Below, piece after piece: positions 1 to 58,525 of a stretch of DNA of 58,525 bases. Where the stretch lies: positions 1-58,525 of the forward strand of contig JAFTQM010000087.1 in the NCBI GenBank assembly GCA_017462755.1, read 5' to 3'. The notes beneath the pieces are model-generated. The model made no database searches. It was not told where the DNA came from and saw only the letters and a program-made list of their open reading frames with translations. Each line of letters opens with the position of its first letter. Within the stretch, counting starts at the first letter, position 1. Both the position numbers and the translations under genes were made by a program. This stretch comes from Lachnospiraceae bacterium. Its GTDB lineage: Bacteria; Bacillota; Clostridia; Lachnospirales; Lachnospiraceae.

Positions 1-170
1 GCCACATTGATGAATGCCACATTGAATGATTAATAACCAGTAAATGAGTAAGCCATGCCACAATCGTGCCACATGAGGTTGATTAAAATGCTATTTCAGA
101 CCATAGAAAGAGATAGCCCCCAATACAGGAACTATCTCCAAAAAAATCTTATAAATCAATGGTTTAAGGA

Positions 171-713
171 TTAGCCGAAGTATCTGTTTAACAATCCCTC
201 GAAAGCTTTTCCATGTCTAGCCTCGTCCTTCGCCATCTCATGCACGGTATCGTGGATAGCGTCAAGGTCTGCTGCCTTTGCTCTCTTTGCAAGGTCAAAC
301 TTACCTGCGGTAGCACCGTTCTCAGCCTCTACACGAAGCTCCAGATTCTTCTTGGTGCTGTTTGTTACTACTTCACCTAACAGCTCTGCAAACTTTGCAG
401 CATGCTCTGCCTCTTCGTAAGCTGCCTTCTCATAGTACATACCAATCTCCGGATAGCCCTCTCTGTGAGCTACTCTTGCCATTGCCAGATACATACCTAC
501 CTCGGTACACTCGCCGGTGAAGTTCGCTCTCAAATCCATCAGGATATCCTCACTCACGCCCTGTGCTACACCTACTACATGCTCTGCAGCCCAGGTTCTC
601 TCCCCCTTCATCTCCGTAAACTTGGAAGCCGGTGCATTACACTGTGGGCACTTCTCCGGTGCTTCCTCTCCCTCATGAACATAACCACATACTGAACAGA
701 CATACTTTGCCAT
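171..713 (-). CDS. Reverse rubrerythrin (N-terminal rubredoxin, C-terminal diiron domain)
   Basis: This 180-residue protein is a peroxide-scavenging rubrerythrin with the domains in reversed order. Residues 1-35 form a rubredoxin-type iron site with CSVCGY and EKCPQC cysteine pairs. From about residue 55 a four-helix ferritin-like domain follows, with the diiron ligand motifs [18 protein letters not shown] and DEARHGKAF. Classical rubrerythrins carry the rubredoxin part at the C-terminus. In clostridia the reverse form reduces hydrogen peroxide in the cytoplasm and is a known PerR target. The start is set by an AAAGGAG site 8 bases upstream. The gene lies directly downstream of perR on the same strand, has its own strong promoter (772-800) and carries a palindrome at the expected transcription start. 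The electron donor cannot be read from the sequence. Confidence 0.93.
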
Positions 714-748
714 AATACTTTTCTCCTTTCGATATATGAATTTTAATA

Positions 749-765
749 ATAGTAATCGTTACTAT
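749..765. promoter_or_regulatory. Candidate PerR operator in front of reverse rubrerythrin
   Basis: A perfect inverted repeat, ATAGTAA-TCG-TTACTAT, sits just downstream of the -10 element of the rubrerythrin promoter, where a bound repressor would block RNA polymerase. It is A+T rich like PerR/Fur boxes, but its 7-3-7 spacing differs from the classical 7-1-7 box. Assignment to PerR is inferred from the adjacent perR gene. Confidence 0.5.
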
Positions 766-771
766 GTTTAT

Positions 772-800
772 ATAATAACCGATTTTATTCTCCTTGTCAA
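772..800 (-). promoter_or_regulatory. Sigma-A promoter of reverse rubrerythrin
   Basis: On the minus strand, TTGACA (800-795), a 17-base spacer and TATTAT (777-772) form a near-consensus housekeeping promoter about 60 bases upstream of the rubrerythrin start codon. Confidence 0.75.
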
Positions 801-860
801 TAGTATTTCTATATTTTTTTTAATCTATACAACTTCTTTTGCTCTTGGATGTTTTTATCG

Positions 861-1247
861 TTATACTTCCTTACATTCCGGGCATCTTCCGAAGAATAGT
901 ACGCTGTGTGCTTCAATCGTACCGCCAAAATTTGCCGCTGCCAATGTATTGATATGCTCTAACGATGCCATTTCCAAATCCAAGACCCGGTGACAGCACC
1001 GACACATCAAATGATAATGCGGCTCTACATTGCCGTCGTAATGCTCGCTGCCGTCTCCACAGGTCAGACGTAACGCCTCTCCCTGCTCCACCAGAAAATT
1101 CAAATTCCGGTAAACCGTACCCAGACTGATGTTCGGATACTCCTCGCGCACTCCCTGATATACCATATCTGCAGTCGGATGCGCTTTTGTTCCCATCAGA
1201 TAACGCTTAATCGACTCTCGCTGCCTACTATATTTTACTGCTGCCAT
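861..1247 (-). CDS. perR: PerR-type peroxide-responsive repressor (Fur family)
   Basis: This roughly 128-residue protein belongs to the Fur family of metal-dependent repressors. An N-terminal winged helix (about residues 5-80, including ISLGTVYRNLNFL) is followed by a dimerisation and metal-binding domain with HYHLMCRCC and a C-terminal RCPEC, together giving the two CxxC pairs that bind structural zinc. PerR senses peroxide through iron-catalysed histidine oxidation and derepresses peroxide-defence genes. The assignment to PerR rather than Fur or Zur rests on the adjoining reverse rubrerythrin. I chose the ATG at 1247 because GAGGAAG lies just upstream. An in-frame ATG at 1259 has no ribosome binding site. 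Confidence 0.85.
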   Translation of the reverse strand: MAAVKYSRQRESIKRYLMGTKAHPTADMVYQGVREEYPNISLGTVYRNLNFLVEQGEALRLTCGDGSEHYDGNVEPHYHLMCRCCHRVLDLEMASLEHINTLAAANFGGTIEAHSVLFFGRCPECKEV

Positions 1248-1317
1248 ACGCTTCCTCATTTCTAGCTTTTAAGCAATCCTATGTATCAATATTAGTAACT
1301 ATTATCAGTATAATTCA

Positions 1318-1363
1318 ACAAAGAAGCTCTGTCAAGTTTTTTCTCCTGACAGAGCTTCTTTGT
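1318..1363 (-). terminator. Intrinsic terminator after the DEAD-box helicase gene
   Basis: Two perfect 17-base arms (1318-1334 and 1347-1363) enclose a 12-base loop immediately after the helicase stop codon. The stem is strong but the U-tract on the minus strand is short. On the plus strand a TTTT follows. Confidence 0.7.
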
Positions 1364-1364
1364 T

Positions 1365-2951
1365 TTAACCTTTTCGGTTTGCCGGCTCAATGCTTACCGA
1401 CTTTCCTTTGATTTTTACATTTTTCATGCTTTCTAACACCTCTGCCGCATACTCTCTCGGTACTTCCACAAAGGTATATTTGTCATACAGGTCGATGCTT
1501 CCGATTAACTTGCCCGGCATACCGGTCTCTCCGGCGATTGCTCCAAGGATATCTCCCGGACGCACTCTTTGCTTTTTACCAAGATTAATAAAGAGGCGTA
1601 CCATTCCTTCTTCTGCTCCGGTATCTCCGAATTCGTCATACTGTTTTTTCAACTCCTCCGAATCCGCACCCTCGCCCATCGCCAGCTTTAAAAATGCGGC
1701 GGCAACCTCGATGGAGGTATATTCCTGTTCATTGACACGATTCTCAATCAATTCCATCATCTTTGCAAGATTCTCATTCTCAATGATATCATGTACCTTG
1801 TCCAGAATCTTCTCTGCCTTTACTGCGGTCACATCATTCAGAGACGGTAATGGCTGCAGCTTTATCTTGGTCTTGCAATACCGCATAATGTCCCGCAGCT
1901 TATAGATTTCCTTGCCGACTACAAGCGTAAACGCACGACATTCCCTACCCGCACGACCGGTTCTGCCGATGCGATGCACATAGTATTCATCATCCTGCGG
2001 CACATCATAATTGAATACCGCCTCCACATCATCCACATCAATTCCCCTGGCTGCCACATCCGTAGCTACCAGAATCTCGGTTGCACCGTTTCGGAAGGAA
2101 TTCATCACGCGGTCACGCTGCTGCTGCTTCAAATCGCCGTGCAGTCCCTCCGCAAAATAGCCTCTCGCCTGCAAGGAGGATACCAGCTCATCCACCTGAC
2201 GCTTCGTATTACAAAATACCAGCGACAGCTTTGGGGAATACATATCGAGCAATCTGGTCAGCGCGTCCAGCTTCGCCTTCGGACGTACCTCATAATAATA
2301 CTGCTCGATTTTCGGTACCGTCAGCTCCTTCTTAACCACCTTGATTTCTACTGCATCCTTCTGATAGGTGCGGGCAATCTCGCGAATCGGTTGCGGCATC
2401 GTTGCCGAAAACAGCAGGGTCTGGCGCTCTTCCGGCACATCCTTTAATATCGTTTCGATGTCCTCGCGAAAGCCCATGTTTAACATTTCGTCCGCTTCAT
2501 CTAATGCCACCAGCTTGACCTGATCAAATTTTACGGTCTTACGGCGCATATGATCCATGACACGTCCCGGCGTACCGATAACCACCTGTGTTCCTGCCTT
2601 TAATGCCTTAATCTGGCGCACGATTTCCTGTCCGCCGTAAATCGGCAATACCTTGATACCATGCAGGAACTTCGCGAACTTGTGCATTTCGTCCGACACC
2701 TGAATTGCCAACTCTCTGGTCTGACACAGGATGATTGCCTGCAGACATTTTTTCTTTGGGTCAATGCTCTGCAAAATCGGCAGACCAAATGCCGCGGTCT
2801 TTCCGGTTCCGGTCTGCGCCTGTCCGACAATATCTCTTCCCTCCAAAACAACCGGAATCGCCTGTGCCTGAATCGGTGTCATTTCCTCAAAGCCCATTTC
2901 CTTTACCGCACGCAGTATCGGTGCCTGTAACTCTATCTCATCAAATCTCAT
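1365..2951 (-). CDS. DEAD-box ATP-dependent RNA helicase with DbpA-like RNA-binding C-terminus
   Basis: The 528-residue protein unwinds RNA using ATP. It has the Q motif (MTPIQAQA), Walker A AQTGTGKT, TRELAIQ, the DEAD box in LDEADEMLNMGF, SAT in LLFSATMP and HRIGRTGRAG, so both RecA-like lobes are complete. About 75 residues at the C-terminus (from VRLFINLGKK) resemble the RNA-recognition fold of DbpA/DeaD helicases, which act in ribosome assembly or cold adaptation. The ATG at 2951 is preceded by AGAGGGAAAAC. An in-frame start 30 codons further upstream has no ribosome binding site and adds non-family sequence. It is transcribed alone, with a strong hairpin after its stop codon. Confidence 0.9.
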   Translation of the reverse strand: MRFDEIELQAPILRAVKEMGFEEMTPIQAQAIPVVLEGRDIVGQAQTGTGKTAAFGLPILQSIDPKKKCLQAIILCQTRELAIQVSDEMHKFAKFLHGIKVLPIYGGQEIVRQIKALKAGTQVVIGTPGRVMDHMRRKTVKFDQVKLVALDEADEMLNMGFREDIETILKDVPEERQTLLFSATMPQPIREIARTYQKDAVEIKVVKKELTVPKIEQYYYEVRPKAKLDALTRLLDMYSPKLSLVFCNTKRQVDELVSSLQARGYFAEGLHGDLKQQQRDRVMNSFRNGATEILVATDVAARGIDVDDVEAVFNYDVPQDDEYYVHRIGRTGRAGRECRAFTLVVGKEIYKLRDIMRYCKTKIKLQPLPSLNDVTAVKAEKILDKVHDIIENENLAKMMELIENRVNEQEYTSIEVAAAFLKLAMGEGADSEELKKQYDEFGDTGAEEGMVRLFINLGKKQRVRPGDILGAIAGETGMPGKLIGSIDLYDKYTFVEVPREYAAEVLESMKNVKIKGKSVSIEPANRKG

Positions 2952-3071
2952 GTTTTCCCTCTTTTCTATTTCTATGAAACCAAAAAGCCGCGCATTGCGC
3001 AGACTGTTCTTTAGACTACCATAACCGCTTTCAAATTGCAAGCAAAAAATAAGTTTTACCTGCGTTCCTAC

Positions 3072-3100
3072 TTGACAGTTGTCCTATCCTGTTGCAAAAT
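3072..3100 (+). promoter_or_regulatory. Probable promoter of the iron-type alcohol dehydrogenase gene
   Basis: TTGACA (3072-3077), a 17-base spacer and CAAAAT (3095-3100) lie 34 bases ahead of the start codon. The -35 is perfect and the -10 is weak. Confidence 0.45.
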
Positions 3101-3133
3101 GGAGAAAATGATTTTTATGAAATGAGGCATACT

Positions 3134-4240
3134 ATGAACTTTTTTATTCCTACTCAGATATTTAATGAAACCGATTGCGTAGCAAAACACGCTTCCATCT
3201 TTGCAAATGCAGGTCAAAAGGCTCTGCTTATTACCGGACGCAGCTCTGCAGTCAAGACCGGTGCTCTGACTCATGTGACGGATGCCCTGACTTCCCAAGG
3301 CATTACTTGGTGTCTGTTTGACCAGATTGAAGAGAATCCTTCGGTAGAAACCGTGGTTGCTGCTGCCGATTTCGGAAAGGCAGAGGGCGCAGACTTTGTA
3401 ATCGGTATTGGCGGCGGTTCTCCGCTGGATGCTTCCAAAGCGATTGCACTGCTGATGGCAAATCCGGATTGCGGACGCGAGATTTTATATAAGAAGGCAA
3501 CGCTTTCCCATCTGCCGGTTTATGCAGTGCCTACCACTGCCGGTACCGGCTCGGAGGCTACTCCATATGCCATTTTGACGCTCCACGATGCCAAGACCAA
3601 GCGCGGCATTGCACACCGGATTTTCCCGGTAGCTGCTCTGGTAGACCCGACTTATCTTACCATTGCACCACAGCCGGTACTACACAATACTGCAGTGGAT
3701 GCCTTTGGTCATCTTGTAGAAAGCTATTTTAACCGGGGTACTACCCTTTACAACCAGATGCTCTGCGAATACGCCTTAAAGCTCTGGGGCGATGCTGCTC
3801 CGGCACTGGTTGCCGCAGCAAAGGAAAATATCGCACTGTCCGGCACGACCTATGTCCTGCTCAGCAATGCTTCGACTATGGCGGGTATGGCAATTTCTCA
3901 CACCGGTACCTCAATCCCTCACGGCTTGAGCTATTTCCTGACCTATGAGCATGGTATTGCACACGGCAAGGCAGTCGGCACCTTCTTAGTTCCATATCTT
4001 CGTGCTTATCCAAATCAGGATGAGGTAGCTTACTTCCTGACTCTGTTAGGTATCGACACGCTAGATGAGCTGGAAGCTCTCCTGCTCGCTCTGATTGGTA
4101 CCGTTACCGTCACCGATGAGGATCGCAGCCGCTACATTACCTCCATGCTGTCCAATCAGGCAAAGCTTGCAAACTGTCCTTATACAGTGACCGAAGAACT
4201 CCTTCGCACTTATTTTGCAAACAATGCACTAATCGCGTAA
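3134..4240 (+). CDS. Iron-containing (group III) alcohol dehydrogenase
   Basis: The 368-residue protein is an NAD(P)H-dependent alcohol/aldehyde oxidoreductase of the iron-dependent family. The nucleotide-binding GIGGGSPLDASKA motif, the PTTAGTGSEATPYA segment and the metal-binding residues in VDAFGHLVES and in the histidine-rich stretch around SIPHGLSYF and YEHGIAHGK are all present, so the enzyme appears intact. The substrate is not clear: it is not close to FucO, encoded at 54 kb, and could be a butanol- or propanediol-type dehydrogenase. The start at 3134 follows GAGGCATACT. An upstream in-frame start at 3092 lacks a ribosome binding site and overlaps the promoter. It is monocistronic. 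Confidence 0.85.
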   Translation: MNFFIPTQIFNETDCVAKHASIFANAGQKALLITGRSSAVKTGALTHVTDALTSQGITWCLFDQIEENPSVETVVAAADFGKAEGADFVIGIGGGSPLDASKAIALLMANPDCGREILYKKATLSHLPVYAVPTTAGTGSEATPYAILTLHDAKTKRGIAHRIFPVAALVDPTYLTIAPQPVLHNTAVDAFGHLVESYFNRGTTLYNQMLCEYALKLWGDAAPALVAAAKENIALSGTTYVLLSNASTMAGMAISHTGTSIPHGLSYFLTYEHGIAHGKAVGTFLVPYLRAYPNQDEVAYFLTLLGIDTLDELEALLLALIGTVTVTDEDRSRYITSMLSNQAKLANCPYTVTEELLRTYFANNALIA

Positions 4241-4285
4241 TACGAACAAAGATTTTACAAAGCAACTACTTTCCTTTAATACAAC

Positions 4286-4340
4286 AAAGCCGCTACGAAT
4301 GAATAACCGATTGGTTTTCGCTCATTTGTAGCGGCTTTTG
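4286..4340. terminator. Bidirectional terminator between the dehydrogenase gene and rmlD
   Basis: AAAGCCGCTAC...GTAGCGGCTTT arms (4286-4302 and 4322-4338) form a stem of about 16 bp with one mismatch, followed by T-rich sequence. It lies between two convergent genes and probably ends both transcripts. Confidence 0.75.
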
Positions 4341-4345
4341 AATTT

Positions 4346-5197
4346 TTATTTAATTACTTCCAATTCCTTCAGATAACGCTTAAGCGCATCCTTCCAATCC
4401 GGCAGGCGCTTTAGTCCTGCCCGGTCCAAACATGCCTTGGACATTCTGGAGTTGAGCGGTCTCGCCGCAGGCGTCGGATACTCTGACGTCGGAATCGGCG
4501 TTACCTTGGCAGAATATCCTGCCAGCTTAAAAATTTCCTCGGTAAACTCTGCCCAGCTACAAACACCTTCATTACTTGCATGGTAAGTACCATACTGCTC
4601 TGTTTCTATCATATCGCATAACAGCTCTGCCAAATCCACTGTATAGGTCGGCGAACCAATCTGGTCACAAACCACCCGCACCTCCGGTCGCTCGGCACCC
4701 AGCTTCAGCATGGTCTTTACGAAGTTATTGCCATTCTTGCCGTATATCCAGGAAACACGCACAATAAAATGCTTGTCCCAAGCCGCACGAACCGCCTCTT
4801 CCCCTTCGCACTTTGATTTGCCGTACACGCTCACCGGTCCGGTCGGGTCATCGGTCTCATAAAACTGCTCCCCGGTTCCCGGAAATACATAATCAGTGCT
4901 GACATGAAGCAGCTTTGCATCCAGCGCACGACAAACCCTCGCAATATTCTCCGGTCCCTTGGCATTTACCTGATAGCACAGTTCCTGCTCCTCCTCGGCC
5001 TTGTTGACATTGGTGTATGCCGAGCAATGAATTACTGCATCCGGCTGATATGCTTTGATAAATCGCTCCGTTTGAGCCATATCCGTAATGTCAAACTCTT
5101 CCCTGCCCGCACCAAGGCATTCGATTCCTCGTGCCTGCAGACATTTCACTACATCGTGACCTAATTGTCCCTTGATTCCGGTTACCAGTACCTTCAT
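4346..5197 (-). CDS. rmlD: dTDP-4-dehydrorhamnose reductase
   Basis: The 283-residue protein catalyses the last step of dTDP-L-rhamnose synthesis, reducing dTDP-4-dehydro-L-rhamnose with NAD(P)H. It is a short-chain dehydrogenase with the N-terminal GIKGQLGHDV cofactor loop, HCSAYTNVNKAE and the catalytic YGKSK. It is the last gene of the rmlABCD operon, 15 bases after rmlC. The product feeds rhamnose-containing cell-wall or surface polysaccharides. Confidence 0.95.
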   Translation of the reverse strand: MKVLVTGIKGQLGHDVVKCLQARGIECLGAGREEFDITDMAQTERFIKAYQPDAVIHCSAYTNVNKAEEEQELCYQVNAKGPENIARVCRALDAKLLHVSTDYVFPGTGEQFYETDDPTGPVSVYGKSKCEGEEAVRAAWDKHFIVRVSWIYGKNGNNFVKTMLKLGAERPEVRVVCDQIGSPTYTVDLAELLCDMIETEQYGTYHASNEGVCSWAEFTEEIFKLAGYSAKVTPIPTSEYPTPAARPLNSRMSKACLDRAGLKRLPDWKDALKRYLKELEVIK

Positions 5198-5212
5198 ATT
5201 TTCAACCTTTCC

Positions 5213-5791
5213 TTATCTCTGCTTTGCCGCAACATACTCTGCGATTCCGCCCCAGTTTGCATCCCGCTCCAACAGAAGCAAATCCGCCTCGGTCATGCCC
5301 TCCGGCATCGGCCATTCAATGCCGATTTCCGGGTCATTCCAACGGATACCACCCTCATCGTTCGGATGATAAAAATCCGTTACCTTATAACAAAATTCTG
5401 CATAGTCCGAAAGCACCAGATAACCATGCGCAAAATTCTTTGGTACGAAAAACTGCTTCTTATTCTCCTCAGAAAGCACCACACCGTACCATTTTCCAAA
5501 GGTTTCCGAGCCCTCGCGCAAATCCACTGCTACGTCAAATACCGTACCGCGCACGACACGAACCAGCTTATCCTGCGGAAAATTCTTCTGAAAATGCAGA
5601 CCACGCAGTACACCCTTCTTGGATGCGGACTGATTGTCCTGCACAAACTGACAATCGATGCCTGCCTCTGCAAAATCATTGTAATTGTAGGTTTCCATAA
5701 AATAGCCTCTGGCATCACCAAATACGGTCGGCTCAATGACGCACAAGCCCTTGATGCCATTGCAATCCTTTGTTACTGTTATCTTACCCAT
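5213..5791 (-). CDS. rmlC: dTDP-4-dehydrorhamnose 3,5-epimerase
   Basis: The 192-residue cupin-fold enzyme converts dTDP-4-dehydro-6-deoxyglucose to dTDP-4-dehydro-L-rhamnose. Visible motifs are VFGDARGYFMETYN, QDNQSASKKGVLRGLHFQ with the catalytic histidine, and FAHGYLVLSDYAEFCYK. It is the third gene of the operon, with a GTGAGGTAAGCA site before its ATG. The 66-base gap to rmlB upstream is the longest spacing inside the operon. Confidence 0.95.
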   Translation of the reverse strand: MGKITVTKDCNGIKGLCVIEPTVFGDARGYFMETYNYNDFAEAGIDCQFVQDNQSASKKGVLRGLHFQKNFPQDKLVRVVRGTVFDVAVDLREGSETFGKWYGVVLSEENKKQFFVPKNFAHGYLVLSDYAEFCYKVTDFYHPNDEGGIRWNDPEIGIEWPMPEGMTEADLLLLERDANWGGIAEYVAAKQR

Positions 5792-5857
5792 TGCTTACCT
5801 CACTTCTATCGCTTTATTACAGCATCACAGGATATTCTCCGGTCAGCCCGCAACCTC

Positions 5858-6877
5858 CTAGCGATTCTTATACATCTTATCGTAGTATGCCTGATATTCT
5901 CCGCTGATAATCGTCTCCCACCATTCACGGTTGTCCAGATACCACTGAATCGTTTTCTTGATACCATCTGCAAACATTGTCTCCGGCAGCCAACCAAGTT
6001 CATTATGAATCTTCGTCGGGTCGATGGCATAACGCATATCATGTCCCTTACGGTCAGTTACATAAGTAATCAGGCTCTCCGGCTTACCGAGTTCCTTGCA
6101 AATCAAGCGCACGATGTCAATATTGCGCATCTCATTGTGACCGCCGATGTTGTAAACCTCTCCGACTCTGCCCTTCTGCAAAATCAAATCAATCGCCTTG
6201 CAATGATCCTCCACATACAGCCAGTCACGCACATTTAAGCCCTCTCCGTATACCGGCAGCGGCTTGTCATTGAGCGCATTGGCAATCATCAGCGGAATCA
6301 GCTTCTCCGGAAAATGATACGGTCCGTAATTGTTCGAACAACGACTGATGGTTACCGGGAGTCCATAGGTTCTGTGATATGCCAGCACCAGCAAATCGGC
6401 AGATGCCTTCGAGCTACTGTAAGGCGAGCTGGTATGAATCGGTGTCGTTTCTGTAAAGAATAAGTCCGGACGGTCCAACGGCAAATCTCCGTATACCTCA
6501 TCGGTGGACACCTGATGATATCTGACGATACCGTATTTTCTGCAGGCATCCATCAGCACCGCCGTACCCATAATATTGGTCTGCAAAAAGATGCCCGGAT
6601 CCTCAATCGAACGGTCCACATGACTCTCTGCTGCAAAGTTTACCACAATATCCGGTTCCTCTTCCTCGAACAGCTGATAGACGGCTTCTCTGTCACAGAT
6701 GTCTGCCTTGACAAACCGAAAATTCGGATTGCTCATGACCGGCTCTAACGTGGACAGATTGCCCGCATAGGTCAGCTTGTCCAGACAGATAATCCTGTCA
6801 TCCGGATGCTTCTTTAGCATATAAAAGATAAAATTCGAACCGATAAAGCCGGCTCCTCCGGTTACTATAATATTCAT
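5858..6877 (-). CDS. rmlB: dTDP-glucose 4,6-dehydratase
   Basis: The 339-residue NAD-dependent extended short-chain dehydrogenase converts dTDP-glucose to dTDP-4-dehydro-6-deoxyglucose. The N-terminal GGAGFIGSNF dinucleotide loop, AAESHVDRSI, VSTDEVYGDLP, the YSSSKASAD motif and RCSNNYGPYHFPEKLIP are all present, and the length fits the family. The ATG follows AGAGGAACGTT. It lies 22 bases downstream of rmlA. Confidence 0.96.
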   Translation of the reverse strand: MNIIVTGGAGFIGSNFIFYMLKKHPDDRIICLDKLTYAGNLSTLEPVMSNPNFRFVKADICDREAVYQLFEEEEPDIVVNFAAESHVDRSIEDPGIFLQTNIMGTAVLMDACRKYGIVRYHQVSTDEVYGDLPLDRPDLFFTETTPIHTSSPYSSSKASADLLVLAYHRTYGLPVTISRCSNNYGPYHFPEKLIPLMIANALNDKPLPVYGEGLNVRDWLYVEDHCKAIDLILQKGRVGEVYNIGGHNEMRNIDIVRLICKELGKPESLITYVTDRKGHDMRYAIDPTKIHNELGWLPETMFADGIKKTIQWYLDNREWWETIISGEYQAYYDKMYKNR

Positions 6878-6899
6878 AACGTTCCTCTTTTCTCTTTGA

Positions 6900-7784
6900 T
6901 TAATAACGAATCTTTCCTTCCGCTACCTTCCGCAAATGCTCGCCATACGGAGATTTGCCGTAACGCTCTGCGGATTCCTGCAGCTTTTCCTTGGTAATCC
7001 AATGATTGATATAGGCAATTTCCTCCGGTGCCGATATCTCGATGCCCTGACGAGTCTGCAGCATCCGCACAAAATCCGTTGCCTCTGCCAGACTGTCCAT
7101 CGTACCGGTATCTAACCATGCAAAGCCACGTCCCAACAGCTTGACATTCAAGGTACCATCCTCCAGATACATCCGGTTCAAATCGGTAATCTCAAGCTCT
7201 CCTCTCGCCGAAGGCTTTACCTGCTTTGCATAATCCACTACTCTTTTATCATAAAAATACAGACCGGTAATACAGTAATTGGACTTTGGCTGCTTCGGCT
7301 TTTCCTCAACCGAAATTACCTTGCCGTTTTCATCAAACTCTACAATACCGAAGCGTTCCGGGTCATTTACATAGTAACCGAAAATCGTCGCAATCCCCTG
7401 CTCGGCATTGGTCACAGCCTCACGCAACAGTCTGCCGAAGCCGTTTCCGTAAAAAATATTGTCTCCAAGCACCATTGCACAGGAATCGTCACCGATAAAT
7501 TCCTCTCCAAGCAAAAATGCCTGTGCCAGTCCATCCGGACTCGGCTGCACCTTATAAGACAGCGAAATGCCGTACTGGCTGCCATCTCCGAGCAAGCGCT
7601 CAAAATTCGGCAAATCCTGCGGTGTAGAAATAATCAAAATATCCTTGATTCCCGCCAGCATCAAAGTCGATAACGGATAGTAAATCATCGGCTTATCATA
7701 AACCGGCAATAACTGCTTTGATGTTACCATAGTTAACGGATAAAGTCTGGTGCCGGAACCTCCGGCAAGAATAATCCCCTTCAT
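6900..7784 (-). CDS. rmlA: Glucose-1-phosphate thymidylyltransferase
   Basis: The 294-residue nucleotidyltransferase joins dTTP and glucose-1-phosphate to give dTDP-glucose, the first step of the rhamnose pathway. The N-terminal [11 protein letters not shown] signature, [26 protein letters not shown] and [12 protein letters not shown] are intact. It is the first gene of the four-gene operon and has a promoter about 30 bases upstream of its ribosome binding site. Confidence 0.96.
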
Positions 7785-7816
7785 TTATTTTCCTGCCTTT
7801 CTTGTAATCTATTGTT

Positions 7817-7845
7817 ATCATAGCACATCTGTCCTCGGATGAAAA
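7817..7845 (-). promoter_or_regulatory. Promoter of the rmlABCD operon
   Basis: On the minus strand TTTTCA (7845-7840), a 17-base spacer and TATGAT (7822-7817) lie upstream of rmlA. The region up to the divergent lipid kinase promoter is shared. Confidence 0.55.
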
Positions 7846-7861
7846 GAAATAATTTTCTGCC

Positions 7862-7890
7862 TTGTGAATGTATCCCGATTATGCTATACT
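7862..7890 (+). promoter_or_regulatory. Promoter of the diacylglycerol kinase family gene
   Basis: TTGTGA (7862-7867), a 17-base spacer and TATACT (7885-7890) lie 46 bases ahead of the start codon. Confidence 0.65.
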
Positions 7891-7936
7891 GAAATAGGTA
7901 CAATAAACACAATCACAAAGCAAAGGATGACACTTT

Positions 7937-8869
7937 ATGTATCATTTTATTGTAAATCCAGGATCCCGCTCAAAGTATTCCACCAATCTCTGGTCATCTC
8001 TGGAAGATATACTAAAGAGCCGGAATATCATATATCGCGCTTATCTCACGGAGTATGCCGGTCATGCAACCGAGTATGCCCGCAGCATAGAAGCAGAATA
8101 TCGGAGCAGTGGCAGCTCTGACCCGTTAATGATAGTTATTGTCGGTGGTGACGGTACTGCCAATGAAGTAATCAATGGTTTGGTTTCGTACCAGAATCTG
8201 ATTCTCGGCATTATCCCATCCGGCTCCGGCAATGATTTGGCGCATTCGCTCGGTCTGCCCTCCGATCCGTTTCAGGCATTGGAGATTGTCCTTGCCCGCA
8301 AGAAGCTTAGATCAGTTGACCACGGTCTGCTGCATTATTTTGACGGTACCGCGGCTCATCGCTTTGATGTCAGCGCCGGTCTCGGTTATGATGCCGCCGT
8401 TTGCTACGATGTCCAGCATTCGCCGCTCAAAAAGAAGCTGAATCGTCTGCGTTTAGGAAAGCTGACTTATATTATCATTGCAGTAAAGAATTTCTTTTCC
8501 TACAAACCGGTCAATGCCAAGATTACTGTCGATGGCACGGAAAAGCACATTAAGCTGCTGTTCGCTGCTGCAATGCTCGGCAAATATGAGGGCGGCGGAC
8601 TCAAAATGGCTCCGCAGGCTTGTCTGGATGACCGCCTGCTTTCGGTCTGTGTGATAGAGGCATTTGCAAAATGGAAGTTCTTTTATCTGCTCCCATCTTT
8701 GCTGTTTGGCAAGCATGTCAAATTCAAGGAGGTTACCGTTTATGATTGCGCCTCGTTTGAAATTCAATGTGACACACCTACCATCCTGCATACCGACGGT
8801 GAGTACGGCGGAACTCATGCTCATGTCAAATTCACCTGTACTCCGGAACAGATTCAGGTCATTTGCTGA
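7937..8869 (+). CDS. Diacylglycerol/lipid kinase (DagK/YegS/BmrU family)
   Basis: The 310-residue cytoplasmic enzyme phosphorylates diacylglycerol or a related lipid. The nucleotide-binding VIVGGDGTANEVINGL motif and IPSGSGNDLAHSLGL are typical of the family, and the length matches. In Firmicutes such kinases recycle diacylglycerol from lipoteichoic acid synthesis, but this member's exact lipid cannot be read from the sequence. AAGGATGACACTTT precedes the ATG. Its TGA (8867-8869) abuts the stop codon of the convergent helicase gene with no base between them. Confidence 0.88.
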   Translation: MYHFIVNPGSRSKYSTNLWSSLEDILKSRNIIYRAYLTEYAGHATEYARSIEAEYRSSGSSDPLMIVIVGGDGTANEVINGLVSYQNLILGIIPSGSGNDLAHSLGLPSDPFQALEIVLARKKLRSVDHGLLHYFDGTAAHRFDVSAGLGYDAAVCYDVQHSPLKKKLNRLRLGKLTYIIIAVKNFFSYKPVNAKITVDGTEKHIKLLFAAAMLGKYEGGGLKMAPQACLDDRLLSVCVIEAFAKWKFFYLLPSLLFGKHVKFKEVTVYDCASFEIQCDTPTILHTDGEYGGTHAHVKFTCTPEQIQVIC

Positions 8870-11224
8870 TTATTTTTCCCGATTCCAAAAACGTTCAAGC
8901 GCTGCTTGGACGTTTTTTAATTGCACCGTTTCGTACGGAAACCATTCTCGAGGAAACAGCTCCTGATATTGCTGGTTTAAAAACCGCTCATCCAACAGTA
9001 ATATCACGCCCTCGTCCTCTACGGTACGGATGACGCGTCCGGCAGACTGCTGCACCTTATTCATGCCGCTATACAGGTACGCGTAATTGAAGCCATTGCC
9101 GTTTTTGCGGTCAAAGAAGCCGCGGAACAGCTCTCTTTCATTGCAGACCATCGGCAGTCCGGTTCCTACGATAATCGTTCCTATCAGGCGTTCCTGCTTC
9201 AAATCAATGCCTTCACTAAAAATGCCTCCCATCACGCAATAGCCCACGACTCCGGCTCCCGGCAAAAAGGCATCCAGATATTCCTCCCGCTCTGCCTCCG
9301 TCATCGAATTTTTCTGCATCAGAATCCCGTCAATCCTTCCCTCCGAAAGCTCATAAATCTTTAGCATCATCTGATAGGATGGGAAGAAAACCATATAATT
9401 TCCGTGCTTTGCTTTTGTGACCGCTTCAATGTATGCAATGATTTTTTCATACTCTGCATCTGTGCGCCTCGAATACTTCGTACTGACATCCGTACCAATC
9501 ATCAGCAATCTTTTTTCCTGACGGAACGGTGTCGGTGCATAAATGGCATAATCGTCTTCTCTGCCGCCCAGCTGCTCCTTATAATACCGTACCGGCAAAA
9601 GCGTTGCCGAAAAGAATACCGCACTCCGTCCTTTTTTTAATACCTCTGCCAGATTGTGGGACGGGTCCATACATTTCAAAAACAATCGAAAATTCCCATT
9701 CTCCGCATAATCGGAATACACCAGATAATTTTCGTCCATCACATCGTGAATGTACATAAAATGGCGCAACTCAAAATACAGGTTTAACACCGTCTCCCTG
9801 CCGTCAAAGCTCCGATGCTCCTGCAAAAATTCCTCGTATTCTGCAATCAGCCGCATCACATGCAACGGAAACTCACCTGCATTTTCCCAAACCTCTATCT
9901 CATCACATTCTCTTTTCATCTGCAGCAGGGCACTGTTACACGCATCCAAACGCTTTGCTATGCGCGGAGATTTGTCCTTAACCAGACGCTTTACCTCCAG
10001 AAAGTCCTCCTTGCAAAGCATCGCACTGTACATCTCTCTGGCGCGCTCTACCAGATTGTGCGCCTCATCAATCAAAAATGCATAATCCTGCTTTTTGTCG
10101 CCGGAGAAAAAACGGCGCAGATATACATTTGGGTCAAATACATAGTTATAATCACAAATGACTCCATCCGCCCAAGTCGTTACGTCCAGACACATTTCAA
10201 ACGGACAGACCTGATGCTTTTCGGCATAGCTTAGTATCAGCTCTCTGGTAATACCCTCCTCATGCGTCAACAAATCATAGACTGCATCATTGACCCGGTC
10301 AAAATGCCCTCTCGCACGTTCGCAATGTCCCGGATTGCAGTCCGGCTTTTCCAAAATACAGCTCTTTTCTTTGGAGGTCAGTGTCACCAGCTTCATGCGC
10401 AGTCCCTGCGCGGTCAGGATACGAAAGGTTTCCTCCGCTACGGTGCGGGTAATCGTCTTTGCCGTCAAATAAAAGATTTTGTGAATAATCCCTTCGCCAA
10501 AGGCTTTTATCGCCGGAAACAGCGTGGATATTGTCTTGCCAACTCCGGTTGGAGCCTCGATAAAAACATTCTTTTCACGCAAAATCGTCCGATATACTCC
10601 CGCTGCGAGCTCCTTCTGCCCCGGACGGTATTCAAACGGAAACGTAAGCTGCTTCATGGTCTCGTTCCGCAGCATTCCCCAGTGATACTGCCACGACACC
10701 CATTTCGCGTATTCCGTAAGCAACGCCTGATACCAGTCCGTCAACTCCTGTCTCGTAAACTCCTCCTCGAACCGTTTGATGTTCTCCGTTTCGATATTGC
10801 AATACGTCAGCTGAATGCCAATCTGCTCCATTTCGTGCTTTATTGCATATTGCGCGGCGTAACACATTGCCTGCGCACGGTGCAACGGCTGCATCTCCTT
10901 GATACGGCTCAGCTCCAGATACACGCATTTGATTTCGTCAATGATAATCTCGGAATCCACCATCATCACACCGTCAGCTCTGCCCTCCACCGTAATCTCG
11001 AATATTTCTCCGTCATATTCTACCGGTGTCATCATGGACATAGCCACCTCGGCAGCATAATTGATACCCATGGACTTCTGAATTTTCTTATGCAGTCTGG
11101 TTCCCTCCTGCATCGCATCCGGGTCACTATAGCCCTGTGTATTATCTAAATCGCCATGGCGCAGAATGAATTCCACCAAATTCCGCACCGATATTTTTAC
11201 CTTTTTCCCTTGCTCCTGTGCCAT
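8870..11224 (-). CDS. DinG/XPD-family DNA helicase with N-terminal RecB/Cas4-like nuclease motifs
   Basis: The 784-residue protein combines two activities by motif. Residues 1-170 contain GRADGV, IIDEIKC and QAMCYAAQYA, the D...ExK...QxxxY pattern of RecB/Cas4-type nucleases. From about residue 210 a superfamily 2 helicase follows, with APTGVGKTIS, the DEAH box LIDEAHNLVERA, FSATLLP and QSAGRVIRT. Between motifs Ia and II four cysteines (SCILEK, DCNPGHC, CPFEMC) match the iron-sulfur cluster of XPD/DinG helicases. It probably processes DNA repair or replication intermediates. It is monocistronic, with its own promoter at 11288-11316, and converges head-on with the lipid kinase gene. Confidence 0.85.
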   Translation of the reverse strand: MAQEQGKKVKISVRNLVEFILRHGDLDNTQGYSDPDAMQEGTRLHKKIQKSMGINYAAEVAMSMMTPVEYDGEIFEITVEGRADGVMMVDSEIIIDEIKCVYLELSRIKEMQPLHRAQAMCYAAQYAIKHEMEQIGIQLTYCNIETENIKRFEEEFTRQELTDWYQALLTEYAKWVSWQYHWGMLRNETMKQLTFPFEYRPGQKELAAGVYRTILREKNVFIEAPTGVGKTISTLFPAIKAFGEGIIHKIFYLTAKTITRTVAEETFRILTAQGLRMKLVTLTSKEKSCILEKPDCNPGHCERARGHFDRVNDAVYDLLTHEEGITRELILSYAEKHQVCPFEMCLDVTTWADGVICDYNYVFDPNVYLRRFFSGDKKQDYAFLIDEAHNLVERAREMYSAMLCKEDFLEVKRLVKDKSPRIAKRLDACNSALLQMKRECDEIEVWENAGEFPLHVMRLIAEYEEFLQEHRSFDGRETVLNLYFELRHFMYIHDVMDENYLVYSDYAENGNFRLFLKCMDPSHNLAEVLKKGRSAVFFSATLLPVRYYKEQLGGREDDYAIYAPTPFRQEKRLLMIGTDVSTKYSRRTDAEYEKIIAYIEAVTKAKHGNYMVFFPSYQMMLKIYELSEGRIDGILMQKNSMTEAEREEYLDAFLPGAGVVGYCVMGGIFSEGIDLKQERLIGTIIVGTGLPMVCNERELFRGFFDRKNGNGFNYAYLYSGMNKVQQSAGRVIRTVEDEGVILLLDERFLNQQYQELFPREWFPYETVQLKNVQAALERFWNREK

Positions 11225-11287
11225 CGCGCCAGAACCCTTTCTTGTTACCTTTTCATATGCTTTCTCATTGCATCTGCTCTGTAATTT

Positions 11288-11316
11288 ATTATAGAATATA
11301 TGTTTGGAGAATTCAA
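11288..11316 (-). promoter_or_regulatory. Promoter of the nuclease-helicase gene
   Basis: On the minus strand TTGAAT (11316-11311), a 17-base spacer and a perfect TATAAT (11293-11288) lie about 65 bases before the helicase start. Confidence 0.65.
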
Positions 11317-11370
11317 GGAATATGTACTCTTGGAGCTTCTTTTATCAAAAGGACTACTTTCCTGTCATAC

Positions 11371-11412
11371 AAAAAAGCAGAACCTGTCCGGAAGTTTCCC
11401 GGCAGGTTCTGC
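11371..11412 (-). terminator. Intrinsic terminator of spoVT
   Basis: A GC-rich stem (GCAGAACCTG...CAGGTTCTGC, arms 11399-11412 and 11377-11391) is followed on the minus strand by TTTTTT. It lies 33 bases after the spoVT stop codon. Confidence 0.85.
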
Positions 11413-11444
11413 CTATCAATTATTCCTTTATCAATTGCTCTTTG

Positions 11445-11990
11445 TCAGCTCTCCATCTGTCTGCCCAAAAAGGATGCCGCGCTGATTGCCAGCTTTAATT
11501 CGGTCTCTCCGGTCTTATTCTTCGGGTCCTTGGAAAGCACCAGCACTGCTCCAATGGCATCTCCCTCTGACAATATCGGCGCTACTACCTCCGAATCCAG
11601 CTCCTCCATTTCCTCGGTCACCGGAATAAAGGTGCGCTCTTCCTTCGATGCATTGATGTTTTCCCGCTTTTCAATTGCCTGCTCTAACTCCTTGCTGATG
11701 GATTTTGCTAAAAGCTCCTTGCGGTTTCCGCCTGAGACTGCAATAAACTGGTCCTTATCTGCGATTGCTACGGTATGTCCGGTTGCCTGTCCGAGTGCAT
11801 CTGCATAATCTCTGGCAAATTGCGAAAGCTCTCCAATGGGAGAGTATTTTTTGAGAATAATTTCTCCTTCGCGGTCAGTAAATATTTCCAGCGGGTCCCC
11901 CTCGCGGATGCGAAGTGTTCTCCTGATTTCCTTTGGTACCACGACTCTTCCTAAATCATCGATACGACGAACGATTCCTGTTGCTTTCAT
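11445..11990 (-). CDS. spoVT: Stage V sporulation protein T (AbrB-type DNA-binding regulator)
   Basis: The 181-residue protein is a clear SpoVT. Residues 1-50 form an AbrB-type swapped-hairpin DNA-binding domain (MKATGIVRRIDDLGRVVVPK, REGDPLEIF), and the remainder is a GAF-like domain ending in FLGRQMES. In Bacillus it modulates forespore genes under sigma-G. The start at 11990 follows AAAGGAG and gives exactly the SpoVT N-terminus. A longer frame upstream adds 13 unrelated residues. A sigma-G-like promoter lies 81 bases upstream, so the gene is probably made in the forespore as in Bacillus. Confidence 0.96.
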   Translation of the reverse strand: MKATGIVRRIDDLGRVVVPKEIRRTLRIREGDPLEIFTDREGEIILKKYSPIGELSQFARDYADALGQATGHTVAIADKDQFIAVSGGNRKELLAKSISKELEQAIEKRENINASKEERTFIPVTEEMEELDSEVVAPILSEGDAIGAVLVLSKDPKNKTGETELKLAISAASFLGRQMES

Positions 11991-12070
11991 ACGAACTCCT
12001 TTCCTAAAGGGAACTTCCCCCATAGCCATTTATTTTCAGGATTTGAATTTCCAAACCATTGTTATGGAGT

Positions 12071-12099
12071 TAGTATGTGGAAAAACTATGGTTTTATAC
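12071..12099 (-). promoter_or_regulatory. Sigma-G-type forespore promoter of spoVT
   Basis: On the minus strand GTATA (12099-12095), a 17-base spacer and CATACTA (12077-12071) match the sigma-G pattern GHATR-N17/18-CATWHTA at every defined position. It lies between spoVT and the upstream araC-type gene. The use of sigma-G is inferred from the Bacillus consensus. Confidence 0.65.
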
Positions 12100-12104
12100 G
12101 CAGG

Positions 12105-12884
12105 TCAGGTTTTTTTTACTTGCGTCGGTGAAACACCAAAGGCTTTTTTAAATTTGTAGGAAAAATAATTTCCGTCATTGAAGCCACAGGCATAAGCTAC
12201 CTCACTAACCGCTCTGCCGGGCTCGTTTTTTAACATTTCCTCTGCTTTTTGCAGACGGAGACTAATCAGGTACACCTTAAAGCCAAACCCGGTTTCCTGC
12301 TTAAATACTCTCGACAAATGCTCCTGACTTACCGAAAACAGCTTTGCAACCGAAGAAAGCTTTACCTCATTCATATAGTTGTGCTGAATATATTCGAGCA
12401 CCTTCGTTACCAGATTGCTCTCCTCCTGCACACTTTCCAGCTCGTTCTTATTGCGCAGCATCAGCAACAGCAGCTCCGTCGTATAGCATTTGAGCGCATC
12501 CTGCGACAACTCATCCGCATGGCTGTACTCATACGCAATCTTCGCAAAGATTTCTTCCAACTGCCCCACTACCTTGCTGTTACGGTACAGATGTCCAATG
12601 CTTTCCAAGTGCTCTGCAACCGAGGCAGGTACATATTCATAGGAACAATTTATCAGCTGACGGGTATGCGAAACACCTCCGTAATTGGTTCGATGTATCG
12701 CTCCGCCCGGCACTAAAATCACATCTCCCGGCATCAATTTATACGCATGGTTATCTATCGAGTAATGACCGCTTCCTTCTTGCATATAATAAATCTCAAA
12801 TGCCTGATGATAATGATTGGTCGATTCATAGTCTATTACATCTGTTACTTTATTATAATAATAATCCGGTGTATACTTCGTCAT
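12105..12884 (-). CDS. AraC-family transcriptional regulator with N-terminal cupin
   Basis: The 259-residue regulator has an N-terminal cupin sensor (HYHQAFEIYYMQEG, LMPGDVILVPGGAIHRT) and a C-terminal double helix-turn-helix (KLSSVAKLFSVSQEHLSRVF, then VSEVAYACGFNDGNYFSYKF). Such proteins usually sense a sugar and activate uptake or degradation genes. It lies just downstream of the large carbohydrate ABC operon, separated by a terminator, so it may regulate that importer, but this is only positional inference. The ATG at 12884 follows GAAAGGAAAT. A TTG four codons earlier is less likely. Confidence 0.88.
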   Translation of the reverse strand: MTKYTPDYYYNKVTDVIDYESTNHYHQAFEIYYMQEGSGHYSIDNHAYKLMPGDVILVPGGAIHRTNYGGVSHTRQLINCSYEYVPASVAEHLESIGHLYRNSKVVGQLEEIFAKIAYEYSHADELSQDALKCYTTELLLLMLRNKNELESVQEESNLVTKVLEYIQHNYMNEVKLSSVAKLFSVSQEHLSRVFKQETGFGFKVYLISLRLQKAEEMLKNEPGRAVSEVAYACGFNDGNYFSYKFKKAFGVSPTQVKKT

Positions 12885-12942
12885 ATTTCCTTTCAATCAC
12901 ATCATCTCCAAATTCTTTTCTTTTATCGTACCATGAGATATC

Positions 12943-12990
12943 AAAAAAGCCAAGATTTTTTATATAAAAATATAAAAAATCTTGGCTTTT
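12943..12990. terminator. Terminator of the carbohydrate ABC operon
   Basis: AAAAGCCAAGATTTTTTATA and its complement (12943-12964 and 12971-12990) form a long A+T-rich stem with a GCCAAG/CTTGGC core. It lies 18 bases after the stop of the last operon gene and could work in both directions. Confidence 0.75.
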
Positions 12991-13007
12991 GGTTCAAAAA
13001 ATCATTA

Positions 13008-14099
13008 TTATCTACCCATATCAATAACTTCTTCGGTTTCACCGTCGAAAAGATATACGTTCTTATATGGGATGGAAAATTCAACCTGAGTATCCATTGC
13101 CGGTGTTGTATGCGGGTCAACCTTCAAGATTGACTTCACACCTTCCATATCAATGTATACGTTTGTATTGTCACCTAAAAGCTCGGTAAGCTCTACTTCT
13201 GCATTCAGCACGTAGCTATCTTCCTGCTTACCCAAAAGTGTTGCTTCCGGACGGAATCCAAGCACAATCTTCTTTCCCTCATAAGATGCCAGCTTATCTG
13301 CGGCAAGAACTGCATTCAGTGCAAGCTCCTTGCTTCCAACCATAATCTTACCGTTCTGAACGGTAGAGGTAATAAAGTTCATCGGCGGCTCTCCGATAAA
13401 GCCTGCTACGAACATATTGACCGGCTTGAAATATAAATCATAAGGAGTACCAATCTGCTGAATATATCCATCTCTCATAACTACGATACGGTCAGCCATC
13501 GTCATAGCCTCAGTCTGATCGTGTGTTACATAGATGGTAGTAGCGCCAACTTTTCTATGGATGTCGGTAATCTCAGAACGCATGGTTACACGCTGCTTTG
13601 CATCGAGGTTAGAAAGCGGCTCATCCATCAGGAAGATACCTACCTTACGGATGATTGCACGACCTACTGCAACTCTCTGTCTCTGTCCACCGGAAAGTGC
13701 TCTCGGCTTGCGGTCAAGGTAATCGGTCAGACCTAAGATTCTTGCAGTCTCCTGTACCTTTTCCTCAATTACATCATCATCAACACCCTGAAGGGAAAGT
13801 CCAAATGCCATATTGTCATATACCGACATATGAGGATACAGAGCGTAGCTCTGGAATACCATGGCAACCTCTCGTTCACGAGGTCCCATCTCATTGGCAC
13901 GCTTACCGTTGATAAAAAATTCACCATTACTGATGTTCTCCAAGCCTGCTATCATACGAAGTGTCGTAGACTTACCGCAGCCGGACGGACCAACGAATAC
14001 GATAAACTCTCCTCGTTCAATCTCTAAATTAAAATCATGAACGGCATGAAAACCATTTGGATAAATCTTGTTTATGCCTTTTAATGTGAGGTATGCCAT
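13008..14099 (-). CDS. Carbohydrate ABC transporter ATPase, MsmX/UgpC type (second copy in operon)
   Basis: The 363-residue ATPase has Walker [11 protein letters not shown]-loop, the signature LSGGQRQR, Walker B FLMDEPLSNLD and the switch histidine in YVTHDQTEA. It is followed by a C-terminal OB-fold (TOBE) regulatory region of about 120 residues, typical of MalK/UgpC/MsmX proteins. It energises sugar import from the cytoplasmic face. It ends a ten-gene operon that already contains another such ATPase (15414-16472). The start at 14099 follows GGAGATTATT. The upstream extension lacks a ribosome binding site. MsmX-type ATPases can serve several importers, so it may also power systems elsewhere. 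Confidence 0.93.
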   Translation of the reverse strand: MAYLTLKGINKIYPNGFHAVHDFNLEIERGEFIVFVGPSGCGKSTTLRMIAGLENISNGEFFINGKRANEMGPREREVAMVFQSYALYPHMSVYDNMAFGLSLQGVDDDVIEEKVQETARILGLTDYLDRKPRALSGGQRQRVAVGRAIIRKVGIFLMDEPLSNLDAKQRVTMRSEITDIHRKVGATTIYVTHDQTEAMTMADRIVVMRDGYIQQIGTPYDLYFKPVNMFVAGFIGEPPMNFITSTVQNGKIMVGSKELALNAVLAADKLASYEGKKIVLGFRPEATLLGKQEDSYVLNAEVELTELLGDNTNVYIDMEGVKSILKVDPHTTPAMDTQVEFSIPYKNVYLFDGETEEVIDMGR

Positions 14100-14172
14100 A
14101 ATAATCTCCATTCTTGCTAAAGCCCGTACTCCGGGTATAAGCACAAATTTCTGTTAACTCTTTTTATTGTAA

Positions 14173-14850
14173 TTATTGTCTTGCTTTTTCTTTTGCCTCG
14201 GTTATGATTTTCTTCATGGTGTTTCTCATACCGATAAAGCACATATCAATTACCATGTAGGATAATCCGAAGAGAATCGGTTCTACACCGACATACATCT
14301 TTCCTTCCGTACCCTTCATATCATTGAATACTACATTAATTACATTGTAAAACCACATAACACCTATCAGTATAATCAATGCATACAGGATATTTGCGAA
14401 GAAGGTCCAAAATCTTTTTTTCGGGAACATCATCCACTTATCGTTCTGTCCTTCTACCGTTGCCAAAAAACGAAATGCATTGTTTACCAATATGTCTGTT
14501 ACCATACCAAGGACGACTGCCATAACGAACAACATATCCAACATATGTGTTACATACAAGCCGAGTCCCCAGAAAATGAAGAAACAGACTGCACCGTTGA
14601 ACCAAAACTTAATAAAGAGTGCCTTTATCCAATCCGGTATCTTGTGCAGAAATCCACTTCGATAATTTTTTGCCGGATCCTTCTTTATATTCTTTCTTCC
14701 CGTGATTGCCTGCTCTGCGGCTTTTTTCTCCGCTGCTTTCTTTTCGGCATTTACCAATCGGTCTATCGCATCGGTTTTCAGCTCATAGTAGTTCTGATCG
14801 GTCTGCTTCACGGAATCGGTCTGGTTCTGATTTTTTTTTTTTCTTGCCAT
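14173..14850 (-). CDS. Uncharacterised membrane protein of the sugar ABC operon (E)
   Basis: I do not recognise this 225-residue protein. A lysine- and alanine-rich charged N-terminus (about residues 1-75, including two KKAAEKKAAE-like blocks) precedes three or four hydrophobic segments (roughly 82-102, 104-125, 150-172 and 190-208). The first segment is in the stretch FFIFWGLGLYVTHMLDMLFV. It starts 8 bases after the preceding gene's stop and 73 bases before the second ATPase gene, so it is transcribed with them. A role as an accessory subunit or regulator of the importer is inference. Confidence 0.8.
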   Translation of the reverse strand: MARKKKNQNQTDSVKQTDQNYYELKTDAIDRLVNAEKKAAEKKAAEQAITGRKNIKKDPAKNYRSGFLHKIPDWIKALFIKFWFNGAVCFFIFWGLGLYVTHMLDMLFVMAVVLGMVTDILVNNAFRFLATVEGQNDKWMMFPKKRFWTFFANILYALIILIGVMWFYNVINVVFNDMKGTEGKMYVGVEPILFGLSYMVIDMCFIGMRNTMKKIITEAKEKARQ

Positions 14851-14858
14851 TTTATATC

Positions 14859-15398
14859 TTAGTCCTCGTCACTTAAATCAATCGCGCCAAGATTACCATT
14901 GTCTTCTACTTCAATGGAGGTATTAATCTTCTTTAACAGCTTCGCATATACCGGCTCCAATACTACCAGCACAGCTGTTACAGCTACGGCAATTACATGC
15001 TCAATCATAACATACTTTGCCTGCAGAATATAGAAGGTAGACTTTGTAATCTGAATCGGGCTTGCTTCTCTTGTCGTTGCAGCGATGATGCGGCTGTAAT
15101 AATGCAAATCTGCAAAAACAATTACTGCATACATCACAAGAATGAGCGCAATCATTATCACATTCGGCTTTTTACGCTTTGGATATGCACTAAACAGACA
15201 TACATATACCAGCATAGAAAACAACATGGCGATGAATGCACATAAGCCCATGTGACTACCGTATACCTTTGCTGTCGTATTGGAAATCGAAGTTAAATTC
15301 AGCGAAAAGATACAAAATGCAATCGTATGTGCCAGAAGCGGAATCACCTGCGGATTCTTCTTTAAGGCAACCAGGAATTTTCTAATCATTTCTTTCAT
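14859..15398 (-). CDS. Uncharacterised membrane protein of the sugar ABC operon (D)
   Basis: I do not recognise this protein of about 179 residues. It has four to five hydrophobic segments (including AHTIAFCIFSLNLTS, GLCAFIAMLFSMLVYVCLF, VIMIALILVMYAVIVFADL and VIAVAVTAVLVVLEPVYA) and a short acidic C-terminal tail ending in LSDED. The ATG at 15398 lies 15 bases after the stop of the first ATPase gene, with AAGGA upstream. A TTG four codons earlier is possible but overlaps that site. The tight spacing shows co-transcription with the ABC genes. Its role is unknown. Confidence 0.78.
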   Translation of the reverse strand: MKEMIRKFLVALKKNPQVIPLLAHTIAFCIFSLNLTSISNTTAKVYGSHMGLCAFIAMLFSMLVYVCLFSAYPKRKKPNVIMIALILVMYAVIVFADLHYYSRIIAATTREASPIQITKSTFYILQAKYVMIEHVIAVAVTAVLVVLEPVYAKLLKKINTSIEVEDNGNLGAIDLSDED

Positions 15399-15413
15399 AA
15401 TATTATCCAATCC

Positions 15414-16472
15414 TTATCTTATAGCGTTAGTAGTTTCCTTGTCGAAGAAATGCTTCCGATTGAAGGATACTTCTACCTTGTCTCCCGGCTTGTAGTTGGA
15501 CCACTCGCGGAACTTTGCAGTAGCCTTATGTCCGCCGATCGTACCATGTACCAAAGTCGTCTGACCAAGGTTTTCGTTTCCGGTAACAGAAAGTGTAACG
15601 TCGTTTCCCTTGATGATATTTTCCGGACGTACACCCAAAGTAATCTTCTTGCCGTTATAATCCTTTAACAGTGCTTTGTCCTTCTCATCCAAATTCACGC
15701 TAAAACCATTGCCAACCAATACATCCTTCTCCACCGTACAATCAAAGAAATTCATCGGCGGAAGTCCGATAAAGGAGGCTACGAACAGATTTGCAGGAGT
15801 ATCGTAAAGCTCCAGCGGAGTTCCAATCTGCTGCACATAACCCATGGACATACATACGATTCTGTCTGCCAGGGTCAATGCCTCTGTCTGGTCATGTGTT
15901 ACATACAACATGGTTGCACCAAGGCGCTTATGTAACAGAAGAATCTCTCGTCTGGTTGCACCACGAAGCTTTGCATCGAGGTTTGATAATGGCTCATCGA
16001 ACAGGAATACCTTCGGCTTACGAACAATTGCACGTCCCATCGCTACTCTCTGTCTCTGACCACCCGATAACTGCTTTGGTTTTTTGTTTAACTGGTCGGT
16101 CAGACCCAAAATTTCCGCTGCAGCCAAAACCTTCTCGTGAATTACATTCGGATCCTCATGTGCCAGTGTCAGCGAAAACGCCATGTTTTCATATACTGTC
16201 ATATGAGCATACAATGCGTAGTTCTGGAATACCATCGCGATATCTCTATCCTTCGGCGGCTTCTTGGTTACATCCTTTCCGTCGATAACCAAGCTTCCAG
16301 ATGTAATATCCTCCAGACCTGCAATCATACGAAGTGTCGTAGACTTACCACAGCCGGACGGACCAACAAGTACGATAAACTCGCCGTCCTTAATGTCTAT
16401 GTTGAAATCAAAGACAGCCTGAACCTTGTTGTCATATATTTTGTTAATGTTTTTCAAACTTAATGAAGCCAT
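15414..16472 (-). CDS. Carbohydrate ABC transporter ATPase, MsmX/UgpC type (first copy in operon)
   Basis: The 352-residue ATPase has Walker [10 protein letters not shown], signature LSGGQRQRVAMGRAI, Walker B FLFDEPLSNLD, YVTHDQTEA and a TOBE-type C-terminal domain. It is homologous to, but clearly diverged from, the ATPase at 13008-14099. I placed the start at 16472 (MASLSLKNINKIYDN), which matches the family N-terminus. The AAAGG upstream is about 17 bases away, so the ribosome binding site is weak. An upstream extension of 48 residues is not family-like. It is the seventh gene of the operon. Confidence 0.92.
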   Translation of the reverse strand: MASLSLKNINKIYDNKVQAVFDFNIDIKDGEFIVLVGPSGCGKSTTLRMIAGLEDITSGSLVIDGKDVTKKPPKDRDIAMVFQNYALYAHMTVYENMAFSLTLAHEDPNVIHEKVLAAAEILGLTDQLNKKPKQLSGGQRQRVAMGRAIVRKPKVFLFDEPLSNLDAKLRGATRREILLLHKRLGATMLYVTHDQTEALTLADRIVCMSMGYVQQIGTPLELYDTPANLFVASFIGLPPMNFFDCTVEKDVLVGNGFSVNLDEKDKALLKDYNGKKITLGVRPENIIKGNDVTLSVTGNENLGQTTLVHGTIGGHKATAKFREWSNYKPGDKVEVSFNRKHFFDKETTNAIR

Positions 16473-16513
16473 ATTTATAAGCCACGCCTTTCTTTCGGAA
16501 CTTTGAGGTTCGT

Positions 16514-16999
16514 TTATGCGATTCCGTTCTCCTTCATGTACTTTGTCAGCACATGTGCCTTGTATGCACCGACTACGCCGGAAATGATGCATGCGATACC
16601 GGAAATTGCAAGACAAGCTACTACATAAGTAAACTGCTTATTTCCCATAACGGTCATTTCTACACCATCCATCACGGTAACAGCCTTATGTGCCATACGC
16701 GGAATACCTAACATTCGTACAAACTGCAACGCACCCACGCCGATAATCAGGTAAGCATAACCCTTTTTATAATTCTTGACACCTTCGGAGGACAGGAACG
16801 CTGCCAACAGAAAGACAAGATTATAAAGAACGGAAAAACCGATGGTAATCGTATAATAATAATTGTTTACGTCGGAACTATAGATGCTTACGAAGTACAA
16901 TACATCAAATAAAATTCCTAAATACGCCAAATTTGCGGAGAGTTTATTCTTTGTATAACGCAAGCGGTCTTTCTTTATTGTTTTAATATCTCTTGTCAT
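16514..16999 (-). CDS. Uncharacterised membrane protein of the sugar ABC operon (C)
   Basis: I do not recognise this 161-residue protein. It has a basic N-terminus (residues 1-22) and four predicted membrane segments (about 24-42, 48-70, 80-98 and 124-147). Its ATG overlaps the TGA of the preceding gene (ATGA), and AAGGAGGGG lies just upstream, so it is translationally coupled to that gene. Its place between the receptor and the ATPase suggests an importer-associated function, which is inference. Confidence 0.8.
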   Translation of the reverse strand: MTRDIKTIKKDRLRYTKNKLSANLAYLGILFDVLYFVSIYSSDVNNYYYTITIGFSVLYNLVFLLAAFLSSEGVKNYKKGYAYLIIGVGALQFVRMLGIPRMAHKAVTVMDGVEMTVMGNKQFTYVVACLAISGIACIISGVVGAYKAHVLTKYMKENGIA

Positions 17000-17603
17000 G
17001 CCGCCTTCCCCTCCTTACCAGCCTTGATCAGCTTCTTCTCTGCCTTCATCAACGATATCTTCCAGAACATATTGATAACATTGACCACAGCAACTATCAG
17101 AAGCAGTGCAAAAACAACAACACTGGCATCAAACCAAAATGTAGAGTCAGTATACTCGAACTTAAATAACTCCGCATACAGCTTCAGAGTCTCAAAGTCA
17201 ACTTCAGATACTGAGCTTTATATTTAAATATATTGCTGAGTGCCCAAACGGATGCAGTCACTGCTCCAATTGTGCTGGCACCAACAGTTATGTAATTTGC
17301 AATGTAATATTTTCTACGGTTGTGATTCTGGAACATGAACTGTGCAACCGCAAGAAGAATAAGGGCAATACCTACTAAGGTTAAGGACCGATTGAAGCCC
17401 TGCATATCATAATACACTTCCGAACCCAAAACCATCAAATTTGCCGGATCTTCCTGATAACGATAATAATCTTCCGCAAAATAGTTTAATCCACTATCAT
17501 ACAGGTCTGTCATAAGACCTAAAGAATACACAAATACAAGCGCAGCTGCTATCAAAAGAGCATAGCATACAATACGCTGGAGAGTCATTTGTTTTTTGTA
17601 CAT
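16996..17603 (-). pseudogene. Membrane protein of the sugar ABC operon (B), interrupted by a frameshift
   Basis: The first reading frame starts at 17603 (MYKKQMTLQ, after GGAG), spans two membrane segments and stops at 17184-17186. Coding sequence then continues in another frame from about 17213 to a TGA at 16996-16998. This part reads ETLKLYAELFKFEYTDSTFW and then a third membrane segment, SVVVFALLLIVAVVNVINMF. The TGA overlaps the next gene's ATG. The two parts join naturally as one protein of about 200 residues with three membrane segments if one base is restored near 17210-17215. This may be a real mutation or a sequencing error. No slippery heptamer is visible. Its function is unknown. 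Confidence 0.7.
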
Positions 17604-17757
17604 AGCTATCTCCATTCTTCGCCCAAAGCCGGCAAAGTTAATTTCACTGTTGCCTTTCGCTCGGCAACAAGGCATTAATTTTTTCTTTATTGGCAGAGGA
17701 GCATAGGCTCCCCTGCCACAAAATCATCACTTGACTGCCAATTCAATATTGACTTAA

Positions 17758-20016
17758 TTATTTTGTAATCGACTCGTAGTAAGCTACTAACTTATCCCAA
17801 GCGATCTGCTTTAACTGAAGGTATGCGCTACCATTCCATGTGTTGGTAAGCGTATTTACAGTCTCTGCTCTGGAGGAAGTACCATCACCTGCGTAACCGG
17901 AAGCAATGATATCAACCAACATGTTTACACCACCCTTAGCGGAAGAGAACTTACCACTAGCGGAAAGCTCAGTGTAACCTGCAATCAAGTCGTTCTCAGC
18001 CTTTGTGTTCGGAAGAACAGTAGGGATGGAAGTATACCATGCATTGTCAGTAACTGCAAGCTCAGGATGCTTAATGGTACCTAAACCGATAGCGGTAGAG
18101 ATATAACCAGCACCTTCCTTACCTACCTCATGTGTACACTGATACTCGAATGCCTGGCTCTTAGCGAATGCTAAGGTAGAACCAAGGTACTGACGAGCAT
18201 AGTTGGTGTAGTTACCGGAAGCCTTATCCCAAAGCTCTGCATAAGTAGCGTCTGCGATAACAGGCATCTGCTTACCATTGAAGTTGAAGGTTACATAAGA
18301 ACCATCAGCATTGGTCTTGATGAATGCATCAGGACCATAGGACATAAGAATCTGTCCTCTCTCGCTGTATGCGAAATCGAGTAACTTCAGAGCTGCATTT
18401 AACTTATCCTGATTGCCCTCTACACCTGCCTTGGAAATAGCCCAAGCGTCAGTCTTAACGGATCTCCAGGACTCGGTAAATCTCATGTATACACCGTTTG
18501 CATCGGTACCATCATACCAACGAGCTACCGGCACCATAACTGCCATGTACTTCTCACCTTCCTGAAGCTTGGTAGCGTTGTATACAGTCTGAGTCTGGTT
18601 GTAATCGTAGTGCATGAAACCTGCATCATTTGCAAGCATTGTGTCAGTCTTAACCTCTTCCATGTTTACGAAGGAAGTAGAAACAAGACCTTCCTGAACT
18701 AAAGCGTTCATTCTCTCAAGTGCCTCGTATGTAGCCTCTTCCTGACGAGCGTCATGAAGCTTACCGTCGGAACCTAAGTACAGATAATCCTGTCTGGACT
18801 CAAGACCACGAACACCGAAGAGAGTTCCTGCGAAACGGAACATATCAACACGTCTCTGGTTGTTAGCATCCTCTCTGGAGAAAAGACCCTGAACCTCGTC
18901 TGTACCATTGAGGGTCTGTGGGTTTGCTACAACACAACGAAGAAGTGCTACTAATTCATCTGCATCCCAAGCAGCGTTCTGACCGATGAAGAGGTTTGCA
19001 CGGTTCTCACCATAGTATCCGTTGTATGCGGTATCGATGTAATCACGAAGCATGTTAACTGCATCTACACCGGTAACGGTACCAGCTGCAAGTGCATCAT
19101 TCATCTTCTTAACGATGTTGCCTGCTGCATCATAATCCTTGGTTACCTTCTCAACTGCAGAGCCGTCAGCCTTAACAACATCTACCTCTACCTTACCGCT
19201 GGTAGGCATATATGGGTTGTAAACTGCAGCCTTTAAGTTGTTGGAAGCGTCAGCGGTAAAGTCGCCTGCACCATTCAGAAGCTTCTCTACCCAGTCAGTT
19301 CTCATCAATGGCATACGCTCGATATCGTTTACACCATCGAAGTAAGGAGCTACATAAATCGCACCGGTCTTTGTATCACCAGTGATAGAAAGACGAACGA
19401 TTGTGTTATCATCAAGATATGCCTTGAAGTTTGGCATATAATCAAGATAATCAGCAAGGTTGATTAACTGGCCAGCTACACCTGCCTCAGACAGACCGGT
19501 GGTATTACCACTTACGATATCTACCTGATCTAACTGCTCCTGCCAATACTGGAACTCCTTCGTAGCGCTGTTACCCTGATACTTGTTCTCGAATGCTACA
19601 TTCAGAAGGTTCTGTACCTCAACCCAGGTAGGCTTTAAGTCGCCAGCCTGATAGGTCTTGCCATCTGCTAAGGTAATACCCTCGCCTGCAACCTCTGCGT
19701 CAAAGAACAAACCAGTCTTTGCACTGTTGTAACCGGTAGCCATACGAAGTACGGTACCATTTGCATACACTAACTCCTTTGCAGGCTCTGGAGTAACCTC
19801 AGAACCGGTGTTGGAGCCGGTGTTCTCGCTTCCGGTATTAGAACCGGTGTTGGAGCCGGTGTTAGAACCGGTGTTCTCGCTACCAGTGTTGGAGCCGGTA
19901 TTTCCGGTATTTCCGCTATCATCTGGTAAATCATTAGCATCTGCTCCACATCCAGCCAGCATACTTGCGGACATTGCCAGTGTAAGAGCTAAAGAAAGTA
20001 ATTTCTTCTTTTTCAT
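17758..20016 (-). CDS. Extracellular carbohydrate-binding lipoprotein of an LplABC-type importer
   Basis: The 752-residue protein has a lipoprotein signal peptide (MKKKKLLSLALTLAMSASML, lipobox LAGC with the cysteine at residue 23). An asparagine/threonine/glycine/serine repeat linker (about residues 33-73) precedes a large solute-binding domain. It is longer than typical sugar receptors (about 420-550 residues), in line with the LplA/YtcQ group that binds oligosaccharides. Residues with a family feel include PYFDGVNDIERMPLMRTDWV and the C-terminal alternation of aromatic and charged residues. It is anchored on the outer face and delivers ligand to the two permeases encoded upstream. The ATG follows GGAGGGTACAAGAAA. 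The ligand is unknown. Confidence 0.88.
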   Translation of the reverse strand: MKKKKLLSLALTLAMSASMLAGCGADANDLPDDSGNTGNTGSNTGSENTGSNTGSNTGSNTGSENTGSNTGSEVTPEPAKELVYANGTVLRMATGYNSAKTGLFFDAEVAGEGITLADGKTYQAGDLKPTWVEVQNLLNVAFENKYQGNSATKEFQYWQEQLDQVDIVSGNTTGLSEAGVAGQLINLADYLDYMPNFKAYLDDNTIVRLSITGDTKTGAIYVAPYFDGVNDIERMPLMRTDWVEKLLNGAGDFTADASNNLKAAVYNPYMPTSGKVEVDVVKADGSAVEKVTKDYDAAGNIVKKMNDALAAGTVTGVDAVNMLRDYIDTAYNGYYGENRANLFIGQNAAWDADELVALLRCVVANPQTLNGTDEVQGLFSREDANNQRRVDMFRFAGTLFGVRGLESRQDYLYLGSDGKLHDARQEEATYEALERMNALVQEGLVSTSFVNMEEVKTDTMLANDAGFMHYDYNQTQTVYNATKLQEGEKYMAVMVPVARWYDGTDANGVYMRFTESWRSVKTDAWAISKAGVEGNQDKLNAALKLLDFAYSERGQILMSYGPDAFIKTNADGSYVTFNFNGKQMPVIADATYAELWDKASGNYTNYARQYLGSTLAFAKSQAFEYQCTHEVGKEGAGYISTAIGLGTIKHPELAVTDNAWYTSIPTVLPNTKAENDLIAGYTELSASGKFSSAKGGVNMLVDIIASGYAGDGTSSRAETVNTLTNTWNGSAYLQLKQIAWDKLVAYYESITK
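19798..19920 (-). repeat. Tandem repeat encoding an Asn-Thr-Gly-Ser linker
   Basis: Near-identical 12- to 24-base units encode repeated NTGS and NTGSE blocks in the lipoprotein. The repeat can expand or contract in frame and serves as a flexible linker between the membrane anchor and the binding domain. Confidence 0.85.
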
Positions 20017-20078
20017 TTTCTTGTACCCTCCATTTTAAATTTATTATTAATGTTCAACACAATAATAACCACAATTGA

Positions 20079-20969
20079 TTATTCTTTTACACCACCCATA
20101 TTTACACCCTTCGCGAAATACTTCTGAATGAAAGGATAAATAATGAGTACCGGGATAATCGAGCAAACGATTAACGCGTAAATAACGGAATCGGAAGCAT
20201 ATGCTTCGTTCCAACCTGTCATAGCCTCCGGATCCTGGAACTCCTCGAGCTTCAGTCGGATAAATACCTGCAGCGGATGCTCATTCAGGTTACTAATCAT
20301 CTGTCTTGCCCAGAAGTAACCATTCCATCTGGAAATTGCAAAGAACAGTGCTACCGTAGCAATCGTAGACTTACTCATTGGGATGTAGACACGGCTCAGA
20401 ACCTGGAACTCTGTTGCACCGTCTACAATCGCTGCCTCTTCGATTTCGGAAGGAACACCCTCGAATGCGTTACGCAAAAGGATGATGTTCATGGCAGCCA
20501 TACCCATGGCAATAACGACCAGCCACTTGTCGTCGGTAATACCGACTGCATTGAATACTTCCTTTGTATTCAAGTAGTTCAAGTACTGAGGTACCAAACC
20601 TGCCGAGAACCACATCGTAAATACGAGGAAGAAGTTAAAGCCCTTACGGAACAACAGTCTCTTCTTTGAAAGAGCATAAGCACCAAGGATGGCAACACCC
20701 ATTGCCCAAAGTGTACCGTAAAAGGTAATAAACAGGGTATTGGTATAGGAGTTCCAGAACATGTTGTTATTGAACATATTCGCAAAGGCCTCAAACTGAA
20801 GATCCTTCGGGAACAATACCAGCTGTCCGTACTCTACGGCTTCTCTTCCGCTGATAGCAGCGGAGATAGCGTAGAGAAATGGGTATAAGCAACAAATTGC
20901 AAAAACTGTCAAAAATACATAACTTAAAATTTTAAAAATTAACTCAGATACTTCAAGCTTTCTTTTCAT
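20079..20969 (-). CDS. Carbohydrate ABC transporter permease, LplC/YtcP type
   Basis: The 296-residue membrane protein has six hydrophobic segments and the EAA-type cytoplasmic loop EIEEAAIVDGATEFQVLSRV that contacts the ATPase. It ends in KYFAKGVNMGGVKE, the hallmark C-terminus of the LplC/YtcP group of the CUT1 importer family. It lies 15 bases downstream of the partner permease gene and upstream of the receptor gene. Together they form the translocation channel for the sugar bound by the lipoprotein at 17758-20016. Confidence 0.93.
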   Translation of the reverse strand: MKRKLEVSELIFKILSYVFLTVFAICCLYPFLYAISAAISGREAVEYGQLVLFPKDLQFEAFANMFNNNMFWNSYTNTLFITFYGTLWAMGVAILGAYALSKKRLLFRKGFNFFLVFTMWFSAGLVPQYLNYLNTKEVFNAVGITDDKWLVVIAMGMAAMNIILLRNAFEGVPSEIEEAAIVDGATEFQVLSRVYIPMSKSTIATVALFFAISRWNGYFWARQMISNLNEHPLQVFIRLKLEEFQDPEAMTGWNEAYASDSVIYALIVCSIIPVLIIYPFIQKYFAKGVNMGGVKE

Positions 20970-20984
20970 TATCGAAGTACCTCC

Positions 20985-22043
20985 TTAATATAATGAAACG
21001 TCAGATGCTTTACGTGCAATTGTGTTGGCAGCAATAACGAGCATCATACCTACAATGTTGTTTAACATCTCTGCTGCGGACGCAATACCTACAAGTCCAT
21101 CTGCAATACCATAACGCTGAGCAAATGTGGAAACTACATCCGCTGTCACGTAGGTGTTTGGATTATAAAGTAACAATACCTTTTCGTAACCGACATTCAA
21201 AAGCGAACCGATACGATTGATTAACATGATTACGATTGTCGAAAGAATGGAAGGAAGCACAACGTACTTCATCTGAGCCATCTTACCTGCACCGTCAATC
21301 TGTGCCGCCTCATAGCTGGTAGGCGAAATTGCGATAATCGCTGCAAAGAATACGATACTGTCGTAGCCTGCGCCCTCCCAGATACCACTGATCTGGTATA
21401 TCGCACGGAAGAAACCAGGGTCATTCAACAGACCTGCATTTCCGACTTCCTGACTAATCAAGCCAAGCTCTACAAGGAATCTTGAGATAACACCCATTTC
21501 CATGCCCGCAATCGGGGATGCCTGACGAACCAGCATCGTTACCAAAGAGGTCATAACTACGGTAGACATGAACTTTGGTAAGTATGTAATAACCTGAAAT
21601 ACGCTTCGTACAATATTGGAGCGAATCTCATTGAAGAACAATGCTACAATAATCGGCATCGGGAAACCGAAGCACAATCCGTAGAAGCTCAACAGGAAGG
21701 TGTTACGGAACGCTGCCCAGAACTCAGTGGAAAGTGATGAGTTACCGACAAACAAATCCTTGAAATAGGAAAAGCCCGCATACAGCTGGTCGGCAACGTC
21801 CAAGGTCGAATCATCTACCTTAAAACATCCCAAAAGCTCATACATTGGGAAGTAGCGCCAAAACAGGAATACCAAAATCATCGGTATAAGCATCAGGTAC
21901 AAGCGCCAGTCCTTTAACACGGCACGTCCTACATTCAGCCAATAATGTTTTTCGACATCATCTCTGACTGCCTGTTCAGCATCCTCCTTATATTTTCCCG
22001 TACCCGCATCATATACGAGGTAATCGTCGGCTTTCATTTTCAT
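20985..22043 (-). CDS. Carbohydrate ABC transporter permease, LplB/YteP type
   Basis: The 352-residue permease has six core membrane segments plus an unusually long N-terminal cytoplasmic extension of about 45 residues (including DDYLVYDAGTGKYKEDAEQ) that LplB proteins usually lack. The coupling loop SYEAAQIDGAGKMAQMKYVV and the C-terminal TIARKASDVSLY are intact. CGGAGGAATTTATT precedes its ATG. It pairs with the LplC-type permease encoded next. Confidence 0.92.
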   Translation of the reverse strand: MKMKADDYLVYDAGTGKYKEDAEQAVRDDVEKHYWLNVGRAVLKDWRLYLMLIPMILVFLFWRYFPMYELLGCFKVDDSTLDVADQLYAGFSYFKDLFVGNSSLSTEFWAAFRNTFLLSFYGLCFGFPMPIIVALFFNEIRSNIVRSVFQVITYLPKFMSTVVMTSLVTMLVRQASPIAGMEMGVISRFLVELGLISQEVGNAGLLNDPGFFRAIYQISGIWEGAGYDSIVFFAAIIAISPTSYEAAQIDGAGKMAQMKYVVLPSILSTIVIMLINRIGSLLNVGYEKVLLLYNPNTYVTADVVSTFAQRYGIADGLVGIASAAEMLNNIVGMMLVIAANTIARKASDVSLY

Positions 22044-22104
22044 AATAAATTCCTCCGTTTTAAACGTTTGCTAAATAAGTGATATGTAAAAATAATTTTT
22101 ACTT

Positions 22105-22701
22105 TCAATCCTGCTCCGGCATGTAAGTTTCCTGCTCTGCCTTTCTCTCCCGGTCAAGCCGGAACAGATATGCCTTCTGGTCTTCAATCATTCCGTCCAG
22201 CTTTCTGAGCAATAACAGAATAACCTCTGCAAACACCAGTGACATAATATCCGTCGTGGCATATACAACCAACGTCATCGGGTCTCCTCCGAAGAACATG
22301 GAAACGATTCCTCTTCCCAGCACCATGCCTATGTATCCGACCAAACCAAACAGCAAAAGCCGCCAAGTGTTTGTTCTTATTTTTTCTTTTCCAAAGACCT
22401 TTACAAGAATCAAGGCAAGCAGTGTAAACAGATTTCCGATGCAATATATCAGATACTGTTCTGCCGTCGCTCCGGAAGCGATACAAAATGTCATTCCGCC
22501 AATCACTGCCGTAATCGCCGCCCAGCCGCTCCAACGCATCATCGTGACACAAATCAGTGCAAGACTGATGGATAACGCAATCGGCTGAAGAACAAACCAC
22601 CTTGCCGTAGCCATTGTAGTAATCGCTTCGAAGATAATTGTAAGCACTACCAAAATGGTAAGGTCTATGTTTCGATATTGTTTAAATGTAATTTGATTCA
22701 T
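22105..22701 (-). CDS. Uncharacterised six-segment membrane protein, first gene of the sugar ABC operon (A)
   Basis: The protein of about 198 residues has roughly six membrane segments and a charged C-terminal tail (KLDGMIEDQKAYLFRLDRER). The size and topology recall the substrate-binding subunits of ECF transporters, but no diagnostic motif was seen, so I leave the function open. The ATG at 22701 is preferred to a TTG six codons upstream. It begins the operon, about 60 bases before the LplB-type permease gene, with a candidate promoter at 22737-22765. Confidence 0.75.
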   Translation of the reverse strand: MNQITFKQYRNIDLTILVVLTIIFEAITTMATARWFVLQPIALSISLALICVTMMRWSGWAAITAVIGGMTFCIASGATAEQYLIYCIGNLFTLLALILVKVFGKEKIRTNTWRLLLFGLVGYIGMVLGRGIVSMFFGGDPMTLVVYATTDIMSLVFAEVILLLLRKLDGMIEDQKAYLFRLDRERKAEQETYMPEQD

Positions 22702-22736
22702 ACTGCCATCCGTAATCAAGTTTTTCTTTCTTTATT

Positions 22737-22765
22737 ATTCTACAACACCAACGCGTAATTGTCCT
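22737..22765 (-). promoter_or_regulatory. Candidate promoter of the sugar ABC operon
   Basis: On the minus strand AGGACA (22765-22760), a 17-base spacer and TAGAAT (22742-22737) lie 36 bases before the first gene. The -35 is weak, which fits an activator-dependent promoter. Confidence 0.4.
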
Positions 22766-22875
22766 TTACTTTTTTGACAACGACTATTAAATATCTTATT
22801 TTTCTTGATATTTCATCGTTAATCTAACTATGCACTTAAAAAATCAAGGTCACTTTTTTGCTATTTTGCACAAAT

Positions 22876-22903
22876 AAATGCATGTAGCGCATAATATGCA
22901 TTT
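22876..22903. promoter_or_regulatory. Inverted repeat upstream of the sugar operon promoter
   Basis: AAATGCAT and ATGCATTT are separated by 12 bases, about 110 bases upstream of the candidate promoter. This is a position suited to an activator such as the nearby AraC-type protein. Function is inferred from position only. Confidence 0.3.
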
Positions 22904-23228
22904 TGGTACTTTTGTGTTTTTCGATACATTTTGACCAATTTTCATTTTATTCTGCAAAAAAATATAAGCATTATTTCTACGCGTCTTCAAAGCATCCTTA
23001 TCACATTTTTCCCATAATATACCACTTCATTTTGTAAGCACTTTCATAAATTTCCCCTTATAAAATCTTCGTCCTTCAATTCAAACGCACAATTAGGTGC
23101 TTTCTTATATTTTACCATACCTCTAAACAAATTTCTATTCTTTTCTTATGATTCCTTTAAATAATCTCAAGAAAAATCGTTTACTTTGCAAACTCTCACA
23201 CCGACGAAGCATCTATTTTCCTTTGACA

Positions 23229-23262
23229 CAAAAAAAGGCCGATTCCTACGAACCGACCTTTC
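23229..23262 (-). terminator. Intrinsic terminator of the chemoreceptor-PilZ gene
   Basis: On the minus strand a stem of about 12 bp with two G-U pairs (AAAGGTCGGTTC and GAATCGGCCTTT) is followed by TTTTTTT, 22 bases after the stop codon. Confidence 0.85.
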
Positions 23263-23283
23263 TTCTTATAATTATGTAATCAT

Positions 23284-25395
23284 TTATTCACCATAATTCT
23301 GGCTTACATATTCTCTGATTGCTGCATTGTCCTCCGGCATACGGCAACCAACTACATATTCGCCCTCATTGTTCGAGCTGCGGATGATACAACCGGTCAG
23401 CGGCTCGCCTGCAAGCACAGCAAAGTCATCTACCTCAACAACCACATCCTTGCCCTGGGCATTTTCAAACAACTCCTCACGTACTGCAAACGCAAAACCA
23501 TTCGCACTGATATTTACCATCTGCGCAAAATACTGATCCATTGCTCCTGCAATCTTTACCATACAGGTGTTGGCAATCGGCATTCTCGGATACTTTCTCC
23601 GATTGAATACCTGCGGATTTGACTTGATATGGAAGCAATATTCTCCTTTTTCACCCTTCTTCGTCTTGCAAATCTCAAGGTCTTCCCAGCTATACAATAC
23701 ATTGTCTACCACGATGCGAAGCTGGCAACCCGGCAGCCTGTCTCTATCTGCCAAGATATCCGTAGCATTCAGCGTCACATAGACATTCTCCTCTACGCAA
23801 TCAACCACCTCGCCGATGTATTCGTTCTTCTTGTTACCATCACCCTTGAGCATAACCGATATCTTCATGCCTACTCTGACATCCTTTACACCCATAAAAC
23901 CGCCTACACCAAGCTCTTCCATCAGGTGACCTACAACCGTCTCGATATTAACCGCACTCTTTGCACTCTCTTCGTACTTGCTGAGCATGGTCTTCGTGGT
24001 AGCTTCCGCTTCGGTAATGCTCTCCGTCATGACATCCATAATCTCGCATACCTGCTTCATGTTATCTACCAGTGTCTGATTCGAAGTCTCTACTTCCTTA
24101 ACCGCACTGTCTACTACCCGAATATTTGCACCAAGACTGGTCGCATCGTTCGTAATATCCGTAACACTCTTGCTTACATTGGATACCTTGTCGATATTTA
24201 TCTGAATCAACTGAACCGTTTCTCCGATGGATTCCATCATCTTTTCAGAGGTTTCCTCAAGATTCGCCAACGCCGCCATAATTCTGTTGGAGGAATTCTG
24301 CGTTCCGCTGCTCAGCTCACGGATCTCATTTGCAACAACCGCAAAACCACGTCCGGCTTCTCCTGCTCTTGCTGCCTCAATCGAAGCATTCAGCGCAAGA
24401 AGATTGGTCTTTGAAGTAATTCCCTCAATCGTGCTGGTTTCCTTCTTTACATTTTCAAACTCTTCCTTAAAGTTCTGCAGAATCTTCTCAACATCTGCCG
24501 AAAGCACTGCCATCTTGTTGGTTGTATCTACTACCTCACCAAGCTCGTTCGAGCTGGTATTGGCATGCTCTACCGATGCACCGATAAGCGACACTACCTG
24601 TTCCATCAAATCTGCAACATTCTTCACCTGTGTATCAATAACCTGCGTCATATCCATTGAGGACATCGTCTTATCGCTAAGCACCTCATTGTTATTCGAA
24701 AGCTTACGCATATCATTTACGACATTGTTCGCGCCCTCTTTGTTCTCATCAGCAAGCTCTCTTACTACCGTAACACCGTCTACTACCGCATTACTTGCAG
24801 TCTTAACCTTCTCTACCGTCTGTACCACGCGCTCCAAATTGCCGGTAATCGAAGCCGTCAGAGCACCATCCGACTCTATCAAATGACGAATCGCCATCAA
24901 GGTACACGCATAACAGCACAAAACAATCGCAAACTGAAGTGCGCAATCCTCACTGGTAACAAAATCCATCATACCCTTGACACGACCCTTGTATATGTTA
25001 CTCGAAAAGAGCACGAACATCGTCGCCCACATCATAATCTTAATCAGCTTCAAATCCTTATAAAGAATCAGAATCGATACCAGTGGCAGAATAAATACAT
25101 AGGATACCGTATCCATGGAAGTCCATGCAATTACCGCAAAGAAGGTAAGATATCCGAGACCTAGCATCCATTGGTATCCGTTCCATGCCGTTCCTTTGAC
25201 CTTTAACATAATACCTGCAGCAATATATTCGATCCATCCGATTACAGAAAACATGATAAACCAATTTTGACCTACTTCGCCCTTCGCCATCTTCGCTGCA
25301 TAGAATATCGTAACGATAAACATCAAACAAACCCAGGTCGTACCTGCTCTTCGATTCGCCTTTGCCCTAAAGTAACCTTCGTCGTAATTCTGCAT
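23284..25395 (-). CDS. Membrane chemoreceptor fused to a C-terminal PilZ (c-di-GMP binding) domain
   Basis: The 703-residue protein starts with about six hydrophobic segments (residues 20-170) with no extracytoplasmic sensor loop. A methyl-accepting signalling domain follows, whose hairpin tip ([20 protein letters not shown], about residues 330-365) binds CheA/CheW. From about residue 500 there is a YcgR-like beta-barrel region, then a PilZ domain with RRKYPR near residue 597 and NISANGFAF near 625, matching the RxxxR and (D/N)xSxxG c-di-GMP motifs. The protein may therefore link cyclic-di-GMP or membrane state to motility. It is monocistronic, with an extended -10 promoter at 25442-25450. 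Confidence 0.9.
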
Positions 25396-25441
25396 ATATC
25401 TTCAGTCCTTTCTAAAATTATTCACGATATAATATATTCTG

Positions 25442-25450
25442 ATTATATCA
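25442..25450 (-). promoter_or_regulatory. Extended -10 promoter of the chemoreceptor-PilZ gene
   Basis: TGATATAAT (25450-25442) is a consensus extended -10 element 47 bases upstream of the start codon. No convincing -35 or flagellar sigma-28 element was seen. Confidence 0.5.
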
Positions 25451-25502
25451 CATTTTTCAGATATATGCCATTCTTTTTTTCAAAAATGTACCTTTTTTTA
25501 TT

Positions 25503-26345
25503 TCATTTTCTTTTTCCCAATACCACCCAGAAATTGTCCTCTCGTTCCAATCTTTTCGCTACCGCTTCCACCAGCTCTGTCACAACTGCATCCGGCTTCT
25601 GCCGCAGCGCGCTTTCCAAATATTCAATCACCCGCTCCAAATAAATCATTGAGTTGCCACGTTCCAAAAAACCTCGTAACACCTCGGTCAGTAAACTGTA
25701 GCTTATTTTCTCCGGTACAACTCCCTGAATCAGCGCCGGGCACCAGATTCCCAGATTATCCACCAAACTCTTTACCAAATCCGGATGCAGAAGCTCTGCA
25801 TACCGTCTGCGCACCGCATCTCCCAGACAGGATATCATATGTGAAAGTGTTGTTTCTCCCACATCTTTCAGCTCCTCCGAATACAAAACATTCTGATATG
25901 CCAAAATCATAAATTCCTTTGGTCTTAACTGCAGCTGGTCGCGCAGGCGTACCACCGGAAGCAAAATCCCCTCCGTAGACAATCGTTCCCGCAACATCTC
26001 TATCTGTTCCACATACGGCGCATTCAAAAAGACCTGTACCAGCTCCTCGCCAAAAACAATTTCGATTGGCACAAGACCGCCCCTAAGATTCTTCCATATC
26101 TCTTCCCAGCCCCGATTCTCCTCTGCTGCCTTCTGCTCCGCCTGCCTGCCAATTAAATAATCTGCACTAACCTCCAGCACATTACAAACCTCCGCCAGCA
26201 TCGAAAGATCCGGCAGGCTCCGTCCGCACTCCCATTTCGAAAGCGCCTGCGGTGTAACTCCAAGTCTACGCGCCAGCTCCTCCTGCGTCATATTCTTATT
26301 CTGCCTGCACTGCGATATCCTCGTACCAAATTGCTTTTCATTCAT
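25503..26345 (-). CDS. HTH (Xre-type) regulator fused to an FlhA cytoplasmic-domain-like region
   Basis: The 280-residue protein begins with an Xre-type helix-turn-helix (residues 8-65; MTQEELARRLGVTPQALSKW). From about residue 87 it resembles the soluble C-terminal domain of FlhA/FHIPEP, the flagellar export gate. LPVVRLRDQLQLRPKEFMIL matches the FlhA PPVxIRDNxxLxPxxYRIL segment. LSHMISCLGDAVRRRYAELL, LVDNLGIWCPAL and LLTEVLRGFL match the following helices. The membrane part of FlhA is absent. The protein may be a transcription factor that reads export-chaperone or flagellar state, but this is inference. The ATG follows GGAGGAGAGCG. Two palindromes lie upstream (26388-26399 and 26402-26426). 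Confidence 0.8.
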   Translation of the reverse strand: MNEKQFGTRISQCRQNKNMTQEELARRLGVTPQALSKWECGRSLPDLSMLAEVCNVLEVSADYLIGRQAEQKAAEENRGWEEIWKNLRGGLVPIEIVFGEELVQVFLNAPYVEQIEMLRERLSTEGILLPVVRLRDQLQLRPKEFMILAYQNVLYSEELKDVGETTLSHMISCLGDAVRRRYAELLHPDLVKSLVDNLGIWCPALIQGVVPEKISYSLLTEVLRGFLERGNSMIYLERVIEYLESALRQKPDAVVTELVEAVAKRLEREDNFWVVLGKRK

Positions 26346-26387
26346 GCGCTCTCCTCCATCCATACACTCATCCGCCTACCTGTTCTT

Positions 26388-26426
26388 ACTTATATAAGTA
26401 TGGAAAATGCTGATTAAGGCATTTCC
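26388..26426. promoter_or_regulatory. Palindromes upstream of the HTH-FlhA gene
   Basis: A perfect 12-base palindrome ACTTATATAAGT (26388-26399) is next to a hairpin-forming repeat GGAAAATGC...GCATTTCC (26402-26426, one bulged base). They lie 43-81 bases upstream of the gene for a DNA-binding protein and are candidates for autoregulatory operators. Confidence 0.4.
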
Positions 26427-26491
26427 ACAGCCTAGGATAAGTATATCAAAGCCGCGCTTTCCTGTAAATCAACCATCCGTTTCCACTCTTA

Positions 26492-26959
26492 TCAACCGCT
26501 CGCCAGCTCCATGTATCTGCGATAGGTGCGAAAGCCCTGCGACTCATAGAACTTCCGTGCGCCCTCATTGAACTCCCACATATCCAGCTCAATGCGTTCA
26601 AAGCCCTTCTCCTTGGCATGCTCACGGATAAACGTCATCAGCTCCGTCCCCACGCCCTGTCTACGGCAATTCTCATCTACACAAAACTCGTTCACATGGT
26701 AAAATCTTCTCTCCAGACTATACGGAGTCATCGGCCGTTCAACATAATCTACACACGCAACACCACAAATCACATCGTCTCGCACTGCCACCAGCACATC
26801 CGAGTTTTCACCCTCCCACATTGCATCAATCAGCTCCTGCATCTCCCTACCAAATCCCGGTCGGAAAATATCCGGTCTGCCCTCGCAATGCACATCATTC
26901 ACTTGTCTGCGCAGCTCATTGACCCGCGCCAGCTCCTCTCTTCTCGCCAAACGTACCAT
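26492..26959 (-). CDS. GNAT-family N-acetyltransferase
   Basis: The 155-residue protein has the GNAT fold: an N-terminal helix pair, the acetyl-CoA pyrophosphate-binding motif RRQGVGTELM (motif A) preceded by FYHVNEFCVDENC, and the C-terminal EFNEGARKFYESQGF (motif B). It probably acetylates a small molecule or a protein amine. The substrate cannot be read. GGGAGATTAGT precedes the ATG. It stands alone, between the HTH-FlhA gene and a large palindromic element. Confidence 0.85.
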   Translation of the reverse strand: MVRLARREELARVNELRRQVNDVHCEGRPDIFRPGFGREMQELIDAMWEGENSDVLVAVRDDVICGVACVDYVERPMTPYSLERRFYHVNEFCVDENCRRQGVGTELMTFIREHAKEKGFERIELDMWEFNEGARKFYESQGFRTYRRYMELASG

Positions 26960-26999
26960 ACTAATCTCCCTTCTTCCTTTTATACAGCTATTGGGATAA

Positions 27000-27191
27000 T
27001 TGCGAAACTCTCGAGAATTTACATTTCAAGCCGTAGCAAATGAACAAAACATAACAGGCACTTGAAGTCCGCCGGTACTTAGACGCTGTATTTTAGCGTC
27101 TTATGTACCGTTGCGAGACTGAAGTAGCGAAAGCGTGCCTGTGATGTTTTCGTTCATATTGCTAGGCTGAAACTACTATCGAGTTTCGCAA
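27000..27191. repeat. Long imperfect palindromic element (about 190 bp)
   Basis: The element is bounded by TTGCGAAACTC (27000-27010) and its exact complement (27181-27191). Inside, about 40 bases of each arm (roughly 27022-27061 and 27134-27174) are complementary with a few gaps. Their shared core includes TAGCAA, ATGAAC, AAACAT and ACAGGCAC. The centre contains GACGCT...AGCGTC (27081-27099) within GGTAC...GTACC. The whole can fold into one long hairpin. The right terminal repeat supplies the last codons and stop of the phosphodiesterase gene. It looks like a non-autonomous palindromic repeat (MITE- or ERIC-like), though no second copy occurs in the window. Confidence 0.7.
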
Positions 27192-28291
27192 ACACCCTTT
27201 CTAACCGCAATCAACGGTATCATCAGCTCTTCCTCTGTCAGCCCCGCATGCACTCCGATAAACGTATCCCTCTCTTCTCTCGTATTGTAAATACTCAAAT
27301 CATCTACCGCCACTGCCAGATAATCTCCCAGCATCTCATCAAAGCGTGCGTGCTCCGTCCCCGTACCAAAGAGCTTTCTCTCCTTTACCTCCCGCTTTGT
27401 AAGCAACAAAAATTTCTCTCCGAATTCCCGCCGAAAGCGTTCCGCAAATATCTCCTCCATGCCCGGCTTTACAAACAAATTCAATGCCCGCGGTTCAATC
27501 GACGGCATCCTTACCAGACATTCCGTAAGCTCCGGATAATCCTCCATCGCTACACCTGCAGAGTCCATATGACCATGGTCCGCCGTGATCAGCAGCAGCG
27601 TATCCGATAATTCTGCACACAATTCCTCCACCTGCTCTTCCAATTCACGCAGTACCTGCTTTGACTGCTCCGAATAACAGCCGGTGCGGTGCATCGTATG
27701 ATCCGGCTCATTCCAGTATGCATAAATATATTTCTTCCCCGGTGTTGCACACAGCATCCGGATGCGCTTGCAAATCGCCGCAAAATCCGCAGGATATGGC
27801 TTCATAAACGGTGTCGCATAGTACGCCTGCCCACCCGCATTCTGAATCTGCTGTATTGTCGATTGATACGGACAATACGTCCACGCCACCGGAAAATCGG
27901 CTGCCGGCTTTTCCGTTCCGCTCTCCGTATTCCGGAACACCGTCACATTCTTATCAATTTCCTTGTAATAGCAATCCCACCCAAGCCAAGCATGCTCTAC
28001 CGGCTCCTTTCCGCTGTCAATCGAAGTCGTCGCCGCTACCGTTGTTGGCGGAAATACCGAGCTGTAATTCCCTGTCAGATGCGTTCTTAAAAAGCCGTCC
28101 GGTGCCAGATTTCTTTCAATAATACTCTGCCCCATTCCATCCAACAAAAGCACAACCACATTCTTATACTTCTTCTCCAGCAGCTTATCGCACAATGCCA
28201 GTGACTTCGTCGTCTCCACCCCGAACTCCTTCAATATCGAGCCGGCCAGACCGCTAATACAGTTTTCATAATCCGGATACTTGATTCTCAT
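27176..28291 (-). CDS. Alkaline-phosphatase-superfamily phosphodiesterase / nucleotide pyrophosphatase
   Basis: The 371-residue protein belongs to the type I phosphodiesterase/nucleotide pyrophosphatase family. Two-metal site motifs are visible: LLLDGMGQS, the nucleophile threonine in PPTTVAATTS, EPDHTMHRTG and TADHGHMD. The substrate is unknown and could be a nucleotide or a phosphodiester. The ATG at 28291 follows AAAGGAGGAAAGAGAAG. Its last codons (CETR and TAG) lie in the terminal inverted repeat of the palindromic element, so the native C-terminus may have been altered when that element arrived. Confidence 0.85.
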   Translation of the reverse strand: MRIKYPDYENCISGLAGSILKEFGVETTKSLALCDKLLEKKYKNVVVLLLDGMGQSIIERNLAPDGFLRTHLTGNYSSVFPPTTVAATTSIDSGKEPVEHAWLGWDCYYKEIDKNVTVFRNTESGTEKPAADFPVAWTYCPYQSTIQQIQNAGGQAYYATPFMKPYPADFAAICKRIRMLCATPGKKYIYAYWNEPDHTMHRTGCYSEQSKQVLRELEEQVEELCAELSDTLLLITADHGHMDSAGVAMEDYPELTECLVRMPSIEPRALNLFVKPGMEEIFAERFRREFGEKFLLLTKREVKERKLFGTGTEHARFDEMLGDYLAVAVDDLSIYNTREERDTFIGVHAGLTEEELMIPLIAVRKGVCETR

Positions 28292-28353
28292 CTTCTCTTT
28301 CCTCCTTTTTGGCAATAGCATAAAGAATTTGCAAAGCAAACTCGCGCAGAACA

Positions 28354-28390
28354 ACAAAAAATGCACCAGACTTATCTATGTCTGATGCAT
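28354..28390 (-). terminator. Intrinsic terminator of the small interrupted gene
   Basis: On the minus strand ATGCATCAGAC...GTCTGGTGCAT (28390-28380 and 28371-28361, one G-U pair) is followed by TTTTTTG. Confidence 0.85.
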
Positions 28391-28578
28391 CTTACTTCTC
28401 CTGAACCAATCGGAAATATATAAAAATGAATCCTTCCGTATTCCGGCTCCCATTCATGCACAGACATATAAGACCTATCTGTCGGTCGCTGCCGTGCGTC
28501 GTGAAAGCCACTCTGCAACTACCGGAAAATACGTCTCGGATTATGCATGTAATTGGAATACATTACCGTCTGATTCAT
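28372..28578 (-). pseudogene. Small gene (about 68 codons) interrupted by one in-frame TAG
   Basis: A self-contained transcription unit has a strong promoter (28605-28633), an AAGGAG ribosome binding site 8 bases before the ATG at 28578, and a terminator that overlaps the gene end. The frame reads MNQTVMYSNYMHNPRRIFR, then a TAG (28519-28521). It continues in the same frame without further stops through RQRPTDRSYMSVHEWEPEY and FYIFPIGSGEV to a TAA at 28372-28374. The composition after the TAG is protein-like. It may be a nonsense-mutated small protein (CAG to TAG is one change), two small peptides (a second ATG is at 28467), or a structured RNA. The family is unknown to me. Confidence 0.45.
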
Positions 28579-28604
28579 TTCTTTGCTCCTTAAAATTTTT
28601 CTAC

Positions 28605-28633
28605 ATTTTATACTACCGCAAGCAAATTGTCAA
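28605..28633 (-). promoter_or_regulatory. Strong promoter of the small interrupted gene
   Basis: On the minus strand a perfect TTGACA (28633-28628), a 17-base spacer and TAAAAT (28610-28605) lie 27 bases before the ATG. Confidence 0.7.
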
Positions 28634-28660
28634 GCAGTTTGTAGTTTGAGTTTCCGCTAC

Positions 28661-29398
28661 TTATTTTATACACGCCAAAAAGCTCTTTAACCGTTCGCTC
28701 TGCGGTGCCTCAAAAATCTGCTCCGGTGTTCCCTCTTCCTTGATGATTCTTTCATCAAAGAACATCACGCGGTTGGCTACCTCCTTTGCGAAGCCCATCT
28801 CATGCGTAACGATTACCATCGTCATGCCATCCTCCGCTAACTCCTGAATCAAAGAAAGCACCTCGCCCACCATCTCCGGATCCAGCGCCGAGGTCGGCTC
28901 GTCAAACAACAACACCTCCGGATTCATCGCCAGCGCCCGCACAATCGCAATACGCTGCTTCTGACCGCCGGACAGGGTATCCGGATAGGCATCCGCTTTA
29001 TCCTCCAGCCCCACGCGCGCCAAAAGCTCACGTGCTTTTTTCTCCGCATCTGCCTGCGTCATCGTCTTCGTCTTGACCGGAGCCAGGATAATATTCTCCA
29101 AAATCGTCAGATTCGGAAACAAATTAAAATGCTGAAATACCATTCCAATCTTTTGACGAATCCGATTGATATCCGTCTTTTTGTCCATGATATTCTCGCC
29201 ATCCACATAAATTGCACCCTCCGTCGGCTGCTCCAGCAGATTCAGGGTACGGATAAAGGTAGACTTACCGCAGCCGGACGGACCGATAATTGCAACAATA
29301 TCGCCCTTGCAGATTTCCGTATGAATGCCCTGCAGCACTATGGTCTTTCCGAATGCCTTCGTCATATTCTCCACTCTGATAATACATTCTTTAGTCAT
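28661..29398 (-). CDS. Polar amino-acid ABC transporter ATPase (GlnQ type)
   Basis: The 245-residue ATPase energises amino-acid uptake. It has Walker [11 protein letters not shown]-loop [11 protein letters not shown], the signature [17 protein letters not shown], Walker [21 protein letters not shown] and the switch histidine in IVTHEMGFA. The ATG at 29398 overlaps the end of the receptor-permease gene by 8 bases (ATGACTAA), which indicates translational coupling. It lacks a MalK-type regulatory domain, as is usual for this family. Confidence 0.95.
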
Positions 29399-30896
29399 AT
29401 ACCTGTCTCTCATTCTTTTTCAGATTTTTTTCAAGCTTGCGCACTCCCGCAGAAAACAGCATTACCATTGCCAGATAAACAATCGCCACGGCAATCAGCG
29501 GGAAAAACGCCTGATAGGTATTGCTCCGGATGATATTTCCCGCCATCGTCAAATCCTGCAAGCCGATGTAGCCCGAAATCGCCGTTTCCTTAATCAGCAC
29601 AATAAACTCATTTGCCAGCGACGGCAGCGTATTCTTAAAGGTCTGCGGCAAAATCACATACCGCATGGTCTGCGCATGTGTCAGACCAAGGCTGCGCGCT
29701 CCCTCAAACTGTCCCTGATCTAACGACATGATACCGCCGCGGATAATCTCCGCCACATAAGCGCCCGAATTGATACCGAATGCCAATGCCGCTACTGCAA
29801 TCTTACTGATATTCGCCGATGCAAATACCACATAATAAATAATCAAAAGCTGAATCATCGTCGGCGTACCGCGGATTACCGTCAGATACACATGGCAAAT
29901 CGCATTAAGCAGCTTCATCGAACCGGTCTTGTCATGCGTTGCCCGTACAATCGCCACCAGAAAACCAATCACAATACCAATCAGTACCGCTACCAGCGAA
30001 ATCACTATCGTGTTTCCAAGACCCTCGACCAGATACATATACCGGTCATCCTCGACAAAATTCTGATAAAAGCTGTCGCGAATCGAGGTAATCGCACCGC
30101 TGTTACCGTTGCGCACCACGATAACCTGCTTCGCTGTCGTATAGGACACCGTAAAATCAATATTTTTCAAACGGTCCTCGGTTACTGTCATACCGGCCGC
30201 ACCGATGTCCGCCTTACCACCCTGCACCGCGGTAATAATCGAGTCAAAATCCATATCCTCAATGACCAGCCGCATATTCAACTTATCCGCTACCGCACGC
30301 GCCATCTCCGCGTCAATACCGACAATCTCATTATTGCTGTAATACTCATACGGCGGAAACGCCGCATTGGTCGCCATCACCAGCTCACCATTGGCATAAT
30401 CCAGCCCTGCCGGACTCGTATATGCCTTTCCTTCCACTTCGCCATCCGTAATATAATGGTCAATAATCGTCTGCAACGTACCATCCGCAATCAGCTCATT
30501 CAACGCGCCATTGATTGCCTCCGTCAGCTTCGATTGCTCCTTGGACACACAGATAGCGTAATCCTCCAGCTTAAATTCTTCCTCTAAAATACTCAAATCG
30601 CTGTTTCGCTTGATATACTGCTTCGCCGGTTCCTCGTCGATAATTACGCAATCAATCTTGCCGTTTTTCAACGAAGAAATCGCATCATTTCCTTTGTTAT
30701 AACGCTCCACCACCGTACCGGAGCCGTCCTTTTCATAGTCCGAAGCATAAATATCTCCGGTTGTACCTATCTGTACACCGATTTTCTTACCCGCAAGCTC
30801 CTCCACACCGGATATATCCGAAGGTCCTACCTCCTTGCCGCAGCTCGTCAGGCAAAGTAGCAGTACCGTCATAATCCATATCAAATATCTTTTCAT
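29391..30896 (-). CDS. Amino-acid ABC receptor-permease fusion with permuted receptor lobes
   Basis: The 501-residue lipoprotein has a signal peptide with lipobox LTSC. Its first extracellular part (from [13 protein letters not shown] to about residue 165, ending TIIDHYI) looks like the second lobe of a type II amino-acid receptor. The next part ([15 protein letters not shown] to [14 protein letters not shown], about residues 180-270) looks like the first lobe, so the lobes are in swapped order. A permease with at least four to five membrane segments follows, with the EAA loop [20 protein letters not shown]. The start at 30896 follows GGAGG with 5-base spacing. It works with the GlnQ-type ATPase encoded next. 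Confidence 0.9.
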
Positions 30897-30940
30897 CATT
30901 TCCTCCATTCCAAGGCATTACATCGTTTCAACCGGCCGAC

Positions 30941-31315
30941 CTACTGCTCTCCTCGCCAAACTGCACCTGCCCGTTCCCATTCCTTTACAAACCGCTGATA
31001 CTTCTCTGCTGCATCCACTTCATCCTTCTGCCGCAGTGCAGTGCAAAGTTCTGACAAGCTCTGATACAACGGTGTCAATTCCAAATTCGCTGCCACACCC
31101 TTTAAGGTATGTGCCGCATCCAATGCCTGCTCAGTACAAAAGCACTCCTGCTGTCGTTCTATCCTCTGCCTACACTCCCACAGGACATTATACAACGCAT
31201 CCTCCAAAAACATTTTTATACACATACAATACAGCTCCTCGTCACCGCCCAGCCGTTCCAAGGCTGCCGATACATCCGCTCCGTATTGCTCCAATTGTTT
31301 TTTCCAGTTCGCCAA
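30941..31315 (-). CDS. Histidine phosphotransfer (Hpt) domain protein
   Basis: The 124-residue all-helical protein carries the Hpt motif AHTLKGVAANL, whose histidine accepts a phosphoryl group in multi-step phosphorelays. The length fits a single stand-alone Hpt domain. I chose the TTG at 31315 because GGAGGAGAACA lies directly upstream. A TTG at 31342 has no site and gives a glycine/arginine-rich start. It is the first gene of an operon with the amino-acid ABC genes, 44 bases ahead of the receptor-permease gene. No histidine kinase or response regulator gene is in the window. Confidence 0.8.
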   Translation of the reverse strand: MANWKKQLEQYGADVSAALERLGGDEELYCMCIKMFLEDALYNVLWECRQRIERQQECFCTEQALDAAHTLKGVAANLELTPLYQSLSELCTALRQKDEVDAAEKYQRFVKEWERAGAVWRGEQ

Positions 31316-31348
31316 TGTTCTCCTCCGTTTTCCCCCGCCCAATGCATT

Positions 31349-31377
31349 ATTTTACCATGTCTTAAGCGTTCAGGCAA
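31349..31377 (-). promoter_or_regulatory. Promoter of the Hpt / amino-acid ABC operon
   Basis: On the minus strand TTGCCT (31377-31372), a 17-base spacer ending in TGG and TAAAAT (31354-31349) form an extended -10 promoter. Confidence 0.5.
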
Positions 31378-31404
31378 CCAAAAAAAGAACGGATTTATAA
31401 CGCA

Positions 31405-31433
31405 ACAGACCGCAGAACAAATCTGCGGTCTGT
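31405..31433. terminator. Hairpin terminator after the alpha-xylosidase gene
   Basis: A perfect 12-bp stem ACAGACCGCAGA / TCTGCGGTCTGT with a 5-base loop lies about 40 bases after the xylosidase stop. The better T-tract is on the plus strand. Confidence 0.6.
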
Positions 31434-31472
31434 CTGTTTTTATCTATATTTGTTTACCATGCCAAATATTCT

Positions 31473-33797
31473 TTATGCAAGCTTGCAGGTAAATTCAGCC
31501 TTACCATTGCCTTCGATTACCGTATCGTTGCCCTCTACGGTCTGGTCTGCTGCCTTCACATTTACCAGTACAACCTTCCAAGCCTTTGCAGAATCCACCT
31601 TTACCGAAATCTCATTACCATTCTTTACAATCGTAATCTCTGCTTCCTGCTCTGCATTGCCGTTGAACACCTTCGTCGAAGCTGCTGCGCCGTCCTTCAG
31701 CTCGTAAGCCTTGAAGGTAACACCATCCGCATAATCATATACCGGACCGCAATCCTTGCCTAATGCAATGATGCTGTTCTCTCGTACCATAAGCGGAATG
31801 CTTAAGTAATCGTGCTTCTCCTTGTACCACTTCTCACCGTTCTTTACTTCACCGGTGAAGAAATTCGTCCAGCGACCCTCCGGCAGATAGTAATTTGCCA
31901 TGCTCTGGTCATTGAAAATCGGAGCTACGAGTAAGGAATCACCATACATATACTGCTTGTCTAAGTATGCACAGTTCTGATCCTCCGTAAACTCAAGCAC
32001 CATACTTCTCATCATCGGCACACCGGTCTTAGAAGTCTCAATCGCATTGCGATACAGGTAAGGCATCAAACTAGCCTTTAACTTCGTAAAGAAACGAACT
32101 ACATCTACTGCTTCCTCATCATAAGCCCACGGCACACGATAAGAGGTACTTCCGTGCAATCTGGAGTGAGAAGATAACAGACCGAATGCACACCATCTCT
32201 TGTATACGTCTGCGGTGGAGGTGTTCTCGAAACCACCGATATCATGGCTCCAGTAACCGAAACCGGACATCGTTAAGGACAGACCGCCGCGCAAGCTCTC
32301 TTCCATCGACTCATAATCCGACCAGCAGTCACCGCCCCAGTGTACCGGGAACTTCTGACCACCTGCAGTCGCGGAACGAGCGAAGAGGATAGCCTCCTCC
32401 TTGCCTCTCTTGCGCACTAACAAATCATATACAGTCTTATTGTAGAGATAGGTGTAGTAATTGTGCATCTTCACAGGGTCGGAGCCGTCATAGTACATAG
32501 CCTCGGTCGGGATTCTCTCACCAAAGTCGGTCTTGAAGCAGTCAACGCCCATGTCAAGGAGAACCTCTAACTTATCCTGGAACCACTTGCAAGCCTCCGG
32601 ATTGGTAAAGTCTACGATAGCCATGCCCGGCTGCCACATATCCCACTGCCATACATCGCCGTTCTTGCGCTTAATGAAGTAGCCCTTTTCCATACCCTCT
32701 TCGAACAGAGCGGACTCCTGACCGATATAGCTGTTAATCCATACACAAATCTTTAAGCCCTTTGCCTTTAATCTCTTTAACATGCCCTCCGGATCCGGGA
32801 ATACTCTGGAATCCCAAAGGAAATCAGACCAAGAAAACTCCTTCATCCAGAAGCAGTCAAAGTGGAATACTGCCAACGGAATATCACGGTCAAACATACC
32901 ATCTACGAAGGTATTTACAGTTTCTTCGTCATAGTTGGTCGTAAACGAAGTAGACAGCCACAGACCAAAGGTCCAAGGTGCCGGTAAGGATGGCTTTCCG
33001 GTCAAATCGGTATAGCGGCTCAAAACCTCCTTCATGGTCGGACCATTGAAGAAGAAGTAATCCAAGGACTCACCCGGTACGGAGAACTCTACCTTCGTTA
33101 CCATCTCGGTACCTATCTCAAAACTTACCGGACCCGGATTGTTTACGAATACACCATATCCGCGGTTCGAAACGTAGAACGGAATGTTCTTGTAGGACTG
33201 CTCGGTAGAAGTACCACCGTCTGCATTCCAGATATCGATGGACTGACCATTCTTTACGAACGGAGTAAAACGCTCACCGGTACCGTATACATACTCGCCT
33301 ACACCTAAGGAAAGCTGCTCTCTCATATATGTATCATGCTCTAAGCCATCATCATAGGCCAGACCCTTCCAGTCGGTCTTCATATACGCAAGGTCTCTCC
33401 AGCCGCTTCCGGTCAGCTTCTCATCTCCACGGAAGAATGCAAACGAGCCGTTGCCCTTATTTACTTCCATACGAAGGGTACCACTCTTGATGTTGATAAC
33501 CCATTCATTCTCCTCTACCTCTACCTTTGCGTTCTCATCCAAATCCAACTCAAAGGAAGGTCCCTTCTTCTGTACACCTGCATAATGATAGGTCTGTACA
33601 CGCAGTACCTCCGGCATCGGAGCAGACACCTTAATTGTTAAATTAACGCCACCTAATGTATCACCACGATGATTGATGTGATGGGTTGGTGCACACATCG
33701 TTACCATGTTGTCTTCAATCTTTGTGAAATAAATCTGAGCCGGTGAAAAGCACTCAGTTCCTTCTTTCTGCAACCAGCATCCGTTACTAAACTTCAT
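31473..33797 (-). CDS. yicI: Alpha-xylosidase, glycoside hydrolase family 31 (YicI type)
   Basis: The 774-residue cytoplasmic enzyme releases alpha-linked xylose from oligosaccharides such as xyloglucan fragments. It aligns over its whole length with E. coli YicI (772 residues). The nucleophile region VDCFKTDFGERIPT (about residue 415), HWGGDCWSDYESM with the acid/base aspartate, GFGYWSHDIGGFE and FGLLSSHSRLHGS are all intact. It has no signal peptide, so the substrate must first be imported. It is transcribed alone, with GAAGGGAGAAAAAAC before the ATG and an extended -10 element at 33922-33930. Confidence 0.95.
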   Translation of the reverse strand: MKFSNGCWLQKEGTECFSPAQIYFTKIEDNMVTMCAPTHHINHRGDTLGGVNLTIKVSAPMPEVLRVQTYHYAGVQKKGPSFELDLDENAKVEVEENEWVINIKSGTLRMEVNKGNGSFAFFRGDEKLTGSGWRDLAYMKTDWKGLAYDDGLEHDTYMREQLSLGVGEYVYGTGERFTPFVKNGQSIDIWNADGGTSTEQSYKNIPFYVSNRGYGVFVNNPGPVSFEIGTEMVTKVEFSVPGESLDYFFFNGPTMKEVLSRYTDLTGKPSLPAPWTFGLWLSTSFTTNYDEETVNTFVDGMFDRDIPLAVFHFDCFWMKEFSWSDFLWDSRVFPDPEGMLKRLKAKGLKICVWINSYIGQESALFEEGMEKGYFIKRKNGDVWQWDMWQPGMAIVDFTNPEACKWFQDKLEVLLDMGVDCFKTDFGERIPTEAMYYDGSDPVKMHNYYTYLYNKTVYDLLVRKRGKEEAILFARSATAGGQKFPVHWGGDCWSDYESMEESLRGGLSLTMSGFGYWSHDIGGFENTSTADVYKRWCAFGLLSSHSRLHGSTSYRVPWAYDEEAVDVVRFFTKLKASLMPYLYRNAIETSKTGVPMMRSMVLEFTEDQNCAYLDKQYMYGDSLLVAPIFNDQSMANYYLPEGRWTNFFTGEVKNGEKWYKEKHDYLSIPLMVRENSIIALGKDCGPVYDYADGVTFKAYELKDGAAASTKVFNGNAEQEAEITIVKNGNEISVKVDSAKAWKVVLVNVKAADQTVEGNDTVIEGNGKAEFTCKLA

Positions 33798-33921
33798 TGT
33801 TTTTTCTCCCTTCTATTTAACTTTTTTCATTCAACGGCATTCTAGCTTTTTTCTTTTCCAGAAACAATGGGAAATCTTTTTCAAACCATGTAGTTTTCTG
33901 CCTGCCATACGAATTTGCTCT

Positions 33922-33930
33922 AGTATATCA
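33922..33930 (-). promoter_or_regulatory. Extended -10 promoter of the alpha-xylosidase gene
   Basis: TGATATACT (33930-33922) lies about 125 bases upstream of the start codon. No strong -35 was seen, so activation or repression by a sugar regulator is likely. Confidence 0.4.
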
Positions 33931-33996
33931 TGCCTGATTTTTAAAAGCTATCTTGATAATTTGAGAAAAAACATAGCGGTTATTAGTCTTTTTGCT

Positions 33997-34545
33997 TTAT
34001 TCTGCAGGAAGTGTACCCATCAGCTGTGCCAATGTACCATCGGATGCCATTCCGCCAATCATATAAAACATCATCACAAATGCAATAACCAGCATAATCA
34101 AAGTTGCCCGCGCCCAGCTTTTGCGCGTCTTAGTCGCAGTCTTTCCAAAGCCCCAGGTAAGCAGCACGATGAGGTATGCAAAAGCGCCCACCATCGGAAC
34201 AAACGGCAGCAGCATAATACCAAGCCACTGCAGCATACTCATAGAGCCTTCCTTCTCCGGTCCGCCGGAGGTTCCTAAAAGAGCTCCTACAACACCCTGC
34301 GGTGCTTCCTCCTGCGGAGCACCATAGCCGCCATGATTCTCTCGGTATTCCCCATAACCGTTTCCTGCATAATTCTCCTGTTGTCCGGCACCGTAGCTTC
34401 CCTGTGCTCCTGCCGCCCCCTGCCACGCAGCATTTCCCTGCGTAAAAGAAGCGCCGCCTCTGGCCTCATCGACCGGTGTTCCGCAATACTCACAAAAATT
34501 TGCCTGTTCATTTATAATAATTCGTCCACAAGCTCTGCAAATCAT
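33997..34545 (-). CDS. Zinc-ribbon membrane protein of unknown function
   Basis: The 182-residue protein starts with a zinc ribbon (MICRACG and FCEYCGTPV). A glycine/glutamine/tyrosine-rich low-complexity stretch (about residues 32-85) follows, then two or three membrane segments (LGIMLLPFVPMVGAFAYLIV, ATLIMLVIAFVMMFYMIGG). This zinc-ribbon, disordered linker, membrane layout is common in Firmicutes, and no enzymatic role is known to me. The ATG at 34545 has GGAGG 9 bases upstream. In-frame ATGs at 34554 and 34566 are less well placed. It is monocistronic. Confidence 0.75.
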   Translation of the reverse strand: MICRACGRIIINEQANFCEYCGTPVDEARGGASFTQGNAAWQGAAGAQGSYGAGQQENYAGNGYGEYRENHGGYGAPQEEAPQGVVGALLGTSGGPEKEGSMSMLQWLGIMLLPFVPMVGAFAYLIVLLTWGFGKTATKTRKSWARATLIMLVIAFVMMFYMIGGMASDGTLAQLMGTLPAE

Positions 34546-34597
34546 TGATTCCATCCTCCAATCCAACTGTTTTCAATAAATTCACTGCAACTAAGCT

Positions 34598-35860
34598 TTA
34601 TATCAGCCATGCAGGTATATACCAATTCTTTTTATCAATCGGCAATAAATCCGATGCCAAACAAACCACTGCTCCTGTTCCGATTTCCGTTTTCAGATGT
34701 GCCGTCCCCGCAAAACGATCCTCCTCGGATGGCTCCTTCTCAATCGGAGCCAAAACCGAAAAATTTTTGATTGCATTTTTCGGTGCGGTTCCTTTCTTGA
34801 TTTCAATCGGATAAACGGTTCCGTTTTGATAGATAATAACATCAATCTCCTTTTTGTTGCTATCCCTATAAAAATATAATGGCGGCCGCTTTCCTGCATT
34901 CAGATAACTTTTATATATCTCCGAGACCACCCAGGTTTCAAAGAATTCTCCGCTCATAGAACTGTTCTCCAGTACTGCCGCACTGCCCCAGCCCATTAGG
35001 TGCGCACACAGCCCGGTATCCAAAAAATACATTCTCGGTGCTTTAATCACTCTCTTTAATGCGTTATTTGAATACGGCGGAATCAATGCTACCATTCCGC
35101 ACGCAACCAAAATAGACAACCAGTTTTTGGCTGTCGGAGCCGAAATTCCGGTTTCCTGTGCCAAAGCATCATAATTTACATTGGATGCCGTTCTTGCTGC
35201 AACAATTTTAATAAAATTCATAAAAGCAGTTTCATTTGCCACCTGTTCCAAATCCCGTATGTCCCGGCTCAGATATGTGTCAAGATAGGATTCAAAATAG
35301 GTTTCATAATTCACATTTTCTATCTCATAAAGTCTTGGCATGGAGCCTTTGTAAATTCTTTCAAAAATATCCGTCACAGACATTGCTTTCGCCCTTTGGA
35401 TACGCTCCATCATCTGATTTATATCTACCTCAAACGGCGCAAAATGATTTCCGTTGATTTCACTGTTGGTCAAACCAAGCATAGGAATAATTCCCGCTCT
35501 GCCTGCCAACGTCTCCGTTACACTCTTCATCATACGAAACATCTGCGAACCGGTCAGCCAAAAATCTCCGGGCTTCTTTCGTTCATCTACCAGCATTTTG
35601 ATATACGGAAAAAGCTCTGGCGCATATTGCACCTCATCAATCATAACCGGAGGTGCGTATCTTTGAAGAAACAACTCCGGATCCGATTTTGCAAGCGCCC
35701 GAATCGTCGGACTATCTAACGAAACCTTTTTTCTTCCCGGTTCCAGCATACGTTCCAGTATCGTTGTTTTTCCAACCTGTCTAGGTCCGGTTAACAACAG
35801 AACAGGAAAGGTTTCACTTACATTTTTAATTGTGTCTTTTATCGTTCTTTCATAATACAT
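34598..35860 (-). CDS. AAA-type ATPase with C-terminal DUF4143 domain
   Basis: The 420-residue protein belongs to the archaeal-type ATPase/DUF4143 group. Walker A GPRQVGKTT, Walker B PVMIDEVQYAPEL and the sensor LTGSQMFRMM lie in residues 20-125. A winged-helix segment (ISAPTAKNWLSILVACG) and DUF4143 follow, with DIVIYQNGTVYPIEIK-like features: EIDVIIYQNG then IEIKKG, which resembles a PD-(D/E)XK nuclease core. Members are widespread in gut anaerobes, with unclear function. The ATG at 35860 follows AAGGAGATTTGCTT. Confidence 0.85.
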   Translation of the reverse strand: MYYERTIKDTIKNVSETFPVLLLTGPRQVGKTTILERMLEPGRKKVSLDSPTIRALAKSDPELFLQRYAPPVMIDEVQYAPELFPYIKMLVDERKKPGDFWLTGSQMFRMMKSVTETLAGRAGIIPMLGLTNSEINGNHFAPFEVDINQMMERIQRAKAMSVTDIFERIYKGSMPRLYEIENVNYETYFESYLDTYLSRDIRDLEQVANETAFMNFIKIVAARTASNVNYDALAQETGISAPTAKNWLSILVACGMVALIPPYSNNALKRVIKAPRMYFLDTGLCAHLMGWGSAAVLENSSMSGEFFETWVVSEIYKSYLNAGKRPPLYFYRDSNKKEIDVIIYQNGTVYPIEIKKGTAPKNAIKNFSVLAPIEKEPSEEDRFAGTAHLKTEIGTGAVVCLASDLLPIDKKNWYIPAWLI

Positions 35861-35974
35861 AAGCAAATCTCCTTGCCTGTAAGATACCCTCAAAAACATA
35901 ATTTATGCAAATCTAAAGTGCTATTTTATATTTTACTGTTTTTCTTTTTATCCGTCAAGATATTCTGGCACATT

Positions 35975-36922
35975 TTACCCTGTCCGCAGCTCCGGATTAC
36001 TTCTGCGATACTGCCCCGGTGTCGTGTTCTTCAGCCGCTTAAAGGTTCGGATAAAGTAGCTGCAATCATTAAAGCCGCTCTCAATCGCAGTTTCCAGTAT
36101 CGAAAGCTCCGTGGTCGAAAGCAGCTTTGCCGCCTGCTCAATCCGGTACGAAATCACATAATCCATCGGTGTCTGGCGCGTGATTTCCCTAAAAATCCGG
36201 CAAAAATACTTCGGATTCATGTTGGCTACCGCGGCCAGCTCCTCCAAGGTTAACTGCTGCTGATAGTGCAGCTCGACATACTCTAACACCGACTTAATCT
36301 GTCCGATGCGGTGTGAGCTTACCGCCTCAGCCGAATTGATACCATACAGCTCCATTTGCAGTATATATGCGAAGATGTTTCCCAGACAGCTGACTGTTAC
36401 CATCTCATACAGCTCCTGCGGCTCTGGAACTGGTTCTCCCTGTGACTTTCCGGCTGTGTCTGTGTCCGGCTTCCCTTCCCTTCCTGCTACATTCCTGCGT
36501 CCTGCAAAGGCATGCATCAGCTCGTCAACAAGCGCATGCAGTTTCTCATCCGCCCCGCTTCGATAATGCAGCTTCGGCAGAATCTTCAACCGATACACCG
36601 GGCGCAGATGCTTTTTTATCAGCTCCATGCTTCGAAACAGACCATGCAAATCAAACACCAGACATTCATATACACAATTCTGCGGCGTTCCGCCATGCAG
36701 CATACCGTCCCGTATCAGCAAAAAATCTCCGGCATTTGCCACCAGCTCTTCCTCGTCCGCCTGCAAAATGAAGCTTCCCTCCAAGATGCGAATAATTTCC
36801 CATTCCTTATGCCAGTGCAGCGCCATCTGATATTGCGGGTCTGCCGCATCTACATAATAATAAGCCACCGGAAATTCCAGCGTACCATGCTGTCTTTTTT
36901 CATGTGAGGTTAACGAATACAT
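35975..36922 (-). CDS. AraC-family regulator, probably of the L-fucose operon
   Basis: The 315-residue regulator has an N-terminal cupin (HWHKEWEIIRILEGSFIL, GDFLLIRDGMLHGGTP) and a C-terminal AraC DNA-binding domain (TLEELAAVANMNPKYFCRIF, then ILETAIESGFNDCSYFIRTF). A polar insert near residues 145-165 (GKPDTDTAGKSQGEPVPEP) is unusual for the family. It is divergent from fucI with 132 bases between them, so it most likely senses fucose or a breakdown product and activates the operon. AAAGGAGACGGG precedes the ATG. Confidence 0.88.
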   Translation of the reverse strand: MYSLTSHEKRQHGTLEFPVAYYYVDAADPQYQMALHWHKEWEIIRILEGSFILQADEEELVANAGDFLLIRDGMLHGGTPQNCVYECLVFDLHGLFRSMELIKKHLRPVYRLKILPKLHYRSGADEKLHALVDELMHAFAGRRNVAGREGKPDTDTAGKSQGEPVPEPQELYEMVTVSCLGNIFAYILQMELYGINSAEAVSSHRIGQIKSVLEYVELHYQQQLTLEELAAVANMNPKYFCRIFREITRQTPMDYVISYRIEQAAKLLSTTELSILETAIESGFNDCSYFIRTFKRLKNTTPGQYRRSNPELRTG

Positions 36923-36978
36923 CCCGTCTCCTTTCCCGCACCAAGCAACAAAAAGTGAATATAATCCTATTTTTCATG

Positions 36979-37008
36979 ATTATAGCACAAGAAAACTTTC
37001 CTTTTCAA
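36979..37008 (-). promoter_or_regulatory. Promoter of the AraC-family regulator
   Basis: On the minus strand TTGAAA (37008-37003), an 18-base spacer and a perfect TATAAT (36984-36979) lie in the intergenic region shared with fucI. The fucI promoter is not clear by eye, consistent with activator dependence. Confidence 0.6.
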
Positions 37009-37054
37009 TGGTAAAATTATTATATCATTATATTTAGCAAAGGAGCTTAATTTT

Positions 37055-38851
37055 ATGGCAGAGAACAGATTAATCGGAAGCTATCCGGTCATTGGTATCC
37101 GTCCGACGATTGACGGAAGAAGAGGCTATTTGAAGGTAAGAGAATCCTTAGAGGAGCAGACCATGAATATGGCACGCTCCGCAAAGAAGCTGTTTGAAGA
37201 AAACTTACGCTATTCCAACGGCGAACCGGTAAAGGTCGTTATTTCCCCGACCACCATCGGACGTGTCGCTGAGGCTGCAGAGTGCGCCGATTACTTTGCA
37301 AAGGAAGGCGTTGACATTACACTGACCGTTACTCCATGCTGGTGCTACGGTGCCGAGACCATGGATATGGACCCACGTACCATCAAGGGTGTATGGGGCT
37401 TTAACGGTACCGAGCGTCCGGGTGCAGTTTATCTCGCTTCTGTTTTGGCTACCCACGCACAGAAGGGACTTCCTGCGTTCGGTATTTACGGTCATGACGT
37501 ACAGGATGCAGATGCTACCGACATTCCGGAGGATGTGGTAGAAAAGCTGCTCCGCTTCGGTCGTGCGGCCGTTGCTGTTGCTTCCATGCGCGGCAAGTCC
37601 TACTTACAGATTGGTTCCATCTGTATGGGTATCGGCGGCTCCATCATTGACCCTGATTTCATCGAGTCCTATCTCGGTATGCGTGTCGAGTCCGTAGACG
37701 AAGTAGAAATCATCCGCCGTATGGACAAGGGCATTTATGATGAAGCAGAATTCGAAAAAGCATTTACATGGGCAAAAGAAAAGTGTATTATAGGATTTGA
37801 CAAGAATCCGGAGGCAGTACAAAAGACTCCGGAGGAAACTGAAGAAGATTTGAAGTTTGTAGTCAAGATGATGTGCATCATCAAGGATTTGATGAACGGC
37901 AACAAGAATCTGCCGGAGGGTTGCGAGGAAGAAATGGTTGGTCACAATGCGATTGCTGCCGGCTTCCAGGGTCAGCGTCAGTGGACCGACTTCTATCCAA
38001 ACTGTGATTTCCCGGAGGCTATGTTAAACACCTCCTTCGACTGGAATGGAGCCAGAGAACCATACATTCTCGCTACCGAAAATGATGTATTGAACGGTCT
38101 CGGTATGTTGTTTATGAAGCTGCTTACCAACCGCGCTCAGATTTTTGCAGACGTTCGTACCTATTGGAGTCCGGAGGCAGTCAAGAATGCTACCGGCTAC
38201 GACATCGAGGGTATTGCAAAGGAATCAGGCGGTTTCATTCACTTAATCAATTCCGGTGCGGCTTGCTTAGATGCCAACGGTCAGGCAAAGGATGTTAACG
38301 GCAATAACGTAATGAAGCCTTGGTACGACATCACCGAGGAGGATATGGATGCCATCATGAAGGCAACCACATGGAACGCAGCAGACTACGGCTATTTCCG
38401 CGGCGGCGGCTTCTCTTCCAGATTCGTTACCGAAGCAGAAATGCCGGTAACCATGATTCGTCTGAATCTGGTCAAGGGACTCGGACCGGTGCTGCAGATT
38501 GCAGAGGGCTGGACCGTAAAGCTTCCGGAGGAAGTAACCGATACCTTATGGAAGCGCACCGACTACACTTGGCCTTGTACTTGGTTTGCACCAAGATGCG
38601 ACGGCAAGGAGGGTCCGTTCAAGACTGCTTATGATGTCATGAACAACTGGGGCGCAAATCACGGTGCCATCAGCTACGGTCACATCGGTGCAGACCTCAT
38701 CACCCTGTGCTCCATGCTTCGTATTCCGGTAAGTATGCACAATGTACCGGAGGAGAAGATTTTCCGTCCGGCAGCATGGAATGCATTCGGTATGGATAAG
38801 GAAGGTCAGGATTATCGTGCCTGCGCAGCATACGGACCACTCTACAAATAG
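37055..38851 (+). CDS. fucI: L-fucose isomerase
   Basis: The 598-residue protein converts L-fucose to L-fuculose in the cytoplasm. It matches the family length (591 residues in E. coli) and has the N-terminal [20 protein letters not shown], the metal-binding region around [12 protein letters not shown] with [12 protein letters not shown], and the C-terminal [21 protein letters not shown] strong AAAGGAGC site precedes the ATG. It is the first gene of the fucose operon and is divergent from the araC-type regulator. Confidence 0.96.
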
Positions 38852-38868
38852 TATATATGGAGGAAATC

Positions 38869-39552
38869 ATGAAATATCAAGAGATTAGAGATCAGATTTG
38901 TGATATCTGCAATAAGATGTGGCAGCTCGGCTGGGTAGCTGCCAACGACGGAAATATCACCGTAAAGGTAAGCGAGAATGAGCTGCTTGCTACTCCGACC
39001 GGTATCAGCAAAAGCTTTATCACGCCGGATAAGCTGGTACTTATCGATATGGACGGAAATATTTTGGAGGCTGAAAACGGTTACCGCCCTTCCAGTGAGA
39101 TTAAGATGCATCTCTGCTGCTACAAGGAGCGTGAGGATGTCGGTGCCGTTCTGCACGCACATCCGCCGACAGCAACCGGTTTTGCGGTAGCTCATGTACA
39201 TATGGACAAATACGTGATGATTGAGGACGTGCTTGCCATCGGCAGTGTACCGGTAACACCATACGGTACCCCATCTACCGAGGAGGTACCAAATGCCATC
39301 CGCCCATATCTGCCGGAGCATGACGTAATGCTTCTTGAAAATCACGGCGCACTGGCAGTCGGTGCTGATTTGATTACCGCATACTACCGTATGGAGAGTC
39401 TGGAGCTTTGGGCAAAGATTCAGCTGACCGCTCATCTGCTTGGCGGTGCTAAGGAAATCTCCAAGCCGGACATTGATAAGCTCATCAGCATGAGAAGCAA
39501 GTACGGTGTAACCGGAAAGCACCCGGGCTACAAAAAATATAACGAAGAGTAA
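38869..39552 (+). CDS. fucA: L-fuculose-1-phosphate aldolase (class II)
   Basis: The 227-residue zinc-dependent aldolase splits L-fuculose-1-phosphate into dihydroxyacetone phosphate and L-lactaldehyde. It has WVAANDGNITVKV, the catalytic glutamate in SSEIKMHL, zinc ligands in VLHAHPPTATGFAV and the histidine in LLENHGALAVG. The ATG at 38869 follows GGAGGAAATC and lies 17 bases after fucI. By operon context the substrate is fuculose phosphate, although class II aldolases of this type can also accept rhamnulose phosphate. Confidence 0.92.
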   Translation: MKYQEIRDQICDICNKMWQLGWVAANDGNITVKVSENELLATPTGISKSFITPDKLVLIDMDGNILEAENGYRPSSEIKMHLCCYKEREDVGAVLHAHPPTATGFAVAHVHMDKYVMIEDVLAIGSVPVTPYGTPSTEEVPNAIRPYLPEHDVMLLENHGALAVGADLITAYYRMESLELWAKIQLTAHLLGGAKEISKPDIDKLISMRSKYGVTGKHPGYKKYNEE

Positions 39553-39577
39553 AGTAATATAAGATGGAGAGGTTATT

Positions 39578-40984
39578 ATGGGAAATTACTATCTTGCAAT
39601 CGATATCGGCGCTTCCAGCGGAAGACACATTTTAGGTTCTATGGTTGATGGCAAAATGCAGCTTGAGGAAATCTACCGTTTTGAAAATGGTATGAAGGAC
39701 ATAAACGGCACCAAATGCTGGGATGCCGACCAGCTGTTTTCTGACATCAAGGCAGGTATGAAAAAGTGCAAGGAAATCGGCAAGCTTCCGGTTTCGGTCG
39801 GTATCGATACCTGGGGAGTGGATTATGTTTTTCTGGACAAGGCAGGCAATCGCATCGGCAATGCCGTAGGCTACCGCGACAGCCGTACCAAGGGCATGGA
39901 CGAGGAGGTTTACCGCATCATCGACGAAGAAGCGTTGTATTCCCGTACCGGCATCCAGAAGCAGCTTTATAACACCATTTATCAGCTGATGGCAGTCAAA
40001 CAACAGCAGCCGCAGCTTCTTTGCGAAGCCGAGACCCTGCTGTTTATGCCGGACTATTTTCACTATTTACTGAGTGGCGTTATGGCAGCAGAATACACCA
40101 TCGCGACCACCGGTCAGCTGGTCAATCCAACCACCAAGGATTGGGATTACGAACTGCTTGCAGAGCTCGGTTATCCAAAGCATATTTTCCCTGCTATCAA
40201 AAAGCCCGGCACTGTACTCGGCAATCTGACCGAAGCAATTCAGGCAGAGGTAGGCTTTGATTGTCAGGTAGTGCTTCCTGCTTCCCATGATACCGGCTCC
40301 GCAGTTATGGCAGTTCCAATCATGGGCATGGAAACCGTCTATATCAGCTCCGGCACCTGGTCCCTGATGGGTGTGGAAAGCCCGGCGGCAAATTGCTCTC
40401 CGGCAAGCCACGCAGCCAACTTTACCAACGAGGGCGGCTACGATTATCGCTACCGCTTCTTGAAAAATATCATGGGACTTTGGATGATTCAGTCCGTGCG
40501 CCACGAATACGACGATAAATATTCCTTTGGCGAGCTTTGCCGTCAGGCAGAGGAAGCCAAAACCTTCCCATCCCGCGTGAACGTAGATGACGACAGCTTC
40601 TTTGCACCGGAAAGCATGATTCAGGCAATCAAAGCATATTGCAAGGCTTCCAACCAGCCGATACCGGAAACTCCGGGCGAAATCGCTACCGTCGTTTACC
40701 AGAGTCTTGCAGACTGCTACGGTGCAACTGTTCGCGAAATCGAGGCAATTACCGGCAAATCCTACGACGCAATCAATATCGTCGGCGGCGGTGCCAATGC
40801 GGATTATCTGAGTCAGCTGACCGCAAACAGCACCAAAAAGACCGTCTATGCCGGTCCGACCGAAGCGACTGCCATCGGCAATTTGGTTGCACAGATGATT
40901 CACGCAAAAGAATATGACAGCTTAGAGGCTGCCAGAAAGAATATCTTCGACTCCTTTGCAGTCAAGACCTTTCTGCCACAATAA
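39578..40984 (+). CDS. Sugar kinase of the rhamnulokinase (RhaB) type, probably acting as fuculokinase
   Basis: The 468-residue FGGY kinase phosphorylates a deoxy-ketose. The N-terminal AIDIGASSGRHIL, the SVGIDTWGVDYVFLD segment with the catalytic aspartate, SHDTGSAVMAVP, SSGTWSLMGVE and NIVGGGANADYLSQLTA are intact. These resemble RhaB (rhamnulokinase) more than E. coli FucK. Because it lies between fucA and fucU, 25 bases after fucA, it most likely phosphorylates L-fuculose. It could act on both ketoses. Confidence 0.88.
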   Translation: MGNYYLAIDIGASSGRHILGSMVDGKMQLEEIYRFENGMKDINGTKCWDADQLFSDIKAGMKKCKEIGKLPVSVGIDTWGVDYVFLDKAGNRIGNAVGYRDSRTKGMDEEVYRIIDEEALYSRTGIQKQLYNTIYQLMAVKQQQPQLLCEAETLLFMPDYFHYLLSGVMAAEYTIATTGQLVNPTTKDWDYELLAELGYPKHIFPAIKKPGTVLGNLTEAIQAEVGFDCQVVLPASHDTGSAVMAVPIMGMETVYISSGTWSLMGVESPAANCSPASHAANFTNEGGYDYRYRFLKNIMGLWMIQSVRHEYDDKYSFGELCRQAEEAKTFPSRVNVDDDSFFAPESMIQAIKAYCKASNQPIPETPGEIATVVYQSLADCYGATVREIEAITGKSYDAINIVGGGANADYLSQLTANSTKKTVYAGPTEATAIGNLVAQMIHAKEYDSLEAARKNIFDSFAVKTFLPQ

Positions 40985-40993
40985 TCTAAAAAA

Positions 40994-41011
40994 ACGCTTC
41001 CGATCGGAAGC
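40994..41011 (+). other. Perfect 7-bp intergenic hairpin in the fucose operon
   Basis: CGCTTCC-GATC-GGAAGCG separates the kinase gene from fucU. Without a following T-tract it is not a full terminator. It may stabilise or partition the transcript. Confidence 0.45.
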
Positions 41012-41027
41012 GATACGGAGGCAAATT

Positions 41028-41465
41028 ATGTTAAAGGGAATTCCAAAAATTTTATCTCCCGAATTGTTAAAGGTACTTTGCGAGATGGGTCACAGTGACC
41101 GTATCGTCATTGCAGACGGCAATTTCCCGGCAGAGTCCATGGGTAAGGATGCCATCGTTATCCGTATGGACGGTCATGGTGCCGTCGAGGTGTTAAATGC
41201 CATTCTCACCCTCTTCCCTCTTGATACCTACGTTGAGAAGCCTGTATCCTTAATGCAGGTCGTACCGGGCGACAACGTCGAGACACCGATTTGGAAGGAA
41301 TATGAGCGCGCAGTAGCCGCTGTCGATGAGCGCGGCAGTGCCGCCATCGGCCAGATTGAACGCTTCGCATTCTACGAAGAAGCAAAGAAAGCATACGCCA
41401 TCATCGCCACCGGCGAAGGAGCTCTGTATGCAAATATCATGCTGCAAAAAGGTGTTGTAGTATAA
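41028..41465 (+). CDS. fucU: L-fucose mutarotase
   Basis: The 145-residue protein interconverts the alpha and beta anomers of L-fucose before isomerisation. It is close to E. coli FucU (140 residues), sharing PELLKVLCEMGHSDRIVIAD, NFPAESMG, the RFAFYEEAKKAYAIIATGE block and the C-terminal NIMLQKGVVV. It is a member of the RbsD/FucU family. The ATG at 41028 follows ACGGAGGCAAATT. It is the last gene of the operon and is followed directly by a terminator. Confidence 0.93.
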   Translation: MLKGIPKILSPELLKVLCEMGHSDRIVIADGNFPAESMGKDAIVIRMDGHGAVEVLNAILTLFPLDTYVEKPVSLMQVVPGDNVETPIWKEYERAVAAVDERGSAAIGQIERFAFYEEAKKAYAIIATGEGALYANIMLQKGVVV

Positions 41466-41474
41466 AATGATTGC

Positions 41475-41508
41475 AAACACTTCCGGATAGAAATCCGGAA
41501 GTGTTTTT
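41475..41508 (+). terminator. Intrinsic terminator of the fucose operon
   Basis: A perfect 14-bp stem AAACACTTCCGGAT / ATCCGGAAGTGTTT with an AGAA loop is followed by TTTT, 10 bases after fucU. Confidence 0.92.
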
Positions 41509-42225
41509 GGTATAATAAAAAAAAGATTCAAGAAATAAGTAGGTGTATGTATGGGAACCAACCATTATAAAGATGACTTGAAATATTTATATTCGGCATT
41601 ATTAAACCATCCGTCCATAATAACCGCTGAAAAGAAAAAATCAGAACTGGATGCCCTGTACTTCGATAAATGTAATGTAGTATGCGACTTTGACCATTTT
41701 ATTGATGCAGCAACCGAACTAACCTGCTTTTTCGAGGATGGACATACCAATATTGAACTTCCTTACACATCTCAGGATTTATGTTGTAAGCTGAAATGTT
41801 ACTGGGATGAAATGCATTTTAACGAGCTGATTTTGAAAGAAGCATATGAAGATATTCCCGAATATGCACGCATTACAAGCGTAGAAGGTAATTCCATAGA
41901 AGAACTAATCACGACCCTCACGAAACAAATCCCTCATGAAAATATCTATTTGGTAAAAAGTCGGATGATACAGTATCCATATCAAAACTATCATTTGTTT
42001 AGTGCAATGAACTTAAAGAGATTGTTTGGTGTCAAAAAGAACTACTCCATTTGCAGTCACTTTAAAGGACAATGGTATTGCAACCATTTGCGGAGCTCCG
42101 ACCGGAGGCAAGCCAACCTCTTATGGTATGCCCAAGAAAATGCGTATGCCGAATACCAATATTCGTTTTCGAGTATCAAGATGCTTTTTTCGGCGTCCGA
42201 ATGCAAGCTTGGATGAAGAAATCAC

Positions 42226-42254
42226 GCATTTTTCTTCTTCCCCTGTCATACACT
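42226..42254 (+). promoter_or_regulatory. Sigma-E-type promoter of spoIIID
   Basis: GCATTTT (42226-42232), a 14-base spacer and CATACACT (42247-42254) match the Bacillus sigma-E pattern KMATATT-N13/15-CATACANT with one mismatch. Transcription would begin near 42260, about 23 bases before the spoIIID ATG. Confidence 0.6.
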
Positions 42255-42282
42255 GTATAAACAAGTATGACAGGGTATTTTT
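42241..42282 (+). terminator. Terminator hairpin overlapping the spoIIID promoter and leader
   Basis: A perfect 11-bp stem CCCTGTCATAC / GTATGACAGGG with a 13-base loop and TATTTTT ends exactly at the spoIIID ATG. It would stop read-through from the upstream pseudogene. A transcript starting at the sigma-E site lacks the left arm, so the hairpin would not hinder spoIIID translation. Confidence 0.65.
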
Positions 42283-42600
42283 ATGAAACCATCAAATGCA
42301 AAAGCATCCAAATATGCTGTGAATTACCTGCTTTCCGCCAGACATCAGCAAATCGAAGAACGTGCCGTAATGATTGCCCAATATATCGTTGAAAACAATG
42401 CCACCGTGCGTCAGGCAGCAAAACAGTTTGAAATCAGCAAGAGCACCGTACATAAGGACATTACCGACCGCCTGCTTCACCTCAACCCTTCGTTGGCAGA
42501 ACAGGCAAGAGAAGTGCTCGACCGAAACAAGTCCGAGCGCCATATCCGGGGCGGCATGGCGACGAAACGCATGTATGATTCGAAACGCTATGACAAATAG
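42283..42600 (+). CDS. spoIIID: Sporulation regulator SpoIIID
   Basis: The 105-residue protein is the mother-cell DNA-binding regulator SpoIIID. The hallmark regions ATVRQAAKQFEISKSTVHKD (helix-turn-helix) and RNKSERHIRGGMATKRMY match the Bacillus and clostridial family closely. It has about 25 extra residues before the region that usually follows the start (MKPSNAKASKYAVNYLL), with no internal ATG that would give the usual N-terminus. The ribosome binding site (ACAGGG) is weak. A sigma-E promoter lies just upstream. SpoIIID acts in the mother cell with sigma-E and prepares sigma-K expression. Confidence 0.95.
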   Translation: MKPSNAKASKYAVNYLLSARHQQIEERAVMIAQYIVENNATVRQAAKQFEISKSTVHKDITDRLLHLNPSLAEQAREVLDRNKSERHIRGGMATKRMYDSKRYDK

Positions 42601-42667
42601 CCCTTATACACAAGCCTTAAAAATCAGTCAAAAAACGAAAGACACTCTCCTACTTCCCTCTACAAAA

Positions 42668-42697
42668 TACCCCCTGACTCATACGAGTCAAGGGGTA
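42668..42697. terminator. Bidirectional terminator between spoIIID and the chemoreceptor gene
   Basis: TACCCC-TGACTC and GAGTCA-GGGGTA arms with one mismatch and an ATAC loop lie between the two convergent genes. Confidence 0.75.
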
Positions 42698-42710
42698 CAA
42701 TTGTTTTATC

Positions 42711-44558
42711 TTATACTGCTACGAAGCGGTCTGCCTGCTGTTTCAAATTGTCTGCTACCTGATTACTGATTTCCATCTGGTCATTTACGGTCTTCATCTC
42801 TTCTGCCAGCTTTGTTGCGCTCTCCGCTGCAGTTCCGACACCGTTTGCACTATCATCGATTGCAGCAGTGATACCTGCAATCGAAGCGGTAATGCTCTGA
42901 ATCAGCTGCTTCATCTCTTCTGTCATCTCATAGAAGCTCTTCATTTCACCATCCAGATATACAGCATCGCCACTGTACTTCTGACCTGCTTCTACGAAGC
43001 CATCGTAATCCGGAAGAATCGTCTTTTCCAGATATTCTACCAGCGATTGCGACTCAGCACCCAAATCACGCACTGCCTTTACTACCGCAGCATTAATCTG
43101 CTGAATGTTGTTGGCGGTCTCACGGCTGCTGTCTGCCAGCTGACGAATCTCATCTGCAACTACCGCAAAACCACGACCTGCTTCACCTGCACGCGCCGCC
43201 TCAATCGAAGCATTCAATGCCAGCAAATTGGTCTGACTGGAAATATTCAAAATCTCATTGGTCAAGTCATTGACTCTGTCTACACTCTTACTGTTCTGAA
43301 TCGAAATCTTCAGACGCTCGGTAATCTCTTCCGTCATCTGCTGGATACGCTCTCTGTTACCCTGTGCATTCTCCTCCAGCTGCTGTGCGCGCTGCTTCAT
43401 ATCGCCTGCATATACTTTAATGCTGTTCGCATTGTCCGAAATGCCTACAACGCTCTCGTCTACGTCTGTCATGTTGCTGTTTACGTCTGCAATCGTCGCT
43501 GCAATCTCTTCCATCGAAGCTGCCAGCTCTTCCATAACTGCCGACGTATCATTTACCGAGTCATTTGCTGCCTCAAGACTGTTGTTTACATCTACGGTTA
43601 CACGCTCCAAATCCTGCGCGCCACCGATAACCTGACTCATGATACCCTGCAGGGTCTCGATGAAATGGTTGATATTCTTCGCTACCGTACCAATCTCGTC
43701 CTTGGATACTACCGGTACACGGTCAGTCAAATCACCACGGTCTGCAGCTACTTCTTCTACGATTGCTACCAGTTTCTTATTCAGCTTTGCAATCGGATTT
43801 GTAATCTTGGTAACACATACAACTACCGAGCCTAAAGCAGCTACAATAACCACTACGATTACAATAATCATGATTCCGCCAAGCTTCTCACACAGAGCAG
43901 CTACCGAATCCGCCTTGCCTGCAATCTCAAGCTCTGCCTCTTCTTCCAAACGCTTCAAGCCCGAATTTACCAACGTTGCTTTCTGCGCCAGCTGTCCGTT
44001 CGCCAAAGTAGTTGCTTCCGTTCTCAGTGTCTCACTCGTTACCGCTGTTCCGTCCGTCGTCGCATCGGTCGTTGTGGTAGTCGTTGTAGTCGTGCCGGTG
44101 GTGGTATCTGTGGTCTCTGCTGCCGCAGCTGCCTCTGCCAGCTCTGCCTCCAACGCCTGTCCGCTAATATCAATTACGTTATTAACTACTGTAAAGAAAT
44201 CATTCTGCAGCTTCGTCAGGGAAGTCATCTGCTTTTCTGCTTCCACATTTCCCTTGGCCAAATTCGATAACACCTCCATCGCTGCTACCGATTCTGCACA
44301 AAGCTCTGCCAGCTGCTCCTCATAGCCTTCCATCATCAGCTCATTCGTATTGATACAATGGGATAATACCACCTTATGTATCGTCTGCAGGTTTTCATTT
44401 ACCGTTACCGCTGCATCCAGCTTCGCCATGGATGTCTCTTTCAGCTCACGCGTATTGTTGCTCATAATCGTGTTTGCGATAATCGAAAGCACACAAACTA
44501 CCAATGCAATAAATGCAAGCAAACTTACCGGAGCTAACACTTTTGTCTTAATCTTCAT
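42711..44558 (-). CDS. Methyl-accepting chemotaxis protein with a threonine-rich periplasmic-side insert
   Basis: The 615-residue chemoreceptor has membrane segments near residues 8-30 and 230-252, an extracellular four-helix-type sensor between them, a HAMP linker ([18 protein letters not shown]) and a signalling domain with the tip [20 protein letters not shown] near residues 445-470. An unusual low-complexity insert (about residues 143-170) begins with an alanine run and contains nine consecutive threonines within the sensor domain. It sends signals to CheA. It is monocistronic. AGGAGGAACGGGAC precedes the ATG. Confidence 0.93.
44054..44135 (-). repeat. Threonine-codon repeat in the chemoreceptor sensor domain
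   Basis: A run of mostly ACN codons encodes a Thr-rich stretch ([11 protein letters not shown] and on) with some Asp and Gly. It is embedded in the extracellular helical bundle. Confidence 0.7.
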
Positions 44559-44612
44559 GTCCCGTTCCTCCTACCGTACTTTTTTGGTACTCAGTTCCAC
44601 AAATCTATTCAT

Positions 44613-44641
44613 ATTATACCATAGACACTGATATATTTCCA
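44613..44641 (-). promoter_or_regulatory. Promoter of the chemoreceptor gene
   Basis: On the minus strand TGGAAA (44641-44636), a 17-base spacer ending in TGG and TATAAT (44618-44613) form an extended -10 promoter. Confidence 0.5.
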
Positions 44642-44712
44642 TAACTTTTTTAGGAATATTTCACTTCTTTGTATCCATTTTGAAGCACGCAAAATTTAAG
44701 CCGATACACAAC

Positions 44713-44750
44713 AAAAGCTGTTGCAAAATTGCACCCAATTTCGCAACAGC
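44713..44750 (-). terminator. Intrinsic terminator of cysK
   Basis: On the minus strand a 15-bp stem with one mismatch (GCTGTTGCGAAATTG / CAATTTTGCAACAGC) is followed by TTTT, 8 bases after the cysK stop. Confidence 0.88.
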
Positions 44751-44757
44751 CTATGCT

Positions 44758-45693
44758 TTAATCCACAAACAATTTCGTTGATAAATAACGGTCTCCCGAA
44801 TCCGGCAGCAATGCCACGATTACCTTTCCGGCATTCTCCGGACGCTTTGCCAATTCATACGCCGCCCACAGCGTTGCACCGGACGAGATTCCTACCAGCA
44901 GTCCCTCCGTATGTGCGAACGCACGACCCACGCGGAATGCATCCTCGCCGCATACTGTAATGACCTCGTCCACAATTTCGCGGTTCAAAAGCTCCGGTAT
45001 AAAATTCGCTCCGATTCCCTGCAGCGGATGTGGTCCCGCCTCGCCGCCGGACAGCAACGGACTGTCCGCAGGCTCTACCGCCACAATCTGCACCGCCGGA
45101 TTTTTTTCCTTCAGATACTCTCCGACTCCGGTAATCGTACCACCGGTACCGACTCCCGCCACAAAGATATCCACCTTTCCTTCCGTCGCTTCCCAAATTT
45201 CCGGTCCGGTGGTTGCACGATGCGCCGCCGCATTTGCCGGATTTTCAAACTGTCCCAATATCATAGAACCCGGCGTTTCCCGATGAAGCTCTTCTGCCTT
45301 TTCAATGGCTCCTGCCATTCCCTTGGCACCCTCGGTCAGCACCAGCTCTGCACCATAGGCACGAAGCAAATTTCTCCGTTCCTCACTCATCGTATCCGGC
45401 AACGTCAGAATTGCCCGATACCCTCTGGCAGCTGCTACCATCGCCAGACCGATTCCGGTATTCCCCGATGTCGGCTCGATAATCGTTGCCCCCGGCTTTA
45501 GGATACCCCGTTCCTCTGCATCCTGTATCATAAAATATGCCGCCCGGTCCTTGGTAGAGCCTGCCGGATTCAGATATTCCAGCTTCGCCAGCACCTTAGC
45601 CGCCGTCACTCCCAGCTTGCCGGAAAGACGCTCCGGCTCCAGCATCGGAGTCTGTCCAATCAAGTCAATTGCACTTTTAACTACTTTCGTCAT
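44758..45693 (-). CDS. cysK: Cysteine synthase (O-acetylserine sulfhydrylase)
   Basis: The 311-residue PLP enzyme makes cysteine from O-acetylserine and sulfide. The PLP lysine lies in [15 protein letters not shown], the substrate loop is [13 protein letters not shown] and the phosphate-binding [15 protein letters not shown] is present, as are the C-terminal [12 protein letters not shown] and [12 protein letters not shown]. The family usually has valine where this protein has threonine before the lysine. The ATG follows GAGGTAAGATT. It is the second gene after the YczE-like gene, 38 bases apart on the same strand. Confidence 0.95.
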
Positions 45694-45731
45694 AATCTTA
45701 CCTCATTCTCACAAACCAACAACCACTTCTC

Positions 45732-46385
45732 TTATTCTTCCCGCTGCACCGGTTGAAAGAAATGGTCAATCACATGCACCTTCATCCATGTAATCACCGG
45801 TCCCAGCATAAATGCCATCAGCACCGTTACCACACCCAGCTTTGCGCCAAATAGCACACCTATCAGACACACGATCAAATCACACGAAATTCGAATCACA
45901 CGAAACGGTATCTTTTTCATGCATTTGGACAACAAAAACGCAATCGCATCATACGGTGCCGTACCAAGCTGTGCTGCCATATACACCGAAGCCGCCGCTA
46001 CAAACACAATCAGCGCCGGAATCATAACACCGACTCTGACTGCCATCGAATCAAACAAATTCTCCAAGCCGAACTGCTCCATCCAGCAGGAATTGACCCA
46101 GCAGAAAAAGTCTCTGCTGTAACCGACCAAAAACATATTCGCCAACGTTCCCCAACCGAGCTGCTCTCTGGCAAACAAAACCACCAGCGCAAACATCAGA
46201 CAATTCAACACCGCCTGCCAGTTACCGAAGCTCCAACCCAGACGGTCAGAGATTGCCACATTCATGCAGGTAAACGGGTCTGCGCCAAAATCACACAGCT
46301 GCAGAAACGACAGCGAAAACCCCATAACAATTACTGCACATATTACCAAAACCAGAGTTTTCTTATCCACATTACGAAATTTCAT
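45732..46385 (-). CDS. YczE/YitT-type membrane protein
   Basis: The 217-residue protein has about five membrane segments and begins with KTLVLVICAVIVMGFSLSFL and the LCDFGADPFTCMN motif typical of YczE/YyaS proteins. The second half has the related QLGTAPYDAIAFLLSKC. These proteins are integral membrane proteins of unclear function. Some have been linked to natural-product pathways. The start at 46385 has a weak site (GGAAAACAAA). It lies just upstream of cysK. Confidence 0.8.
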   Translation of the reverse strand: MKFRNVDKKTLVLVICAVIVMGFSLSFLQLCDFGADPFTCMNVAISDRLGWSFGNWQAVLNCLMFALVVLFAREQLGWGTLANMFLVGYSRDFFCWVNSCWMEQFGLENLFDSMAVRVGVMIPALIVFVAAASVYMAAQLGTAPYDAIAFLLSKCMKKIPFRVIRISCDLIVCLIGVLFGAKLGVVTVLMAFMLGPVITWMKVHVIDHFFQPVQREE

Positions 46386-46469
46386 TTTGTTTTCCACATC
46401 AGAACATAGCATTGCCTGCTACGCCTGCCTTTCTCTTACTGCATTCTCTGCATCCTGCCAAGCTTCATG

Positions 46470-47948
46470 CTAATGATAAAACTTCTGCGTTTCGTATTTT
46501 GCTTCGCAGGTCATCTGGATTCCCAGTCGCTTCAACGAATTTACATCCACACTGGAAAGCATGACCGACGCATGGAACTGCAATCCGCGCAACGCCGGAA
46601 GCTGCGCCAAGGCTTTCGCCGCATTCTCGTTATCCTTTGCGCTGATTGCCAGTGCAATCAACACCTCATCGGTATGCAGGCGCGGATTTTTGCCTCCCAG
46701 ATACTCAGTCTTTAAGGTCTGAATCGGCTCAATTGCCTGTGGTGAAATCAAATCCACCTCATGGTCGATGCCTGCCAGCTCCTTTACTGCATTCAACAAG
46801 ACCGCTGCCGACGCTCCGAGCAGCTTGCTCGTCTTACCTGTCACAATACGGCCGTCCTCCAGCTCAATCGCTGCTGCCGGAGACTGGCGTTCCTCAGCAA
46901 GCTCATTGGCTGCTGCAACCACCTTACGGTCTGAGCTTGCCACTCCTGCCTGATTCATCAGAAGCTCCAGCTTGTAGACTGCCTCACTGCCGATATTTCC
47001 AAGCAATGCATCCTGCAAGCCTGCATAATATCTGCGGATAATTTCCTGCTTTGATGCCTCCTGACACACCGCATCGTCACAAATACAGTTGCCCACCATA
47101 TTTACGCCCATATCCGTTGGTGACTTATACGGACTCTCGCCAAAAATTTTATTAAAAATTGTCTGCAGCACAGGGAAAATCTCCACATCGCGGTTGTAAT
47201 TTACCGTCGATACCCCATATGCCTCCAAATGGAACGGGTCAATCATATTCACGTCCTTCAAATCCGCCGTCGCTGCTTCGTATGCCTGATTGACCGGATG
47301 ACGCAGCGGCAGATTCCAGATTGGGAAGGTCTCAAATTTTGCATAACCCGCATTGATTCCACGCTTATGCTCATGATACAGCTGCGACAGACAGGTTGCC
47401 ATTTTACCGCTGCCCGGTCCCGGCGCCGTAATCACCACAAGCGGACGGGTGGTTTCGATATAATCGTTCTTGCCATAGCCATCCTCGCTCAGAATCAATG
47501 GAATATTGTTCGGGTAACCCGGAATCACATAATGGCGATATACCTTGATTCCCAGCTTTTCAAGCTTTGCCCGGAAGGTATCCGCTGCTGCCTGACCGGT
47601 ATACTGTGTTACTACTACACTGCCCACATACAAGCCCACACCGGTAAACAAATCTATCAATCGCAGCACGTCCAAATCGTAGGTAATACCCAAATCCGAA
47701 CGCACCTTATTCTTCTCTATATCCGCAGCACTGATGACAATAACTAACTCTGCCTGCTCCTTCAACTCCAGCAAAAGCTTGAGCTTGCTGTCCGGCTGAA
47801 AGCCCGGCAATACGCGCGAGGCATGATAATCGTCAAACAGCTTGCCTCCGAACTCCAGATACAGCTTATTATCAAATTTTCCTACTCTTTCCCTGATATG
47901 CTCCGACTGCATTTTCAAATACTTTTGATTGTCAAATCCGATTTTCAT
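46470..47948 (-). CDS. DUF1846-family protein
   Basis: The 492-residue cytoplasmic protein matches the DUF1846 family over its whole length, from MKIGFDNQKYLKMQSEHI, GKLFDDYHASRVLPGF and VIVISAADIEKNKVRSDLGI to LHTDEVLIALAISAKDNENA. The TAPGPGSGKMATCLSQLYHE segment resembles a phosphate-binding loop. The family is widespread in Firmicutes and its biochemical role is not established. GATGGAGGCAAT precedes the ATG. It sits between the ROK kinase gene (36 bases upstream) and the YczE-like gene. Confidence 0.93.
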   Translation of the reverse strand: MKIGFDNQKYLKMQSEHIRERVGKFDNKLYLEFGGKLFDDYHASRVLPGFQPDSKLKLLLELKEQAELVIVISAADIEKNKVRSDLGITYDLDVLRLIDLFTGVGLYVGSVVVTQYTGQAAADTFRAKLEKLGIKVYRHYVIPGYPNNIPLILSEDGYGKNDYIETTRPLVVITAPGPGSGKMATCLSQLYHEHKRGINAGYAKFETFPIWNLPLRHPVNQAYEAATADLKDVNMIDPFHLEAYGVSTVNYNRDVEIFPVLQTIFNKIFGESPYKSPTDMGVNMVGNCICDDAVCQEASKQEIIRRYYAGLQDALLGNIGSEAVYKLELLMNQAGVASSDRKVVAAANELAEERQSPAAAIELEDGRIVTGKTSKLLGASAAVLLNAVKELAGIDHEVDLISPQAIEPIQTLKTEYLGGKNPRLHTDEVLIALAISAKDNENAAKALAQLPALRGLQFHASVMLSSVDVNSLKRLGIQMTCEAKYETQKFYH

Positions 47949-47983
47949 ATTGCCTCCATCTTACTCTGATAAGTATTTTAATC

Positions 47984-48868
47984 TCACTCTATCGTTTCTA
48001 ACAGCTTTGCATTTTGTGCCAGATACAAACAGCCCATGATGCCCTGCGCCCCATCTAAGCCTGCCGGAACCACATAGGTCTCCAGCCGACGTAACTCAGG
48101 CGTATCATAATATCCGTTCAGCTTCTTGGCAAGCTTCTGACGCACCAACGGAAACAATTGCTTCTGTTGCATCACTCCACCTCCAAGAATAATCCGCTGC
48201 GGAGATAAAATCAAGAGCAAATTCATAATGCCCTGTGCCAGATAATCACTCTCCAGTTCCCATACCTCTGCACAATCCGTCAACGCAATCGCTTTTCTTC
48301 CCCAGCGTTTTTCTATGGAAGGTCCGCTTGCGAGTCCCTCCAGACAATGTGTATGACACGGACAGATGCATTCTCCGGAATCCTTCGGATGCCTTTGTAT
48401 CAGAATATGCCCTCCTTCCGGATGCAACATCCCATGCACCAGCCTGCCGCCGCTATAGATTCCTGCACCGATTCCGGTACCGACGGTCAGATAGACCACA
48501 TCCGTCAGCCCCTTTGCCGCACCGTACATTACCTCGCCAAGACACGCCGCATTTACATCCGTATCCAGCCCCACCGGAACCGAGAGCGCTTGTACAAACG
48601 GCTCTACGATATTATAATCTCTCCATGCAACCTTCGGTGTATGCAGAATTTTCCCAAAGCTCTCCGACCCCGGCACCACATCCACCGGACCGAACGCTCC
48701 GATTCCCAGTGCATCTATCCTGCGTTCTGCAAAATATCGGATTAGCTCCGGCATGGTTTTCTCCGGCGTCAACGTCGGAATTGTATACTGCTCTAATAGG
48801 TTTCCATTTTCATCGCCGATTGCACAAACCATCTTGGTGCCACCGGCCTCCAACGCTCCGTATCTCAT
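47984..48868 (-). CDS. ROK-family sugar kinase, probably fructokinase
   Basis: The 294-residue kinase has the N-terminal phosphate-binding GALEAGGTKMVCAIGDENG, the catalytic-site GIGAFGPVD and LTVGTGIGAG, and the zinc-binding cysteine cluster near residue 170 (GGHILIQRHPKD, CICPCHTHCLEGLASGP). The ALEAGGTK start and the HPKD motif are typical of ROK fructokinases (ScrK/GmuE). Phosphorylation of fructose is likely, and mannose or glucose are possible. GTGAGGCAAAG precedes the ATG. It is transcribed with the DUF1846 gene. Confidence 0.88.
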   Translation of the reverse strand: MRYGALEAGGTKMVCAIGDENGNLLEQYTIPTLTPEKTMPELIRYFAERRIDALGIGAFGPVDVVPGSESFGKILHTPKVAWRDYNIVEPFVQALSVPVGLDTDVNAACLGEVMYGAAKGLTDVVYLTVGTGIGAGIYSGGRLVHGMLHPEGGHILIQRHPKDSGECICPCHTHCLEGLASGPSIEKRWGRKAIALTDCAEVWELESDYLAQGIMNLLLILSPQRIILGGGVMQQKQLFPLVRQKLAKKLNGYYDTPELRRLETYVVPAGLDGAQGIMGCLYLAQNAKLLETIE

Positions 48869-48964
48869 CTTTGCCTCACTTTTTTGTAAAGAATTTGTCT
48901 CAACGCAAAAATAAAAACAAATTTTATTTTATCACAATTTTTCTTTTTTCTCCACTAAAATTTT

Positions 48965-50707
48965 TTATTCTGTTTTTTCCATGGAGTATCCTGCATTGGC
49001 ACGAAACTGCTGCTCATACAGCTGCGTATATACGCCCTTCTGCCGCATCAGTTCCTCGTGATTGCCCTGCTCAATGATATGACCGTCTGCGATTACCGCA
49101 ATCTCGTCCGCATTCTTTATCGTAGACAACCGATGCGCTACCACGATAGTCGTTCTGCCCTTGCAAAGCTCATCCAGCGATTGCTGAATCAGAATCTCCG
49201 TTGTATTGTCAAGCGCACTCGTCGCCTCATCCAAAATCAGAATCGAAGGATTTTTTAAGAAAACTCTTGCAATCGAAAGCCGCTGCTTCTGTCCGCCGGA
49301 CAAACGCACGCCGCGCTCGCCAATCTGTGTATCGTAGCCCTTTTCCAACGTCATGATATAATCATGAATATTCGCCCGCTTCGCAGCCTCAATTACCTCT
49401 TCCTCCGTTGCATCGAGTCTGCCATAGAGGATATTGTCCCGGATGCTTGCATTAAACAAATAAATATCCTGCTGCACGATACCGATATTACGCCGCACCG
49501 ACTCCATCGTCAGGTCGTGAAGCTCCTTACCGTCCAGCAAAATTTCACCCGACACCACATCATAAAAATGCGGTATCAGATGGCAAATCGTCGTTTTTCC
49601 GCCACCGCTCGGTCCCACTAACGCAAAGGTCTTTCCCCTGCCGATTTTCAAGCTGACATTCTTTAATACATCCGTATCCTCATCGTAACCATAAGAAACA
49701 TTCCGAAGCTCAATCTCTCCGGCAAGCTTCCCTGCATCCACCGCGCCCGGTGCATCCTTCTCCGGCTCCTCTGCCATAATCTCCAGAAAACGTTCAAAAC
49801 CGGTCACACCACTCTGATACTGCTCCATAAAGTTAATCAGCGTCATCACCGGATTCAAAAACAGATTGACCGACACAATAAATGCCGAATAGTCGCCGAA
49901 ATCAATCTTTCCGGCATACAAAAAGAGTCCTCCGCCAATCAGAATCACCACATTGAATACATCCGTGATAAACGAGGTGGACGAATGAAACTGTCCCATT
50001 GCCTTATATGCATCCCGGCGTGCCTCCACAAATTCATTGTTCCCTACCTCAAACTTCTCTTTTTCCTTCTCTGCATTGGTAAATGCCTTCGTCACACGAA
50101 TACCGGAAATACTGCTCTCCAGCGACGCGTTAATCTCGGCAATCGACAAGCGGCTCTTCATAAACGCATCCCGCATCTTTTTCCGCAGCGCACAAACCAC
50201 CAGCAGCATGAATGGAATACAAACAAAGATAAACAACGTCAGTGTCCAGTTAATCGTTCCCAAATAGATAAACGATACCAAAACCGAAATCGAGCAGATG
50301 ATGATATTTTCCGGACCATGATGTGCCAGCTCACTGATATCCATCAAATCGTTCGTCATACGCGACATAATCTTACCGGTTTCCTGATTGTCATAAAACC
50401 GATACGGCAGTGTCTCCAGATGCTCAAACATCTCCCTGCGCATCTGCGCCTGCATCCGCACACCCATCATATGTCCCTGATACTGAATAAAATACCGCAG
50501 CCAAAAGCGAAGCAGATACAATACAAGCAGTGTCAGACCAGCAAATACAATCATGCGGTACTTTTGATTCGGTATCAAATCATTCAGCATAGACCGTGTG
50601 ACCATCGGATACACAATTCCTATGACCGAAACCAAAAAAGAAGCCAGCATATCCAGGCAAAACAGCCTTTTATGCGGCTTGTAATAGCTTAAAAATTTTC
50701 GCAGCAT
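48965..50707 (-). CDS. ABC exporter half-transporter (MsbA/MdlB-like)
   Basis: The 580-residue protein combines six membrane segments (residues 1-310) and an ATPase domain (from about 330) in one chain. It has Walker A GPSGGGKTT, signature [19 protein letters not shown], Walker B ILILDEATSALDNTTE and the switch histidine in VAHRLSTI. It works as a homodimer or heterodimer exporting lipids, peptides or drugs. The substrate is not readable. CGAAGGGAGAACGTT precedes the ATG. An extended -10 element (TGATATAAT) lies at 50780-50788. Confidence 0.93.
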   Translation of the reverse strand: MLRKFLSYYKPHKRLFCLDMLASFLVSVIGIVYPMVTRSMLNDLIPNQKYRMIVFAGLTLLVLYLLRFWLRYFIQYQGHMMGVRMQAQMRREMFEHLETLPYRFYDNQETGKIMSRMTNDLMDISELAHHGPENIIICSISVLVSFIYLGTINWTLTLFIFVCIPFMLLVVCALRKKMRDAFMKSRLSIAEINASLESSISGIRVTKAFTNAEKEKEKFEVGNNEFVEARRDAYKAMGQFHSSTSFITDVFNVVILIGGGLFLYAGKIDFGDYSAFIVSVNLFLNPVMTLINFMEQYQSGVTGFERFLEIMAEEPEKDAPGAVDAGKLAGEIELRNVSYGYDEDTDVLKNVSLKIGRGKTFALVGPSGGGKTTICHLIPHFYDVVSGEILLDGKELHDLTMESVRRNIGIVQQDIYLFNASIRDNILYGRLDATEEEVIEAAKRANIHDYIMTLEKGYDTQIGERGVRLSGGQKQRLSIARVFLKNPSILILDEATSALDNTTEILIQQSLDELCKGRTTIVVAHRLSTIKNADEIAVIADGHIIEQGNHEELMRQKGVYTQLYEQQFRANAGYSMEKTE

Positions 50708-50779
50708 AACGTTCTCCCTTCGTAATATAACGTATCAGACAATACTCTTTATTTTATCGATATAAATTCTCCTCTAACG

Positions 50780-50788
50780 ATTATATCA
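50780..50788 (-). promoter_or_regulatory. Extended -10 promoter of the ABC exporter gene
   Basis: TGATATAAT (50788-50780) lies about 75 bases upstream of the start codon. No strong -35 was seen. Confidence 0.45.
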
Positions 50789-50860
50789 AAGTTAAGACGT
50801 TTTTGCTACTGACTTTACCTGCACTTTTAATAATATTTTGCATAAAGCGATACAAAAATA

Positions 50861-50908
50861 CCGCGACAAGCAAGCAAACCTACCATGGTTTTGCTCCCCT
50901 TGCCGCGG
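50861..50908. terminator. Terminator after the DUF6054-type gene
   Basis: A long imperfect stem (CCGCG...CGCGG outer arms with AAACC...GGTTTT near the loop) is followed on the minus strand by TATTTTTG, 27 bases after the stop codon. Confidence 0.7.
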
Positions 50909-50935
50909 CATTTTCTTTATCTATTCAAAGACACT

Positions 50936-51280
50936 CTAATAATTCCTTCGATATTGTTCTACCACCTCAGATATCGTTTCCAAAAACGATTCTTCGCCCC
51001 AGGTATTTACTTTAAAAAACATTGCCTGACTTCCGCCGGAGGTAATCGCACTCAGCTTAATGTGACCGTTCGCTTCCATAAGCGTCACATTCATGCTCAC
51101 ACGGTTGCCACCCATCCAGCTGTAACGCTCATACACCGTTACTACACACTTGCAATCTCCGATACTCAAATCCGAATAATCCTCACGTGTCGCCGACATA
51201 CTGCCGTTTACCACAGCATCATCAATATCCCGATAGATTCTTGCAAAATCCCCATAAAGCTCACATTCATACTTTGCCAT
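50936..51280 (-). CDS. Small conserved protein, DUF6054-like
   Basis: The 114-residue protein contains VVTVYERYSWMGGNRVSMNV and LSAITSGGSQAMFFKVNTWG, which I recognise as typical of DUF6054 proteins of Firmicutes. No signal peptide or membrane segment is visible, and the function is unknown. The ATG at 51280 follows GAGGG with 5-base spacing. It lies 69 bases downstream of another small conserved gene. Confidence 0.75.
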   Translation of the reverse strand: MAKYECELYGDFARIYRDIDDAVVNGSMSATREDYSDLSIGDCKCVVTVYERYSWMGGNRVSMNVTLMEANGHIKLSAITSGGSQAMFFKVNTWGEESFLETISEVVEQYRRNY

Positions 51281-51349
51281 CATTCCCTCTTTTCCAAGCA
51301 GTTCCTCTGCTCATTCTAACCATTAACTCTTTCCCACTTTATTCCCTGT

Positions 51350-51553
51350 CTAATCGTCCCAGGTCGATTTATCGTAGCGCTCCGAAGCCGGTGAAATCAC
51401 CGGTTTGCCTTCTGCATCCAACAACGGTGTCAGACCACCGCTATACCCTGCTGCATGATACAAATAATTCACGCCGGTTACCTGATCCACCCAGATTTCT
51501 GTTGAGTCCATAACACCTTGAGAATAAATCCTCTTAAACCTCTTCTCCTTCAT
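51350..51553 (-). CDS. Small conserved protein, DUF6440-like
   Basis: The 67-residue protein matches the DUF6440 pattern: RFKRIYSQG, ILVDxxTGVNYL-like WVDQVTGVNYLYHAAGYSGG and LTPLLDAEGKPV. Such proteins are short, cytoplasmic and of unknown function. GGGGGTGGAAGG precedes the ATG. Confidence 0.8.
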   Translation of the reverse strand: MKEKRFKRIYSQGVMDSTEIWVDQVTGVNYLYHAAGYSGGLTPLLDAEGKPVISPASERYDKSTWDD

Positions 51554-51678
51554 CCTTCCACCCCCTGCATCTGTTTAAATTTGTTTCCTGCTTCTATTGT
51601 AGCATAACCATATGAGCATTTGCTGTGTGTTTGATTAGAATTTGATGAAAATGTCATTCTTCCAACCACACAATCTCA

Positions 51679-52572
51679 TCATTCCGCCACTTCCCTATGC
51701 AATTCCAACACTACAATCTCCGGTGGATTATTAACCCGCACCGGACAAAGACTGTTCCCGATTCCCCGGCTAACCATCAGCGCAAATTCGTCTTCTCTGT
51801 AAAGTCCCGCATCATACTTCGGGAACAAGCCCTGATGTGGTGCGATCACACCACCCACAAAGGGCAACCGAATTTGACCTCCGTGTGCATGTCCCGCCAA
51901 AACCAAATTTACCTTCGCGTCCTTATAGGCTTCATAATACTCCGGTCGGTGCGACAATACAATTGTAAAACAATCCTCCTCCGTCAATGCATCTATTTTC
52001 TCCCGCATCACGTTCGCCGTAATTTCGTTCCAATCCTTCGAAAAATCCGGGTCTTCTATTCCTACCAAAGCCATCTGTTCCCCATTTTTTTCAATGAGCA
52101 CTTTTTTATCCCGCAAGACCACAACGCCTGCCGCCAACAAGCCTTGCTCCAGCTTTCCAAGCTCTTCTTCCTTCAAGCGGGACTCATGATTCCCCGTCAC
52201 ATAATAACACGGCGCAATCTCCGTCAATTCTTTCGCGAACGCCAGCGACACCGCTATATCCGTTCGTCTGGAATCAATAAAATCTCCGGTAATTACGATA
52301 ATATCCGGGGCTGCACTCTTTACCTTCTGCACCAGCCCCTGATTCCCCTTGCCAAACTTCGCATTATGAAAATCCGATATCTGAACCATACGAAATCCAT
52401 CAAATGCCGCAGGCAGGCTTTCATAAAAGACCCGCGTCTCATTCACTTCTACGCGAAGATTGGTAACCAGCATCCAAATTGTAAATATCAGTGCCAAAAT
52501 AACCGCAATCTCTTTTTTGTAACGCTTTACAACCTCTTTTATTTTCTTACTTCCCTTTTCCGCCCTTTTCAT
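51679..52572 (-). CDS. Membrane-anchored metallophosphoesterase (YkuE-like)
   Basis: The 297-residue protein has an N-terminal membrane segment (IAVILALIFTIWMLVTNL) and a calcineurin-like phosphoesterase domain with two-metal ligands in ISDFHNAKFG, ITGDFIDSR, YVTGNHESR and LAGHAHGGQIRLP. It probably acts on the outer face on phosphodiesters or phospholipids. AGGGGAAGCA precedes the ATG at 52572. It starts 25 bases after the TIR gene stop and is probably co-transcribed with it. Confidence 0.88.
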   Translation of the reverse strand: MKRAEKGSKKIKEVVKRYKKEIAVILALIFTIWMLVTNLRVEVNETRVFYESLPAAFDGFRMVQISDFHNAKFGKGNQGLVQKVKSAAPDIIVITGDFIDSRRTDIAVSLAFAKELTEIAPCYYVTGNHESRLKEEELGKLEQGLLAAGVVVLRDKKVLIEKNGEQMALVGIEDPDFSKDWNEITANVMREKIDALTEEDCFTIVLSHRPEYYEAYKDAKVNLVLAGHAHGGQIRLPFVGGVIAPHQGLFPKYDAGLYREDEFALMVSRGIGNSLCPVRVNNPPEIVVLELHREVAE

Positions 52573-52597
52573 TGCTTCCCCTCGATACCAATCCTCA

Positions 52598-54100
52598 CTA
52601 CTCTGTCGCAAAGCATTCTGCCTGCAAATCTACTGTCACTGCCGGGCGGATACCATATCCCTCCAATCCTACATTGGCATTCAGAATATTCTCCGCTGTA
52701 TAGCCATTACCCACCATGTAGCAGCCACTGGTCGTACCTTCTACCGGGTCGCGCAGCCACCATGCGAATTCCTCAATCTTAAATTCCGTCAAATCGATAT
52801 GATACCAGTAGCTTTCATCCTTCTCTACCGCCTGCTCCGTCGGAATTGCCAGCTTACTGATATCTGCCGCATCAAACCACACAAGCTCCTCTCTCGACAA
52901 CAGATATACCTTATCCTCAGTCGTAATCGTACCACCCGCAAGCGCATTTCCGGCTGTTTCATTTGTGGTCAGGACAATTGCTGCCAATTCCTCATCCGTA
53001 AAGTCATGTAAAAATCCTGCCTCGTTGTGGTAACCATTGCGCTTTTCGCACATTGCCGAACTCATTGGCGGCTGGTCTGCATACTGCACAACCTCCTTTT
53101 CCGAATTCAGCCAGGTTCGGATATTGGATACACTCCAGTCATTGTTGCCGTGCACCCGCAGCTGCAGCTCCAAATCGGCTTCGACTGCTTCTCTGTCCGT
53201 CCAGTAATCCTTATCGCCGTCCTTATTGTAGGCACCGCTTTCCGCTGCATCATAGGCTTTCATGGTCAAAATCTGCTTTGCCACCAGCACCGCCTGCGTC
53301 TCGTCCTCCGACAGCTTCAATACCCGCCACTCAATCGGCTCCCCATTATATGTACCAAAGGTTATCGTATCGCCAAGCTCATACGGACACACAAATGCCT
53401 CCGGTGTAATTTCCGGCTCTGTTCCTGCCTCTCCGGTCGCTTCCTTTCCGGTTTCATCCGTTTCCTTCTGTGTAGCATCCGCGCCCTGCTCCGTCTGTGT
53501 CCCGGTATCCTCAGGATGCTTTTCCCGAAATACCCGGTCCGCGATGACCGCTGCTGCTAACAAGCCTACAATAAGCGCCAGCAACAGGATTTTCGTTTTG
53601 AGTGTCAGCTTCTTTTTGCCCCATGGACCGCCCATCGGCACCCTCGCTTTTGCCTGCTCCTCGGCGATTGCTTCCTCCGTCTCTCCCATTTTTTGGGTAA
53701 CATCCGCATCTTTCTGCATCGCATTGTCCTGAAGAAAGGTCCAGATTTCTGCAAAATCCTCCTGCGGCTTCGCCACCAGCCATTGATGCGTCATCAGAAA
53801 ATATTCCATGGATTTGGACAATGTTACCTCCTCCAGCTTATATACCAGAATCGGAATGCGCTTGCTGACCGCGCGCTCCACCTCCCGCAACACATGCGGT
53901 GATTCGTTGGCATGCTCCGACATAACCAGTATCATTGCCGTTGAGCGGTCAATCCCATTGATAATTTCCTCCGCATATTCTCTGCCGGACGGAATATCTC
54001 TCGGTGCCAGAAAACAGTTCTTGCCCTTCCCCTCCAAAAATGCACAAATTTTTTCTGCCATTTCTGCATCCTTTGACGCATGCGAAATAAATATATACAT
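52598..54100 (-). CDS. TIR-domain protein with one membrane segment and extracellular DUF6273 domain
   Basis: The 500-residue protein has a cytoplasmic N-terminal TIR domain (residues 1-130; MYIFISHASKDAEMAEKI, FLAPRDIPSGREYAEEI). Glu73 in HVLREVERAV lies in the position of the TIR NADase glutamate. A basic stretch (KKKLTLKTK) precedes a membrane segment (about 171-187), followed by a Thr/Glu-rich linker. A C-terminal extracellular domain (from about 240; YELGDTITFGTYNGEPIEWR, NDWSVSNIRTWLNSE, GIRPAVTV) has the DUF6273 pattern. The layout suggests a receptor that triggers TIR signalling inside the cell, but NADase activity is untested. It leads the metallophosphoesterase gene. Confidence 0.85.
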   Translation of the reverse strand: MYIFISHASKDAEMAEKICAFLEGKGKNCFLAPRDIPSGREYAEEIINGIDRSTAMILVMSEHANESPHVLREVERAVSKRIPILVYKLEEVTLSKSMEYFLMTHQWLVAKPQEDFAEIWTFLQDNAMQKDADVTQKMGETEEAIAEEQAKARVPMGGPWGKKKLTLKTKILLLALIVGLLAAAVIADRVFREKHPEDTGTQTEQGADATQKETDETGKEATGEAGTEPEITPEAFVCPYELGDTITFGTYNGEPIEWRVLKLSEDETQAVLVAKQILTMKAYDAAESGAYNKDGDKDYWTDREAVEADLELQLRVHGNNDWSVSNIRTWLNSEKEVVQYADQPPMSSAMCEKRNGYHNEAGFLHDFTDEELAAIVLTTNETAGNALAGGTITTEDKVYLLSREELVWFDAADISKLAIPTEQAVEKDESYWYHIDLTEFKIEEFAWWLRDPVEGTTSGCYMVGNGYTAENILNANVGLEGYGIRPAVTVDLQAECFATE

Positions 54101-54262
54101 AGTATTTACGATTCCTTTCTACGCTTCGTTCTAACCATTCCATCATAGCACGAATTGCCCAAATACTCTATCTGTTTTCACGTTTTTTACTGTTTTGTTG
54201 TCAAATAATTTTGTCTATTTTATATTATTCACATTTTATTCATAGCTTTCTATTCTTATTTA

Positions 54263-54271
54263 TGATATAAT
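54263..54271 (+). promoter_or_regulatory. Extended -10 promoter of fucO
   Basis: TGATATAAT (54263-54271) is a consensus extended -10 element about 78 bases upstream of the start codon. Confidence 0.55.
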
Positions 54272-54283
54272 TATATTACATTG

Positions 54284-54330
54284 CTGAGTATCTCAGTGCT
54301 GATTACGAGGGTAGAGAACGATACGTTCTC
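54284..54330 (+). promoter_or_regulatory. Structured leader of fucO
   Basis: Two small perfect hairpins, CTGAG-TAT-CTCAG (54284-54296) and GAGAACG-ATA-CGTTCTC (54314-54330), lie in the 5' leader just ahead of the GGAGG site. They may be an RNA element or protein operators. No known riboswitch pattern was recognised. Confidence 0.35.
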
Positions 54331-54348
54331 AGAATGGAGGTTTACATT

Positions 54349-55497
54349 ATGGCAAACAGATTTATTTTGAATGAGGTATCCTATCACGGTTATGGTGCAA
54401 TTCAGTCCATTGCTGACGAGGTAAAGGGACATGCCTTTAAAAAGGCACTTGTCTGCAGCGACCCTTCTCTTTTGGAGTTTGGTGTAACCGGAAAGATTTT
54501 GAAGGTATTAGATGATGCCGGTCTGGCTTATGAAATTTATTCCAACATTAAGCCAAATCCTACGATTGAAAATGTACAGTCCGGTGTAGCTGCATTTAAG
54601 GCTGCCGGTGCAGATTACTTGATTGCAGTCGGTGGTGGTTCCTCTATGGATACCGCAAAGGCAATCGGTATCATCATCAACAATCCGGAGTTTGCTGATG
54701 TACGCAGCTTAGAGGGTGTTGCTGATACCAAGAATAAATGTGTACCGATTATCGCAGTTCCTACGACCGCCGGTACTGCTGCCGAGGTTACTATCAATTA
54801 TGTAATTACCGATGTGGAGAAAAACCGCAAGATGGTTTGCGTTGACCCGCACGACATCCCGATTATCGCAGTTGTTGACCCTGATATGATGGCTTCCATG
54901 CCAAAGGGACTGACCGCTGCTACCGGTATGGATGCCCTGACACATGCAATTGAAGGCTATATTACCAAGGGCGCTTGGGAATTGTCCGATATGTTCCACT
55001 TAAAAGCAATCGAAATTATTGCTCGTTCCCTGCGTGACGCTGTAGCCGGTACTGCAGAGGGTCGCGAAGGTATGGCTCTTGGCCAGTATGTTGCAGGTAT
55101 GGGCTTCTCCAATGTAGGTCTTGGTATCGTACATTCGATGGCTCACCCACTCGGCGCATTGTACGACACTCCACATGGTGTAGCCAATGCTATCATCCTG
55201 CCTACCGTTATGGAATACAACGCAGAGGCTACCGGTGACAAGTACAAATACATTGCTCAGGCAATGGGCGTAACCGGCACCGAGTCCATGAGTGTTGAAG
55301 AATACCGCAAGGCTGCAATTGATGCCGTAAAGCAGTTATCTTTGGATGTCGGAATCCCTGCCGATTTGAAGGAAATTGTAAAGGAAGAGGATTTACCGTT
55401 CCTCGCACAGTCCGCTTACGATGATGCCTGCCGTCCGGGTAACCCGCGCGACACCAGCGTAGAAGAAATTACCGAGCTGTATAAGAAGCTGCTGTAA
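54349..55497 (+). CDS. fucO: L-1,2-propanediol oxidoreductase (lactaldehyde reductase)
   Basis: The 382-residue iron-dependent dehydrogenase closely matches E. coli FucO in length and sequence. Shared blocks include IAVGGGSSMDTAKAIGIIIN, NPEFADVRSLEGV, PTTAGTAAEVTINYVITD, VDPHDIP, DALTHAIEGYITKGAW, GQYVAGMGFSNVGLGIVH and HPLGALYDTPHGVANAI, which include the metal-binding aspartate and histidines. It reduces L-lactaldehyde from fucose or rhamnose breakdown to 1,2-propanediol, regenerating NAD. It is separated from the fucose operon by 13 kb and has its own promoter and terminator. The ATG at 54349 follows GGAGG. Confidence 0.96.
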   Translation: MANRFILNEVSYHGYGAIQSIADEVKGHAFKKALVCSDPSLLEFGVTGKILKVLDDAGLAYEIYSNIKPNPTIENVQSGVAAFKAAGADYLIAVGGGSSMDTAKAIGIIINNPEFADVRSLEGVADTKNKCVPIIAVPTTAGTAAEVTINYVITDVEKNRKMVCVDPHDIPIIAVVDPDMMASMPKGLTAATGMDALTHAIEGYITKGAWELSDMFHLKAIEIIARSLRDAVAGTAEGREGMALGQYVAGMGFSNVGLGIVHSMAHPLGALYDTPHGVANAIILPTVMEYNAEATGDKYKYIAQAMGVTGTESMSVEEYRKAAIDAVKQLSLDVGIPADLKEIVKEEDLPFLAQSAYDDACRPGNPRDTSVEEITELYKKLL

Positions 55498-55507
55498 TGA
55501 CCATAAA

Positions 55508-55540
55508 AAGAAGCGCACTTCGGTGCGCTTCTTAAATTTT
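55508..55540 (+). terminator. Intrinsic terminator of fucO
   Basis: A perfect 11-bp stem AAGAAGCGCAC / GTGCGCTTCTT capped by a stable TTCG loop is followed by AAATTTT, 10 bases after the stop codon. It may also serve the convergent gene. Confidence 0.88.
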
Positions 55541-55563
55541 GTATGCACATTTTTTATATTGCA

Positions 55564-56526
55564 TTAACATTTGCTTGGTAAGGTATACCCCTCTTGTTTC
55601 ATTCTCTCTACAAACCCCGCTTCCTCTATCCCTGCTTCTTTTGCCGCAACTGATACCGAAAGTATATTTTTTTGTACTAATTCAAATAACTGTTTCAGTG
55701 CTCCAAGCTCCTGCCCCTGTTTTAATCCTTCCTCATACCACCCCTCACGCTCGGCTGCGCGCATTAGTTTCCATTCTTTTTCCGCATCAAACTCGAATAT
55801 ACTCACCTGCACTACCTCCCGTCGATATTTTGTCAGGAGTTCGGACAAAATTCCTTCGTTAATACACTCCTGCACAGCGCATTCCATCGCATCTTCTATA
55901 GGTAATAGTATAGCATATTTTCGTATTCTGTCCACAAATTTTGCATAGTCAGAAAGTATTTTGCAACGCTCCATAATGTCGCGATTCATACCATAGTTTA
56001 TATTAAACATTTGTACACAAAGCTCCAAATTCGGTTGCGTCTTCTTTGTTATGTAAAGATCCGACAAACGTAACGTACTACATTCCGGTTCCTCTCTGGT
56101 TCCATTATAAAACACGACAAACGTAGGCTCCGGAATGCGTATCTTTCTACTGGAATACAACGAAGGCGGAAGCTTCCCTTTTATCCCCATCATCCCCAAA
56201 TCTCCCGGTTTGTCCGGAATTCCTATCAGTTTCTCATATTCTCTCGAAATATAAAATAAGTCTCTTAGCGGCATATTCGGATTCGGCGTAGATTGATGCT
56301 CATACAAATATAGTTCATCGTAAAGCAAAAACGCTACATCATTTTTCATCTCCATATAAATAGCGTTCTCTAATGTAACAATCTCCAAATCATCCGGATT
56401 GGTATAATTTGTTTCGTTCATCGCATTGTACAAACTTAAAAGGTTTTCCTTTTCCCGAAAAATCATCCGAAAAAGCGTATCTTTATACTTACGCGCATAT
56501 ACAATATCATTCGTATCTTCTGTCAT
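55564..56526 (-). CDS. Rpn-family recombination-promoting nuclease / PD-(D/E)XK transposase-like protein
   Basis: The 320-residue protein begins with ARKYKDTLFRMIFREKENLL, which is typical of the Rpn/DUF4351-type PD-(D/E)XK family. The catalytic region is around DVAFLLYDELYLYEHQSTPN and is followed by PTFVVFYNG and the helical C-terminus with repeated Glu/Gly-rich turns (WYEEGLKQGQELGALKQLFE). Related proteins promote RecA-independent recombination and behave as mobile or defence-associated elements. AGGGGAATTGA-like AAGGGGAATTGA precedes the ATG. No transposon ends were seen around it. Confidence 0.8.
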   Translation of the reverse strand: MTEDTNDIVYARKYKDTLFRMIFREKENLLSLYNAMNETNYTNPDDLEIVTLENAIYMEMKNDVAFLLYDELYLYEHQSTPNPNMPLRDLFYISREYEKLIGIPDKPGDLGMMGIKGKLPPSLYSSRKIRIPEPTFVVFYNGTREEPECSTLRLSDLYITKKTQPNLELCVQMFNINYGMNRDIMERCKILSDYAKFVDRIRKYAILLPIEDAMECAVQECINEGILSELLTKYRREVVQVSIFEFDAEKEWKLMRAAEREGWYEEGLKQGQELGALKQLFELVQKNILSVSVAAKEAGIEEAGFVERMKQEGYTLPSKC

Positions 56527-56700
56527 TCAATTCCCCTTTCTTAATAAAACAATTTTACAATTTGCAGTATCATTTCTCCGGAAAAAATTTAAAAATACTA
56601 GAAAATAATTGTTAGAATATTACTCAGAATATAGAATTTAAAAATCCACTTTGAAATATTTCTTTTTCATCATAACACAGAAAGTATTTAGGCGCAAGAA

Positions 56701-56733
56701 AAAATAAGTTCAACTTAGTGTTGAACCTATTTT
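56701..56733 (-). terminator. Terminator after the unknown gene of the aph operon
   Basis: On the minus strand AAATAGGTTCAAC / GTTGAACTTATTT arms with an ACTAA loop end in TTATTTTTTC, 33 bases after the stop codon. The rest of 56527-56765 is A+T rich, and I see nothing else in it. Confidence 0.8.
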
Positions 56734-56765
56734 TTGATGGTATCATATGTTTATCAAATACCCTA

Positions 56766-57368
56766 TTACCTCTCCTCCACTCTCTCCTCTGCCAGATAAA
56801 TTCCCCATTCTTTAAAATACTCCGGCAAAGAATATACATCCTCTCCATTCTCTACATACAATGAGCTTATCCCCGGCTGTTCTAATGTAAACGTATCCCA
56901 TGCGGTTATCAGCTCCAAGCATTCCGAAATCTGATGTACTGCAAAAAATTCATGAAATTCCGAAATGTTTGGACTGTAGATACTCACCACATTATATTTT
57001 CCCTTCATTATCTCATTTCGTGAATCATGTCCACCGAAACCAAACGAAGACATTCCATCCTGAACCAGCAGATTCCCCTTACTTTCCAGCAAGCTAAGCG
57101 CCTGCTCCTGACTCAAGCCATCAATATAATAAATGTTCTTGTGCAGCCCATTCGCGGTTCCCTGCCCTCTCTTCTTCTCTGCGTCCAGCTCACACGGCAA
57201 TTCCAGAATAAAGAAAAGCGGCTCCTTATGCATTACAATAAAATGTCGCATAACCTCCAATATCTTTTCGGCATCAACATTTGCACGCATAGTATTCTCA
57301 GACACCGCATATCCCTCATACAACTTTTCCGGCTGAGGTACCTGTACCCCCTTTATCATACTCAGCAT
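56766..57368 (-). CDS. Conserved-looking protein of unknown function, co-transcribed with the APH(3')-like gene
   Basis: I do not recognise this 200-residue protein. It is soluble, acidic overall and without signal or membrane segments. Recognisable features are the hydrophobic strand LFFILELPCELD, YYIDGLSQEQALSLLESKG, a glycine-rich FGFGGH turn and FHEFFAVHQI. The strong AGAGGAGGAGAGTT site and the 12-base gap to the upstream gene show it is expressed with the kinase gene. Confidence 0.75.
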   Translation of the reverse strand: MLSMIKGVQVPQPEKLYEGYAVSENTMRANVDAEKILEVMRHFIVMHKEPLFFILELPCELDAEKKRGQGTANGLHKNIYYIDGLSQEQALSLLESKGNLLVQDGMSSFGFGGHDSRNEIMKGKYNVVSIYSPNISEFHEFFAVHQISECLELITAWDTFTLEQPGISSLYVENGEDVYSLPEYFKEWGIYLAEERVEER

Positions 57369-57380
57369 AACTCTCCTCCT

Positions 57381-58196
57381 CTAAAACATCTCATCCAACA
57401 GAATATAATATCTTAATTTCTCCCAGTCCGGTTCCATCCCAAGCTTGTCGAACAGCATATCCGGGTTGAAATCCGGATAAACCTTACCGCCATAGGTGCC
57501 GTCAAAATTATGCTTCAAGCTGCGGTAACACAAGGAAATATCCTTCCACTTATCCGCAATACCGGCATCCCCCAAGTCAATAAAGCCGCTGATGCGCCCA
57601 TCTGCAAGCAACACATTCGGCAAGCAATAGTCGCCGTGGGACAGCACCGGCTCACTGTCCGGTTTATGCTCCAGAAGCCACGTCAGCAACTCCTCCGGAT
57701 TTGCAAAGCCCTCCGCTCCATAGGTGTCTGGCTCCGCATCCAATGTATCCACTAGCCCCTGCTCTAAACGTTCCTTTGCCTTTGCAAGCTCCGTATCTAA
57801 GTCCCTCACGCGGGGACAATCCGAAACATCCACACTCCAAAGCATATGTAACCCCTCTGCGAGCAACGAAGTCAGCTCATGCGGATGCTCTAGATAATAT
57901 TCCGCACAGGACATCTCACCCTCAACCTTGCTCATCAACAGATAGCTGATATCTTCCTTCATCTCATGACAAATCACCTTTGGCACCGGAAGCTTCCCCT
58001 CCAGCCAGCGCATCATACGAATCGTCGCTTCTACCTCCGGACTGTACTTGTCCATTTTCAACACCATATCTTCAAACACAATAACTGTAGAGGTAGACAA
58101 GCCAACCTCATCCATATTGCACTGCTGCCCTGCGGTCAGCTCTTTTATTTTATCCGGAAGCATATTCCTGTCAAATTGCATCGTCTTATGTCTCAT
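57381..58196 (-). CDS. Aminoglycoside 3'-phosphotransferase-like kinase
   Basis: The 271-residue protein resembles APH(3') enzymes (264 residues in APH(3')-IIIa). It has the nucleotide-binding region STVIVFEDMVLKMDK, the catalytic Brenner motif VLSHGDYCLPNVLLADG, FIDLGDAGIADKWKDISLCY and the C-terminal YYILLDEMF, which closely parallels the end of APH(3') enzymes. These kinases phosphorylate kanamycin-type aminoglycosides, but chromosomal relatives may act on other substrates, so resistance is not proven. The ATG at 58196 follows AGAGGAAATA. An upstream start lacks a site. Confidence 0.85.
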   Translation of the reverse strand: MRHKTMQFDRNMLPDKIKELTAGQQCNMDEVGLSTSTVIVFEDMVLKMDKYSPEVEATIRMMRWLEGKLPVPKVICHEMKEDISYLLMSKVEGEMSCAEYYLEHPHELTSLLAEGLHMLWSVDVSDCPRVRDLDTELAKAKERLEQGLVDTLDAEPDTYGAEGFANPEELLTWLLEHKPDSEPVLSHGDYCLPNVLLADGRISGFIDLGDAGIADKWKDISLCYRSLKHNFDGTYGGKVYPDFNPDMLFDKLGMEPDWEKLRYYILLDEMF

Positions 58197-58316
58197 TATT
58201 TCCTCTTTTCTGCATCGCTTTTTATTTTCACACAGCCCCTTCCTGTGTAAAAAGCAACTCCAATTTCCCACGCATTTACCGCCTTCCCAACAAGACAGCT
58301 TTATTTTGAGTGTTCT

Positions 58317-58525
58317 CTATCTTCCTAGTAGAATCTTTCCTCCTGCAATATCCGAAATTACTTCCACCAAAAACTCATGTTCCTTTTCAAGCACCCGTGC
58401 AGCCAGTACCTCTGCTGTATCACCAGCTAACACCGGCACTTTCGTCTGTGCAACAATCTCTCCACTGTCGTATTCTGCACTTACTCGATGTATCGTAACT
58501 CCAGTCTCTGTTTCCTGTGCTTCAA
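58317..58525 (-). CDS. PurN-like formyltransferase, C-terminal fragment (cut by window end)
   Basis: The last 69 codons of a formyltransferase are visible. They include ETGVTIHRVSAEYDSGEIVA, VPVLAGDTAEVLAARVLEKE and a C-terminus ending GGKILLGR before the TAG at 58317-58319. This pattern is typical of phosphoribosylglycinamide formyltransferase (PurN) and related folate-dependent formyltransferases. The N-terminus and active site lie outside the window, so PurN itself is not certain. Confidence 0.75.
   Translation of the reverse strand, partial: EAQETETGVTIHRVSAEYDSGEIVAQTKVPVLAGDTAEVLAARVLEKEHEFLVEVISDIAGGKILLGR

Follow-up and report, generated by a model that had tools for sequence, protein, structure and literature searches.

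A gene joining an HTH domain to part of FlhA

The DNA analysed here (the window, 58,525 bp) comes from a Lachnospiraceae genome that is 81.7% complete. On its reverse strand, at 25503..26345, lies a gene for a protein of 280 amino acids that joins a DNA-binding domain to part of the flagellar export-gate protein FlhA. The open reading frame begins with an ATG at 26345 and stops at 25503. A good ribosome-binding site, GGAGGAG (26351..26357, reverse strand), can be read just upstream of the ATG; frame, start and strand are as originally stated, and the gene is real. Residues 5-67 (26145..26333, reverse strand) form an Xre/HTH_3 DNA-binding domain, which Pfam places at residues 10-64 with an E-value of 4.3e-16, over the cut-off. 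This HTH resembles RstR, DicA and SinR, with the RstR-type similarity below the cut-off. The linker that follows (residues 68-90; 26076..26144, reverse strand) is delimited by the low-confidence stretches 68-80 and 84-88 of the structural model and by profile alignment, in which its end matches the residues directly before FlhA D1.

The rest of the protein comprises two FlhA-like parts, both encoded on the reverse strand. The D1-like part (residues 91-160; 25866..26075) carries the motifs FG..L and GILLPVVRLRD, and was identified by its alignment to FHIPEP profile positions 310-402, by a phmmer match to the FlhA structure 3mix and by hhalign. The D3-like part (residues 165-268; 25542..25853) carries the motif VPEKISY and was identified by FHIPEP positions 455-554 and by hhalign; D2 is missing before it and D4 after it. 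The borders of D1, D2, D3 and D4, in the fusion and in FlhA of the family, are assumed ones.

The same strand carries a GNAT acetyltransferase gene upstream of the fusion, ending at 26492. Directly downstream is a gene for an MCP-signalling protein with a C-terminal PilZ domain (23284-25395, reverse strand), and the gap before it contains a promoter-like site of its own. Neither neighbour was found to recur at the other 36 loci with relatives of the fusion. Close relatives have further neighbours in common; no conserved operon was found in the main clade, in which the widest common neighbour cluster covers 6 of 37 loci, and this counts against the regulator reading favoured below. A phage gene was considered and rejected, as the C-terminal part has no match in 50,697 phage records. 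A defence or toxin-antitoxin gene was likewise rejected: the PADLOC matches are confined to residues 3-78, the HTH region, and no partner gene is widely recurrent. The D1-like part weakly resembles the phage family phrog_12657 (2.2e-7), to which no function is assigned; that this family is FlhA-like would be a guess.

Derivation of the C-terminal part from the FlhA cytoplasmic domain

Pfam matches FHIPEP (PF00771) to the fusion at 1e-16 over two stretches of the 657-position profile, scoring 61 bits where the cut-off is 29.1. An FlhA-like domain behind an Xre HTH, as originally predicted from the translation, is thereby confirmed, and the similarity is found where it was expected, within residues 85-275. 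The NCBIfam model for FlhA also matches (1.7e-15, 56.4 bits), and because this score is far under the equivalog cut-off of 772 the fusion is not FlhA itself. We compared two profiles, one built from the C-terminal parts of 31 fusions (two from the sister clade described below) and one from 31 FlhA proteins of the window's family, and obtained a probability of 99.5 and an E-value of 4e-22. The aligned span corresponds to residues 337-553 of the 677-residue FlhA encoded in the same genome. Behind the D1 strands the alignment passes over about 48 residues of FlhA, at the position of D2, and the D4 region beyond residue 553 is unmatched.

Pfam, phmmer, hhalign and Foldseek all place D1 and D3 of the FlhA cytoplasmic part in the fusion. 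The N-terminal multi-pass membrane domain of FlhA is absent, as the HTH occupies that end of the protein and the match to the FlhA profile begins at position 310; D2, with its chaperone-binding cleft, and D4 are absent as well. Judged from these alignments, the membrane part of FlhA is, as had been proposed, replaced by the HTH, which is joined near the FlhA linker. The accompanying claim that the C-terminal residues align with the soluble domain of FlhA holds for the linker end, D1 and D3, but not for D2 and D4.

The AlphaFold2 model of the fusion has a mean pLDDT of 86.3 and a pTM of 0.62. When it was searched against the PDB with Foldseek, the best 50 of 63 rows (E <= 0.001) were all cytoplasmic domains of the FlhA/SctV family. 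The top match among the rows listed is Bacillus subtilis FlhA 3mix (3.6e-9, TM-score by query 0.54). The two superpose with an rmsd of 12.3 over 240 columns, and the fusion domains thus do not fit 3mix as a single rigid body. Chance similarity to FlhA is ruled out by the Pfam match, the profile alignment and the fold search.

In addition to the fusion, the genome encodes a complete, separate FlhA on contig C68, preceded by an ORF that we read as FlhB and followed by one read as FlhF. The fusion is therefore an extra gene. We calculated dN/dS for eight pairs drawn from 12 relatives, some pairs having a member in common and three having dS >1 in one part. The values are 0.09-0.19 over the whole gene; the FlhA-like part by itself gives 0.08-0.21. 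These values indicate that both halves of the fusion are kept by purifying selection. Together with the complete FlhA elsewhere, this selection rules out a broken or truncated FlhA gene.

Distribution and phylogeny of the fusion family

A contig scan combined with alignment of the C-terminal part identified 36 loci with relatives in 35 genomes, or 37 loci with the window. The scan favours close relatives because its search patterns were derived from sequences of the window's family. Among the 36 loci, 29 are titled Lachnospiraceae or carry the name of a genus that we place in that family (Butyrivibrio, Roseburia, Acetatifactor, Lachnoclostridium, Parablautia and Anaerosporobacter). The other seven are four titled Clostridiales or Clostridia bacterium, Bacterium D16-50, and bins titled Ruminococcus and Gastranaerophilales. 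Cultured carriers among the loci are Parablautia intestinalis D8-82 and Anaerosporobacter faecicola.

By reading, the HTH and both FlhA-like parts are present at 30 of the 37 loci. Five loci are without the HTH or a start and two have internal deletions, which counts against a regulator; among the five, L104 is split across two contigs and L123 begins at a contig end. L104 and L267, both from genome G681, represent one fusion gene that is broken within the HTH and lies on two contigs; an inserted element may be the cause. The same genome holds a second fusion gene, L120. In alignment A4, from which L093 and the damaged copies were excluded, every one of the 29 members, among them the window protein, matches HTH_3 as well as FHIPEP (E 0.01 or better), and none of the other 28 has an insert of D2 length.

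At least 15 of the 397 family genomes, counting the window's own, have matches that extend far past the HTH with E-values of 1e-22 or better, in a search that scored at most six candidates per genome. A sample of 295 genomes from across the order shows the fusion type, among the matches listed, only in the window's family; those listed outside it are weaker and mostly lie in frames of FlhA size. In a tree of 85 rows, which includes L046 and leaves out L093, L125, L127 and rows without an HTH or start, a branch of length 3.07 with support 100/100 separates 51 FlhA rows from all 34 fusions. The tree program warned of long branches, so the inner order is unsure, and a single origin of the fusion is consistent with the tree but not proven by it. 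As the relatives share common ancestry, the counts of fusions, operators and FlhA genes reported here are not independent.

A conserved operator-like site at the promoter of the fusion gene

The fusion gene has a consensus-like promoter, TTTACA and TATACT separated by 17 nt (26440..26468, reverse strand). Matches to the promoter consensus number 3, against 2.0 expected in shuffles; the relatives have a like arrangement, and the promoter is strikingly constant in their upstream regions. Overlapping the -35 box is an operator-like sequence, GTTGATAAGAGTGGAAACGGATGGTTGATTTACA (26463..26496, reverse strand), which is conserved in relatives. Its family form is GTTK-N10-MAAC-N5-GTTGTTTTACA, in which TTTACA is the -35 box and stands about 17 nt before a TATAAT-like box.

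We counted GTTGTTTTACA, which had first been spotted by eye in these very sequences, some of them near-copies, in 32 upstream regions of 250 bp. With at most one mismatch it occurs in 27 regions, against 0.2 expected from dinucleotide shuffles, and with at most two mismatches in 30, against 2.5. A weight matrix was built from 27 sites, with L093, L094 and L098 dropped as near-copies, and the fusion genes' own sites score 15.5-38.4 bits. In a first scan of loci, scores >20 occurred only at fusion genes or their remnants. Among these are six loci outside the training set, L034, L037, L041, L044, L122 and L126. A site of 33 bits in G681 (L267) proved to lie before the front part of the split fusion gene whose rear part is L104. 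The site at L005 is degenerate. Counting against the regulator reading, a clear operator is missing at L035 and L046, and L111 and L113 have more than two mismatches in the operator core.

Judged by its position and conservation, the operator looks like an autoregulatory site, of which there is essentially one per fusion gene. Given this conserved site in front of its own gene, the fusion protein is likely to be a transcription factor. In its HTH_3 domain and in the operator-like site over its own -35 box it is like Xre/HTH_3 regulators of the RstR, DicA and SinR type, but unlike them it has a C-terminal domain derived from a secretion gate. That domain belongs to no ligand-binding or dimerisation family known to us.

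Search for further target sites

A matrix scan of 351 kb around flagellar genes, from nine genomes with the fusion, revealed no outstanding operator. It gave 13 scores >8, whereas the number in each of five mononucleotide shuffles ranged over 3-18. The highest score for the full matrix was 13.1. Its 27-base part, taken by itself, scored up to 15.2, which falls in the lowest part of the range of the fusion genes' own sites. Searching 33 genomes for the full-length pattern with at most three mismatches returned 38 matches, 27 of which are by their coordinates at fusion genes or remnants. The 11 elsewhere show no excess over the reversed control (13 matches) and so do not point to a flagellar target gene; like the scan around flagellar genes, this counts against the regulator reading favoured below.

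The short pattern GTTK-N10-MAAC-N5-GTTG has 56 exact matches in the 33 genomes, 14 at fusion genes and 42 elsewhere, against 25 for the control. At 19 of 23 inspected loci of the latter kind the match falls within a mechanically called ORF of at least 60 amino acids. When the operator pattern is combined with a -10 box there are 117 matches, about 21 at fusion genes and 96 elsewhere against 75 for the control, a comparison limited by the fact that a promoter-like pattern may exceed its reversed form regardless. Both excesses are mild, and they leave room for additional, weaker targets.

The sole match at 20 bits away from the fusion genes lies upstream of flaG-fliD in two closely related genomes (20.3 and 17.0 bits; L268:1477-1510 and L269:1640-1673). 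We judged it a chance match and rejected flaG-fliD as a target, as by our reading it coincides in part with a T-run hairpin downstream of csrA and with a sigma-28-like -10 sequence, CCGATA.

Two further kinds of site were noted in these searches. The sequence GTTGTGTGCGTATACAACATACAGTTG at L178:1501 has similar copies in G689 (with one base pair variant) and G690 and is thus conserved in three related genomes; the copy inspected lies 143 bp before a lipoprotein-like gene, and it is likely the site of another regulator. Short-pattern sites at L180:1527 (reverse strand) and L183:1501 (forward strand) lie 110-180 bp before other Xre-type genes, inside mechanically called ORFs. These genes perhaps encode related regulators with similar sites.

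Co-occurrence with flagellar genes

True FlhA, either full or split at contig ends, is encoded in 33 of the 35 genomes with a fusion. One exception is G685, an entry identical to G276; the other, G702, holds the fusion as a remnant. FliP occurs in both, detected under G276 in the case of G685. Among the matches listed for the 397 family genomes, real FlhA occurs in 209; the raw count was 211, from which G178 and G276 were removed because they match through a fusion-type protein only. FlhA is present in 13 of 15 fusion genomes in this sample versus 196 of 382 others (one-sided Fisher p 0.006). In G178 (76% complete) there is neither a true FlhA nor a FliP match, and its fusion, L038, has three in-frame stops. 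Overall, relatives of the fusion occur in genomes with flagellar genes, and the co-occurrence is near-strict. The damaged copies L122, L124, L125 and L127, which sit in genomes having FlhA, count against a flagellar reading.

These observations bear on the possibility that the protein is an ordinary Xre autoregulator in which the domain taken from FlhA serves just for oligomerisation or for binding a small ligand, its flagellar function being gone. The damaged copies fit this reading, as do the distance of the fusions from FlhA in the tree, the loss of the chaperone platform, the scarcity of common neighbours in the main clade and the failure to find the operator convincingly at any flagellar promoter. 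The near-strict co-occurrence with flagellar genes speaks against it, however, and so does the decayed copy in G178, where FlhA and FliP matches are missing. We regard it as possible, though on balance doubtful.

A proposed flagellum-linked regulator

The reading that we favour, to which we would give about an even chance, is a self-repressing, flagellum-linked Xre-type regulator whose FlhA D1-D3 part senses or joins the export gate. The protein would be a stand-alone Xre-type regulator in flagellated, Lachnospiraceae-type bacteria. As the conserved site suggests, its HTH would bind the GTTG/CAAC half-sites over its own -35 box and so keep the protein scarce. By sequence and fold the C-terminal domain is a trimmed version of the FlhA cytoplasmic region, in which D1 and D3 are kept while the D2 chaperone platform and D4 are lost along with the membrane part. 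Its likeliest job would be self-association, contact with FlhA subunits or linkers, or both. Free export-gate subunits or assembled gates would then alter DNA binding, so that the regulator would report the state of flagellar export and might in turn control flagella.

Within the FlhA ring, the linker of one subunit binds to D1 and D3 of the next (PMC8166844), and Lys548 and Pro550 in D3 take part in D1-D3 contacts (PMC9431611). Self-association or contact with FlhA is favoured as the job of the C-terminal domain because D1 and D3 receive the neighbour's linker in FlhA, and because D1 and D3 are kept in the fusion while D2 is lost. A stronger form of the proposal, in which the regulator co-assembles with FlhA subunits or linkers and gate assembly directly sets its DNA binding, would amount to a checkpoint from the gate itself; we offer this tentatively.

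The same contacts would serve a different function if the D1-D3 module entered or capped FlhA rings in a dominant-negative manner and slowed export, with the HTH only limiting the level of the protein. The linker contacts of D1 and D3 in the ring (PMC8166844) are compatible with such an inhibitor, and high-scoring operators were found only at fusion genes. On the other hand, the contact with FlhA is hypothetical, and the mild excess of short-pattern sites elsewhere makes other targets possible. We consider this reading unlikely.

Known checkpoint regulators of flagellar export, such as FlgM and FliT-FlhDC, rely on substrates or chaperones that bind a transcription factor. If the self-repressing regulator outlined above works as proposed, it would resemble them in coupling export state to transcription, but would differ in that the piece of the gate and the DNA-binding domain belong to one protein. 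The fusion is like the cytoplasmic domain of FlhA/SctV export gates in its D1 and D3 motifs and fold. Unlike those gates, it has an HTH instead of a membrane domain, is without D4 and (in the main clade) D2, and occupies a separate, fast-evolving branch. To our knowledge, secretion-gate domains of this type have been described only within the export apparatus.

The suggestion that no functional description of such a protein existed agrees with our search of titles and abstract openings in the open-licence literature, in which none was found. Titles and abstract openings on flagellar regulation in Lachnospiraceae likewise revealed no such protein among the matches listed. The combination of HTH and FlhA domains may be listed in domain databases. 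We conclude that a conserved family of regulators built on an export-gate fragment is real and is undescribed within the literature searched. The family would show export machinery turned into a regulator, and would give experiments a way into the control of flagella in gut Lachnospiraceae.

A sister clade with a D2-like stretch

Four fusions, L006-L009, from genomes G002-G005 of the window's genus, form a sister clade with open frames of 302-341 amino acids. They align with FlhA through D2 (profile alignment, probability 98.9). Their EPVW/EPVY-like residues (EAVY in L008) face EPSY of their own FlhA, which we take to correspond to the Asp456/Phe459 dimple of Salmonella FlhA. In 4 of 4 cases a FliD_C-type gene of the same orientation precedes the fusion gene; it was recognised by Pfam in two cases and by similarity in the other two. 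At the same position as the main-clade operator, L006-L009 carry GTTG-N14-[CT][AG]AC-N5-GTTG. This pattern, shaped on the four sites themselves, has 19 matches in 1.63 Mb of loci, overlapping copies and the reverse strand counted, 11 of them in sister-clade loci and 8 elsewhere. A separate, overly strict sister-clade pattern gave one match in seven genomes.

The sister clade is relevant to the original suggestion of a transcription factor that senses flagellar export partners. The transcription-factor part of that suggestion is likely correct; sensing of chaperone-substrate complexes through the known FlhA site is not borne out for the window protein. PMC5932034 and PMC8166844 place the chaperone cleft of FlhA between D1 and D2, and the former reports Asp456 and Leu461 as essential to FliT-FliD binding. 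Since this site lies in the D1/D2 cleft and D2 is missing, such sensing is unlikely in the window protein, and other main-clade members are no better equipped. A sensor of export chaperones (FliS, FliT or FlgN) would gain from the D2-like stretch and the FliD_C-type neighbour of L006-L009, for which chaperone sensing is conceivable. As a reading of the family as a whole, it is decidedly unlikely, and the FliD_C association is diluted by the wide occurrence of such genes: FliD_C-like matches are present in 25 of 25 genomes searched, four of which have no fusion match among the matches listed.

The protein behind these matches is small (about 258 amino acids), with a FliD_C domain and the motif IRNGSYxKLLKAYYAKQ; some of the 25 matches may be FliD itself. 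Examples are at L270:6286-7065 (reverse strand), L271:4568-5338 (forward strand) and G000:C67:6094-6867, and the protein is possibly an unrecognised exported flagellar protein. In two Parablautia loci (L114 and L116), weak FliD_C-like relatives are found at a distance of 4-5 kb from the fusion gene.
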